Assembly (NCBI GenBank): GCA_036250195.1
Contig: JAVHZZ010000005.1
Location: 72,558,005-72,622,004, forward strand
DNA from: Mixophyes australis
Taxonomy: Eukaryota; Chordata; Amphibia; Anura; Limnodynastidae
DNA length: 64,000 nucleotides
Direction of reading: 5' to 3'
Position numbers and translations under genes: made by a program. This document shows positions 1 through 64,000 of this stretch, piece by piece. The notes under the pieces are model-generated. The model searched no databases. It saw only the letters and a program-made list of their open reading frames with translations, and was not told the DNA's origin. Each line of letters opens with the position of its first letter. The first letter of the stretch is position 1.

Positions 1-1266
1 GTCTCACGCATCTATGGCTTTGTTTCAGTTTGCCACAGTGTTAATTTATTTGTATTTTACAACTAATGAAATAAAATATTTTTTTTCCTTTTACAAAAAA
101 TGGCAAATGTTATCTTCATGAATTTGAAATATTCCATTATTGTAATGAAAAAAAAATGGTGCAGTTTGAGATTGGATGTAGTTCTTATAATATGAGCTGT
201 TTTTATGTGCATACATTGAATGTATTGGGTAATTTGGGGTTATTGGCTCTTGTGACTCTTATGGAAGAAATGATGAGCCATAAAACATGTTAGTGTGGAA
301 TACTCAGCATATGAATTGTAAATATTTTACGCAAGTATCATATACTTTCCTTGTCATGCTATAATATTTATGTCAAGGACATTAGACATCTGTCTCATTG
401 TTGTGTTTTTATTTAGATATTTGCAATCCAGAAACAATTTTCAAGTCTCCTTAAATATTTTCCTTCATAACATACTAGCGATGCTACTGCAGGCTATTTT
501 GTCTACTTTCCATGAGAAAATGACATAGCTATTTATTTATGCACTACTCACTATCAGCAAAGTTCTGGTGACCTATGTCTGTTCATCATTTCAACTTCAT
601 TTGAATTACAGCTTGCTTATAGTTTAGTTTTGTGAATAGTTCCAGTGTGGTAGGTGTTTATGATAGTAAAAACTTGTTTAATCTGTTTCCAAATGTTTGT
701 CAGGATTTTTGGACTAATAGTTTTTAAAAGGTGGTTAAGCTGTTTTTGTGAACAGGCATCTTAACACATTCCTTTGTAGTTGCAATCTTACAATAGTACG
801 AGTGGATACATTTATGACTTGGGGGTAGGGTAACAGTTAATAATGGGTTTTAGGAAGCACTTATAGGTAATGAAACCTCAATCGTTGACTCTACCTATAA
901 TAATTTAGCCACAAATGTGGCCTAAAGTTACCAACTAGACATATTTCCTTTACAGCTACTGTAGTTGTTGAAACTTAAAAAAACTGACTAGTGGGGTATG
1001 GAGGGTTTATATTAGCAATTATTGTATTTAATCACTATAAACAATAATAATCGCCATTTTGTGAGCTGAACTGGTATTCATGAGAAATGCATCATTGCAA
1101 TTCGACCATAGCTGTTTAGATCCTGGGATTTGTCTTCTCTGTGTAAACTATACAGTATATTTTGTCCCCAAAAATATGCTGGTATTTTAGAAATGCACAT
1201 ACATATTTCACAGTGAGTTGCAAGGGTTGAGGTCCTGATATGCCAGTCGGGTGATGAGGGATTATG
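1..1266. other. AT-rich DNA with no recognised feature
   Basis: No protein-like reading frame, tandem array or terminal inverted repeat stands out. The short open frames near 1078-1370 overlap the start of the hAT element and have no recognisable protein character. It may be intergenic or deep intronic. Confidence 0.6.
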
Positions 1267-1289
1267 GTAAAAATTAGGGATGTGCACCG

Positions 1290-1425
1290 GCGACTTTTGA
1301 GGTCTCGTGTTTTGTGTTTTGGATCCGGATTTTCGTTATTTTTGGGGTTCGGATTTGTCTCGCAAAACACTTGACGAAAGGTCTCGGTTCGGATTTAAGG
1401 TTTTGGATTCGGATTTTTTTTGAAA
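1290..1425. promoter_or_regulatory. left subterminal region with repeated GGAT(T/C)CGGAT motifs
   Basis: Directly inside the left terminus the words GGATCCGGATTTTCG, GTTCGGATTT and TTGGATTCGGATTTT recur. The same words occur at the other end of this element and at both ends of the element at 33482-38337. In hAT elements, short repeats next to the ends are bound by the transposase's BED finger; assigning that role here is inference. Confidence 0.45.
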
Positions 1426-1589
1426 AAAACATAAAAAGTTTAAAAATCAAGTTTTTGGGCTTATTTTCACTCCTAGGCTATTATTAACCTCAATAACATT
1501 CAATAACAAGCATTTCCACTAATTTACAGTGTATTCTGAACACCTCACAATATAGTTATTAGTCCAAAACGTTGCAACAAGGTATCTTT

Positions 1590-2500
1590 CTGGACTGCGT
1601 AGAGGAGTGGGTCACCACAATATCTATTAAAAACCCTGAACTTTTATGAATCGCACCAATAAATGTACCTGGACTGCGTAGAGGAGTGGGTCACCACAAT
1701 ATCTATTAAAAACCCTGAACTTTTATGATTCGCACCAATAAATGTACCTGGACTGCGTAGAGGAGTGGGTCACCACAATATATCTTAAAAACCCTGAACT
1801 TTTATGAATCGCACCAATAAATGTACCTGGACTGCCTAGAGGAGTGGGTCACCACAATATATATTAAAAACCCTGAACTTTTATGAATCGCACCAATAAA
1901 TGTACCTGGACTGCGTAGAGGAGTGGGTCACCACAATATCTATTAAAAACCCTGAACTTTTATGATTCGCACCAATAAATGTACCTGGACTGCGTAGAGG
2001 AGTGGGTCACCACAATATATCTTAAAAACCCTGAACTTTTATGAATCGCACCAATAAATGTACCTGGACTGCGTAGAGGAGTGGGTCACCACAATATCTA
2101 TTAAAAACCCTGAACTTTTATGAATCGCACCAATAAATGTACCTGGACTGCGTATAGGAGTGGGTCACCACAATATCTATTAAAAACCCTGAACTTTTAT
2201 GAATCGCACCAATAAATGTACCTGGACTGCGTAGAGGAGTGGGTCACCACAATATCTATTAAAAACCCTGAACTTTTATGATTCGCACCAATAAATGTAC
2301 CTGGACTGCGTAGAGGAGTGGGTCACCACAATATATCTTAAAAACCCTGAACTTTTATGAATCGCACCAATAAATGTACCTGGACTGCGTAGAGGAGTGG
2401 GTCACCACAATATATTAAAAACCCTGAACTTTTATGAATCGAACCAATAAATGTACCTGGACTGCGTAGAGGAGTGGGCACTGGGCACCACAATAAAATA
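1590..2500. repeat. 79-bp minisatellite inside hAT element 1
   Basis: About 11 head-to-tail copies of a 79-bp unit start with CTGGACTGCGTAGAGG at 1590, 1669, 1748 and so on to 2457, followed by a partial copy. Copies differ by only a few substitutions, and one carries a 2-bp deletion near 2410, so the array expanded recently. Alternating variants (ATCTATTAAA versus ATATCTTAAA; ATGAATC versus ATGATTC) suggest block duplication of two or three units at a time. Two more divergent units follow at 2691-2860. Confidence 0.93.
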
Positions 2501-2514
2501 TATAAAAAACCTTC

Positions 2515-3180
2515 AACAGGTCTGCATTACACTACACATACGGCTGCTCCTCCATCCTCTCCATCATATACATGTTGGAGTTTTAGCGTGTGACAACCTC
2601 TTGTTTTTGATAATGTCAGTGCATTTTGAATATTTTTCAATTTGCCCCACACCACTGAATGTACTTTATCTATGATACGCATCTATCTATCTTGACTGCG
2701 TAGTGTGGTGGCCCCGGTACACAATTTTGTACCGAGGCCACAATATAATTAAAAAACCCTCCACGTGTCAGAATTCCACCAAACAAGTATCTGGACTGCA
2801 TAGTGGGGTGGCCCCGGTACCCAATTTGATACCGGGGCCACAATACCTCCTCCAAACATGGTACAGACAATTCGTCATTGAGAGACCCCAGACAGACAGG
2901 GTCGAAGTGTTATTGTTTGACTTTGTAAACCCAAAAAAATGTCCCTGTTGCACATAGTCGTGCAATGGACAGTTACTTTTTTATTGAAAGACTCAAGCTT
3001 TCAAGTGTAGTGTTTATAAAATATAAACAACAATACAGTAGTTTTAGAGCACGTCAATACTTCTTGTTTTAAATTATGACACAGCATTTTACTTTTGGTT
3101 TAATTTCTTGTATTTTTTTAAATTTGGTTTTACTTTTTGAACATGGCAAACGACTGTTGATTGGTCATATAATGCAAAAA
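2515..3180 (-). pseudogene. decayed partial copy of the element's own transposase gene
   Basis: Several words match the intact transposase gene of the same element in the same order and strand. The stretch at about 2543-2620 (GCTCCTCCATCCTCT... CACAACCTCTTGTTT) matches 4419-4480. The stretch at about 2797-2850 (TACCGGGG-CACAATACCTCC) matches 5068-5118. The stretch at about 3143-3170 (CATGGCAAACGACTGTTG) matches 5239-5256. Minus-strand translation of 2670-2870 contains LEEVLWPRYQI, matching LMEVLCPRYQI of the transposase. The copy is broken by indels and cannot make protein. This is read from the sequence by eye and needs a self-alignment. Confidence 0.65.
2691..2860. repeat. two diverged minisatellite units containing a GGCCCCGGTACC palindrome
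   Basis: Two units start TTGACTGCGTAGTGTGG and CTGGACTGCATAGTGGGG. They resemble the 79-bp unit upstream but also contain an inverted repeat: GGCCCCGGTAC then GTACCGAGGCC, and GGCCCCGGTAC then ATACCGGGGCC. These longer units look like the ancestral form, from which the 79-bp unit arose by loss of the hairpin. Confidence 0.6.
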
Positions 3181-3256
3181 AAAAAGGTCCAAGATGGAAT
3201 TGTCCTTGAGCCCTCACACCCACCCTTATGTTGTTGAAATAGGACATGCACACTTT

Positions 3257-3320
3257 AACAAACCAATCATTTCAGCGACAGGGCCTACCAAACAACTTTG
3301 GCTGAAATGATTGGTTTGTT
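3257..3320. terminator. 20-bp perfect stem-loop just downstream of the transposase gene
   Basis: AACAAACCAATCATTTCAGC at 3257-3276 is followed, after a 24-base spacer, by its exact reverse complement at 3301-3320. It lies 56 bases past the transposase stop codon on the minus strand, so it would fall in the 3' UTR of the transcript. It may affect 3' end formation or stability, or it may be the remains of a nested foldback insertion. The stem is certain; the function is not. Confidence 0.5.
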
Positions 3321-3375
3321 TGGGCCCCCACACCAAAAAAGCTATTCATCTCTCCCTGTACAGACTAAACAGGCT

Positions 3376-6300
3376 CTACTGAGGCAAGATGTCGTCCTCA
3401 TCCTCAACCTCTGATTCCTCTCTCCCTACAGTGTGTACTTCCTCCTCATCACACATTATCAATTCGTCCCCGCTGGACTCCACAACCACAGGTCCCTCTG
3501 TACTATCTGGAGGGCAGTGCTGTACTTCATTGAGGAATTGATTATTCATTTTTATAAACATCATTTTTTCAACGTTATGAGGAAGCAACCTCCTTCGCCG
3601 CTCACTGACCAGGTTCCCCGCTGCACTAAAAACTCTTTCCGAGTACACACTGGAGGGGGGACAACTCAGGTAAAATAGAGCCAGTTTGTACAGGGGCTTC
3701 CAAACTGCCTTTTTTTCCTGCCAGTAACAATATGGACTGTCTGACATGTCTACTTGGATGGTGTCAGCAAAGTAATCATCCACAATTTTTTCTATTGTGA
3801 CAGCATCCAATGCAGCGACAGTAGACATGTCTGCAATGGTTGGCAGGTCCTTCAGTCCGGACCAGATGTTATCAGCATCCCCGCCAGTGCCTCTTTTGGG
3901 AAAACTGAGCTTTTTCCTCGCAGCCATAGATGTGGAAGAAAATGAGGGTGGAGCTGTTGGCATGTCACGGTCCTCTTCAGAGGACAATTTCCTGACCAGC
4001 AGGTCTTTGCACCGCTGTAGACTTGTGTCCACCGAAAACAGAGACACAACATACGCTTTAAACCGAGGATCGAGCACGGTGGCCAGAATGTATTCCTCTG
4101 ACTTTAAAAGAGTGACCACCCTCGGATCCTGGCAAAGCGTACGAAGGGCTACATCCACAAGAGCTACATGCTTGGTGTAATCGCAATGGCTTACCAGCTC
4201 CTCCCTCACTTTCTCCAGCTGCTTCTGCAACAGCCTGATCAGGGGAATGACCTGACTCAAGCTGGCAGTGTCGGAACTGACTTCTCGTGTGGCAAGTTCA
4301 AATGGCTGCAGAACCTTGCACAACACGGAAATCAGTCTCCACTGCGCTTGACTGAGGCGCATCCCCACTCCTTTGCCTATGTCGTAGGTGGCTGTGTAGG
4401 CCTGAATGGCCTTTTGCTGCTCCTCCATCCTCTGCAGCATATAGAGGGTGGAGTTCCAGCGCGTCACAACCTCTTGTTTGAGGTGATGGCAGGGCAGGTT
4501 CATGCTTTTTTGATGTGCCTCTAGTCTGCGGTAGGCACTGGCTGAATGCCGAAAGTGTCCAGCAATTTTGCGCGCCACCGCAAGCATCTCCTGCACACCC
4601 CTGTCACTCTTGAGGTAATGCTGCACCACCAAATTAATGGTGTGGGCAAAACATGGGACGTGCTGGAAATTGCCCATATTTAATGCCCGCACAATGTTAC
4701 TGGCATTGTCTGACACCACAAATCCCCATGAGAGTCTAAGTGGGGTAAGCCACTGGGAGATAATTTCCCTCATTTTCTCTAATATGTTGTCAGCGTTGTG
4801 CCTCTTATTAAAGCCTGTAATGCACAATGTTGCCTGCCTTTGCACGAGCCGCCATTTTGTAGTTGCTGCTACTGATGCAGCTGTTGCTGTTGCTGCGGAA
4901 GGGGATGCATCTACCCAGTGGGCTGTCACAGTCATATAGTCCTTCGTTTGCCCAGAACCACTTGTCCACATGTCCGTGGTTAAGTGGACAGTGGGTACAA
5001 CCGCATTTTTTAGAGCACTGAGGACACTTGATCGTACTTCTCTGTACATTTTTGGTATCGCCTGCCTAGTGAAGTGGAATCTCGACGGGATTTGGTACCG
5101 GGGACACAATACCTCCATCAACCCTCTAAATCCCACTCCACTGATGGCGGACACCGGGCGCACGTCTAACACCAACATTGCAGTTACAGCCGCAGTTATA
5201 CGCTTTGCAATAGGGTGACTACTATCGTATTTTGTGGTCATGGCAAACGACTGTTGGACGGTCAATTGTTTTGTGAAAGACTTAGCGGTCTTACGACTTC
5301 CCCTCTGGGAAGATGACCGACTAACAGCAGCAACAGCAGCAGTGGCAGTAGTAGGCGTACCGCTGCAGGATTCCTCGGATGAATCCCGTATTGAGGAGGA
5401 CTCAGTCTGGCTGCTGACTTGGGCTGCAGGACTGAATCTGATGGAGATTGTGGAGGAAGTTGACGAGGAGGGTGTTGCTGGTGTGTATCCAACTGGACCA
5501 CGGGATTTAGGTGTCCCTGTACCGATGAGGGTCCTAGCCCCAGTTCCTGAACTAACCACTGAACTATGAAGGTTATTCAGGTGACGTATAAGGGAGGATG
5601 TTCCTAGGTGGGCAAGATCCTTACCCCTGCTTATTTGAGCTTTACATAAGCTACATATGGCCATACATTGGTTGTCTGGATTTGGATAAAAATAACTCCA
5701 GACCGAAGAGGTGCATTTTTTGGTCTTCTGACCAGGCATGACGATGGGCTTTTTCATCCCATGGACATCAGCTGTTTCCCCCCCTGGTGCCTCATTTACA
5801 ATAACCACATCACCATCCTCATCATCAAGTTCCTCCACAGCGCCAGCTACATCATCAATAGCCTCCTCCCGAGCCACCTCTTCCCGTACAGTGATGGGAA
5901 GGTCAGGCTTGACAACCACCAACACCCTTGGACTCGCCTTGTGGATTTGTGATAATTTCTCTTTAGAAGGCAGAGTTGTTTGCTGTTTTGTTGCTGACAG
6001 CATAACTCTCTTCAATTTTTTGTAGGGGGGGGGGGGGAGGAGGAGGGCTAAGATCCGTGGGTGAAGCTGAACCACTAGTCATGAACACGGGCCAGGGCCT
6101 AAGCCGTTCCTTGCCACTCCGTGTCGTAAATGGCATATTGGCAACTTTACGTTTCTCCTCAGATGATTTTAAGTTTCTCTTTTTGCTACTTTTTCTTAAC
6201 TTGGGCTTTTTGGATTTTACATGCCCGGTACTACGAGATTGGGCATCGGGCTTGGAAGACGACGTTGATGGCATTTCATCGTCTATGTCATGACTAGTGG

Positions 6301-6385
6301 CAGCAGCTTCAGCATTAGGAGGAAGTGGGTCTTGATCTTTCCCTACTTTATCCTCCAAATTTTTGGTCTCCATTATATGTAGCAC
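3376..6385 (-). CDS. hAT transposase with BED zinc finger, one frameshift
   Basis: This gene would encode the DDE-type enzyme that cuts and reinserts the hAT element. Two overlapping frames cover it: 6385-5963 (N-terminus) and 6075-3376 (899 codons). They are joined across 13 consecutive Gs (6025-6037); the total of 3,010 bases is one more than a multiple of three, so a single extra G explains the break. The likely start is the ATG at 6373 (METK), which aligns with MDSK of element 2. Numbering in the 899-residue frame: BED finger about 120-171 with C141, C144, H165 and H170; Ser/Thr-rich linker; RNase-H-like core with D368 (TTDMWTS) and D456 (VSDNASN); CxxH at C475/H478; E813 in SVYSERVFS; C-terminal dimerisation block to about 845; acidic tail. 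The core residues look intact. A sequencing or assembly slip in the G run would make this a functional gene. Confidence 0.93.
6025..6037. other. 13-G run causing the transposase frameshift
   Basis: Thirteen Gs on the plus strand encode a proline run in the transposase N-terminal region. The N-terminal frame and the main frame meet here and differ by one base. Long homopolymers are prone both to replication slippage and to read error. Confidence 0.85.
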
Positions 6386-7085
6386 AAGATACTGCAGAAT
6401 GTGTGAACTTGGTAATATTGCAGTACCAATGGACTTATACTGCTGTATTGGTTTTGCAAATTTGGTTATAATAATTATTATATTATTTTTTTTTTTTTTA
6501 TTTTTTTTTTTTTTTTACTTTTTTTTTATTTTTTAAAAACTTGGGAATAATGGGGAAATAACTATGCCCTTAGAAGCACAGAGCAAAGGACACAGCACCA
6601 CTGGACTGAACAGGACACGGCACAGGACCCAGCAGCACTACGGAACTCAGCAGGACAGAGCACAGGACACAGCACCACTGGACTGATACTGCAGAATGTG
6701 TAAACTTTGTAATATTGCAGTACCACTGGACTTTTACTGCTGAATGTGTGAACTTGGTAATATTGCAGTACCAATGGGCTTATACTGCAGGATTGGTTGT
6801 GCAAATTTTGTGGTAATTAAAAAAAATTAAATTAGTTTTTTTTATTTTTTTAAACACAGGGGAATATTGGGGAAATAACTATGCCCTTAGAAGCACAGAG
6901 CACAGGACACAGCACCACTGGACTGAACAGGACACAGCACTGGACCCAGCAGCACCACTGACCTCAGAAGGACAGAGCACAGCACCACTGGACTGATACT
7001 GCAGAACACAGCACAGCACAGCACAGCACAGAACTAAACAGCACAGCACAGAACTAAACAGCACAGCACGAGATCTACCAGGACA
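6380..7085. repeat. about 310-bp tandem duplication in the 5' region of hAT element 1
   Basis: The block ATACTGCAGAATGTGT... through TTTTTTA-rich DNA to TATGCCCTTAGAAGCACAGA occurs once from about 6389 and again from about 6688. The start of a third copy near 6998 is replaced by GCACA-rich short repeats (7010-7070). The region lies upstream of the transposase start on the minus strand, so it should contain the promoter. A poly-T/A tract at 6480-6535 sits inside the first copy. Confidence 0.8.
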
Positions 7086-7149
7086 GAGGACCACCTAACA
7101 CACCCTCCCTCTACCCTGATCAATGCCCGAGTGAAGATGGCGGCGACTA

Positions 7150-7322
7150 GCGGGGAATTTATAGGATCCGAGTATCGCGAGATCCGACAACGGGATTATG
7201 AGTCAGAGCCTCAGTTTCATATTTGAATTTGGCGCCAATACCCGGATCTGTCTCGGATCCGACTCGGATCGGCAATGTTCGGGTGGGCTCGGATTTCAGA
7301 TATCCGAGCCCGCTCATCTCTA
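7150..7322. promoter_or_regulatory. right subterminal region with TATCGCGAGATCCGA and repeated GGATCCGA motifs
   Basis: Within 170 bp of the right end are GAGTATCGCGAGATCCGAC, GGATCTG, TCGGATCCGACTCGGATCGG, GCTCGGATTTC and TATCCGAGCC. The corresponding end of element 2 (38160-38337) has AAGTATCGCGAGAACCGAG and similar TCCGAG/CTCGG words. Conservation between elements whose other non-coding DNA has diverged suggests transposase-binding sites (inference). Confidence 0.5.
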
Positions 7323-7330
7323 GTAAAAAT

Positions 7331-8187
7331 ATTACATTTGTTTTCCGTTACTGTGTCTCACTTCTGCACAATGCAAATCCCATCTTACAAGTCTAGTAAA
7401 AATGCATGACAGATTTTGAATGTTATTGCTTGTTTTACATTAGCGCCATCAGCACTAATTACATATTGATTGCTTGGTGACCAAATTAGCCCACTTTTCA
7501 GTTTAGCTACTGTGTAATCCATACTACAGTCACAATATAAACAGAAAGTACCCTCTAGTATTCAGTGCTAAATTGTGAGGTCCATTTCAGAGGCTAATGT
7601 CTACATTTTGTCAGCAGCCACACATGGTTACTGGCCAAGTGATGGACAAAAGCAGCAGTAATCAAGGGGAACCAGTGACAAGTATGCTTGATAAGATGAC
7701 CAAGACAAACTCTTTGAAAATTTATGTACCTTATGTTTTTCGTGACGTATGGATGTTTTTTTATTTATGACTGTTCTGGCTACAATTCTACTGCATCTGA
7801 TAAATAACATTTGTACATTACATAGACATGCATTATTATATTTACTATGTTAAATATTTGTTGTCATGTTTGTGTTTTTTTAAGAAAGTTATTGTGTATT
7901 ATATATGTGAATCTTTCTGCCCTGCCTGTAATTTCCCAACAATGTTTGCCGATCATGTTAAAAATAAATTAAATAAAGCATAGTTTGTGTATACAACCAA
8001 AGGGTTAGAGTGCCAGTAAAATGTCATTTATTAAGCATATTCACAGCTTATTTCAGATTTGTAGTCAATGACAAAATCTATTTTACTGTCACAATTGTAT
8101 TTAATTGCAAATGTTTCAAAAGTACAGTATTATCAGCCTGGTTTAGTGTCCGACCTTATTATATTATTTCTTGATGGTGCATACTGG
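7331..8187. other. AT-rich DNA with no recognised feature
   Basis: No coding or repeat structure was recognised. The short frame on the minus strand at 7628-7810 has no supporting signals. Confidence 0.5.
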
Positions 8188-8347
8188 TAGGTTAATTGGC
8201 TGCTAACAAATTGACCCTAGTCTGTCTGTGTGTGTATTAGGGAATTTAGACTGTAAGCCCCAATGGGGCAGGGACTGATGTCAGTAAGTTCTCTGTACAG
8301 CGCTGCAGAATAAGTGGCACTATATAAATAAATGATGATGATGATCT
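8188..8347 (-). repeat. dispersed repeat (5' half), minus strand
   Basis: Reverse complement of the first half of the repeat at 63141-63480. It contains ATTTATATAG(T)GCCACT, GCGCTGTACAGAGAACT, CAGTCCCTGCCCCATTGG and CAGCCAATTAACCTA, and ends in a short ATC microsatellite. The family is common in frog sequence; whether it is a SINE or a LINE 3' end is not settled here. Confidence 0.75.
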
Positions 8348-8454
8348 GTGCTCGGAGGTATTGATGGAACAAACAGACTTCATATTGTACTTTTACAAAT
8401 TCTCCCTGCCTGTTGTTTTTCAAACTCAAAGTCTTGGTTCTTGTTATAGTCCAG

Positions 8455-8592
8455 AAATCATCATAATCATCACCATTTATTTATATAGCGCCACTGATTC
8501 CGCAGTGCTGTACAGAGAACTCATTCACATCAGTCCCTGCCCCATTGGGGCTTTCAGTCTAAATTCCCTAACATACACACACAGACAGACAG
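8455..8592 (+). repeat. dispersed repeat (5' half), plus strand
   Basis: Contains ATAGCGCCACTGATTCCG, CAGTGCTGTACAGAGAACTC and CATCAGTCCCTGCCCCATTG, then ends in CACACACAGACAGACAG. It is the inverted partner of 8188-8347, about 107 bp away, so the two could pair as a hairpin. Confidence 0.75.
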
Positions 8593-8869
8593 AAATGTTG
8601 CATTCCTCAAATTATGCTTTAAGAAGAACCCCACACAACATTAAATTAGGTGCAGTTCAGCATGTTAAGGCGAGAGTTGTACTTATGGTATGGTGTGGTG
8701 TTCCACCAAGGGTCCTGAAACCTTTAATGATCCAAAACCAGTGTTGTCACTTCACCTGTGAAATTCCCATTCATGCAAATGGGAGGGTATAAGTCTTTTA
8801 GATCTAATTTATTCCCCATTCTGGTGTTTGGTCTGAACAACAACGGATCATCTTGACTATGTCAGTATG

Positions 8870-8955
8870 TGCTTTAAGTTGATGCCACGTGAGCTGTCTG
8901 ATTAATATTTGCATTAAGCAGGTGTACATAATAAAGTGGTCACTGAGTGTGTCTA
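8870..8955 (+). repeat. fragment ending AATAAAGTGGTCACTGAGTG
   Basis: The phrase CAGGTGTACATAATAAAGTG followed by a GTCACTGAGTG word is a familiar end sequence of a dispersed repeat in fish and amphibians. Only this end was recognised and no boundaries were found. Confidence 0.35.
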
Positions 8956-9288
8956 GATATTGATGTAGTGCAGCTCCTTACATTCCTTTTTAAGACAAGA
9001 ATAGATTGGGCTGGGTTGAAAGAGGGCCTGAGCCAGATTTGATAAACAAATAGTTGATCAAATCAAAACATTACAGTATTGTCTAATTGTACAAACTAAT
9101 TATAATAAGAATTGCCCAGGCACACTTTGCTTTAGTTTGGTCTGTTATGGCGGAGTGCCCACTAACGACTGCCGCTTGTCATACTGCATGCTTGGAATTA
9201 AAGGATTATCTTAAAATTGGCAATTGTGTTATACTGTGTATTTGAATTTCAAAGAATAATGCTATTGGGAGAGGGGGGAAGCTATTAA

Positions 9289-9368
9289 CAGCACCTGATA
9301 CCCATGCAGCGACACCATCCATATTTTTCAGCACCTGATACCCATGCAGCGACACCATCCATATTTTT
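9289..9368. repeat. two direct copies of a 40-bp unit
   Basis: CAGCACCTGATACCCATGCA and the following 20 bases occur at 9289 and again, identically, at 9329. This is a recent tandem duplication with no coding sense. Confidence 0.9.
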
Positions 9369-11696
9369 TTCGGAACCAAAGCTCGTGAGAAGAACACAGC
9401 CTATGAATTCATTAGGGATCAGGGCATCTATGGGGCACTATCATTTCACTAGGGACTGATGGCTTCACTGATTCCTAGTGAATTAATAGGCTGTACTCTC
9501 CTTAATACTCATTCAACTTTTAAAACTAACAGTATATCAGTAAATGATCACTGTGCTGTATATCACCCAGAGCACCCATTTAACCCCAACCAATTTACTT
9601 CATTGTGCAGCCATGTTGTTAAGCATTATTACTTTTTTCAAATATTTTATACAATTCATTTTCAGCCTTTTTGAAAGCGTTTTAGAGCTTGACCGCTGGG
9701 GAAGAATAGACTAGTCCTGTAGTTAAAAATATCATTTTGATGGGCAGTTCTGCTATTTTCTTACCAATAAAACTCATTGCCTTTAGGCCCAAGGGCATAG
9801 TAAACTGATTCCAAATGTCCTATTGATTGTGCCATATGTTAGCACTAATTATATTACAAGCTAATGTAAAATACAACATTCTGAGCATAGAACGCTAAAG
9901 GATACACTTCAAAAGCATCTTTACAGTAATCGTCTGCTGGAAGAAATTGCTAACTGTATTGTATACAAACATATGTTCACATTTTCTATTATCCCCAGCT
10001 CTCTCTTTTCTGTAACTGCGTGTATCACATATATTGGTTGCATAAAAGTATTTCTCTGATAGGGTAGATTGTAGCCGTGTTTAACAGACTTTTTCCCTGG
10101 GCACATGTCCTATCCCCATTGATGGTGCTATTTATTGTTTGTAATCAAGAGGTAATTAGCTGGTATACAGGTTAAAGTTACTATTTTTAGGCCAGTAAAT
10201 TGTTATGGTTTTGGTTTCCGCATATGCCCAGTACAATATATGCAGTGGGGAACAATATATTCTTCACTGGCCTCATATGACTTTTGCTCATATGGCTTTT
10301 GCTTCCTAATTAGGTTTGCACTTTACATTTCCAGGTGCCGCAGGTTTGAAAAGTGTATTAGAATTAAAGCTGCATTACCATCTACAGTGGTGAACATTTT
10401 CTTTAATGGGAAGGTCAATCGGAAGCCACAATGTCTGTCGTAGATTCTCTTTGGACCTCACACACATCCCTTCCCTCCACAGCATCACACTGCCCCGGTT
10501 ATTGTCAAAGGCTTGGAAATAACCCACAGACCCTCGGTAAAATGGAGGATAATTGCAGCATTGAGCAGTGCTGGGGATTTAGGGAGAGGAAGGATCTAAT
10601 TAGCTCTAGGTCGTATTAGTATGTCTAGTATGACATTTGAGAACCAGTGTGACATGTTCACAAAGTCTGTACAGCAGGTAAATCCGTGATTTGGCCGGTT
10701 ACTCAGTGAGAAATCATTATCTTCCAATCACGGACTACAATTCATGTTCCCTAGGAAGTTGAAATATACTTAGACTGTAATATAGTAGCAGTACAGCCAG
10801 TTTATCCAGAAAGGCAAAAAGCAAAAAATACAAAAATATTAGCACAAAATATAGCAATTTTTTACATTGTTGCATTGAAGGTATTATTCATAAAATAATA
10901 TTTATATAGGTATTTTTTTTTTTATTTTAAATATAAAATGCCCATTTCGTAATAGGCCTAACCCCATCCTCAGGGTTGCTTCGTTGTCTGGTTCGTAACC
11001 ATAAGCTTTATACTATATATAAATGTGCAAATAGTTATATATATTGCTTTTTTAGCTTTTTGGCCAAATTAGTTGTACTCTATGTATTAAGGATGTGCTG
11101 ATCTACTTTCTATGTTTGCATTTTATGATCGACTCATGCATACCCTTCTCCCAACCAGTTCAGGTGCTGATTAGGAAAAACAGAAGAATAACTGCTCATA
11201 GAGCTAGTGGTTAAGGACCCAACAACAAAGCAACCTTGATTAGTGGTATTGAGCCTGTGTGCCCACAATAGGTAGGCTATATTGTTGCTTTACATGCCAG
11301 GGCTAATTTGTAGTCCCAGTCCAGCCCAGTTTGTTCATATACTGCACTCTGTTCTGTCTGTCTACATCAGGCAAGTAATGTGTAGGTAGAACATTCTTAC
11401 ACTGAAGGTCAAATTGAAACACGCCGCTTTGTTTTGAATACGGTCAGAACTTGCCGTGTTCTTTTTTTTTTTTTTTTCTTTATTAAACACTACTTGCGTA
11501 TAGGTTGTATTGGAACATTAATCAAGCCCAATATGTATAATATAATAGAATTTATTGACACACAAGTTCTGTGTTGAGAGACTGTTGCTCAATATTCAAA
11601 TTGTATACTTATTATACATTTGTTTCTGCTCTCGCAGATACCATTATAAGCTTTTCAATTGTGGATTTGTTTAGTTGCTCCCACTAAATTTAGACT
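9369..11696. other. mostly unique DNA with no recognised gene
   Basis: Several short open frames are present, but none has recognisable protein features. Poly-A/T tracts occur near 10910 and 11462. Confidence 0.5.
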
Positions 11697-11811
11697 GAAT
11701 ATAACATTTGGAAGAAAAGAATTGGCTTTGATATGTTGCACTAACAGTCTCTACGGGAGACTGCTAGTGCACCATATTAAAATCAATTCTTCTCTTCCAA
11801 ATGTTATATTC
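11697..11811. repeat. 115-bp foldback (near-palindrome)
   Basis: GAATATAACATTTGGAAG at the left is matched by CTTCCAAATGTTATATTC at the right. Pairing continues inward through AGAAtTGg/CaATTCT, GATATGtTGCACTA/TAGTGCACCATATt and CAGTCTC/GAGACTG, leaving a loop of only a few bases. It may be a very small MITE or a hairpin-forming locus. No clear target duplication was seen. Confidence 0.8.
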
Positions 11812-11870
11812 TGATGTGTATGTTCATAGTTAATATACAGTATATGCAGAGCAGGCTTCACTTATCTGTC

Positions 11871-12475
11871 CTATAGCTGCATGCCAAAACGTTGATTCAC
11901 ACTCTTTGGCCAACTATGAGCTTGATTGTAGATAATCATACACAGCTTACCCAGGTCCAGTGCTGCCTGGTTAGTTTCGCTCATAAAAGCCCAGTGCAGA
12001 AGTCTCTCACAAGGAGCTTGTATATCATCATCAGCAGGTGTTATGTACGACCCCTCTTTCTCAGTAAACACTTTAGCCCTCTCTGGTGAGTCGTTTAATT
12101 TCCTTGTCTCAGCAGCGTCTGGTTTCTGACTGGAACTCTGCACCCTGGTTTGCTGCTTCTCTCCACACTTATCCATATCATTTGTTGTTTTCCTGAGCTC
12201 GACTCTGCTCCGTTTTCTCTCTATATGATTCTCTAATTCTGCCTCTAATGATACCTTATGATTTCTTAGTTATATGCTTCCTTTTTTTAATATCACAGCC
12301 AGGTACCGCACTCACAAGCTTGGCCTCTTCTCTTTTAGAAATACTTTCTCCTCTCTCAAATTTGTTCACTTGAAAACCCAGACCACAGAACCGCTTGATC
12401 CAAAGAAGCCTCTCGGGTGAATAGAGGGCTATATTTTTATTTCTTTTCACAAAATTTGAATAGCCTTATCAACAA
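11871..12475 (-). pseudogene. possible decayed coding region, family not recognised
   Basis: On the minus strand a frame from about 12466 to 12256 (ILE/LYS/ARG-rich, containing SPERLLWIKRFCGLGFQ and KLVSAVPGCDIKKRK) ends in a stop. A second frame, opening about 12235 and running to 11871, continues with HKVSLEAELENHIERKRSR and later APCERLLHWAFMSETNQA. The two are joined if one frameshift near 12250 is allowed. Charged, low-complexity-free composition over about 190 residues looks more protein-like than the neighbouring shadow frames. No promoter, splice sites or known domain were recognised. It could be a processed pseudogene, an old transposon ORF or chance. Confidence 0.35.
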
Positions 12476-15400
12476 TAGTCGGGGTTTTATATTTTATATA
12501 TCTTTTTAAAATGATGATACTAAATAGTTTTAACACATGTCAAATATTTATTATTTCACATTTTTATTTTCAAATATAATGTATTAATCTTTTGCCTCAG
12601 GAACACGTGCTGTCGTTACAGCTATCACCATGAGCACTTACCTTTGGTTGCAAACAACACTTTTCATTTTTGACTATGGATGAGAGTAAGTTTTTCTTAC
12701 AAACTACCCCCACCTGTTTCACAGTCTTGCCCCTACAATTATTATTATTTTTTTTTAAATATTTCCCAGTTCTTCAATTCAACACTGAGCGGTATGCTGT
12801 AAATGCACATTTCTAACCCCCCTGTTCTCAGATTGCTTGGTAACAGAATGGAGGAATCAGCAGACCATCATTTCCATACTGATCTCCTGCTTAATACAAT
12901 TTCATGTAGTATATTTGCATTAGAGAGCCTGGATAGCTGCATGACTTGTCGTATCGTTAGTATGCAGGGCAACTAGCAGTGTGCATTATGGCTTGCCAGG
13001 TAAATATACATAAATGATATTTACCATTATGGTGTGTTGGGGTGGCTTACAGTGAGTCGGTGGGCAATATATTTGTTTTGTTTACCAGAGAACCCCTGTA
13101 AGTGCTTCCCAGTATATGATGTTACCTTCACTTAGCAAATGCTTTTGCTGATTCCTTATTATAATGCATAGCTAAACAACTTGTTTGCAATAACATATCC
13201 ATCTTTATGTTGAGAGATGCATTCATTACTCAGTCTGGCTCAGCATTTGTGATTAATGGCAATGGTTTGGTAAAATGAGATAAAGCTGATAAATGACAGT
13301 CACTCAATTCACATATTTTAGTGTACCTTCTCCATGATTTATTCACATTGGCCACAGATGAACCGCTCTGCATTTTAAGTGTGTTTACACACCATTATAT
13401 TATATTATGACAGGTTTTGTAACTTTTTCTGTATCACTGAAATATTTAAGTTATATAATATGTTTAAAAAATAGATTGCAAATCAAAAGTGTTATCCGAT
13501 AGATATAGTGTTGATATTTTCTCTTGTATTACGCTAGTCTTTTTATCCTTTACAATTTTACTGTATTGCTGATAGCAGTATAATTTCCTTTTGCATTTCA
13601 TGTGCTCTGTCTTTTAGGTATCAGAACTAGCTTAAATTGCGTTATTCTCTTTATTTTTTAAAATTGTTGGGAGGCATTTGTGTATGAAAAAACACATGGC
13701 TTAGTAGTTGTACACTTGCAATGCTACCAACAATGGTCACATATTAGGTCCACGCTACATTTCATGTAGTGAGCCAGTGAAAGCTGCCTACAATGGACCT
13801 TTTGGTCTGGGAGATCATTTTGGATCAAGTGAAATTATGTGCATGATGTAATTACTTTCCACAGTTACTCTGTCAGAACTGGAATAATTTGTTATGTTGC
13901 CAGTTTACAGGTATCCATAGACACAGTAAGAACAAAGTGCAAGTGAAAGGAGGAGATTGATGCCATTAAAACCTCTGTGGATGGACAACACTTTAAGACC
14001 CCTATTTTGTATTTCTGACAAAATTTAAAAACGCAGCTCTGTGTAAAAGGAGGTGTCGCTGCACAAGGATAGACAACACTGTGCGTTTCGTTTTCTTTTA
14101 AGGTAGGTGTAACTGTTTAATTTTTTTGTATTTTATGTAATTACGGTATTGTGTAAACAAGGCCTGTTTGGTGTATTGGTGTTGCTTTGAGTCTGATTAC
14201 AATAATCTTTCAGATTGTAAAAGCACGTACTACAATCTGGAACATTTACATAACCTAGTAGAATGAAATATGGGGATGTCACATATAGTAACCAATCAGA
14301 TGTTTGTTTTCATTTCCTAGTCTGCACCTAAAGAGTTGCAGAATCTGATTGGTTTCTGTGACCTACACCATGTTTTTCCTCTGATTCAGTTTTCATAAAT
14401 GTACCTCAGTGCCACATCATTGTACCAACCAGAATGGAACAAAATGACTTGGTATTTTGATAAGAAAGGGCCATCATTATGAAGTAGGTGTTATTAGTAA
14501 TATATTGATATGGGGTCACATGCGAGGAACCCTCGCAGATTGGGAAAACTCAGCTACTGAGATGTCTCTGATCATTTTCGTTCCACCACTGACCTCTTTC
14601 AGAAGGGACTGTGTAAGCTATCAGCCTCTATGTGACCCTCACAGATTTGGTAATTCGGACATGGGAGATATATATTGAAAAATAAGTTTAAGACAGAATT
14701 ACCATTTAATATAACAAAGTGATTTTAATATTGCGTTTTAGGTTTTCATATTGGTATCCTTAGCTTAGTTTTATATTTTGGATTCTGTTGCCATATCTCC
14801 ATGAAAACCATGTTGAATAATGTTATCACAACAGGCTCTTCCTGGGCAATTGTACATATTGCCATTGCAACACGCTATAGAGTGATTTGCAGAGTCATAT
14901 ACTTAGGCAGGTTTATTTATTTTCTTTTATGCTCCTATGTGCTGGGGGGGGGGGGGGGGAAGGGATGTATTCCCCCGGTCCGGTGCAGTAGTGGTCTACT
15001 TTGGTCTGGATCGCTGGGCTACCTGCATTTTTGTTCCTTTAAAATGTTCTTGATAGGCTGCTGAGCCAAGTCTTGCCCTTGGGCTGAAATTTGCCAGCCA
15101 GCCTCTGCTGAAGTGAATGGTTTCATGGTAAAAATTAAGTTTCTAAATGATTTAAATTGTTTGCTCTACAGGAGAAGAAGGGATGGGCAAAAAAATGAAA
15201 AATTATTTTAATGTGGGTCTTTATTTAATTTATGTGCATGTAACCCTCCACTTTCCTGCATGGAATAGGACTCTACATTGTGAGTTTTGGAGGACTTCTA
15301 AAGGACTTTTCACTTGTCCTTAATTAATTAAATCAAAGGCAAAAGGCTGCCGTTACTCTTTTGCAAAATGTGGAATATCAGCATTTTTAAGACTAGTATT

Positions 15401-16588
15401 TTTGCTATCATTTCAGGAACATTAAGTTACATAACATCTTTATCCTTCAATGGCACATTAAAGATCACTCAATGTGCGTATGTGAAAATGTAATATAGAA
15501 TTTATTGAATTATAATTTCATTTGTAATTTAAGCAGGTGGACTGATGTCAACATTAAAGTATTTTTTGCCTGTGAAGTTAACATCAAAGTGTCAGCTCTG
15601 AGATGTACATCAAAGCGTTGTCAACATTTGTGTTAACATTGAATATAATTTGTGAATGCAAGATGAAACTTTGCTGTCAGCCTATGTGAAATGTAAATAG
15701 GAGTCCATTGTAAAGGTCAATGCCTATAAGTTGCAATAGAAAGTTAAATGCCCCTAAACCCAAACCAGCTATTTTTAAACAATGATGATTGTTAAACATG
15801 ATCTGCCCTGAATTCATTCATTAGAATCTTCAGATTTGTAATAAATGAACCTGACCTGTTTATAACGACTTTGACCTACTCTCTAGGATTAAGTTTAAAT
15901 TAGAATCCAAATACTCTCTCATAATGATTCTAGTGAAATGCCATCAAGTCAGTGGAAACACCATAAATAAGTGAGTGCTGTTTTAGCAAGTTGGCAAGTT
16001 GGAGTGGTGTGATTACCTTGGCATGTTTTTCATAACATGATAGCTGCATCCTATAAAAGTAATTCAAAATATTTCATTCTTCAATATAACCATTTTGTGC
16101 TAGCTGTGTTTATGCTAATATTACTTACTAGTCTCTATTAATCTTGTATATGTTTGCCATCGCTTAATGACTTGGCTTGTAGTATCTTGCATTCCATATT
16201 TTATTTTCTGAATTGAATTATCCTTTATGGATTGCTAGATCTATATTCATAACTATAAATTAAACTGTGAACTGCTATTTTACATGCTATAAGCTTATCT
16301 TGTTATTTTTCTTATACAAGTCAAGCCCTCTAATATTAATCATATGTCATTCAACTGAGGGTGGGGAGAAACAAACAAAACCCATTTTTTCTATTATTCA
16401 TTTCTGGCGTGTCCACTATGTCTGTTATTGCACTGATTCAATTTTTTTATAGAAATGTTCTGGCTGACTCCTCAAGTTTGTTTCACTTGGACCAGGTGGG
16501 GATTGGTTTTGGTGGGGTGGGATTAAAGAGAACCTTTAGACCTCATTTTATTCATTTTCATGATAACTTTCAGTTATGAATTTTTTTT
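12476..16588. other. AT-rich DNA with no recognised gene
   Basis: Only simple features are visible. There is an inverted CCAATCAGAT / ATCTGATTGG pair around 14290-14360, a G run at about 14943-14959, and loosely repeated ACATCAAAG words near 15550-15640. Confidence 0.5.
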
Positions 16589-17880
16589 TAATAGATGCTG
16601 AAAAAGCATTTGATAGAATTAACTGGACTTTTATTCAACAGGCATTGATGCAGTTTTGGGCGTGTGCCACATTTTTCACAAAAATTCCGTCCCTTTTGTA
16701 AAAACACTTCAACATTCTCGCATAAATCGGTGCTTTTCAAAGGAAACTAATATATCAAATGTTAAGCTGGGTACACACTACACGGTTTTCGTCCAATAAT
16801 CGGCTCAATCAGCCGACATACGACCGCTCGTTCAAAAGTCGGGTCAGTGTGTGTAGTGACACGATGGTCGAAAGTCTGCCCAAATGGACGATTATCGCCT
16901 CATATGGTTGTTCGGACCGTTTAATATTTTCGTTCCAATCTCGTTTCCAATGTGTAGTGTGTATAAACTTCCGACCGATCCACAACAGTGAGTACGAAAT
17001 TACAGTCATTGCTCACGACAACATGGCTGTAAAAAGTCGCTAAAGGGAAGTCCGCTCTTCCCTTTATCGTCCTAACAAAGGCTAGTGTGTATACAGTCCA
17101 TGGAACGAGCGATCGGAACATCGATCGCATGTAAAATCGATCGGCATAAAAAGTTGGTGGAAAATTCTGTAGTGTGTACCTAGCTTAAGACGGTAGGAAT
17201 GGCAGCTATCAACGCTTAAATTTTATACTCTGCATGGAAGCACTTGCGGCCAGAATCCAAATATTCCAGTAAGAGAAAGAGTACATAACCTTGTATGCAG
17301 ATGATCTCCTTTACTTTTTTTTTAGTCCACATACTTGTGTACCTGCTTTAACTTGCTAGATGTCTTTGCCCAGGTTAGTAATATGACAAAATCTAAGACT
17401 ATGTGTATCTGTTTACCTCTTAGCTCATTGTCACATTTAAGGTCATGGATATTTATTTGCCTTTTCTTCTAAATTACAAGGAAAGCTTCAATTTAAATGG
17501 CAGTCAGAAAGTATTAACTATTAGATATTCATATCCCACAAGACACAGTCCATATTCTTACCCTTAATCATAATCCGTTATTACAAATAACTCAAACTAT
17601 TTAAATTATTCAGACACTAACTCATATTTCTAGTTATCACAGATAAACATTATAGAAATAAAGCATTGGAGTAGAACTTTGATACCATTTATGTGCCTTA
17701 AATATAGTTGGTTAACTATAACTAAAAGCTCCCAGCTGTATTACATTGCCTTGCCCATAATAGATTGGTAAATTAGCAATTTTATGGACAAGAAAGGGTC
17801 TGGGTCTACAATGAACAAACAGTGGTGGACTAACTTTATGACTCGTACTAAGCCATGATCACCCTACCATTAGGCCTGCA
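16589..17880 (+). mobile_element. L1-type LINE reverse transcriptase fragment, degraded
   Basis: Translation around 16597 gives DAEKAFDRINWTFIQQA, the RT segment found in L1 ORF2. After the inserted MITE (16766-17184) the match resumes with a CMEAL-like segment near 17232 and YADDLLYF at about 17297-17322 (the catalytic YxDD motif). It continues with VSNMTKSKTMCI and YLGIHIPQD-like text to about 17600. Frameshifts and stops are frequent, so it is a dead 5'-truncated copy. Confidence 0.85.
16766..17184. mobile_element. TTAA-flanked MITE (piggyBac-like), 419 bp, inside an L1 copy
   Basis: TTAA occurs at 16762-16765 and 17185-17188. The ends are GCTGGGTACACACTAC and, at the right, GTAGTGTGTACCTAGC, forming inverted repeats of about 16 bp. 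There is no coding capacity. The sequence is rich in CGATC/GATCG words and TAGTGTGTA repeats. TTAA duplication points to piggyBac-type mobilisation. A second copy is at 53755-54176. Confidence 0.85.
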
Positions 17881-18089
17881 GTGCATTTTTTTGGGAGTTT
17901 GTACACTAGAATTGGTTAATTAAATAACACCCTACACAACAGAAAACATTATGGAGACCAGGATGTGGAGGAAGGGGCAGATCCAGCGCCCCCTCCCTAA
18001 TTTTTTGCCGCCTCCAGTGCGATGAGAAGGTGCCTCGTTGTCTCTCCCTGTGCGCTCCTCACTAAGAGGAGCAGAAAAGACCACAGGAA

Positions 18090-18455
18090 GATGTGATGAA
18101 GGGGGCAGCAGTGTAATGAAGGGGCACAGTGTGATGAAGGGAGCCAACAGTGAGGATGAAGGGAGCCAACAGTGAGGATGAAGGGAGCCAACAGTGAGGA
18201 TGAAGGGAGCCAACAGTGAGGATGAAGGGAGCCAACAGTGAGGATGAAGGGAGCCAACAGTGAGGATGAAGGGAGCCAACAGTGAGGATGAAGGGAGCCA
18301 ACAGTGAGGATGAAGGGAGCCAACAGTGAGGATGAAGGGAGCCACAGTGAGGATGAAGGGAGCTACAGTGAGGATGAAGGGAGCTGCAGTGAGGATGAAG
18401 GGAGCTGCAGTGTGGATGAAGGGAGCAGCAGTGTGATGAAGGGGGCAACAGTGTG
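18090..18455. repeat. 22-bp minisatellite (GAGGATGAAGGGAGCCAACA unit)
   Basis: About 15 copies of a 22-bp unit. The central copies are identical; flanking copies vary (CAGCAGTGTGATGAAGGGGG). The reverse strand reads as long open frames rich in Pro, Leu, His and Ser in all frames, which is an artefact of the repeat. Confidence 0.95.
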
Positions 18456-18512
18456 ACGATGGTACAGACATAACTGTTGTTGCTTTTATTGTTGTTATTT
18501 TATAGCTTCATA

Positions 18513-18830
18513 GGGCCTAAGTCATTAAGTAGAGCATGGCAAAAAGGAGTACATTTGATCCTGGACAAACCATGTTACAATGCAAGGGGTGCAAATTACG
18601 TTATTATTTTGCACGTAAGATACATACTGGCTGCTTTTTCATGCAGCACACAAACTTTATAGCATTAGAGTTTACAGTGAAATTGAAAGTTGATCTAAAA
18701 CATGCCCTACCCAATCTATAAATCTGTCCCCGCATTTTAAATTTACCTCCCCCTATAATGCAACATGGTTTTGCCAAGGTGCAAAGATACTCCTTTTTTT
18801 ATGCTTTGCTCTCCTTAATGACTCAGGACC
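18513..18830. mobile_element. GGGCCTGATTCATTAAG-type MITE, copy A
   Basis: Begins GGGCCTAAGTCATTAAG and ends CTTAATGACTCAGGACC. The interior carries TGGACAAACCATGTTACAAT, TGCAAGGGGTGCAAATTA and CAACATGGTTTTGCCAA, shared with 32757-33081, 41657-41930 and 42807-43132. Non-coding; probably PIF/Harbinger-like by analogy with the TAA-flanked copy at 42807. Confidence 0.8.
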
Positions 18831-18902
18831 AAGTGTTTTACCTAAAATAAAGCAAAACCTGATCAACTTGTATCCTAAAATGCATTCATTTGGGAGACAC
18901 AT

Positions 18903-19071
18903 GGGAGTATATTTATCAAGCTGCGGGTTTGAAAAAGTGGAGATGTTGCCTAAAGCAACCAATCAGATTCTAGTTATCATTTATTTAGTACATTCTATAA
19001 ACTGACAGCTAGAATGTTGCTATAGGCAACATCTCCACTTTTTCAAACCCCCAGCTTGATAAATTTGCCCC
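18903..19071. mobile_element. short palindromic MITE, copy 1
   Basis: GGGAGTATATTTATCAAGCT at the left mirrors AGCTTGATAAATTTGCCCC at the right. Inner arms AAAAAGTGGAGATGTTGCCT and AGGCAACATCTCCACTTTTT pair almost perfectly. The centre holds CAACCAATCAGATTCTAG. The same element occurs at 58077-58244. Confidence 0.85.
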
Positions 19072-19374
19072 ATAGTGTTGTAGGGCACAGGACCTATAGG
19101 TGTCTGGTCTAATTGATAAACCTCCTCCCCCCAGAAGAAAAGTGTAGATCTGCCCCTGATGTACAGATCTTCTCCATTCTGGCATCTATAGACGCATGGG
19201 TAAACTGGTTTGAAAGGGGGGGGGGGGGGGTCCCCCTCTTTCAAATAAGGTGCCTGCTTAGTAGGTATTTATTGGTAATTGCCTTACAATAATACCCTAT
19301 AATATAGAAAGTGTCAAGAAGGCAAAAGGGGGGATTATAATGCTCACTTCCTGGCTTCAATAAACTCATATATA

Positions 19375-19485
<111 letters not shown>

Positions 19486-19799
19486 GAGTATTCTGAAAAG
19501 AAAAAAGGTATTATTTGTGTGGGCACTGTAGTGGTGGGTAAATTACTGATATCGATGTTGGATTGTGACCGATCCAAGAAGTGCCCAAATAGGCTCAGAG
19601 ACGAAGGGGTTAAGGAGAAATGAATGATAGTAGTTTGAAAAGTGGTTATGTTATAAACCAACCCTCCGTTTATGTCTGTTTAATATATCATGTTTAGATC
19701 CTGATTCCCCCCCCCCCCCCGCCCCTCCAAAGTCTATAGTCCACAAAGAATATCATAGGAATATTTATAGAGAGCCTCTAAAATAGTTTAACGATTTGG

Positions 19800-20690
19800 G
19801 GTAAAATACTAGCTTTAGTTATTGTTATTTTCCCTATCCACAAAAGTCTTAAGTGAGCGCTATTTCCTAAGATCTGATTTAATGATGGCAAGTATAGGGA
19901 ACACTTTTGATTTGAGAAGGTTGGTATTATCCTTTTTGAGAACAACAAGTAGCAAATTTTAATAGTGTCTCAAGCTTTTTTTATGGTATCTTCAGGGGTT
20001 CATAGATTTAGAGCCACTGATTTGGAGAATTCTATCGAAAAATTTAAGAGGTTTCCAAATTTCTGAAATTCAGCTGACAGGTTGAGGAGAGAAACCACTA
20101 AACTTGAAATTGGGGCAAGTTATTCATCTGAGAACAGGTCTAGCTTGGGTTCTCTCTCCTCATCCTGGACCCCACCTGTGTCTGAATTTTCTCTGATAGC
20201 CCCCACTATGGTCTCCACGCACAGCACAAATATAAATGGAGTCCTTCTGTATCTCATACTATTTGAGATACAGAAGGAATTTGAAAATGACCAAATAATT
20301 CTGAATCTGGCTGAGGGGCTCTTCTATAGTGTCATAATTGTTTGTAAGCATATAGGACCCAATCCCATGTGTTTCAACAGATGATACATAAAATGCCAAT
20401 CAACCCTATCAAATGCTTTTTCAGCATCTGTCGAGAGGAGAATTGTATGATATTTACTGTGATTAGCATGGTGGATTAAGTAAATCATTCTATTTGTATT
20501 GTCCTTTGCTGTTTGTCCAGTTAGAAATCCAACCTGATCGCCATGGATAAGATCCAGTAATTTATTCTTAAGGCAGTTAGCAAGAAGCTTAGTGCACATT
20601 TGAGGTCCTTGTTGAGTAAGGATATCAGTCTAATGTTGGATTACCATTACATTTATCTCATAACGACTGAGGGTAAAGTAACTTATCTTT
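19800..20690 (-). mobile_element. L1-type LINE reverse transcriptase fragment, minus strand
   Basis: The minus-strand frame 20599-20324 reads KLLANCLKNKLLDLIHGDQ, then VGFLTGQTAKDNTNRMIYLI and STDAEKAFDRVDWHFMYHLL, the canonical L1 RT order. Upstream in another frame is RLISLLNKDLK. Downstream (to about 19800) degraded ETIVGAIRENSDTGGV and FSKFGNLLNFS-like text continues the same protein. It is broken by several frameshifts and is a dead copy. Confidence 0.85.
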
Positions 20691-21739
20691 GGAAACTTTG
20701 TTAGAGGTCTGAAAGATGGTGGACGGATTCTAGTTTTCCACAAAAACTTATATAAAAATATAATAATAATAATATAATCCATGTGGATATAATATAATAT
20801 ATATAATCCTTTTGGTGATCATGGATAGAGTTTGTTCTAGTTCCTGTATAGTAAGTGGGCAGTCTACCACTCTTGTATTTCCTCTGATGCCTTTGGGAGT
20901 TGTATTGTCTCAACATATTTCTTGTATTGTCTCAACATTTTCCTTTATATATATTTATTTATTTATTTTGCATGTTTATTGTAAAGCTGACAATATATGT
21001 TTTATGATGTGCATGTTTTTCCACTTAACAGTGGACACTGACATCAATTTATATCATATGGGTTAGTGATCAGCTATTAGAAGATAATGACTTCTGGTCA
21101 CTGATGATCAAAGCTAGATTTATACCATGTTCTCTGTCAATTCATTATCAAGTAACTAACATAGAGAGGAGCTTTAACATATATCGGGTATGCGTTTTCT
21201 CTGGATATTCTAGTTATCAGTAAAGTATGATATTACATTAGTTTCCCTTATGCAGAGATTCAGTCATTGCCTAATATTAAAAATATGTTTGATACATTTT
21301 CCATGTCACCTCACCCAAGACATGCTTAGTGTCATTGTTAAACAAAAATTTGAAACCCAACTGAGATGTTAACTTATTGTATTTAGAAGTCATATGTTAG
21401 ATCCTATTGTATAACATGCTGGTACATGTGGAGAAGCTGAAACAAGTATGAAATCAATGTATGATATATATGATACCTTTTTTTTACCTGGTCAGCATTT
21501 CCAGTTGAATTAGTTAGCCTCTCTTGTATTTGAAGTAAAAAAAAAAAAGTGCAGCAAAATTTATTTAAATCTGCCAAATTTACTGCAATTAGAAAATAAA
21601 ATGGAATATCACAGCTTGCTTTACCAGGTGAAAGAAGTTGTGTTGGAAGTTATGTATAAATTCCCCAAATTAGACTCTTACCCCTACTATCTATTTTGCA
21701 TGTAGTGGATAGATTGATTTTCCTTGCAAATCGTTGTTC
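20691..21739. other. AT-rich DNA with no recognised gene
   Basis: ATA-rich simple sequence at 20757-20812. Otherwise unique AT-rich DNA. Confidence 0.45.
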
Positions 21740-21995
21740 CTCTGTTGAGCCACTCTCAGTCTCTACATTGGTTGCCCTTTTTTTCTAGGAATTCAATATA
21801 AAATTATTCTACTAACATACAAGGCCATCAACAAAATTGCACCAACATCCATCTCCTCACTTGTGTCAAAATATCTCCCAACTCGATACCTCCATTCTGC
21901 ACAAGAGCTGCGCCTCTCTTCCACTCTCATCATATCTTCCCATTCCCGGTTGCAGGACTTTATTCAGGCTGCACCCACTGTATAGACATGTAGGA
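21740..21995 (+). mobile_element. CR1/L2-type LINE, C-terminal ORF2 fragment
   Basis: Reads (with frameshifts) LHWLPF-like text, then IQYKIILLTYKAINKIAP and YLPTRYLHSAQELRLSS, ending near QAAPTV. This is the conserved end of the CR1/L2 reverse-transcriptase ORF just before its 3' UTR. A closely similar fragment lies on the opposite strand at 44470-45200. Confidence 0.85.
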
Positions 21996-22429
21996 ATACT
22001 CCTGAACATGGATATTCAGAAGTATTCTCCAGCATACAAAGTTAGACTGATTGTGCTGTTTTCTCTTACCTGTTCTTGCAGCTTTGTTGTCGTCTAACTG
22101 GCATCTGGAAAGTTGGGGTCCTGTTTTGAAAATATGCAAAAATTGTATTATACTGCAAAATGGTAACAAACCCTGAATGAGTATTCTCTTTAGTTTAAAC
22201 ACAGCACTCCATTATGGCCATATAAAACTAGCTTATAGCACAGGCATATATAGGCAATATATGAACATTTGTAGTCTAAGAGCTACAATCAATTACAAAC
22301 ATCTACCAGCCCCATCTGACTAGTATTTAGCATTCTAGTGAACGCGGAGGGCATCCATGTAGCCGCCACATAATACAGAGATCATGTCTCACCAAAGCTG
22401 CTCTATTTTTAAAAATCATCTCAGCCTTT

Positions 22430-22566
22430 TCATTACCCACTTCAGCCGTTTTCATTACCTTCCCCAAGAAGTTATTCCCCCCCCCCCCCAGCCATTTTCA
22501 TTACCCCCGTCCTGCAGCCATTCCCACCCCCTGCAGCTATTTTCCTTACCCCCCCCCCCCCCCCCC
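22430..22566. repeat. degenerate CAGCCATTTTCATTACCCCC repeats with C runs
   Basis: About four units of CAGCC(A/G)TTTTCATTACC(C)n are interleaved with runs of 12 and 16 Cs. Simple low-complexity DNA. Confidence 0.7.
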
Positions 22567-23629
22567 GACTCACAACAGGCTTCCTCTTCTACTGTACATG
22601 ACAGACAGCCGGGCAGCAGATCCGCTAGCTGCCTGCTAGTGCGGTGGCGCAGAGAATGCTTAGTCCATTCTTGTGAGATGTGGTAATTCCGCAAGACCAG
22701 ATTAAGGGAGCTAACAATAAAGCTAACATCGGAATTGCTGTCAGGCTGCCTTTCTGCATAGTGACTGTTGGAGCTTCCACCTTTAGACCAGGGGTTGCCC
22801 CAATTCCAGACAGCCCCAGAGCGCCTAATTTAAAAAAAAAAAAAAAAAAGGTAAAAAAAATATTATATGTCGGTGGTGCTGCTCTCCCCTGGGACCCAGC
22901 GCCCCAGGCTGCAACCTGATCAGCTTATTGTTTAATCTGTCTCTGGGCAAGGCCAGTATGTATCCAGCACTCTTATTTTCGTCATCGAAAGAGCTATTGC
23001 AAAATAAACGAAATAATCATTGACTGTCTTCTGAGGCAGTTATATTAGTCCACAATTTGCAGCAAATGCCTATCCGTATATTTTGCTCCTAAAGTCTTTC
23101 ATCATTCATTTGTTTCTGATTTTGAGAACAGGTTTTTCTCATATATAGCCACGATCTAGTGTTGCTTTGGGACTATGCGTCTAAAGTCAATCAGCCCTCA
23201 ATTGAGTCTTTTTTAAGAATGTCATTATTAATGCATTTGTCTTATAAAAAGAACCATAATAAAACTGGCACAGAAAATTTAAATTTCAGCCAAAATGGAG
23301 TATTTCCTGAGCTGCATTAAATTGTAGAACACTTTGCAATGGAAGTTTAGCAATAAATAGGACAGATATTTTGGTATGTCCTGCCCATCGGCAGTCTAAT
23401 ATGACAGACTGTTTCAAATAACCATCTGGAGCTTCATTAATGTTTCCTGGGAGACCTGTCATGAGGCATACTTGCTTATGTTTGAGTCATGAAAAATGTG
23501 GATGACATTACTGTAGATATTATGACTACCTTTGATACCTGCCTTCTAAGAATAAGTCATTGCTTTCCCCAAAGTCACATGGGTAGTTTGTGTGCTTGAA
23601 CTATTATTTGCCTGTATGTAACAGACAAT
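22567..23629. other. no recognised gene
   Basis: An A-run at 22831-22849 is the only notable feature. The remainder appears unique. Confidence 0.45.
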
Positions 23630-24313
23630 GGGCCTGAGTCATTAAGGCATACTGAGCGCAGCAGGCGTTGTTTTAAACTGCATGTAACTCGGCTCTGCAT
23701 ACTCCCAAAGTCAACAACGAACGGCTCTAAAGATACATGTGGTGATGACTACAGGTGTAGGTTTACTCTGCTATACTAGACCAGACACTGCAGGATACAT
23801 ACAATACCTATGTGAAATATAAAATCACAAAGTAATGCACAGGGAAAAAAATATTAAGCAATTAATGTTACCTGTCAATATTCTTGTCATTTATGATAGT
23901 AAATGGAATTTGTTTTAAAAAATACTTATTTTTTTATATTTTTCTCCTTTGGAAGGCTGTCCTTAGCGTCTACTGTACATAAAATACATTTTTACACTTG
24001 CTCCTGATTCCAAACATATGTTTTCGCATACATATTCAGCCATCACCACCGGTATTCGGAACTTAAACTAGCCCCCCAGTTGTAGCAAGAGATACGGCAG
24101 AAAACCAGTGTACTTATGAGTGTGCCTGAGTTTGACTTGGACATGGCTGCATGGGCTACCCCTTACTGTGCTACAGGCACAAGCTGCAGTGGTCTCCCTG
24201 CATGCCCAAAAAAAAAATACATTTGCATCTCTTGCATCTCAACATGGTTTGTCCAGGTGAAAATTTGTATCCTTTAGCTGTTTTTGCTCCTATCTTTAAA
24301 TTAAATTAGGCCC
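23630..24313. mobile_element. longer GGGCCTGAGTCATTAAGGC element with a chimeric right end
   Basis: Left end GGGCCTGAGTCATTAAGGCA then TACTGAGCGCAGCAGGCG; right end TTAAATTAGGCCC. The body (TAATGCACAGG, AATTAATGTTACCTG, CATAAAATACAT) matches the left element at 48620. The last 90 bp (CAACATGGTTTGTCCAGGTG) match the unrelated-bodied MITE family at 18513, so the two families share their right end. Non-coding. Confidence 0.7.
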
Positions 24314-25323
24314 TTAATGTGATAACGTACTATAGTACTATAGTATGGTACTGTAGTCTAGTGCGAATTCATAATAGTGAATCAGGGACAGACAGAGACA
24401 AATGTCTCCAGATATATCAAATGTTTTTTGAAGCAGAGGAGAGTCTGGACTTCTGAACTCTGCACTACAATATGACATCACAACCAGTATTGTATATTAG
24501 GGATAGAACTGAAACAAAGAAAATATCTGTGAGAACTGTGAATGTACTTAAACATTAAATGGTAACTCTAGCAAAAATGTATTATTTTTACCAGACATCA
24601 CCCCTCATCTACCTAGCAAGTTAGTAACCTTCTGATTCAGCAGAACTCACCCTTGTCAGCGCTGGCAATGACAGCTGGCAGAGGGGAGGTTCAGGCGTTG
24701 ACTGTAGGGAGATCCCAATCAGCACATGTGTTTATTTAGAACTGGCATACTTCACACTCTTGGGCACACATGTGCACCCTTGGGCATACAGCTGCACTAC
24801 TGGGCACATATCAACACTCTTAGGCTCACATCAGCATTCTTAGGCTCACTACCACAGGGCCTGCAATATATCTAGGATATATAAAGCATATGACATCCTA
24901 AGGGCACTGTTGATTTAAAATGCAAAATAGAATCTGAGCATATTGTCCGCATTCATTAGCTGTAAATGCAGTGTGGAGAATGACTGAAAGCTAGGGATTA
25001 TGCCAATGGTGACAAACATCTTTTTGTTTCTACTGCCATTAATAGAAATTGCAGAAATTTGTATTGAAGACGTTTAAACATGTTAAAGGGGATATCCACT
25101 TTTTGCACCCCTTTTATTTCTTTTCCATGTAGCTTAGCAAATGTGTGCATGTGGAGGTTCCTCCTGTGTAGTAAAGCTGAATAGGATGCTACTGTTAAAT
25201 TATATTGAAGGGGATTGGATACATTCAGTCTGCAGCATGGTTAGCTGCATTGCAATATGGTGCCAACAAGCTCCTGGCTACAGGTTCTAGGGCTGGGGTG
25301 CTGAGGGGGGAAACATCCCCTTA
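24314..25323. other. no recognised gene; weak TGGGCACA repeats
   Basis: Between 24760 and 24850 the phrase (T)GGGCACACAT(C)AGCAC... TCTTAGGCTCAC recurs about five times in degenerate form. Nothing else was recognised. Confidence 0.45.
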
Positions 25324-25331
25324 TATTTGCC

Positions 25332-25688
25332 CATACTTGCCAACCTTATGTTGGCCGGGTCCGGGAGATTCTGGAGGGCAGGAGGGGTGTATGGGTGGAG
25401 GGGGCGGGGCTTCACGATTTGCCTCATTTTGGCCCCACCCACCCGGTGACGTAATGCATGTTTTGGGTCTTTTTACAGACCCCAAACAAGCAATACATCA
25501 CTGGTGATGGGGCCAAAATGACGCGAATCACGAAGCCCCGCCCCCTCCGTCCGTACATTTCAGGTCTAATTTTATTGAAGTGGGCAAATGGGCCAGATGC
25601 GGGAAAATCGCCATCTCTCTCGGGAGTCTGTGAGAATGACCCGAATTTCGGGAGTCTCCTGGACATTCCGGGAGAGTTGGCAAGTATG
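25332..25688. mobile_element. hAT-type MITE, 357 bp, 8-bp target duplication
   Basis: Ends are CATACTTGCCAAC and GTTGGCAAGTATG (13-bp inverted repeats). It is flanked by TATTTGCC at 25324-25331 and 25689-25696. The interior is an extended imperfect palindrome with GGGGCGGGGCTTC(A)CGA against TC(A)CGAAGCCCCGCCCC and GGGTCTTTTTACAGACCC at its centre. No coding capacity. Confidence 0.92.
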
Positions 25689-25696
25689 TATTTGCC

Positions 25697-28194
25697 ACAT
25701 ATGGGGGAGGGTAAATATAAAGGGTTGCTGCCCAAAAGTTGAAATACCTTTTTTAAAGCTTTGTCTTTTTCTGCAAGTGGTTACAGAAAGGATCTGCATG
25801 GAATCACTTCCTAAAAGTTGTCTGGCATCTACTATATATGCGCATTATAATCAGACAGTTCCTGCATTTTGCATCTTTGAAAATTTCATTTATAAACTCA
25901 TATCTTCTGAACAGCTGAATTTTGTATAAAAATAATTCATGTGATAATGTAATGTATGACAGCAGATTATTGCAGGGAAATAGTGTGTCTGTTGGCAATG
26001 TGTCATCACCATGACCTTAGAGAGTTAGTTGAATTTACTTTTAATAATGTATTATATACAGTATTAAAACTCAATATAATGGTTTATCATTAGATAAGAC
26101 CCCTACTTCGCAAAATCCTGCATGACCGTCTCAACACCTCTACAAATTCAACAGCACTGACATTTAAAGCCATACTGAAAGAAAGACAGAGCATTTTGGG
26201 CTCAGATTGTTTGGATTGTATCATGTCAGTATAAATAGCTGTGATTGACTGTTTTTAGGGAACACATGTGGAAATAATTTGTGGCATTCCAGCAAGATTA
26301 AAGCATGTTACAAAGAATTTCACTGGCTCTTTTTTTTCAGCCAGAGTGAATAAGTTTCAAAGGGGGTTTTGCTATTGTTTCTTTTAATAGGTACCACAGT
26401 GGAGTCAAATGCAGGGCAGATGGATGAAGTGGCCTTAGGTTGCCAGAAAAAGTAAGAGAAAAAACTGGAAGTGTGTCCTGATAGTTATACTCAGATCACA
26501 CCATAACTTAAGTCAGTTTCTAGACCTGGAAAGTGTTACACCTGGTGTTTAATAAAAAAGCACTGGCTAAACCAGATTAACATATGTAAAACAGATGTTG
26601 TACACTACATGGAGATTCACAATAAATTACAGCCACATGGGTTCAGGCCCTGACAGGGCAATGCTTATACTTATTACAGATTAGCTAATTTCAGTACATT
26701 TCTTGCATTACTGCTTGGTTTGTACTACAATGGCAGTTTGATACAGCAGATGGCTCCAGGCACAATTTTACATTTTAGTGTTATAGAGAAAAAGGTTTAT
26801 ACATTAACTACCTACCAAAATAGCAGAGGGTTATTCTACTGACAATGTTTCATTAATGTGCTACAGACCCTTCTGAAAACTAGGGAGGATGGGGCTTTCA
26901 TTACGAGGACCAATCCAACGTGCAGTCAAGAGGTTGCAGTTTGAGATGGGCCCTCCTGGTAAAAACCCCGTTCCTCCTTCGCAGCCATTTCAAAAATAAT
27001 GGACTGCGGCTATGGGGGAGAGCGTGCTAGTAAAATTTTATAGCAGGCAGTAAATGTGCCTCTTTTTTTTCCCCTAAGGCCCATTGCCCACTGGCATAAA
27101 AATCATTGTGCTTTTACTGGCATTTTGTACCCAGTGCTCCAATACATTGATACTTAATATTTAAAAAGGGTCATTAAAATCGAGGGTGAAGTACATTGGT
27201 AGAAGAAGGATAGACGCATCAACACCAGTTTTCATAAATGTCCCCAACAGCCTTAAATAATGGGATTGTAAATCTTGCGCCAGGTGGGATAAACTAACTT
27301 TTAATATAAGAAGGTCTATGAAAGTTGTTAAATAATAGAACATATGTAGACCACTGCCAGAAGGTAATCACAGCTTGACCAAATGATCAGTAGAAACAAT
27401 ATAAAAATAATTTTGCTAACACCCCATCTATTGTAACCATACCCCCCTCTTCCTGTTTCTTTACTAACTGTCATAACCATCTTCAACTTATCAACCTTGC
27501 AAAACTGGGAGTATCTTACCTCTCTCTTCAAGTCTATAGGCCACCAGGGGACTGGGCAATCCTTTCATGAAGTTGCAGAGATATGATAGTAGCTGGTGTG
27601 TTGTATCCGCTATTGCTCTGCTGTGGAACTTCATCCAAGCAGTCTTGCACAGTTGCTTCTTTACCTGCAATTGAGACTGGTGAGTTTGAATTGAAGATGG
27701 GAAACTATGTTTTCCTGTAAGGCAGTGGAATGCCAACCTCATATCTCTAACCACAGTCACATCTATCATGTCTCAGAAAAATATTTATTTTGCCTGTCCG
27801 TCTCTCTACCCTTCCATTCTCAGGTACCTATAATGTGTTTTTGGAATATGTCAATTATACGGGCACCACTTGACTCTTCCCAGCTGTCATTCCAGGGAGG
27901 ATTTGAACATCTTGAGAGTGGGGAGCTTGTGTCGTTGAATTGAATCCATTCTCCACCCACCCCTATGAACCCCACCACTGCCCGACACCAGGACTTGGTG
28001 CCTGGAGACACGGGGGGATATTATGAACAAAAAGAGACAGGAGGGGTAGAGAGCCCGGGACAGAGCTGACAGGTTAATAAGCATGCAGACTCAGCGTGGG
28101 TGGTGGAGATGGCTGACTGGATATATGGGAGGCAGAGCTGGGACTAGGTGATAACTGATATAACAAGTTCGTGGAGGCAAGTGGCACCCGAATA
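25697..28194. other. no recognised gene
   Basis: Unique-looking DNA. Short frames on both strands (for example 27491-27769) have no recognisable domain. A weak hairpin GCAGCCATTT/AAATAATGGACTGC lies near 26980. Confidence 0.45.
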
Positions 28195-28345
28195 ATTATT
28201 GTTATATTATTTATGGAGCCCTGATATATTGTGCAGCACAGTATATTGAGAGGATCATGACACAAACGAATTACATACAATGACGTGAAATAGAAGGTGA
28301 AGATGGTCCTGCCCAAATGAGCTTACAATCTAAGAGGTGTGGGGA
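28195..28345 (+). repeat. dispersed repeat ending CCTGCCCAAATGAGCTTAC
   Basis: ATTATTTATGGAGCCCTGAT, a CAGCACAGTATATTGAG segment and GTCCTGCCCAAATGAGCTTA follow the layout of the 63141 repeat (a GCGCC.../GCGCTGTACA box, then CCTGCCC, then a CTTACAATCTAA box). It is an older or different subfamily. Confidence 0.55.
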
Positions 28346-29559
28346 ATATAAAGTAGAGGAATAGCAAACAATTGTAGCTGTGGAAGTGATGAAACCACTA
28401 AATGTAGAAGTCTTAAAACAGTCATCTGCTGTAACCATAACTGTCCTCCACCATTTATTATAAGTGAACCTCCTTCCTCTTTTGGTTCTAGAGGAGCTTT
28501 TTTCGCTTTCATGCTGCATGAGCACTCTCATGGTTATCCGCCAGCTTGGAATAGCAGTGTGGCTGGTGTTTCTGTCAAAGAACCAAGACAATTGTTCCTC
28601 ATGTTTGGCGGTAGCTGCTGTCACCAAGGAGACAGCCAAGGAACGGAGATGGCATCAGCAACGAGAGTGCACAGCAATGACAGTTTAATTAGTAACTACC
28701 ATATTTTTCTCCTTCATGCATTTTGTACATAGCAAAATTAGCAGTAAATATTTGCAATTACACAAGCATTATTCACAATGAAGAATCTCTGGTATTGGAT
28801 AACTTATATTGAAAATATTAAACTGCATTAATATCTTGGTTTTCTATTTGGGCAAAAGTAATTATTTCTAGCTTTATTATTGCAAGTCTCAATATATCTT
28901 CTGGTACTTTGAGTGTATGTGTTAGTGATATTTTTCAGGACAGCCCCCAGATGAAAAACACATGTGAAAAGCGTAAGTAACCTGCGGAGTTAGGGGCTTG
29001 TATGCTTGGAAGAGCCAGGAGTTTTTCCTCTCCCTTTTTATTAATTTTCAGTATATGTTGAACACCGGGGATGTAATCATTATCAAATACACATGCAGAG
29101 CAAAAGCACACACACACTCTTCATATAAAGCTCAATGCATCACTGTATTCATCTAGATTTAACATTTAAATATGTGTAAGGTATTTGCCTGCATTGGAAA
29201 GCACATGTGTTGTGACTGTGAAGCTTGGAATTAGTCATTTAAATTAATGTTATTTTTATCAGCTGCCTATAGTAAAAACAAATAGTTGTAATTTGTCATG
29301 TGGTGTGAGTTTATTTTATAGAATTTGTTTGTAGACATCAAACTGAGATTACCCATGTGGGATGGAATTTAAGATATTTTTGCATTTCTGCTAAATTCCT
29401 GAAACAACTGAACATATGTTTGTGAATGCAGTTAAAGGTATTTTTTTGTTTTACTTAAACATTCTGCTTGGGTACCCCTCCACTAAGACTGTGATTTAGG
29501 GTGGTGGAGTAGGCACCCTACGGCCGCAAGTCTGTACTTACAGCGTCAACCTCCCAGAA
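28346..29559. other. no recognised gene
   Basis: Short frames near 28271-28732 have no recognisable motifs, and no repeat boundaries were identified. Confidence 0.45.
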
Positions 29560-30790
29560 CCCTAGCTCTCATTCTCCTTGGAAGTTCACTCCATTCAGTA
29601 ATTTATATACTCTTCAACTCCTAGTTGCAGTCATTTACCACCCCCTAGTCCCGCTTCAAATCTCTAGACAAAGTTGCTGCTTGGCTTTCCTACTTTCTCT
29701 AAGCTGACCTTAATACTCTGATTCTTGGGGATTTCAACATCCTATTCCAGTAACTGTTTTTAAACTCCTCAAGCTCATCTTCTCCCACCTTTGGGAGATC
29801 TCCAGCTTCTCCAATTCCACCTTCTTCCATTCTGATCACAATCTCCTTTCCTTTTTCCTCTGCCTACCTCCTGCCCACAACCTTTGCCCAAAGTTACATG
29901 CACTTAGTGGCACTTTAACAGCCCCAACCTCTTTAAGAACCCTTCCTAGCTCCCATTTCTTCTCATTAATTTCCTCAACACTGTTGTCTCTATCTAGAAC
30001 ACCACACTCTCAAATCTCCTTGATAATGCATCCCCAACCACCCTTCTGTGTCACTTCAAACCCCAACCTTGACACTTCCCAGAGATTAGAAAATTATGCT
30101 CAAGACATCATTCACTTTAAATTCATGGTTTCTTCCTACTACACCACCCTCTCCCTGGTAAAACAAACCTTCTTCAAGTCGCTCATTCGCTCCTTTTTCG
30201 TATCCTGTGTATCCAGTTGCCTCTCCGCCATGACCTAACACTTCCTCAAATTTATCTTGTCCAAGTCTGAGCTTATTAACTTTCTCCTGCTAATGCCACT
30301 ACCCCTCCCCACATCTCCCTCTCAGTCAATAGCATCACTCTCTCCTCTATTCCCCACACACACTGCCTTGGTGTCATCCTTGACTCCGCACTTAGAGTCA
30401 TCCCTCACATCCAGTCCCTTTAGAAGTCATGTCTCTCCTCTGCAGAATTGCTAGAATATGCCTCATCCATCACTCAGGAAGTAACTAAAACCCTAGTCCA
30501 CTGGCTCATCATCTCCTGTCTTAACTACTGTAAACTCCTCCTTACTGACTTTGCCCTCATCTACCTTAACCCTCTACAATCCATTGTGAATGTTGTGGCT
30601 ACACTAATCTTCCTCTCTCGCTGTTCCTCATCTGCTTTTCTCTCTGTAGATCCCTTCAATATTCAGTTCAAGCGGCTCGCTTTCACCTACAAACCCCTCA
30701 CTAACACTTCTCCTCCATACACCTGATCTTGTCACAAGATACACCCCAGCTTCATCTCTCCACTCTACCACTGTGCCTCGCTGCTTTTTC
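29560..30790 (+). mobile_element. CR1/L2-type LINE ORF2 fragment (endonuclease and RT parts)
   Basis: Degraded text includes LGDFNI-like sequence (TTGGGGATTTCAACATCC, 29726-29743) and TCTGATCACAATCTCC (SDHNLL) near 29836, which are endonuclease motifs. Further on are LGVILDS near 30370, HIQSL, LVHWLIISCLNYC at 30493-30535 and FKRLAFTYKPLTN at 30667-30705. The order fits a CR1/L2 ORF2 with the catalytic RT part deleted. Frameshifts are frequent. Confidence 0.8.
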
Positions 30791-30819
30791 CCCCCTCCCT
30801 TCTCCAGGCACCCCATCAT

Positions 30820-31135
30820 CACCCTGTGCCACGCTGCTTTGGCCCCCCTTCACATTCTGCCATGCTGCTTTGGCTCCCCTTCACTCTCTGCCATGCTGCT
30901 TTGGCTTCCACCTTCACTCTCTGCCATGCTGCTTTGGCTCCCCTTCACTCTCTGCCATGCTGCTTTGGCTCCCCCCTTCACTCTCTGCCATGCTGCCTTC
31001 GCCCCTTCTCACTCTCTGCCATGCTGCCTTTGCCCCTTCTCACTCTCTGCCATGCTGCCTTTGCCCCTTCTCAGTCTCTGCCATGCTGCCTTTGCCCCTT
31101 CTCAGTCTCTGCCATGCTGCCTTTACTCCCCCTTG
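30820..31135. repeat. about 31-bp minisatellite (TCTGCCATGCTGCTTTGGC unit)
   Basis: About ten copies of CTCTGCCATGCTGC(T/C)TT(T/G)(G/C)CCCC... with unit lengths of 28 to 33. The 5' units have TTTGGCTCCCC and the 3' units TTTGCCCCTTCTC, so the array expanded in two waves. The overlapping Pro/Ser/Cys-rich frames in three phases are artefacts. Confidence 0.9.
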
Positions 31136-31210
31136 CTTCCGTTCTTGCACTTACCTTGTCTACCGGCTTCTTTCTTCTCTACTTCTGTTTTCTGTCTTCT
31201 CTCTTCTTAC

Positions 31211-31298
31211 CGACTCCTCTCTGCGCAGCTCCTCACTGAACGTCGGGCATTATGACAATACGCCCGACAGTCAGTGCGAACGGAGCAGAGAGGAGTCA
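31211..31298. repeat. 88-bp foldback
   Basis: CGACTCCTCTCTGC at the left pairs with GCAGAGAGGAGTC at the right; inner arms CACTGAACGTCGGGC and GCCCGACAGTCAGTG also pair. The loop is ATTATGACAATAC. It lies directly downstream of the minisatellite. Confidence 0.75.
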
Positions 31299-32756
31299 GG
31301 TAGCGCAGTGGTCACATGAGTATTTATTTTTTTTTAAAGTTACCCGCTCCCCCCACCAACGAAGAAGGGAGCGATCAGGGTCGGGGCCTAGCATGGGTTA
31401 GCCCGACTCCCCGGTGGTCCAGTTCGACCCTGCACACGTATCTCTTGAATTAATCTGCTGCTGTGAACATCCTCATATTGATTAGGTACAGGATGTACTA
31501 TCTCCATATAGTACAAACAGAATAAACTGATGTAAAGAAGATAAAGAATGATAACACAAAGACCCTAGTAAAATGCACCTTAGTTAATATAGAACCTTTT
31601 AAGGGAAACACAAATTAGACTCAGGTATTCTGGTGGTTTTTACTATTTGTGGCTTAGAAAAGCTTGCCCTATATGATGTACACCATTTCCAAAGATGGCA
31701 ACTGCAATCTAGTAAATACACAAATTTAAATTCTTTGTTTAATTTTCTAAACACATCGGTGGAGTCATATGGATGCTTGTCACTCCATGTCTAAAGAACA
31801 GTGTCTAATTGCTCCAAATTTAAATAATTCATGAGTAAAACTGAGAGCATGTCACAGGACTGCTTAATCGCTCAAGAATTATTTAAATTGCTGACAGCAA
31901 TGTATTAGACATGTGTCCAAACTGCTCAGTACTAATGCTCTCCAATTGAAGCACATTATGTTTGAGCAGTCCCTATCACACAGAGGGTGTTAAATAAGCA
32001 TTATATGTTGTGAGATATAAAAGCACTGCACTTTTCCAGCTGCAATAAAAAAACTATAGAACGTAGGCATGAGCACTTTGAAAGCTTGAAAAGCACTAGC
32101 ATGAAAAACGTGTGAAAAATGCGACACCACCCATTTTATACAATACATTTCTGATACTCTTTGTTATGTGAGGTTTCACTGGTGCCATTTGGATGTTATA
32201 AGGGATGGACAACCTGATATTCTTTAAGGGCCACATATATGTCACTCCATCCTTCAACAGGTCCGCACATCACCCTTAAGTTTTAGATCTCTCCACATGC
32301 CTCCCAGACATCCTCACATGCCCATCAGACATCTCTGTATGATCATCAGACCCCCCTTCATGTTACTCATACTCTCCTATTTACTCTCTCTGCTTCTTCC
32401 CTCTTGTTTCCTGACTTCTTTTCAGCACTGTGATTTTTCTGTCCGAGTTCTCTGCCATTTTGAGGTGCTCTTGTGAGTGGCAGGAGGCTCATCCCACCAG
32501 GTGACCCGGAGCCCACAAAGGAAGGAAGGGAAAGAACACTGCACTCTCTTTCCCCTCTGGTGTCCTGGGTGACCCCCCTGCAGTGTGCAGAGGAGGTCAC
32601 GTGACATGGAAGTTGGCTGCCTTGAAAAACAACTCTGCAGTTTGAAACGGGATGGCTAAGCGTTTTCCTCTTCATCTTATGGATCTCCATTGGACCTATC
32701 CTGCATCACAGTTGCTTTTTGTGGGTCCCTTAGAGGAACTGTAATATGCAAATAAG
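31299..32756. other. no recognised gene
   Basis: No gene or repeat boundaries recognised. The minus-strand frame 32367-32690 lacks any known motif. Confidence 0.45.
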
Positions 32757-33081
32757 GGGCCTTATTCATTAAGGATTTTAAATGAAGATGTCTTATTTCA
32801 GTCTCCTGGACAAAACCATGTAACAATGCAAGGGGTGCAAATTAGTATTCTGTTTTGCACATAAGTTAAATACTGCCTGTTTTTTCATGTAGCACACAAA
32901 TATCAACTTTCAGTGTACAAATAAGCTATCAAGTATTTGTGTGCTACATGAAAAAACAGGCAGTATTTAACTTATGTGCAAAACAATTTACTAGTTTGCA
33001 CCCCTTGCATTGTAACATGGTTTTGTCCAGGAGACTGAAATAAGATACCTCTTCATTTAAGATCCTTAATGAATCAGGCCC
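32757..33081. mobile_element. foldback version of the GGGCCTGATTCATTAAGG MITE, copy B
   Basis: Both halves are the same sequence in opposite orientation. GGGCCTTATTCATTAAGGAT mirrors ATCCTTAATGAATCAGGCCC, and TTTTTTCATGTAGCACACAA mirrors TTGTGTGCTACATGAAAAAA, with arms of roughly 145 bp and a short centre. Other copies (18513, 42807) are not palindromic across the middle. This copy is therefore left half plus inverted left half. Confidence 0.9.
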
Positions 33082-33481
33082 AAGATCTACAAAATCTGGT
33101 AGGCAGCGAGAATACCCGAACGTGACCATACCTGTATGTTAATGTTATTTTTTTTCTTTTTTGATTTGAGTAGTTCTTATACATATTAAATATTGTTTTT
33201 AGTGGTAATTTACAGTACGACTCTTTTTTTTCTATATTTATTCCATGCATGTAAGAGTTTTTGGATTCAGCATGTGGAATTTAGCAAATGGACGATTAAG
33301 CTTTCTGAATGACCCAATACATTTGCAATGGAGCAAGCATATTTACCTAAGGGGGTTTCTCCTGAAGATTTGCTACCACAAGTGGTAGTAGATGTGGTGT
33401 TGATGATCTTGAAAGTAAGCGCACTCACAAAGGGGTGAGTTGTCACCTCATTTTGTGTCGCTGGCTGGAATTAGTTTTTAT

Positions 33482-33640
33482 TAGAGATGGTCACTGACCC
33501 CCGTGTTTTGGTTTTGGATTCGGTTTTGGATCTGGATTACCGTCGTGTTTTGGTTTTGGTTTTGGTTTTGCAAAACCTCCATTGCGTGTTTTGGTGTTGG
33601 TTTTGGTTTTGTTTGGTTTTGTTTTGCTATTTTTTGGGAA
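33482..33640. promoter_or_regulatory. left subterminal GTTTTGG-rich region
   Basis: More than ten GTTTTGG/GGTTTTGG words with TTGGATTCGG and TTGGATCTGGATT lie next to the left end. Element 1 has the comparable TTTTGGATCCGGATTTTC and TTGGATTCGGATTTT at 1316-1420. A transposase-binding role is inferred. Confidence 0.45.
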
Positions 33641-33869
33641 AATCCATGTTTTTGGGCCTAAATTAACCCAATTTAGTGCTCCAACTGTTTTAGAGACAAG
33701 TAATCTAATTGTTGAGGTAATAAATCATCCAAAAAAACAGTTTAATTCTTCGTTGGTAGGCCTATTCTACACACAAAACAGATTGTCTTCCTCTCCATCT
33801 ATGCATATTGGCAATGCAGCCATCGTCTTTGAATGTATATTACACCCTACACTTATAGTTAAATATGTA

Positions 33870-34530
33870 AAGAAATGGAAAAAGCCAGTTTGGTTTCTGT
33901 CTCTCAAGGCCCCCCTCCACTTGTATAAAATACCAAAAAATTCAGCCATTATAGACTGTACAATATTAATTGACATGGAGAAAGCCAGTTTGGTTTCTGT
34001 CTCTCAAGGCCCCCCTCCACTTGTATAAAATACCAAAAAATTCAGCCATTATAGACTGTACAATATTAATTGACATGGAGAAAGCCAGTTTGGTTTCTGT
34101 CTCTCAAGGCCCCCCTCCACTTGTATAAAATACCAAAAAATTCAGCCATTATAGACTGTACAATATTAATTGACATGGAGAAAGCCAGTTTGGTTTCTGT
34201 CTCTCAAGGCCCCCCTCCACTTGTATAAAATACCAAAAAATTCAGCCATTATAGACTGTACAATATTAATTGACATGGAGAAAGACAGTTTGGGGTCACT
34301 CTGTCTCTCTAGGCCCCCCTCCACTTGTATAAAATACCAAAAAATTCAGCCATTATAGACTGTACAATATTAATTGACATGGAAAAAGCCAGTTTGGTTT
34401 CTGTCTCTCTAGGCCCCCCTCCACTTGTATAAAATACCCAAAAATTCAGCCATTATAGACTGTACAATATTATGAAAAATGGACAAAGCCAGTTTAGGGT
34501 CACTCTGTCTATGACACCCTACCCTTAAGG
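33870..34530. repeat. 100-bp tandem array, 3' side of hAT element 2
   Basis: AAAGCCAGTTTGGTTTCTGT begins units at 33881, 33981, 34081 and 34181, then variant units at 34281, 34385 and 34485. The first four are identical or nearly so. Later units carry GGGGTCACTCTG, which makes one unit 104 bp. Open frames through the array are artefacts. Confidence 0.95.
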
Positions 34531-34623
34531 ATAAATTGCCCTAACAGCAGCCTTTCAAGATGGTATGTGATATGGAAATGCCACAAGTTTCTTTCCTCTT
34601 TGGGGGTAGATTGCTCCCTACAC

Positions 34624-37600
34624 TTACATAGAAAGTTTTAAAAAGATGTTATCGTCATCATCTTCAGCTTCATCCTCACCCTCATCAGTGTGTATGTCAT
34701 CATCACAGACTATCAATTCATCGCCGCTTGAATCCGCCATTAGAGAACAGTCAGTGCTTGGATGTCTTGGATGGTGAAGGCCTTCCTCGTGGAAGATGTA
34801 GTTCATTTTTATAAACATCATTTTCTCCACATTTTTGGGAAGTAACCTTCTACGGCGATCACTGACTAAGTTCCCTGCTGTGCTGAACACTCGTTCAGAG
34901 TACACACTGGAGGGTGGGCAGCTTAGGTATTGCAAAGCAAGTTTGTACATGGGTTTCCAAATGGCCTGCTTTTCTTCCCAGTAAGGAAAGGGACTGTCTG
35001 ACATTTCCATATCAACTACCTCTTGAAAGTAATCCTCCACCATCCTTTGCATGTTTATACTCATATTGGATGGAGTTATGAGCAAAGTGACACATTTTTT
35101 TGAAAAATCCTTCAAACCAGCCCAGATGTTAAATTGTTCTGGTCTGCCCCCTGTGTCTTCCCTGCTTCTTTTTTGGAAATTTAATTTTTTACGAGCAACA
35201 GCTTGAGAAAGTGAAGGAGGACACGTCGTCAAGCCGAGGCCCAGTTCAGCGGCCAACTTGCTGAGCAATAGCTCCTTGCAAAAGTTCACATCTCGCTCAT
35301 TTACAAGTAAAGACTCAATGTAGGTTTTAAACCTTGGATCAAGCACAGTGGCCAAAACGTACTGATCCGAGTTCAAGATCTTAATAACTCGAGGATCATT
35401 GTGAAGCGAATTAAGTACTTGATCGACAAGGCCAACATACTTTGCTGAATTGCTTGCTTTCAGCTCCTCCTTCATTTTCTCAAGCTGCTTTTCCAATAGT
35501 CTAATTAAAGGAATGACTTGGCTCAAACTAGCAGAGTCAGCACTGACCTCACATGTCACAACTTCAAATGGTTTCAGCACCTTGCACAGCACTGAAAGGA
35601 TTCCCCACTGTGCAAGAGTGAAATACATCCCCCCTCCTTTCCCAATGTCATGACTTGTGCAATATGCTTGGATGGCTTTGCGCTGTTCCTCCATCCTCTG
35701 AAGCATGTACAGGGTGGAATTCCACCGAGTTACCACCTCTTGCTTAAGTTGGTGGCAGGGCAAGTTAAACTGCTCTTGGAGCTGCTGTAATCTCCTACAT
35801 GCTGTGGCTGAATGCCTGAAATGGCCTGAAATTTTACGGGCCACCGAAAGCATCTCCTGCACCTCACGGTTATTTCGTAGGAAGCTCTGCACCACCAAGT
35901 TGATGGTGTGAGCAAAACAGGGAATATGTTAGAAATCACCCAGCTGTAATGCTCGCACTATATTGTTGGCGTTATCTGAAATGACATACCCTGGGGAGAG
36001 TCCGAGTGGTATAAGCCATGCATCAATCACATCTCTCAGTTTGCGTAACAAATTGTCAGCCGTATGCCTGTTAGTGAAGCCGGTGATACAAAGAGTGGCC
36101 TGCCTGTGACAAATGTTACGTAGTGGTGTACATGCTGCTGCTGTTCCTGCTGGTGAAGGTGAATGACCAACCCAGTGGGCTGTCACAGTCATATAGTCTT
36201 TGGTTTGGCCACTTCCACTTGTCCACATATCTGTGGTTAAGTGAACAGTGGGCAGAATGGCATTTTTCAGCGCAATCTCTACATTTTTACACACTTTTTG
36301 GTATAGTTGTGGAATAGCTTTACGGGAGAAATGGTGTCGCGATGGAATTCTGTAACGCGGACACAAAACCTCAATTAACTGTGAAAAACCAGCTGCGTTT
36401 ATTGTGGAGATTGGACGCAGATCTAACACTAACATTGCAGCCATGGCGTCTGTGATTCGCTTGGCGACTAGGTGACTGCTGTCATATTTGCTTCCCCTCG
36501 CAAATGATTGTTTCACAGTTAATTGCTGAAATGTAGGACTGCTCATTTTATTCACCTGCCTCTGGGATGACGATTCACCCCCAGCAGCAGCAACAGCAGC
36601 AGCAGGACTAACACTTTCTTCAGAGGAATCAATAATAGTGCCGGAGTCATCCAGCCTTAAGTGGGATGCCGGGCTAACTCCGAGCGCTACTGAGGATATT
36701 GATGAGGATGGTGTGGTGGGTGTATTTTGTAGCCGTCGGTATGTCGGTGAGCGGAGGGTCTTAGCTGATGAGGGAGTGCTTGTATTCTTTTGGGAAGAAC
36801 TTTCAGCTTTTCCCAACACTTTGCCATGAACTCTCGTTAAATGGCGTAACATAGACGAGGTTCCAAGATGGTTAAGGTCCCTCCCTCGACTGACTGTGGC
36901 TTCACATACACTACAAATGGCTATACAATTGTTGTCTGGATTTGGGTAGAAATAATTCCACACATAAGAAGTGGATTTTTTTGTTTTATGCCCAGGCATG
37001 ACAATGGCCTTTTTCTTGTCACGTGCCAGAACTGCTGCCACTGGTGCAGGACTTACACAAACAACCTCATCCTCATCAACATCCTCATTAGCGCCCTCGT
37101 CGCCTACACAAATCTCCCCCTCATCCTCTTCTAATTCCAAAGTGGCATCCTCAATTTGGGTATCACCGGCTACACTCGGGCTATTAAGGCACACATCAGC
37201 AGAATGCTCACGATTAGACATCCCACTGTTGGATGGACTCTCCACAGGGATTGTTGTCATTTGTGAATCAGAGCAAATATTCTCCTGTAATGCCTCACTG
37301 TTATCTTGCAGCTCAGCTTTGACGCGTAACAGTAGTTGTGCACCAATTGTAGGCTGGGTAACTTTTTGGGATCTGCCACTAATAGCCAAAGGTGAAGGCC
37401 TCATTCTCTCTTTGCCACTGCGTGTGTAGAATGGCATGCTTGCAATTTTTTTTTTATCGTCACTTAACTTTTGCTCAGTTACACTTCTTTTTCGCTTCAA
37501 TACAGTAAATTTTTTTTTGGTTTTTGTTTTTTGCACTAATTTGAAAACACTCTGTTGTTTGACATCGCCTTGGCCAGATGACGTACTGGGAACACTAACA

Positions 37601-37662
37601 TCAGGACTGGTGACCGAACCTGGTTGCTCATTTAGATCATATGTGGACTGCTTTGAATCCAT
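34624..37662 (-). CDS. hAT transposase with BED zinc finger, one nonsense codon
   Basis: This is the DDE enzyme of element 2. The frame runs 37662-34624 (1,013 codons) with a single internal TAA at 35931-35929. Both sides are in the same phase; the neighbouring residues are LGDF before and HIPCFAHTINL after, and the stop replaces the Q seen in element 1 (NFQHVPCF), most simply a CAA-to-TAA change. From the start: Lys-rich N-terminus; MPFYTRSGKERMRPSP (also in element 1); acidic stretch about 170-200; BED finger about 229-280 with C250, C253, H274 and H279; D478 in TTDMWTS; D563 in ISDNANN; CFAHT after the stop; SVYSERVFSTAGN with the third acidic residue; C-terminal acidic tail. The length is close to the roughly 1,000 residues inferred for element 1. 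Confidence 0.93.
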
Positions 37663-37671
37663 TCTGAGCGC

Positions 37672-37990
37672 AAACCACTGAGGAGTGCTAAAAATTATTT
37701 AGTAGATACTGCTGACAGATATGACTTTTGACAGCCAGAAATATTAATGCACAATTAGGGAGGACACCCCAAAAACACTGAGGAGTGCTAAAAATTATTT
37801 AGTAGATACTGCTGACAGATATGACTTTTGACAGCCAGAAATATTAATGCACAATTAGGGAGGACACCCCAAAAACACTGAGGAGTGCTACACATTATTT
37901 AGTAGATACTGCTGACAGATATGACTTTTGACAGCCAGAAATATTAATGCACAATTATGGGGGACACCCCAAAAGCGCTGGGGAGTGCCA
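37672..37990. repeat. 100-bp tandem array, 5' side of hAT element 2
   Basis: AGGAGTGCTAAAAATTATTT starts units at 37681 and 37781, with a CACATTATTT variant at 37881 and a degenerate fourth at 37981. It lies just upstream of the transposase start, so it should be part of the promoter region. The unit is unrelated in sequence to the 100-bp unit on the other side. Confidence 0.95.
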
Positions 37991-38159
37991 AATATGAAGA
38001 AAAAATAATAAACCTCTATCCTCCTCTCTGCACTAGCGATTTTGGTTAGAGCAATTGCAAGAACAATATTGTATTCTCTGTCCCTGCTCTAATTAGCCTA
38101 TGACTACACCCTGCTCTCTCCCTCTGTCAAATGGCGATGGATTGCTGTGGAGGCGTGTA

Positions 38160-38337
38160 TTTATAAAGTTGAAGTATCGCGAGAACCGAGTCCCGAGATC
38201 CGACGACGTCACAATGACGTTCGGCCTCGATTTGGATTCGGAATGGGCGGGAGAGTACCGAGCTGCTCAGCTCGGTACTCGGATACCCAAAGTTCGGGTG
38301 GGTTCGGTTCTCGGAGAACCGGACCCGCCCATCTCTA
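38160..38337. promoter_or_regulatory. right subterminal region with TATCGCGAGAACCGAG and a perfect hairpin
   Basis: Shares TATCGCGAGA(A/T)CCGA, TTTGGATTCGG and AAGTTCGGGTGGG with element 1. Includes GAGTACCGAGCT-GCTC-AGCTCGGTACTC at 38253-38280, a 12-bp perfect stem, and GGTTCTCGGAGAACC near 38308. Likely transposase recognition DNA (inference). Confidence 0.5.
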
Positions 38338-38345
38338 GTTTTTAT

Positions 38346-39347
38346 TGATATATATTTGCATATTTATTGAGAAATTCTACACTATATACACATACTTTCT
38401 TTTTTTTGCATATCTGTGACTTGTGAAATTCTGGGAAGACATCATCTTCTCACGAGGAAAGGATAAGTCATAAAAGAAAGTGATTAATGTGGATTTTCTC
38501 ACCATTGGATATTGTTTGGACTAGTGACAATTCCTTATATAAAGAAACTTTTTGCATTTTTAAGGATATTGGTTCTATAACTGGTCAGTTATTTTACATT
38601 TAGTATAAGATGTAATGCCCATTGGTGTATATATCTCTGTATATATACTTGTATTTATGTTTGTTTAAAGTTCAGAGAACAGGTTTCAGAATTAATATGT
38701 TTGTCACTTCTGACAGCTGCAGGGAGGAATTGTTACAATCCAGTTGCTTTTCAATTTTGATGCTGTATATATTGTGTCAAGGAAAAAACATGCTGTCACC
38801 TTCAAACAACAGTTTTGTTTGGTCACAGGGGATTTTGGTCACAGAACTTTAAAAGCCTTTACAGAATGTGACAAATAAATAGTATTATCTACACGCAGTC
38901 CAGTTTCTGTTAGCGCATGATAAGTTAGTTCAAAGACAGTACAGCAGAAAGCTACGTCAATTGTGTAGGTACCAACAAGAATTGTTTATCCTTTCTCTGA
39001 ACTTAAGCTGAAACATTCCAGCTATTATTTGAATATTAGAACACTCATTTGAATTGTGCTACTTCCAGCATGACGTAGTGCAATTCATAATTGACTTTCC
39101 ACACTCTTCTTTCAAGACTTTAAAATAATCTCCAGATAGATGAAAAATAGACCCTGTGAAGATGTTTGTTATTTTCACTGTTCGCTGAAACATATGGGCA
39201 TAAGTTTATTTTGTGGAGTGGTCAATATTGTCTCTAAATGTATTTATTTGAATGACAGCAGCCATATTGGTTTTCAAATGAAAAACGCAAAATGATACAA
39301 GATACTGTGGGTTAAAATATGTAATAATTGAGGATAAAATTTGCACA
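38346..39347. other. AT-rich DNA with no recognised gene
   Basis: No motifs recognised beyond short TATATA tracts. Confidence 0.5.
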
Positions 39348-39730
39348 TCTACTATATAAATGCCTAGTGGCGTGTGTGGAAAAAAAACCCAAGCTGCAGC
39401 GCCACCTGCTGGGCAGAGTTATACACTGACCTATATATTTCTTGAAGCAGAAGTGACAGTTGGGAGTGGTTGCCGGGGGTGACAGTGGGGAGTTTTTAAC
39501 ACCTTAAGTAGCTTGATGAAGGATGTGGCGATGAAGATGAAGGATGAGGTGATGGAGAAAAATGATGAGGTAGTGACATGTAGACAAAACCACATTAAAA
39601 AAGGGCGCTTGCTTCTGGAAGTAACGCTCTTCCCCTGAGGAGGCCTGGGCTAGGCCCAAATGCATGACAAGAACCTTTTTAACACCTTAAGTAGCTTGAT
39701 TTGACTAGAATGCATGAGTATCATGCACAG
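39348..39730 (+). mobile_element. possible Helitron relic
   Basis: Starts TCTACTATATAAATGCCTAG, a start typical of Helitrons (5' TC, ACTATAT-rich), followed by CAGCGCCACCTGCTGG. The phrase TTTTTAACACCTTAAGTAGC occurs twice, at about 39493 and 39676. The 3' end (hairpin plus CTRR) was not clearly found; CTAGAATGCATGAGTATCAT near 39708 is a candidate. No Rep/helicase coding. Confidence 0.4.
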
Positions 39731-39740
39731 GTTAACTTGT

Positions 39741-39762
39741 TAATATATATATATATATATAT
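39741..39762. repeat. (TA)n microsatellite
   Basis: About ten TA units. Confidence 0.9.
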
Positions 39763-39869
39763 CTTAGCGCATCCAACAGAAACCATCTAATTTAAGTGAT
39801 GCCTGTTATTAAAGTTGCAAGTACAAAACAACAGAGGGAGGTGTACAGTATTTTGACTGTTTTAACAAG

Positions 39870-40166
39870 CAGGGGCGCATGCTGGGGGGGGTTTCTGGGT
39901 CTCCAGAAACACCTCCCCTCCGTTAAAGAAGTGCCCCTACATAGCGGCACTGTACTATACAGCTGCTGCTGCGCTGTCAAAGAAGCGTCCGTGGCGGTGC
40001 TTTACAGCACTGCCGTGGACGCTTGTTTGACAGCGCTGCGGCTGCTGTATAGTACAGTGTTGCCGAAACTGAGCTGCGGGCGGGCGCATGCGCAGCAGCT
40101 CTCGTTTTTTTGGGGTTTTTTTTGGGTGGGGGGAAAACCCCCTTAAAAATCCTGCGTGCGCCCCTG
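39870..40166. mobile_element. GC-rich MITE with a very long central hairpin
   Basis: Ends are CAGGGGCGCATGC and GCGTGCGCCCCTG. ACAAG flanks both sides (39865-39869 and 40167-40171), so only a 5-bp duplication is visible. The centre (39946-40064) folds almost completely on itself. No coding. Superfamily not assigned. Confidence 0.8.
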
Positions 40167-40171
40167 ACAAG

Positions 40172-41656
40172 AGTTAGATGTTTCTTAATAACTGCATTAC
40201 AAACAAGCCTTTACTGAGCCTATACTGTTACTTGTAGAATTGTCTAAACTACATTTCACTTTAGATGTATATATATCACCTTAACAGTAATGGAACATTG
40301 AAGCTAACCACATGCTCTATGGCTTTGTTCTTTCTGCTTGTTCAGTTTGATTTTAACCACACATAGGGCAATCACATGATCAGATTGTTTACCAATGACA
40401 ACCACAGATATCGAAATCATGTCACAGATTGTGTGATGGGATCTGCTATATAAATTTGCACGTGTGGTAAAAATTTGATTCTTCTTCTTCACCTGTGTAA
40501 TTGAATTTCTAAAAAGACCAGGCTCACAGGATCCAATCATTTCCATTGGTTTACAACCCAAAATGCAGTGACATTTGTCAATTTTGTTTATAGGAAAATT
40601 AATTAAATTAACCAACTAGACTGTTATATGTTTGTCCAGCTATGTTAAGAAAGCTTAAGAAGTTCTGCTTTAAATTTTTAATTATCACTATGATATGTGC
40701 ATATTGTGCATGTCTGGTAGTATCAAAACGCTGAGATTTGCTAAAACGAATTGAATTGTTATTTTAGACAAGCTTTTACTTTGTTCCTGTATACTGTTAA
40801 GAATAGCACACATCATTCTACTAGAGAAACTGATGCAAATGTGCAGTTCCAGCTTGGTGTAATGGAATCATATTTGAGGTGCATTACTCAGTTTACAGGT
40901 GGTAAATAATCTATCTTGTTGTTTCCATGTAACTCTTTTAATAATTCAATCAGTTTTGGGACTGAGTTTGTTATGTGTGGCAGATTTTTCTTGAACATCA
41001 GTAATTTTACTTTTAGCTACGCTTGAATGTAGCTTTTCAAGATATTGACTATTATTCTGGTTTTGGCCTCGCTGGATCCCAAAAGAGTTACTGCTGTGGA
41101 ACCTCTTTATTAACGGGAAAACATTACAGTGCCTTGATATCTGGTCTATAGCAATTTTCTGTTCTCAAACTATTATTTTAAGAATATCCCAAAGTTGAGC
41201 AGTTCCGTACAGGGTTTTAACTATGACCTAAGGCTGCTTGTTTTTGTTTGAATTATGGTAATTTTATGGAATGTACATTAAGGATTTTTTTCCATTTCTG
41301 TTTTGGCATTGTGGACATTTTTGTATGCGGAGCTGATGGTTAAACTTCATAAAGGAATAAAGTCAACTGAAAGGGGATTTTTTTATTGCTGTGAATTGAT
41401 ATAGCAAAAAACAAGTAGAATGTTTCGTTGTAGATTAAAGTTAATAGCATCAATAACACAAGCACAAACTTGTAAGCCACCAGGCTATTAAGCTGTTTCA
41501 ACAGGCTACCAATGGCGCTTGTCATCTCCAGCAATTATTAATAAAATTCTGAGAGCACTTAGGATAATACTCGCTAACATTATGCTTGTGTCACAAATCG
41601 CCTGCAAAAGTACATAGACATGGTTGAGATGGGCATGCAGCTGATCTGCGCTTTAA
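40172..41656. other. no recognised gene
   Basis: Unique AT-rich DNA; nothing supported. Confidence 0.5.
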
Positions 41657-41930
41657 GGGCCTGATTTTGAGTTTGGAGCAAAGAAAAGGAGCAAGTTTGC
41701 ACCTGGACAAACCATGTTACAATGCAAGGTGTACAAATTGACTTATTTTTTTGCATGCAAGGAAAATGCTGACTGTTTTTTCATGTAGCACACATATACT
41801 TGATAGCTTTATTTTTGCACTGAAATTAAAGTTGATCTATGAGATGCCGTATCCCAACTATAAACTTGTCCTTGCATGGTTGCAAATTTGCACCTATTCT
41901 TTTCTTTGCTCCTAACTAAAAATCAGGCTC
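41657..41930. mobile_element. GGGCCTGATT-type MITE, copy C
   Basis: GGGCCTGATTTTGAGTTTGG at the left, AAATCAGGCTC at the right. Inside are TGGACAAACCATGTTACAAT, GCAAGGTGTACAAATT, TTTTTTCATGTAGCACACA and AAGTTGATCTATGA as in copies A and D. TAA precedes the left end. Confidence 0.8.
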
Positions 41931-42806
41931 TGTGTCCATGAGCATTTTGAAAGCTGTACTAAGCTTTCCCAATTATTTCAATAGGCTGTTCATTTCAATA
42001 GAGTTTCCAGAGTGTGTGCTACATGTAGAAACTCAATTGAAATAAATAGGATATTATAATGTACATGAATAAAAATTAACAGTATAGCCCCCTCAAAAAA
42101 AATCCTCAACCGGATCTTGTACTAGGCAGCGTGATCTAGTACCACTATTACAGGGGGACAACAAGCGTGGATTCCAGTACTCCAGCCCCAGGTTAGATGG
42201 CCTGTGTTTTTTCCCATCAATAACGGGGAAAGCACATGGGTTCAGCATGGGAGCGGAGCACCTATGGGGGGATCCTAGTAAACAGAATGATCTCCTTTCT
42301 TTTACCAGTCATTTCCAGACACCTCAGTGGTCCCAATATAATGGTAAGGGGTCCATACAAAAAGAGTAAAAATATAAATAAAACTCAGACAAATGATTGG
42401 TGAACCAGCATTTAATAAATTTAAAATTCCACAATCCTTGTTCACTAATGCATTAATAAACATTCTTCGTAACTCTTCTTGTAATCCAAAGAAAAATCTA
42501 TTTCAATTGTAATCCTTGGGAAATGCTCTTTATTTATAATTCTTCTTTTGTAACCCATGGGAAAATCTTCTTCTTGTAAGCCACAGGAGGTACCCCAAAC
42601 AACAGACAGCACAAATTGCTCCAGTAGGAGCCCCATCACAGAATGTCTGGGAACTGAATTGATATGTAAATAGTTGATTATGATGATGATAAGGGCTCCC
42701 CATAGCTGCTCAGCCAATCACAAGCAGTTTCCTCTCCTAGCTATGATGTGATTGGCTGGTGGTGAGGGAGTCTCTATTGATGTGATCATACATCATTAGA
42801 GACTAA
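41931..42806. other. no recognised gene; degenerate CTTCTTGTAA repeats
   Basis: Around 42460-42600 the pattern TTCTT(C)TTGTAA(T/C)CC(A)...GGGAAA(A)TC recurs four to five times with decay. CAATCACAAGC and GTGATTGGCTGG near 42715-42760 form a weak inverted pair. No repeat family was identified. Confidence 0.4.
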
Positions 42807-43132
42807 GGGCCTAGTCCATTAAGAAAAGTTAAGTAAAATATTGAGTAAGTTTTCTTACTCAAGTTTTCTGGACAAAACCATGTTCCAAAGCAAGGGGTGC
42901 AAATTAGTTTATTATTTTACACATAAGGAAAATACTGACTGTTTTTTTTCATGTAGCGCACACAAATACTTGATAATTTATTTGCACACTGAAATTTAAA
43001 GTTGATCTAGGACATTCCCTACTGCAACTATAAATGTGCCATCACATTTTAAATTTATCTACCTCCTCCAATGCAACATGGTTTTGCCTTACTTCCTTAC
43101 TTTTGCTTAACTTTCCTTAATGAATCAGGCCC
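42807..43132. mobile_element. GGGCCTGATTCATTAAG-type MITE, copy D, flanked by TAA
   Basis: Left end GGGCCTAGTCCATTAAG, right end CCTTAATGAATCAGGCCC. TAA is duplicated at 42804-42806 and 43133-43135. A 3-bp TWA-type duplication is typical of PIF/Harbinger elements, so that superfamily is the best guess for this family. Confidence 0.8.
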
Positions 43133-43135
43133 TAA

Positions 43136-44469
43136 GTGAATGAATCTTACCGTTGCAAAATTGCTTTATTTTTACATGTCCTTGGGGGTGTCTGAGATCC
43201 GTCCTGAAGCTATACTTTTAATAGCAACAATACTTTTAATAGCAATTTCCGCATACCAGGGTTTTTCATATTTAATGCTGTTAATCTTCACCCCGCTTGT
43301 CTTCCCTGTAAAAGTGGTTGTTCACTATTACAGTCCTTACTATTAGAGTGCCAATGCATAAAGACCTGATAGTGATGATGGGCAGCATCAAACTATTACG
43401 GAGTGGGTAATTTGCAAATACCCCAACTTCTTTGTATCTTGATACACATTTCTCAACCCTGAGAACAACAGTCCTCTTTTCTTACTGAACCAGCAAGCAC
43501 GTTCCAGAATGCATAGTACAGATTTGAAACGAGTTGAGCGGTATCTCTCAGTGTGAAGCATAATCTGCTGTTAACATTCATGGATAATATTAACGTATAA
43601 ATATTACATTTTGCTGAAACTAGGTGTTTCTAATTGCGTTTTGTGAACAGCTGTAGAAATAAGATGTTTTTACCATGCCAGTGAAGTAAATGTATCACAT
43701 GCAACTCAAGGCCATTAAAACTCAGTTGGATGGTGTAGGGGCTAGTGAGCACAGTGGGGAAAAAAGATATGCTGGTAAAATATGCATCCTCTATAACTCT
43801 TTTCATAACCTAAATTGCTGCGGCAAAAACAAGGTGGTGATGCGATGCACTTCAATGGTTTTATTGTCTCTGAAATAGACACTATTTTCATATAAGCCTT
43901 GGGGGGTTCTCCTAGATTATATGCACAGTATTTCCAAATGCAGAGCATTTCGTAAATCGGTAAGCATGACTGCTTTGATATTACATGCACAAAATTATAG
44001 GAACTGCTTCACTGAATTATAAATTGAAGAGCTGTTTTTGTTTCAGTATTACATTTGAGAATTGCTACCCAAGTTCTTTGTTTTTGGGTTCTGCTAACTA
44101 TACATACTTTACATTTTATTTCTGCACTAACAGCAGGTTTTGCTTTTCATTAAAAAATTTTTTTTATAAAATGCTAAGAAATGTTTGTTCGTGAATAGAT
44201 TTTGCAGAGTGATTTAGTTGTGTAATACTTAACCTGTTGTTAAATTGTCTTTATCAAAGTAGCAAACTACGGAGTTTTCCCTCAAATCTTATATCACAAG
44301 TCATTATAGTTGTGGATTCTTACTTATTTTCTCCCACTCTCAGAGCTGATGATGTATCGCTGTAAAGCTCTGCACTTTTAAATATTGTACATGCAGCATT
44401 TCACTTAGAGATCAGACTGCTTCTGTGAAATTGTGTTATGAAATGCTGGAGACTGCTGTAAGTCACCCA
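43136..44469. other. no recognised gene
   Basis: Unique-looking DNA. The frames at 43140-43346 and 43690-43990 have no recognisable domain. Confidence 0.5.
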
Positions 44470-45200
44470 CACACAGTTTTAAAGGCAGACTCCAGGATTT
44501 TCAGAAAACACTTGAAGGTTTGAAGACTAGAGGAAAGTCTTATTGTGCGAGGGAGGGAATTCCATAGAGTGGGTGCAGCCCGAAAAAAGTCCTGTAACCA
44601 AGAATGGGAGGATGTGATGAGTGGAAGAGAGATGTAGATCTTGTGCAGAATGGAGGTGAATGGTGGTGTCGAGTTGGGAGATATTTTGGGACAAGTGAGG
44701 AGATGTATTTGGATGCAATTTTGTTGATAGCCTTGTATGTTAGTAGAAGAATTTTATATTGGATTAGTTGAAAAACAGGCAACCAATGTAGAAACTCAGT
44801 GACTCAGCAGGCGAAAAAAAGATTTGCAAGGAAAATCAATCTATCCGCTGTGTACAAAATAGATTGTAGGGGTTCGAGTCTGACTTTGGGAAGACCAGTA
44901 AGGAAGGAATTGCAGCAGTCGATGCAGAGATGATGAGTGCAGGTTTTTGTGGTGTTTTGTGTGAGATATGTGCGTATTCTGGATTTTTTTTACATGTATG
45001 TAACATGATTTAGATAGAGTTGATGTGGGGGACAAAGGATAGTTGTGAGTCAAGGATTACACCTAGGCAGTGAGCTTGCGGGGTGGGAATATGGTCATGT
45101 TGTCAGCAAAAATAGAAATGTCAGACAGGAAGCTTCAGTTTTTGGGTGAGAATATTATTAATTCTGTTTTTGAAAGATTGAGTTTGAGTACACAATGTAC
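44470..45200 (-). mobile_element. CR1/L2-type LINE ORF2 C-terminal fragment, minus strand
   Basis: In order on the minus strand, with frameshifts: LKLNLSKTELIIFSPK, LDSQLSFVPHINSI, ALIISASTAAIPSLLV, IQYKILLLTYKAINKIAS, YLPTRHHHSPPFC, then a GLHPLYGIPSLAQ-like end. This is the RT thumb and C-terminal region of the same family as 21740-21995, and includes sequence lost from that copy. Confidence 0.88.
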
Positions 45201-45276
45201 ATGCTGGCACACAATATGCTACATATTAGCGAACACATCATTGCAACAATCAAACGATTAACATAGCATACCATAG

Positions 45277-46671
45277 CAGAGCCGTAACGATGGCGGTGCG
45301 GGCGGTGCGACCGCCCCGGGCGCAAGCCCAAGGGGGCGCAGCCGCCCGATACCTGCCTCTGTGCCCACAATTCATTCAGGGCATCAAAAGCAGTGCAGTT
45401 CCAAATGGAGGTTTCATCCCCGCTGACGAGCGGGTCATATCCGGAGCCATGCGCTATCACGCTTACTACAGGAGCGTTTAGGAGATCCTCATAAGCAGGT
45501 CTGTGTTTTGAATTATAATACAGTGGTCAAAGTGGATCTATTGCAGCTATAGAGTAATGGTGGCTGTACTGAACAATGCAGCAAATAGACAACTTTCACA
45601 TTGGAACGGTCATAGAACAGTCATGCGCTGCGATACCCCGACACTTCTGTTTAACTGTCACAGTCACTTTTCTCTGCAAATGGTGGTCCTTTGAGTGGCC
45701 ATTTGCATGCACCACATAAACAAACACTGTGATAGATCATGGAACATTTTTATTAAAACTTGAATGGGACCAGGAGCAAGATTAACTTGGTGAACTTGTA
45801 TTCCTGTTACTGTTGTAGAACTACAAGGCTCACAATGTCCTGCCTGTCATGATGCGACCTGTAGTTCCACAACAGTTGCAGACTTGAGAGAACCACAGGT
45901 TGTCTAACTCCGGACATGACAGGATTGTCAGCTGTCGCTTTGTTTTTTGTGTTGTTTTTTTAAATAAATACCATTTACTAAGGTTCTGCCCAAATTGTAG
46001 ACTGCAGTATATTCAGGTCAGTCACATTCATCCATTACATCTTTTCTAGCACTTTTAAATGAAACAATACACAAGGCAAATTAAATCAGACTGTTTTTTC
46101 AGAAACTATATGAATATGGAATCCAATGTATTTTGCATAGGGAAATTTTACTGCCTGCCTCTCTGTCGCCAGGCACCTGTACTTAGCGATTGTCCCCCTT
46201 TGGATCTGCCAGGGCAGGCACAGGCATAGACTCGAGTATGTTGTCTCTGTATGAAAACATTATCCTATAGAGGTACTACAGTAAGAGTGTGGGGTATTTA
46301 CAGAGGAATAGCTGGGTTACATGTACAAAGTGGCATGTTTACCAGTAATGAGCTACAAGTAGGTATTTCTGGGTATAATGACTTTATTACTTATGACATT
46401 TTCTCTCTAATATTCAGTGCGCTTGGAACATGAAAGTAGGTGCCCAGGAAGGTGATTATAAATCCCTTCTTGAATACTTCCTGCATTAAATGTGACAGCT
46501 AGTTTTTTCCCGGAAAAGCTGGGGAGTAATTTTAGCTGTTATGAATTTTACTGCACAGTTCTTTCACTAAAGTGCTAGCCACACCCACTTGTCATATGCC
46601 ACTCCCACTTAGATGGGGGGCGCCGGTGCCCTGTCTCGCCCAGGGCACCAAAATTTGTAGTTACGGCACTG
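45277..46671. mobile_element. non-autonomous hAT element, 1,395 bp, 8-bp target duplication
   Basis: Ends CAGAGCCGTAAC and GTTACGGCACTG (12-bp inverted repeats, one mismatch). TACCATAG flanks both sides (45269-45276 and 46672-46679). GC-rich subterminal blocks contain GCGACCGCCCCGGGCGC on the left and CTCGCCCAGGGCACC on the right. There is a hairpin with arms CTGTTGTAGAACTACA / TGTAGTTCCACAACAG at 45809-45875. No transposase coding seen. Confidence 0.9.
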
Positions 46672-46679
46672 TACCATAG

Positions 46680-47339
46680 TATGCAAATTAATACAGTTAA
46701 GCAATCAAAGGGTTAACACAGACAAGCAAATTTATCTTCACAGACAAGTTTATGGATTCATTTGAATATCAAGGGAAAACTAATTACATTTTATATTCAA
46801 TATAAAAGGTACATTGCATTGGATATATTAATAAAAAAACATAATAAAATGCTACATAAATGCAATATGGTTCCAAAGTAAAGGTATACAAATGTAGAGA
46901 TATACATAGTTCATATTGCCTGTGTGCCTGGGACAAGGCAGAATAAGATGGACAGTCCTCAATTATTTTGATTCCCCAGAGCAGATAATTTTCCATAACA
47001 TCTAAGGAGTTTATGGAGATGTTTTCCTGAGAGGTCCATCAGAGAGGCACTGTATATACTAATAGAGGGAGATGATACCCCCTGGGTACCATAAACTGTT
47101 AAAAAATTTGTCCAAGATCTTTATCCTTCCATATCTTTCCACTGGACAAATGCATATCAAATATGATAGTATTATGGTGTTTATATGTCTTTTTCTGGAA
47201 GATACGTGATTACTGTAGGTAATTTGCACACGTTATCATTTTTCTGTCCTCAAGTTTAAATTGACAAGATGTCTCAAAACATAAAATATGAAGTATGTTT
47301 TGAAGTTTTTATTTTCTATATAATGCGGTGGCTTTATTT
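46680..47339. other. no recognised gene
   Basis: AT-rich; nothing supported. Confidence 0.5.
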
Positions 47340-48130
47340 CCCATGTTCATTGTGCGCAGTAATTCAAGTATGGATATATCCCAGCGAAACATATTGAATG
47401 AGCAAATTAGAATTTGAGAATGTAATGTCTACCATGCCTACAGTGTGATTAACAACAACTGAACATAATTATAGCAACAATAATGAAGAAACATCAACTT
47501 TATTCAATCAAAGACTTTTATTTACAGTTTATAACCTTAATGTCAAAATGTGAGAATAAAACGGGCACAAAAAAACAGGATCTTCAAAGTATGGACCAAT
47601 CATAGTAGAGCAAACACTATACAGAACACAACACATCCATCCCTAACGATAGCCTTGAGGAAGTCCCGAGTATGTGACGAAACGCGTCGGTAGGCAACCA
47701 TCATGCCATTTCAAGGATGTAGCAACGTGCGCTCCACGCTGGAATGTACGCTGGCTCTCGGGTCAGCACCGCATCTACCTTCCATCTGTAGACGGACACG
47801 GCACGACTGTACTGGAATCAGGACTTGGGGGACCTTTTTCCCTGATCTTCGTATCACAAGAATTGGGTCTTTACCCCACAAGTCTTTAATATCATTTGGA
47901 TCCTTTGGGTTTACTCTTTCACTGACTCGATCTGCACGGACAATTTGGACAGCTGGTACCATAACAAATTCTTCTTGCCTTGTGCAACTAATGGACTATT
48001 CGAACCCATGCATTATTTATGCCTTTGGTTTCCACCTTTCCAGTATACATTAACTATGTTTATAAGTGTATTTTAATTTAGTGCATTTTGGTCTGATTTT
48101 GAAATAAATTCTTATTGACATACACCATTA
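47340..48130 (+). mobile_element. possible Penelope-like element terminal region
   Basis: Defined only by the hammerhead-like motif at 47651-47690 and by an AAATAAATTCTTATTGACAT end near 48105. No reverse transcriptase or GIY-YIG endonuclease coding is present. The boundaries are guesses. Confidence 0.4.
47651..47690 (+). ncRNA. hammerhead-ribozyme-like motif (type I, degenerate)
   Basis: The order is TTGAGGA, then a stem-loop GTCCC...GTGAC, then GAAAC-GCG-TC. This follows the hammerhead core CUGANGA / stem II / GAAA / stem III / NUH known from Penelope-like elements, which have the same short ACGCGT stem III. The predicted cut is after C47688. The core differs from consensus by T for C at the first position (C3), expected to inactivate it, and stem II has a mismatch, so this is probably a fossil. 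Confidence 0.5.
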
Positions 48131-48619
48131 TCATCTTAGTGAGAGCAACCACTGTGAGATGTTTTTGCATCACATAGGCTATTAGAATAATATTAGCGAG
48201 CGCTGAGTCTATGGTTTATTATATATGTTAAGATGTAGACTATCTCTTGATTCATAGCTGCTGCGTTTTATCCACAAGACATTGTCCTGCAACAGACCAG
48301 CTGTGCGCAATTCAGGCCTTTTGCTTTTGTTATGAAAACGTAGGCAGCTAATATACTTTGGAGTTGTCAGTTGTTTCTTTATCTAACCAGCATATGGATT
48401 ACACTGCCATATCTTTTTGCAAATGGACAAGTCTTAACACCTTTACACGGCCATATCCTCTGATTTTACATAGAAAATTAAATCTAGAAAGTTATCAGCT
48501 GGGATCATCTGATTTGAGTGACAGCCTACTGAGGTGTAAAATAAACTTTCTTTTACAGGATGGCTACCCAGAGGTCATTTATTTTAAATCAAATAAACTC
48601 CTTTTTTACTGGCCACAGT
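48131..48619. other. no recognised gene
   Basis: Short frame at 48358-48645 without recognisable motifs. Confidence 0.45.
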
Positions 48620-49911
48620 GGGCCTTATTAAGACACGCATACTGAGCGCAACCTGCGTTTAGTGTTAAACTCACATATTTAGACTTTGTAGACTCCCGAA
48701 TTCATCAAGTCACAGATCTCAGGCTACGACTGCTATTGAAGATTTGCCGTACCTATATGGATTAAAAATTCATAATAACGCACAGGAAAAAACATATTGA
48801 ATTAATGTTGCCTGTTTATAATATAGGCATTAATGATAAAACAGTTAAAAACAAGTGTTTTTATTTTGCCCATGAAATACATTTATTAGGATGTTAACGT
48901 CTACTTTGCATAAAATACATCCATTTATACCATTGTTCTTCACTGCAACCACTTGCTCTAGCATTGCATAAGAGACTGTCATCTCTAGTGATCAGGACTT
49001 AGACTAACCCTAGAGTTACGGCAGAATAACAAATAACTTTGAGTTGTAGTAATTGTCCTCTGCGTTCGAGGAGGAGCTGACAGGGCTGCGTTCACCAATG
49101 TATCTCACGGTTCTGGGCATGGGCAGAGTGCTTTTGTGTACGATACGCTCAAAGGGTCTGATTCATTAAGACATGTATTTGATAATTTTGAGTGTATGGT
49201 ACGTAAATCGACTCTGCGCATGCCCAGAACCGTCAGAAACATCTGTGGATGCAGTCCTGTTCTGTGCGCTTGCGAGCATAAAGGACATTACTACAACCTA
49301 TGATGGGTGGGAAGAAGTATTTTGCTGTAGTAAATTTACAATAGGGGCGTGCCAAAGAGAAGCGCACGCAGCCGCGTCCGACTCAAGCTGTGGGCATCTC
49401 AAAGTTACTTGTTTTTCTGCCTCATCTCTTGCTCCTGCTAAGAAGCTAGTCTAAGTCCTGATCAGTAGTGCTGACATTCTCTTATGCATGCTATAACTTG
49501 TGCTTGCATTTACGAGTAGCTAAAAATGTTTTTTATGCTCAGTAAACATTAGCAATATCTCAATAGATGTAGTTAATAGGAAAAAAAAACCAAAAAACTT
49601 TTTTAACTGTTTTGACATTAATGTTTTTATTGTTATCAGGTAACAATAATGCGAGATTTTATTTTATTTTCCTGTGCGTTCTTTTGCTAATTTATAATCC
49701 ACGTTGGTATTAGATGCTTCCTGCTACATCTGGTGTTGTAGAGAACAGCAGACCTGGCCCTGATTTAAAAAGCACGCGCATCTCGAGATCCGTGCCTTGC
49801 TGAATTCGAACGGACGCATAGCCTAAATACATGTGTGTAATACTGAACGCTGGGTGTGCTTTATGAATCAGGCCCAAAATTGTCAGATATGTGTCTTAAT
49901 GTATCAGGCCC
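48620..49911. mobile_element. composite palindromic cluster of GGGCCTGATTCATTAAGAC elements
   Basis: Outer ends are GGGCCTTATTAAGACAC and GTGTCTTAATGTATCAGGCCC read inward. Further termini occur at about 49156 (GGGTCTGATTCATTAAGAC) and 49863 (TATGAATCAGGCCC). ACGGTTCTGGGCATGGGCAG near 49108 is the inverse of CTGCGCATGCCCAGAACCGT near 49214. This suggests two family members in opposite orientation, or one nested in the other. The left part matches 23630-24313. Confidence 0.7.
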
Positions 49912-52668
49912 TGTGTCTTCAGAAATTACACAATAAATACTTTAGATTTTTAACCCCTATCTATATTAGGTAGACAAGTCATATTTTATTTTGTTTATAT
50001 CACCAGTCACAGTTATGTTATGGGCTAGCCATTTTAACTATTTCAGAGGCATTTATATTATTCCAACTTAACACCTATCACCATTTTACTGTTTTTTTTT
50101 TTGCCAGATGTGATATTCATTTTATGAACAGAAGCTGAAAGATGAAAAATAAAGAAGGTGTAATATAGAAACATGTTATGTGTATGGGAATCAGTTGAGT
50201 CCATTACACTACTCTGTTTCCTCTATGGGAAATTAAATAACAGCACTGTTTATTGGACAGTGTTTGTTTTATTTGGAAACATGTGTATATACTTGCAGAG
50301 AGTATATTTATTGTTAAGATTTCTTTATTTTTTTTTAGAAATAACAATAGATACTCTGTGGCCACACAATAGGCAATACAACCGCTGAGGCGTTAGCTGT
50401 ACTTTGGCGGTCTGCTTAGAGCAGCTACATTAATGTTTCATTGCTTCTGTATTGGAATGTTTCGTGAATTATCCTCTGAACTTGACACAATAAAACAATT
50501 CCCAACAAAAGCTGTAATAAAGTAGAATTATGACTTGCTCAGCAGAGTAAATCTACCTGATTACTGCAAGTGAAGAGTTTATAATATTATAAAATCTAAA
50601 TAAGAAAGGAGTTATGTTAGAGTAAAGCGGGAGACCACGGGCAAATGTAAGCTCCTCTGAACCGTAACAGAGGAGCATATATCATTCCCAACGACTTTAT
50701 TACATCATCACATCAGAAGTAACGTTCCCCATTCATCCCCGTGACTCCATTTCCCTGCTCAGTAATGTTATACATGGTGCAGGCAGGTACGTGAGATGCT
50801 TTGAATTTTGATAGGAAGGAGCGATCCCTGCTTCTTTATACGGTCATAAATCTACATGGGAATATACATATTTTTATTACTTCTCAGATAATATTACAAT
50901 AGGAATATTATAAGCTCGTATGTTATGAAAGATGATGTGGTTAGAATTACGGCACTTTAGACTACGGCTGACATTTATAGCCAGACCTGTCACATGCTGG
51001 TTTAGAAACACTTCATTGGGAATTTCATATATGGACAACCATTTGGGAGCTGCAGTAAATATATTTTAGTGGAAGTAAAATTTTCTGCTTAACACCTGTA
51101 CATTTTTAGCATTTTTATGCATAACCATTAAAAGTGAGTGCTACTGAATTTCTTGCATTTTTTCTGACAAATTTTTGCATGCGCTCAATATTTTGATAAT
51201 GAAAGAAACATATTGAGGGAGTTAAACCAATATGTTAAGGTGTTCCATCTAAATATCATTATTTAGTACATTCATGCAATCTGTATTATTGTAATAAGGC
51301 AAGAAGAAATGTTTGACACTTTGTAGCATCACCAGATTCTAAGAGTGCCTGATTGCCATTACAGTCACGTGGGACACGTTCGGACATCATGTGTGAACTG
51401 TGTCACTTTCCATGACTCTAAGAAATGAATGATCTCATAAATCAACCACACTTTATTGGCAGTGCCATCCCCATTGTTGCTTTCAAAAGTTTTGTCCTGC
51501 TTTGCCACAATTCCCTGTGTATCCTCTTGTTTGTTTGCTGCGCTCGTCTTTGTTCTGTCTGAAACTTTGATTTATTGCTCAATATTATTAATGACTCTGG
51601 GTTATAGCAAAGTCACCTCTCCTCCTCTTTTAATCTAGTTTTGCCTAAAAAAAATCCATGCACTCCTGCTTTATTAAAGATCTCAGCCTGGAAATATTAT
51701 GTTTTTTTCATCTCCTGGAAACCCAACAGGAGGCTGTTAATTACCAAGTGGAACTTTTCTTCTGCTATAAACTGGATTGTGAAAGTTATATAAACAAAAG
51801 GAATCACCTTAAAATGATTTGTGAAGATGTCCTATAACAATGCTAATTTATTCCTTAGGATTTAAAATTTATGTGCTTTTCTTTTTTTTTTTAAGTCAAG
51901 GCATGTTTTTTTATTTTACAATGAAGCAAACATTTATATTTTATTTTTTTTATATAATACCAGCAATACTTTTTATAGCTTTGTGTATTCAGTCTGTGTT
52001 GTTCCCAATTTACTTTGAGTGACTGCAATTATTGTGTCATACTAAAATGTAGTTATAGTTTTGGAAATATTTTCTCACACTCAACATGAGCATATAACTG
52101 TGAACTAATGATTGCTACAACAAACTTATTTAATTTGCCATAGAAGATGAAACAACTAGCATTATTCATTGACCAGTTGTTCACATAAAGCATGGCTCCA
52201 AATTTTAACCCCTTATTCAAAAATCCCTAATTTCTCAGCATTTTGAGTAATAGATCCCATACTTGCATAAAGAGGCCAACAGGTTTATTCCACTGTAATA
52301 CCCTCATTATTTCTGTCAACATATTGGGCTTTTTTATATCAGTAGAGTTGTAAGATTTCCACCTGTGCATCTTGATTCTTTAAGTGGTTCTTCTGCTACA
52401 TATTACAAATAAATACTAATTTACATTTCCCTCGATTTACTATTTGGTTCCCTTCACTTTCCTATAATATTATAAGGTAGCATATCCTTTATTTTATTCT
52501 GCCTTTCTCCAGATTTAACTTTTTACCCCAGTACAAATAATCACACTGACACCACATACAAGAGAGAAAAACAAAATCACAATATTTAAAGTAATTGTGT
52601 GCTGCGATACATATAATAAGCCCCCATCTTTGTATACTGCTTGTAGCTTCCCTCTAAGTTGGACAGAT
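49912..52668. other. no recognised gene
   Basis: AT-rich unique DNA. A small perfect hairpin GCTCCTCTG/CAGAGGAGC lies at 50651-50676. Confidence 0.5.
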
Positions 52669-52880
52669 TCAGTTGTCCACAATGTTCCGAAGAACATCGC
52701 AAAGGCACTTTTTTACCATTAATATGGTAAAAAGTAACGCTGAGTTTTACTCGCACCTATATTGGGCGCGAGTAAAAGTCAGTGCGACTTCTGACAAAAA
52801 ATATTCACACAATATGTCTCGCGGCCGTTCCAGAAGCACCTTACACGGATATTTAGGTAAATAAATCTGCCCAAAAGTCA
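52669..52880. repeat. twin short hairpins
   Basis: TTTTACCAT-TAAT-ATGGTAAAA at about 52711-52732, and TTTTACTCGC / GCGAGTAAAA at about 52745-52776, lie next to each other in a slightly GC-richer patch. It could be a small MITE; no clear ends were found. Confidence 0.45.
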
Positions 52881-53750
52881 CAGGTTGTTTTTTTTAATCA
52901 GTGCTGTGTGTAGAAACATACAATCCTGGGGCTTAAAACTTGTGTCCTATGGTGTGTTTGTTTGTTTTTGCCTGTGTACACTGTACATGTTAATGTGATT
53001 AGTATTTGGTGTCAGTGCAATGAATTTGGTTTCTGTTTGTGTTAACTGTCAATATCATGAGGTGTTTTGTTCTGTTTTTGTGGGGTTTTTTTTGCTGTCT
53101 TTGTGCTGTCAGTCATATGAACTGATTGGTAATTAAATCTATGACTGATAATTATTTTAAGTAGTGTGTGTTTTCACTCATTTGACACTTTTCATGGTCC
53201 ACTGAAAACTGTGAAATCGGAGTTGACTGTACTTTAAAAGCATGTTTATCTACAATATTACATGCAGACCGTTTTATTAGGATGCATCCATTTTGTATAG
53301 ATTCAATCTGAACAAAAATCATAAGAGGTTGTTTTTGATTAGAAATTGCTAGCCAGCAACAAGGGGCATCTCAAGCAATCAATTTCCAGTAGGCATTTCA
53401 ATAGAAATAATAATTATAAGAACAGAATATCGAGAGACAAATCTGGGATTCATCCTTGATAAATAACCACGGTTTATGGGAAGATTGATTTATTTTTAAT
53501 ACAGTGGAACATTGTGTAGTTATTACTTATGTCAAATAATTAGTAAACAAGGTGACAGTTTGTATTCCCATGAAATACTTGCGCTGGGTTTATACAGTAC
53601 ATCAAGGCTCCCAGTTTATTTGTTTGGACTTTATACCATGTTTACTGACTGTTAAAATGAATGACTCATTTTTAAAATAGCAACAACAATTAGTTATGTA
53701 ATATTATTTACGTTAGCCGTTGATGTGGGTTGTTCTGTTAAGCTTGTTCG
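52881..53750. other. no recognised gene
   Basis: Nothing supported. Confidence 0.5.
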
Positions 53751-53754
53751 CTAA

Positions 53755-54176
53755 GCTTGGTACACACTGCAGGGTTTTCAGCCCAATCACCCGATAAATG
53801 ACTGTATGGCCCAATATTGCATTAGTGTGTACACTGCAGCGATGAGTGATTATCGTTCCAAAGCATTTCATATCGTTTCATTTGATCTTCAAAGCAAACA
53901 AAAAAACCTTGTTCAACGATGGAGCAATGTCGTTCCAATTCTGCAGTGTGTATGCATTCGCTGTCAGGAGATCCACAGAGTTTACAGAGTCATGATCTTT
54001 TCAGCCGATAGTTATGACCAGATGAAGAGCACATATCTGAAGATAAATCTTGTAAAACGTGTATAGTGTGTACACATGAATCGGCAGGCTGATCGTGACT
54101 TTTTTTTTTATCAGTCATTGGTAAAATCATTATAAATAGCACATCAGGAGAAAATTTATGTAGTATGTACCAATCC
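53755..54176. mobile_element. TTAA-type MITE (piggyBac-like), 422 bp, second copy
   Basis: Ends GCTTGGTACACACTGCAGGG and TGTAGTATGTACCAATC match the ends of 16766-17184. The length is nearly the same (422 versus 419 bp), and internal TAGTGTGTACA words recur at similar positions. The flanking tetranucleotides are now CTAA and CTAG, probably decayed TTAA, so this copy is older. Confidence 0.75.
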
Positions 54177-54752
54177 TAGGACCTGCTATCTGTTTCCCCC
54201 TATCTGGATTCCACTGTTGTAAAAGTTTCCTCCACTTGCCATCTGCATATGTCTTTCCACTACTGCTAAGTGCATTTTCCCCTGTATCTTTTGGATCTGT
54301 TTGGCAATTAATTAATTGTCATTCTAACTTTCTCAGAATTTGCAAATTATATTTTCCAAAGAAGGGTAATAATGCTGTTTTAGACATGGGCTGCATTTTC
54401 TAGTTAGTTGCTTTTTTAATATGTTGTCAGGATTTATATCTAATTAATTAAAAATATGACAGTTACATATTTGTCCTTTTTATTTTATTATTATTTTTTT
54501 TTTAATCCAGTGACTAGGTCAGGCAGTATTGCTAATCGATTTTACTAAGCTTGTTGCGCTACTTTTTATTTAGCAAAATAAGCCCCATTAAACCCACAAT
54601 TTTGAGCATATTCATTGTTATGACCTACTTAAGCAGACTAAACCCATAACTAAGTACACTTGTCATCATTAATGATAAATTCAGGATATATTTGTAGAGT
54701 TGCAAAAACTGCATAATACAAAATAACAAGATTCTGCCCCATTTCCCTATAG

Positions 54753-54901
54753 TAGACCTGGCCAATCTGTGACTCTCCAGGTGTTGTTGAAACTACAAGC
54801 CCCAGCATTCTCTTCCAGGAGATTGCCATCTAATAGCTTGCAGAGTATGCTGGGAATTGTAGTTTAACAACACCTGCAGAGCCACCGGTTGGCCAGGCCT
54901 T
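54753..54901. mobile_element. 149-bp palindromic MITE, 8-bp target duplication
   Basis: Ends are AGACCTGGCCAA and TTGGCCAGGCCT. Arms GGTGTTGTTGAAACTACAAG and AATTGTAGTTTAACAACACC pair. CCCTATAG flanks both sides (54745-54752 and 54902-54909), which fits a hAT-type MITE. Confidence 0.9.
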
Positions 54902-55109
54902 CCCTATAGTATCTACATATTATATATGTATCCGGATATGCTGTCAAAGAAAGCCCTATTTGTATAAGCAATGTAAAAAGATTTAAAATCTCCCCAGTTA
55001 TTGAAGTGCTACAAATAGTAACCTGCTCATTGGATTTATCAAAAATATGAACTCACTACTTTGTAATAATCCTTTTATTTTAATTTTCATAATACTTTTA
55101 GGGTTCTAT

Positions 55110-56570
55110 TTATTAAATAGAGACACTTGTTCTGGATCATCTTGAACGCTTTCATGACATCTGGGACGATAAGCGGATCAGTTACTGTTGGAGGTCTGCC
55201 TCCTCCCTAATCCTACTGGTAGTCTCTCTGAAGTAGGACCTTACCTGTCCAGCTTCATACTGGCAAGTCATATAGCATACTTAAAACAGTTCATTAGCTG
55301 CCAGGCCTCCTGGATTGCCTCAATAGTGTGGGTCCCAGGAAATAATCAATAAAACACCGAATGGTGTGAAAGGCAAGTCCTGGGCACACTGTCCCTAAAT
55401 TCGTATCCCAAGGTATCCAACAGTGCCTGTGCACTGAGGCAGTCCTAAAAAATATGCTGTTATGTTTCCCTTCTGGTAATAAAAGAGGTGCAATCAGCAT
55501 ATCTGCACAGGTTTCGGGAGTGCATGAATGTCTTGAGCGGCACACCTCCTTGGATAGCAATCCATGCAATGTCTTTATGTCTATTAATCACCCTCTTAGA
55601 GGTTACAGTACCTCACACATGTTTTGGAGTTGCTGCAGGGAGCCCTGGAACAGACTCCACAACGCCCTTACCTCTGATGAGCTTGTGGATAGTTTTTGGC
55701 TTCCACGAGTCTGGTTTAAGTCCCTCCAGATGGTGTTCCCTCACACAATGTCCTACATCCAGTTAAATCCAAGGTGTAGTCCAGTTGTAAGGAAAGGAGC
55801 TGTCCCACTTGTCCGAGCCAAGGGCTCTCCAAAGAGGGAGGAGGAAAGAGCAAGATATGGAATTTCCAGTAGAGCAAGAGTTCTTTTCAATAAGAGTCCT
55901 GCAGATATAGTTACAAACAAAGCAGGTCTGCAGCATGGTGGGGATATCTGCTATCCCTTTCCCCCCTTTGCGGGGCCCCTTGTTCATAACCGACCCCTTC
56001 ATTATGTCCATTTTGGAGCCCCAGATAAAGTGGAGGACTGTGCTTGTGATGATCTTGCAGACCGCAGCAAAAGGTGGTCAAGCTTGGACCATGTACTGCA
56101 GAACGAGAAGAATCTCGTTGCGTAGCACCAGTGCTTTTCCTTCGATTGTGAGGTCTCTGAGGCTCCACAAAGCAGTGTTTTGTCTGACTGTCGCCAGTCT
56201 TTCTTCCCAAAACTTCAGTGTTGTCTTCTCTCAACCAAACCAAATTCCCAATATCTAAATGAAGTCTGACTTGACTGTGAAGCTCAATGCAGCGGGGGAT
56301 GATGGATGCCACTGCCTGAAGAACATCGCCTCTGACTTCCCGCAGTTGACCTTTCACAATATTGGATCTTTGTGGGGCCTACAGCCTTATCTGCATCCGT
56401 AAAGGGGATGAGCGACAGACCACATTTAATATGTGAGATGGGCATTGCGAGTACCTTGTAATGCCACACCGTTTTTTCAATCATTTGTGAACAAGATCTT
56501 TCGGAACCTTCTGTATGTTTCGGTGGTACTCTACCTGGATATTTTAATTTCTTCTTAAGATCTTCCTTCA
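55110..56570 (-). mobile_element. Tx1-like L1 LINE ORF2 C-terminal fragment
   Basis: On the minus strand, with frameshifts, it reads FTDADKAV, DIGNLVWLRE, then IHKHSPPLYLGLQNGH/KMDIMKGSVMNKGPRKG, GGKGIADIPTMLQTCFVCNY, SCSFLLPLWRALGSDKWDS, PYNWTTPW and later CFIDYFLGPTLL. This order is that of the region after the RT in Tx1-clade L1 ORF2 proteins, a clade first described in Xenopus. The 223-codon plus-strand frame 55454-56125 is its shadow. Not functional. Confidence 0.75.
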
Positions 56571-56574
56571 CGTC

Positions 56575-58060
56575 TTATTCACGTCACGGAAGTACCTCTC
56601 GCCTCTACCATAATCGCCTATTCTGTAAACTAGAAAAGTGTGTCTTGAGGTTACTCAAGTTCCATTTCTTGGATTTGTGGTCTCTGGTTCCGGATTACAA
56701 AGCGATCTCGAGAAGGTGACAGCTTTCAATGATTGGCCGCAGCCCCAAGGTCTCAAAGCCATCCAAAGATTTGTGGGGTTTGCCAACTACTCTCTTTTCC
56801 CCCATTACTCTCTATTCCCCCATTCCTCCTTACTTAGAGGTCTGCTAACCCCAAGACTTGGTCTCCTGAAGCTGTGGAAGCCTTCACTTTGTTAAAAAGG
56901 GCCTTTACCTCTGCACCTATTCTCTTTCAGCCGGATCAAGAGAGACCTTTCTTTGTAGAGGTGGATGCCTCCTCTGTAGGAGTAGGAGCAGTACTATTTC
57001 AAGAAGCTCGGTGGGCATCTTTTTTCACCCATTTTAACCTTTTCCTTACTTAGTGCCCATGATCTAAGAATTTTAGGGCCGATGACCATGTTCTTTTGAT
57101 AATTCTAACCGCTCCTTTCCACCCGAACCTTGTTCCATAATGGATCCATCCAGCATTGTGGCTTTGACCAAGACATCCGCTAAGACTCCACCTTGAGGTT
57201 GCACGTTCCTGGCGCTGCATTTACGGGTCAAAGCCATACAATGGACACACTCGTCAAAATTAGTTTGATACGCCGGCGTTAAAAAGACCTACGCCTTTTT
57301 TTTGACATCGATATTGGTGGCACACTCTCTTTGCTGATATCCGCAAGTTTGTGGCAGCCTCTGTTTAGCATAAAAGTCCCAGACATGCACCTTTGGAACT
57401 CCTTCATCCTCTTCTTATTCCTGATGCTCCTTGGCTTGTATATCCATGGATTTCATCACAGATCTTTACTCCAGTAGTGGTTTTACAATCACATGAGTTG
57501 TTTACTGATTTTCTTTTTTTCTAATGGTGCACTTTTTCCCTTTTTCTGGCCTTCTTACAGCTTCTCAGTTGGCATGGGTGCATTTGAGAGATTATCAGGG
57601 TGTCTAATTCTTATCCTGCTTTTGGAGGGCCTTCTGTAGAAAATCTAAGCCTGGATTAAAAATTTTTCCTTCTGCTATCACCCGCAGACCAACTGGCAAT
57701 CCGAGTGTGTGAACCAGGATATTGAGGTCATTCTATAATGGTTTTCCAGTTTTTTCCTTACATTGCTTGAAGCCTGCTGTGTTGCTGATATCATATATTC
57801 TGTTGAATTACCTGTTGCATGTCCCTGCTTGTAGCTGGATATTCCTTGTCTGCTGACCGTCTCGATCCTTGGCTTTGTTTTGGGACCTTCTCTGCTCGTT
57901 CTCCGCTTTGCACATCTGGCTTAGCCTTGGTATTCCTGCTTGCTGCCTGCCCTTGACCATTTGCATTGGTACTAGACGTTCTGTAAATTCCGTCTGGTGT
58001 ACTACTACTCTCTGCGTCTTTATTACATAACTACCTGGTTTCTAAGAAACTCTTACTACT
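56575..58060 (+). mobile_element. Ty3/gypsy LTR-retrotransposon pol fragment
   Basis: In order: NRLFCKLEKC, VPFLGFVVSGSGLQSDLEKV, then WPQPQGLKAIQRFVGFANY (end of RT and connection), [15 protein letters not shown] at about 56958 (start of RNase H), and a WWHTLFADIRKFVAA-like stretch near 57315 (integrase zinc-binding region), then MDFITDL-like text near 57447. A CT-rich tail (57780-58060) may be part of the 3' LTR. Large deletions, stops and a tandem slip (CTCT(T/A)TTCCCCCATT repeated near 56794-56825) show that it is dead. Confidence 0.88.
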
Positions 58061-58076
58061 CTGAATTCAAGACCAT

Positions 58077-58244
58077 GGGGTATATTTACTAAACAGAGGG
58101 TTGGAGAAGTGGAGATGTTGCCTATAGCAACCAATCAAATTCTAGCTGTCATTTTGTAGAATGTACTAAATAAATGCTAACTGATTGGATGCTATTGGCA
58201 AAATCTTCACTTTTTCAAACCCGCCGTTTAGTAAATCTAGCCCC
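58077..58244. mobile_element. short palindromic MITE, copy 2
   Basis: GGGGTATATTTACTAAAC at the left and GTTTAGTAAATCTAGCCCC at the right; inner AGTGGAGATGTTGCCTATAG and CAACCAATCAAATTCTAGCT as in 18903-19071. It sits directly at the end of the gypsy fragment. Confidence 0.85.
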
Positions 58245-59483
58245 TAGGGGCATCTGAGTACCTTTGAGAATAGCGCTCTCTACGGAAAAGACGTCTTGCC
58301 ATAGGTGAAGAACTCTCATTGCCTATTTTCTAAGAGTTTATCTGGTTTCCTGAGGGAGCCTTAACAACCAATACTAACATTCTCCCTTTATTCTTCCCCA
58401 TCCCTTCTTCTTAATGTTTCAAGTTTTTCTGAACTCTGAAAGATATGTGATCTCTATTGAGAAATGTGATTCTATTTTTTGTGATAGATCGCAAATATTT
58501 TAGAAAGTGACAGTTTGTTCTGGAAGGTATTATGGAGTTGGATGGAAATGTGTTTTCCCTCCCTCACTCCTCCCTCTATTGCTTTTTTACTGTACTCGTC
58601 CTCATCCACAAGTTTTATATAAAAAAAAAAATGTTTAATAAAAGATATTTAAAACTATAAAAAGAAGATTTTTTTTGATGTAAGCTGAAACCTACAGCTG
58701 GTCAAAGGATATATACCCTGTAGGCTGAGTTAGGCGTAATAGTGGGCTTCCAATATCTTCGATTTTACACTTTTGAGTCTGTGTGCAGGGGCAGTCAAAC
58801 CTGGGGGTCTCCCTTTTGCTACTCTTTTCACTGCTTTGTGTCCATACTCAAGGTTTGAAATGTAGCTAATAGTTTTGGAATTCTGGTCACAGTAATCATG
58901 ATTGTGGATCGGTAAGTAAATATCTTTGGTAGCCATACCAATCTGGGGATCTATTGAGTCCTAGAGATGTACACTTGAATTTAAACATGACTGCAGTTTT
59001 CTACTTGCAAAGGTATTGTTTGATGTATCCAAGCAGGCATTTAACTGTGCAGCCATTCTTTTCGAAAATTCAAATACACCGTGCAGTAAGGTTCTCTACG
59101 CAGAATAATGTGCCTCTGTGTTTGAGTAATTACAGAAAGTTTAAGTAAACCCGTCCATGTACAGTTGATGTACCTCCTGCTTAGAATTGTTTGTGCACTA
59201 GAGATAATAATTACTGTCCATATGGCGGTTTGCATGTGAGCTAGGTAATAGTTCTATATCTGGTTTGTATTAACTAAACCGTTTATTTTTATGACTTTAG
59301 TGCTGAGCTAAATTGGTACTTGCAGGAAATTTAATGTCTTCAAATTAGCCGGATATTTCCTGTACTATTTGCAATTTTTACCTAATGGATTGCTAGCCAT
59401 CTCAGAGTTTAATAGAATTATTTTTTAATAGCCTAAGAAATGTTAGTCCTGTTGATTATGACAATGGAGATTTTAGTTGTGTA
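58245..59483. other. no recognised gene
   Basis: A-rich tract near 58620-58635; nothing else supported. Confidence 0.45.
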
Positions 59484-60180
59484 GCAAAAAGAACACTTGG
59501 ATGATTCTGATGCCACATGGCAAAAGGTTGTATAATCAGATGAGACCAAGATTGAACTTTTTGGTTGAATTCAAAGATATATGTTTGGAACAAACCAAAC
59601 AGCACACCACCCAACGTATACCATACCATCTGCTGTGAAGTGTGGTGGAGGCAACATTATGTTGTGGGGGAGTTTCTCTTCATCAGGATTGAAAGGAAGG
59701 TGGATGCTGCCAAGTACACCCAAATTCTTGAGAAAAACTTGAGGCCCTCTGCTAGACTGCTGGAGTTGGGCAGGTGGTTCGCCTGACCAACTTTAGGGTC
59801 ATTGTGCACGACAATGACCCTAAACATAATGCCAAGAAAACAATGCAGTATGAATAGGAAGGTGAATGTCTTTGAAAGGCCAAATCAGAGTGCTCGCCTA
59901 AATCTGATAGAAAATCTGCGAATTGACTTGAAAAGAGCAGCCCATCACTGCTGACCTCAAAATTGGAACTTGAACTATGCTGCAAGGAAGAATTGTCAAA
60001 TTTTCCCAATCTAGGTGCAAAAAGCTGGTAGAGACATATCCATATTTTCAGAATTGCTTCCTTTTTTTCTCGTTTGTTGAATGTTGTAAGGCGAAATGTG
60101 TTAATAAAGCTGGAAAAAAGTGTTATTTTATTTCATTTATTTCATTTAATTTCATTTATTTTATTTAATTGATTTCATGG
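59484..60180 (+). mobile_element. Tc1/mariner transposase relic
   Basis: Reads (with frameshifts) SDETKIELFG near 59537, AVKCGGGNIMLWGSFSSSGL near 59633, a LEKNLRPSARLLEL-like segment, HDNDPKHNAK near 59804, and NLIENLRIDLKRAAHH near 59902. These carry the D, D and E positions of the Tc1 catalytic triad. Then comes the conserved end GCAAAAAGCTGGTAGAGACA. It is missing the N-terminal DNA-binding part and is inactive. A TTTCATTTA/TTTTATTTAA simple repeat follows at 60125-60172. Confidence 0.88.
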
Positions 60181-61113
60181 TGTAATATGACAAAAGGTAA
60201 TAATCTTGACATGTATGAGTATGATGATTTTCTATAGGCACTGTAACTGAGCCATATGTTTGTGACATCCCTCTGTCTCCCACTCATTATGGATATACAG
60301 TTCCCATAAAAATTGTAATGTTTCCCTGTGACAGATATTTCTGCCCATGTGTTAATATTTATTCAAAATTATGTGAAAATTAACTGTGTATGAATAAGCT
60401 TCATTTTGCCTTTATCTGGGCACTTTATAGTTCAATAACTTAAAATGTACCTGTTCACAGCAGTGGTAGCCATTGCAGAGGTTGAGTAGTTATTAGCCTC
60501 TAGGAGCGACTGGCATCACTGAAACACTTTAATACGATTTAAACATACAATTTCTTCTCATCCTTCATATATGTCCCTTCACTTGTTTATCATAACATCA
60601 AATATCTCTCTTGTCAGTCATCATTCCCCTTGTTTGTTTGATACCTAGTTTCTAATAATAGTCAAGCTTGAGTTTTGGTCAATAAGCCCTCTTTCTATCT
60701 CTTTATCAATGGTTTTCAGCACATTTCTGATTTCTGTAAGTTGTTGTTCATCTTGTTCTCATTGAGCACTTTCCATAAAGGAAAATAATTGAGACTGGTA
60801 ACAGATAAGAGGCACTGAGCCCACCTGATAAAAATAGAAGCACAACAATCTTATATTTTCTGCCTCAAACATGTTTCAATAGGCTTCCTGTTCTGCAAAA
60901 TCAGTTTGACTTCTTTCTTGTATTATTGTAATTTAGAAACACTAATATTATAACAAATTTGTTGGGTAAGTACATAATACAATCAACATGAACTTGAGCA
61001 CTTAATTTCTTAAAGTAACACTTGTCTCCTACTTTTTTTTTATCGAGTTAAGTTGGAAGGTCAGCTAATTGTATTTTTATATAATTTGTGACCTGCCTTA
61101 GTATAGCTATTTA
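60181..61113. other. no recognised gene
   Basis: Unique AT-rich DNA. Confidence 0.5.
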
Positions 61114-61748
61114 GGGGCACATTTATCATTAATCGGCAAAAGTGAGAAATAGTTATCAATCCTTATCGCAAGGATAAGGATTGAACTATTTCTCAAATTT
61201 ATTAAAAAGGGAACACAGAAACAGCAGTTCCGAAAAACTGCTGTTTCTGTGATAGAAAAAATCACACTTACCCCCCTCTTCGGATGCGCTGTCTCAAGAT
61301 CTCCTCTTCATTGCTCTTCTTCCTTCAATTTCGCATGTGCAGTGCACATGCGCACAAAGTCCCCACTCTGTCTCTGCAACTATCGTTGCAGAGAGAGTGC
61401 GCTGAGTGACAGGGAGGGATCATGTGATCCCTCCACACATGCGCTGTCCAGCTCTGCTCTTCGGAGCAGAGCTGACAGCAGTGGATTTCTTCAATTCTGA
61501 TAATGTACGCCAGCTTAAGACAAGTTCCCGGAAAAAAAATAATTTCGGGACTTGTTAGATTGCGGTCAGACCAGTCACCATTCTGTTGAATGGTGACTGC
61601 TCGCAAAAACGATCAGGAGTGCAAAGCAGCAGATATCCATGATATCTGCTGCGATGCACCTTTAATAAATTTGCGGAGGGCACATCTGGACTTTAATTCC
61701 ACGGTAAGTGCACAATAGGGCACTACCGTGATTTGTTAAATATGCCCC
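61114..61748. mobile_element. TA-flanked non-autonomous DNA element with several hairpins, 635 bp
   Basis: Ends GGGGCACATTTATCATTAAT and TTTGTTAAATATGCCCC, with TA at both borders, which suits a Tc1/mariner-like or related MITE. Inside are GAGAAATAGTT(AT)CAATCCTTATC mirrored by GGATAAGGATTGAACTATTT, the CTC-TTCG-GAG hairpin at 61443-61479, and AGCAGATATCC/ATATCTGCT near 61627. Confidence 0.75.
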
Positions 61749-62499
61749 TATGTACCAGAACTGCATGTATTTGTATAACATGTATTAGTTTTCATTGACT
61801 ATATATACTCAGTAACAGCCATTCCACTCAAATATCAGTGTTGGAATGATTATATCAATATTTCTATTAGTGTTGTATTGGATAACAATTTTTCCTGTAT
61901 AGAGTTCCCATTTTCAAATAGTCCATCAGAGTAAAGATTTCCCAGGGGTCTATGCCATATTTGTACTTCATTGTTCCTGTAGCCATGTAGCAGTGTCACC
62001 CTGTAGCGAAGCCCATGAAGAGGGTGAAGAGAAAAAGCAGATTTTATTCAGCTAACCAGCGATCCAACACAGGTCTTCTCTGCTCGCAGCTCTCTCCCGC
62101 ATTGGTAACAGTAAATCTGAATAGATTTGCTGTCAGCCAATCAGTGCTCAACTCCAGCCATTTGAGTTGTGACGAGCCAATTACAGCTCACCACGCTGCT
62201 AAGTCCAGCCCCCCAGCACTAATCTGATCAGATCAATACAGGAAGCATACGAAAGATGGAGGCTCAAAGAAGAGAAGAGCAGCCCAGGAGCATGAAGAGG
62301 AGAGACCCTCTTTAATCAAGAGGACCAGACTGATGGCACCTTGAGAGGAAGACAGAGTCCCTTCAATCAAGTGATTGGCCGAACTGGAGAAGTGGCGCCA
62401 CCAACTGGAAGAACTGGAGAAAGAGAAACCAGTGGGCAAAATATCTTGATTCCTGCGTGGAAAAAGTATGTATGATTTTCATTATTGTTCTCCTTAAAA
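61749..62499. other. no recognised gene; purine-rich patch
   Basis: GC content rises from 62000, with AGAAGAGAAGAG-type purine-rich sequence near 62265-62420. No gene supported. Confidence 0.45.
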
Positions 62500-62790
62500 C
62501 TGACACCTTTGGTGGGCACAGGTCTGTGCAGCAGTTAGTCGGGCACGTGGCCCTGGGGGCTCTAATAGTTTAATTGTTGGTTTACATAATATATTTTGGT
62601 CACAGTTTATTTAATTCAGGCTGCAATCTTGGCCTGCGTTTTTATCAGGCCCGATAGCCTGTGGCCACTTTTTAAAACAGGCTGAGATCCTGTGCAGAAG
62701 TTTTTACTAAGCTAAGAGCCTACGAACGGGGAAACTAAGTCAGGCACTAGGCCTGTGGGAACATTTAATCGTTAGGCCTACTATCAAAGG
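62500..62790. repeat. degenerate tandem CAGGC(T/C)...CCTG...TTTTTA repeats
   Basis: The pattern (T)CAGGCTG(C/A)(G)ATC(T)TGGCCTGCGTTTTTA, CAGGCCCGATAGCCTGTGGC, CAGGCTGAGATCCTGTGCAG and CAGGCACTAGGCCTGTGGGA recurs every 35-50 bp. Each unit contains an inverted AGGC...GCCT or AGG...CCT core, so each could fold. Confidence 0.6.
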
Positions 62791-63140
62791 AAACAGTATA
62801 GTATTTAACAAACCATTAATCAGAATTTAAAAAAAAGCAGGGTCCATTTTTTAGAAAGAAATATAGTTTATCTATGTGAATTGATTGAAACTACCCATAA
62901 CGAGTCCACACCAATCACTTGGAAAAATTCTTGCATTTTGGATAAAGACAGACTGAAAATATGACCACCCATGTGTAAAATCCTAACAGTAAGGTTTCCT
63001 TTCAATAATAATTAATACCCCTACAAAAGGTAAAATATTTCCGCACTTATCTGTACAGATAATGTTTTCAACTCTAATGAGGAACTCCTTTTCTGCCTGG
63101 ATGAGAAAGTTATGATGTTCCACAAATGTAATGCTGTCCA
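62791..63140. other. no recognised feature
   Basis: Nothing supported. Confidence 0.45.
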
Positions 63141-63480
63141 ATAATCATCAGCATCATCAGTTATTTATATAGCGCCACTAATTCCGCAGCGCTGTACAGA
63201 GAACTCGCTCACATCAGTCCCTGCCCCATTGGGTGGTACGGTCTAAATTCTCTATCATACACACACACAGAGACCGAAAGAGACTAAGGTCAATTTAATA
63301 GCAGCCAATTAACCTACTAGTATGTTTTTGAAGTGTGGGAGGAAACTGGAGTGCCTGGGGGAAACCCACGCAAACACAGGGAGATCATACAAACTCCTCA
63401 CAGATAAGGCCATGGTCGGGAATCATACTCATGACCCCAGTGCTGTGAGTCAGAAGTGCTAACCACTAAGCCACCATGCT
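63141..63480 (+). repeat. full-length dispersed repeat (SINE- or LINE-end-like)
   Basis: Begins with a short ATC microsatellite and TTATTTATATAGCGCCACTA, then GCAGCGCTGTACAGAGAACT, CATCAGTCCCTGCCCCATTG, CAGCCAATTAACCTACTAG, GTGGGAGGAAACTGGAGTGC, CCCACGCAAACACAGGGAGA, and ends GTGCTAACCACTAAGCCACC. The second half is a sequence type common in fish and amphibian repeats. Copies of the first half are at 8188-8347 and 8455-8592. Confidence 0.8.
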
Positions 63481-64000
63481 GACACACACAACTATCTTAC
63501 ACATTTGTTGTTAGAATTTCATTAGGGATAGGGTTTGCCCTCACAACTCACAGGTTTATAAAATATCATACATTTAGTTCTATCCCCTGCAAGCCCATTG
63601 CTTCCAATTAAAAGCTTAGTTGATCAGGGCTAGTGTGTGTGCAAAACTAACCAGATTTCAAGAAAACACATGTATCCAAACTAGCAGCACCAAAAACAAA
63701 CTTATCCAGCATGGAAAACATTATGTTGTCAATGCTGTCACTTTCACAAATGGTAGTCCCGATCGTATCTTGTGCCTAAGCATGACACACTAAAAATAAC
63801 TGCAAGTAAATCACTATACTATTGGCTCAATTCTATTACCACCTTCAATCAATTGTTAAACTAAACCAGGTATACAAATACAGCAACTCCAATCTATATT
63901 AATGACTCCTGATTTAACACTAAACTATTGTTCCAATTTAACCTATACTGCCTAAAAGAAATAATGTTCAACTATAATCCAATCAGGTGTTTTAACAAAT
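63481..64000. other. no recognised gene
   Basis: Unique AT-rich DNA to the window end. Confidence 0.45.

What the first reader, a model, noticed from the sequence alone, without database searches (positions are those of the whole stretch)
3376..6385. Nearly intact hAT transposase broken only by one base in a 13-G run
The two frames overlap at 6025-6037 and the total length exceeds a multiple of three by one. All visible catalytic and zinc-finger residues are present. If the true genome has 12 (or 15) Gs, the gene is open for about 1,000 codons, giving a potentially active hAT of unusually large protein size, flanked by a perfect target duplication.
Basis: partly seen in the sequence, partly recalled or inferred. 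Interest (0 to 1): 0.75.

Follow-up and report, generated by a model that had tools for sequence, protein, structure and literature searches.

The report
Nearly intact ZBED6-like frog transposon
This is an almost complete "jumping gene" of a well-known superfamily in what looks like a frog genome; its apparent defect lies in a run of Gs whose length is easily misread or changed and touches only a probably floppy front part of the protein, and a second, related, nearly intact element sits 26 kb away.

Summary
A 6,048-bp hAT transposon (1275-7322; ends TAGGGATGTGC/TAGAGATGAGC; perfect 8-bp duplication GTAAAAAT) carries a minus-strand transposase in two frames meeting in a 13-G run at 6025-6037. 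BED finger, D-D-E, CxxH and RW residues are present; the predicted fold matches Hermes.

Three corrections to the interpretation. (1) The window holds a second element of a sister family (33482-38337, duplication GTTTTTAT) whose N-terminal region and BED/first catalytic half share one frame: the best evidence that element 1's two frames were one protein. Element 2 has its own single lesion, an in-frame TAA. (2) "Broken" is too strong: an in-frame ATG 21 bases past the run opens 875 codons with every recognised domain; only a predicted-disordered extension is cut off. (3) About 1,000 codons is common here (7 of 12 listed amphibian relatives are 900 aa or longer).

Whether 13 Gs is germline, an assembly error or copy-specific cannot be told: the window's genome did not complete and no reads are held. 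Verdict: ordinary but well-preserved new member of the hAT superfamily. Side result: its 79-bp minisatellite probably descends from a relic of transposase coding sequence.

The parts
1267..1274 (.). Target site duplication GTAAAAAT, left
1275..1422 (+). Left end with terminal repeat TAGGGATGTGC; aligns over its whole length with the left end of element 2 (65%, E 8.6e-8)
1590..2478 (.). 79-bp minisatellite, 11.3 copies, inside the 3' non-coding part
2543..3167 (-). Three collinear relic pieces of transposase coding sequence (2543-2646, 2787-2855, 3131-3167)
3376..6075 (-). Main transposase frame, 899 codons: zf-BED at residues 123-171, catalytic residues D368, D456, E813, dimerisation region 766-842
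6001..6003 (-). In-frame ATG of the main frame, 21 bases past the run; opens 875 codons (start of translation inferred)
6025..6037 (.). 13-G run (C run in the sense strand) where the two frames meet
5963..6385 (-). N-terminal frame, 140 codons from GTG; first ATG at 6373-6371
7165..7322 (-). Right end with terminal repeat TAGAGATGAGC; aligns over its whole length with the right end of element 2 (70%, E 1.6e-15); TCGGAT-rich
7323..7330 (.). Target site duplication GTAAAAAT, right
33482..38337 (-). Element 2, sister hAT family, flanked by GTTTTTAT at 33474-33481 and 38338-38345
34624..37662 (-). Element 2 transposase frame from ATG 37662, 1,012 codon positions before the final stop, interrupted by one TAA at 35929-35931

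Best explanation
Element 1 is a probably recently inserted, near-intact cut-and-paste DNA transposon of the hAT superfamily (ZBED6-like, one BED finger) in a frog-like genome. Its transposase, made from the minus strand, would bind the terminal repeats and perhaps subterminal TCGGAT-type repeats through the catalytic core and BED finger, cut both ends with the D-D-E site and join them into a target staggered by 8 bp (mechanism inferred by homology to Hermes; anatomy shown). The protein was ancestrally one frame of about 1,000 codons; the frames now meet in a length-unstable 13-G run, through a recent slippage change in this copy or a length error in the assembly (not decided). Even as written, an ATG just past the run can start an 875-codon transposase with every recognised domain (initiation inferred), so the copy need not be dead.
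For: Boundaries, terminal repeats, duplication. Pfam zf-BED 1e-10 and Dimer_Tnp_hAT 1.4e-14; Hermes by sequence; all 12 PDB fold matches with E<=0.001 are Hermes chains. Catalytic and zinc-ligand residues present. Element 2 has its N-terminal region in one frame with BED finger and first catalytic half, and that region matches the 5963-6385 piece (39% over 82 aa, E 4e-11). Between the elements only the two ends (about 150 bp each) and the coding region align; 5% of the other 3' and 0% of the 5' non-coding part does. Main-frame dN/dS 0.19 over 872 codons. G/C runs of 6 or more in the window: 29 of length 6, one 7, one 8, none 9-12, six of 13-18. AlphaFold leaves residues 1-121 below pLDDT 50 and orders the BED finger and most of the catalytic region.
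Against: No other copy, read, transcript or empty site was seen, so mobility, present activity and the true G count are untested; recency rests on the perfect duplication and few lesions. dS 1.67 is near saturation. The N-terminal 120 codons are weakly constrained (pN/pS 0.61, interval 0.47-0.78), and no database relative of residues 1-230 of element 2 was found among 1,855 candidates. TCGGAT-type repeats are 10 in the 2 x 300 bp ends of element 1 but only 2 in those of element 2, so a shared binding site is not shown. Activity without the N-terminal extension is inferred.
Confidence: 0.85

Rival explanations
1. Sub-case A: the G count is an assembly or sequencing error and the genomic copy is fully open.
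For: Length errors in long G/C runs are common (general knowledge). The offset lies in the element's only G/C run of 9 or more, and no other frame-breaking change separates the two frames.
Against: No reads are held. Six runs of 13-18 G/C occur in this window, and such runs also vary truly between copies and alleles.
Confidence: 0.35
2. Sub-case B: a real slippage mutation after insertion; the long form is lost in this copy, and element 2 (nonsense) is likewise lost, both families decaying.
For: Both elements, as written, carry one lesion each. With assumed rates (kappa 2, out-of-frame indels 9% of substitutions) one lesion fits about 0.26% neutral divergence, upper limit about 1.5%.
Against: The internal ATG leaves all recognised domains. 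The estimate rests on assumed rates.
Confidence: 0.4
3. Sub-case C: the C run of the mRNA is a slippery site at which polymerase or ribosome slippage yields some long protein and keeps transposase low. Precedent: the domesticated hAT transposase gene KAT1 has a -1 frameshift bypassed by programmed translational frameshifting that limits expression (PMC4763223, passage).
For: The frames overlap across the run: the downstream frame is open about 14 codons before it, the upstream frame about 20 codons beyond it.
Against: Element 2 has no such run at the corresponding place and is in one frame there, so this is not a conserved device. Nothing here measured slippage.
Confidence: 0.06
4. A domesticated host ZBED gene rather than a transposon.
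For: Several relatives are annotated as ZBED6-like or ZBED4-like genes.
Against: Terminal repeats, perfect duplication, ends conserved with element 2 and a frame offset. Misannotation of hATs as genes in vertebrates is documented (PMC10641963, passages).
Confidence: 0.02

Closest known systems
Element 2 in the same window
   Same: Same anatomy, both ends conserved, 54% and 60% protein identity over two aligned stretches
   Different: Different lesion (TAA), no G run, different minisatellites (100-bp units), few TCGGAT-type repeats in the ends (2 against 10)
Pseudophryne corroboree gene model P0020, named L-amino-acid oxidase-like
   Same: Its residues 1-194 are 69% identical to main-frame residues 581-768 (136 of 196 columns), the highest identity
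   Different: Only a transposase fragment in front of an oxidase; no ends examined
ZBED6-like proteins: Latimeria P0012, Bombina P0013, and Xenopus tropicalis P0018 (named BED-type)
   Same: BED finger, hAT catalytic and dimerisation parts, 942-1,543 aa, 35-41% identity over 93-95% of the searched region
   Different: Low identity; the N-terminal extension is not recognisable in them beyond a short TRSG motif in Bombina, which may be chance; P0012 has three BED-like matches
Hermes (Musca domestica)
   Same: Fold (TM 0.72 by target length); D456, E813 and RW align; BED finger; 8-bp nTnnnnAn target pattern (PMC10368747 passages)
   Different: 612 aa; about 19% identity; subterminal motif AAGT there, TCGGAT-type here
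hAT-6_XT (PMC11008031 passages)
   Same: Vertebrate hAT with 8-bp duplication and DDE/RW residues

Membership tests
hAT superfamily | 8-bp target site duplication | tested here: met
   GTAAAAAT directly outside both ends
hAT superfamily | Terminal inverted repeats (15 bp by the definition in PMC11008031) | tested here: met
   TAGGGATGTGC / TAGAGATGAGC, 9 of the first 11 bases; no match in the next four, so 9 of 15
hAT superfamily | Transposase with D-D-E site, RW and C-terminal dimerisation region | tested here: met
   that D368 is the first catalytic Asp rests on column conservation and recalled motifs
hAT superfamily | BED zinc finger, Cx2CxnHx3-5(H/C) | tested here: met
   C141, C144, H165, H170; Pfam zf-BED 1e-10; formula as quoted in PMC4890040
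hAT superfamily | Subterminal repeats in the ends | tested here: inconclusive
   ATCCGA/TCGGAT: 10 of the window's 18 lie in the two 300-bp ends of element 1 (3 left, 7 right), 2 of 18 in the right end of element 2; binding not tested
hAT superfamily | Cut-and-paste movement | not testable with these tools
   No empty site, further same-family copy or assay
Ac-type hAT | nTnnnnAn target | tested here: met
   GTAAAAAT and GTTTTTAT both fit; pattern stated for Hermes in PMC10368747; its use to separate Ac from Buster groups is recalled
Ac-type hAT | Tree position with Ac rather than Buster | tested here: inconclusive
   Elements 1 and 2 pair at 100/100 in a 33-row tree, their place is unresolved, and no Ac or Buster reference was included
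Domesticated ZBED gene | No terminal repeats or target duplication | tested here: not met
   Both present; synteny not tested

The most novel reading that the evidence does not exclude
The poly-C run of the mRNA works as a tunable gate: run-length changes and slippage switch the family between a long transposase with the N-terminal extension and a shorter 875-codon form started at the next ATG, so that a homopolymer is a self-limiting expression switch of a vertebrate hAT.
Probability: 0.05. Interest if true: 0.65.

Novelty: new member of a known kind. Interest (0 to 1): 0.3.

Why it matters
Active hATs are said to be rarely found in vertebrates (abstract of PMC4890040), so two near-intact families 26 kb apart are good candidates for activity tests and for dating recent hAT mobility in frogs. 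It is also a caution: one offset in a long G run should not by itself be called a broken gene when a start codon just beyond it keeps every domain. The relic-to-minisatellite series in the 3' part suggests how a transposon's own coding sequence can become tandem-repeat DNA.

Tried and rejected
Other copies in the genome: the genome search 'own' was asked eight times and never answered. Viral contigs: 2 stretches matched a pattern, none encodes a relative. Protein search with the whole frame: 11 hits, best 33%; restricted to residues 345-870: 169, of which 120 listed, only the 7,993 candidates sharing most words being scored. Relatives of residues 1-230 of element 2: none of 1,855 candidates. 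N-terminal piece of element 1 against 130 fetched proteins: one hit, E 0.98. Rfam: 0 matches at gathering score. Element 1 minisatellite against the 3' non-coding part of element 2: no match. Array unit directly against coding sequence: 7 bases only. Tree: 31 of 130 fetched proteins plus the two elements; the Pseudophryne row is long-branched because its oxidase part was included, so its place means nothing; the bootstrap had not settled. Activity of maize Ac transposase without its first about 100 residues is recalled; two paper searches did not bring it up. Rejected: an intron across the run (element 2 is open through that region); a domesticated gene.

Full report
What is there. The finding's coordinates cover the coding part of a larger element. 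On the plus strand an end beginning TAGGGATGTGC starts at 1275 and its inverted partner, TAGAGATGAGC, ends at 7322; the eight bases outside, GTAAAAAT, are identical on both sides. At the window's composition eight matching bases have a chance of 2.2e-5. The element is 6,048 bp. The minus strand carries a main frame of 899 codons, 3376-6075, and a 140-codon frame, 5963-6385, which meet in a run of exactly 13 G at 6025-6037.

What the protein is. The main frame has zf-BED (E 1e-10) and Dimer_Tnp_hAT (E 1.4e-14) in Pfam and matches Hermes by sequence. Its AlphaFold model (mean pLDDT 72.3, pTM 0.66, 32-row alignment) has 12 PDB matches with E at most 0.001, all Hermes chains, the best 3.7e-19 with TM 0.72 by target length. 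In an alignment of 34 rows (31 of the 130 fetched proteins, element 1, and element 2 as two pieces, which give gaps) element 1 has the common residue at each tested column: D368 (D in 32 of 34), D456 (31), C475 (31), H478 (32), R539 (31), W540 (32), E813 (31); BED ligands C141 and C144 (24 of 34 each, the other 10 gaps), H165 (27), H170 (26). D456, E813 and RW align with Hermes directly; that D368 is the first catalytic Asp rests on column conservation and recalled motifs.

A second element settles the frame question. At 33482-38337 lies another hAT of 4,856 bp with ends TAGAGATGGTC and TAGAGATGGGC and a perfect GTTTTTAT duplication. Its transposase pieces are 54% and 60% identical to element 1 over 413 and 419 columns and have zf-BED and Dimer_Tnp_hAT. 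From ATG 37662 its frame is open through N-terminal region, BED finger and first catalytic half to one TAA at 35929-35931, then open in the same frame to 34624. Its N-terminal region matches the small frame of element 1 (39% over 82 aa, E 4e-11; as DNA, 6086-6218 with 37387-37525, 65%, E 6e-7). So in a sister family the two parts are one protein and element 1's split is derived. Element 2 has no G run there.

Selection and anatomy. Between the elements the main frame has dN 0.32 and dS 1.67 (near saturation), ratio 0.19 over 872 codons; the N-terminal 120 codons are less constrained (pN/pS 0.61, interval 0.47-0.78), as are main-frame residues 22-110 (pN 0.48, pS 0.55), whereas residues 110-180 with the BED finger have pN 0.22, pS 0.69. 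Element-to-element alignment covers all of the left 148 bp, all of the right 158 bp, 88% of the coding region, 5% of the rest of the 3' non-coding part (a coding relic) and none of 6374-7164; 0 of 200 shuffles of either end reached E<1e-5. Ends and gene are what is kept. ATCCGA/TCGGAT occurs 10 times in the two 300-bp ends of element 1 out of 18 in the window, but only twice in those of element 2. Hermes uses BED fingers on subterminal repeats (PMC10368747, passages); that the motif is the BED site here is inference, and its scarcity in element 2 counts against a shared site.

How broken is it? The main frame has an ATG at 6003-6001, 21 bases past the run, with G at -3 and C at +4; it opens 875 codons with all recognised domains. 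The model leaves residues 1-121 below pLDDT 50 (also 179-267, 706-732, 750-757, 851-897) and becomes ordered at the BED finger. The long form would start at 6373 in a better context (A at -3, G at +4). So the copy may still make a complete-looking enzyme. In Tgf2, loss of the zinc finger itself lowered but did not abolish integration and made it imprecise (PMC4890040, passages); here the finger is retained. G/C runs of six or more in the window are bimodal: 29 of six, one of seven, one of eight, none of nine to twelve, six of 13-18; this run belongs to the long class. With assumed rates (kappa 2; out-of-frame indels 9% of substitutions) one lesion in about 3,000 coding bases corresponds to 0.26% neutral divergence, upper limit 1.5%.

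Size and relatives. Of 120 relatives listed (169 found), 11 are 900 aa or longer; of the 12 listed that are named as amphibian, 7 are. The remaining five range from 538 to 701 aa and may be partial. The highest identity is to a transposase fragment at the front of a Pseudophryne corroboree oxidase gene model, 69% over 196 columns. In a 33-row tree elements 1 and 2 pair at 100/100, their place otherwise unresolved. ZBED genes are hAT-derived (PMC3606216, passages). That the host is a frog is inference from this relative and from repeats that look anuran by recall.

A side result. The 3' non-coding part holds three pieces of transposase coding sequence in the same order and orientation as in the gene: 2543-2646 (82.5 bits), 2787-2855 (44.0) and 3131-3167 (35.4), against a maximum of 28.3 bits in 200 dinucleotide shuffles; a further piece, 2696-2745 (31.1 bits), repeats the second one. 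Translated, 2544-2615 matches residues 530-553 at 71%. The 79-bp unit (11.3 copies) matches 2738-2811 (E 2.6e-11) and 2787-2855 matches coding 5055-5121 (E 1.7e-9), while unit and coding no longer match directly (E-values of small pairwise searches). The stretches shared by both links are short (2787-2811, and 2738-2745 through the piece 2696-2745), so the series coding piece, decayed relic, amplified unit is probable, not proven.

What cannot be said. On the papers: I saw passages of PMC11008031, PMC10368747, PMC3606216, PMC12822217, PMC12314482, PMC3878927, PMC4890040, PMC10641963 and PMC4763223; others only in search listings.

Noticed in passing
33482-38337: Second near-intact hAT of a sister family with perfect GTTTTTAT duplication, one in-frame TAA, and 100-bp tandem repeats at 33875-34495 and 37672-37992.
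   Followed up: yes
1590-3167: A 79-bp minisatellite inside element 1 that probably descends, through degenerate copies around 2690-2860, from a relic of transposase coding sequence.
   Followed up: partly
6390-7006: The 5' non-coding part of element 1 holds a partial duplication (6520-6696 with 6836-7006, 89%; 6390-6499 with 6735-6850, 86%) and CACAG repeats.
   Followed up: no
3257-3320: A 25-bp inverted repeat, 92% complementary with 14 bases between the arms, just downstream of the transposase stop.
   Followed up: no
whole window: G/C homopolymers are bimodal: 31 runs of 6-8 and six of 13-18, none between.
   Followed up: partly
34552-34604: Short inverted duplicate of element 2 coding sequence (34977-35029, 80%, E 5e-7) in its own 3' non-coding part.
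   Followed up: no
P0020 (Pseudophryne corroboree protein): A gene model named L-amino-acid oxidase-like begins with about 190 residues of a hAT transposase, 69% identical to element 1; misannotation or exonisation.
   Followed up: partly
8180-8595 and 63140-63324: An interspersed repeat present in both orientations (84-91% identity); it looks anuran from recall.
   Followed up: no
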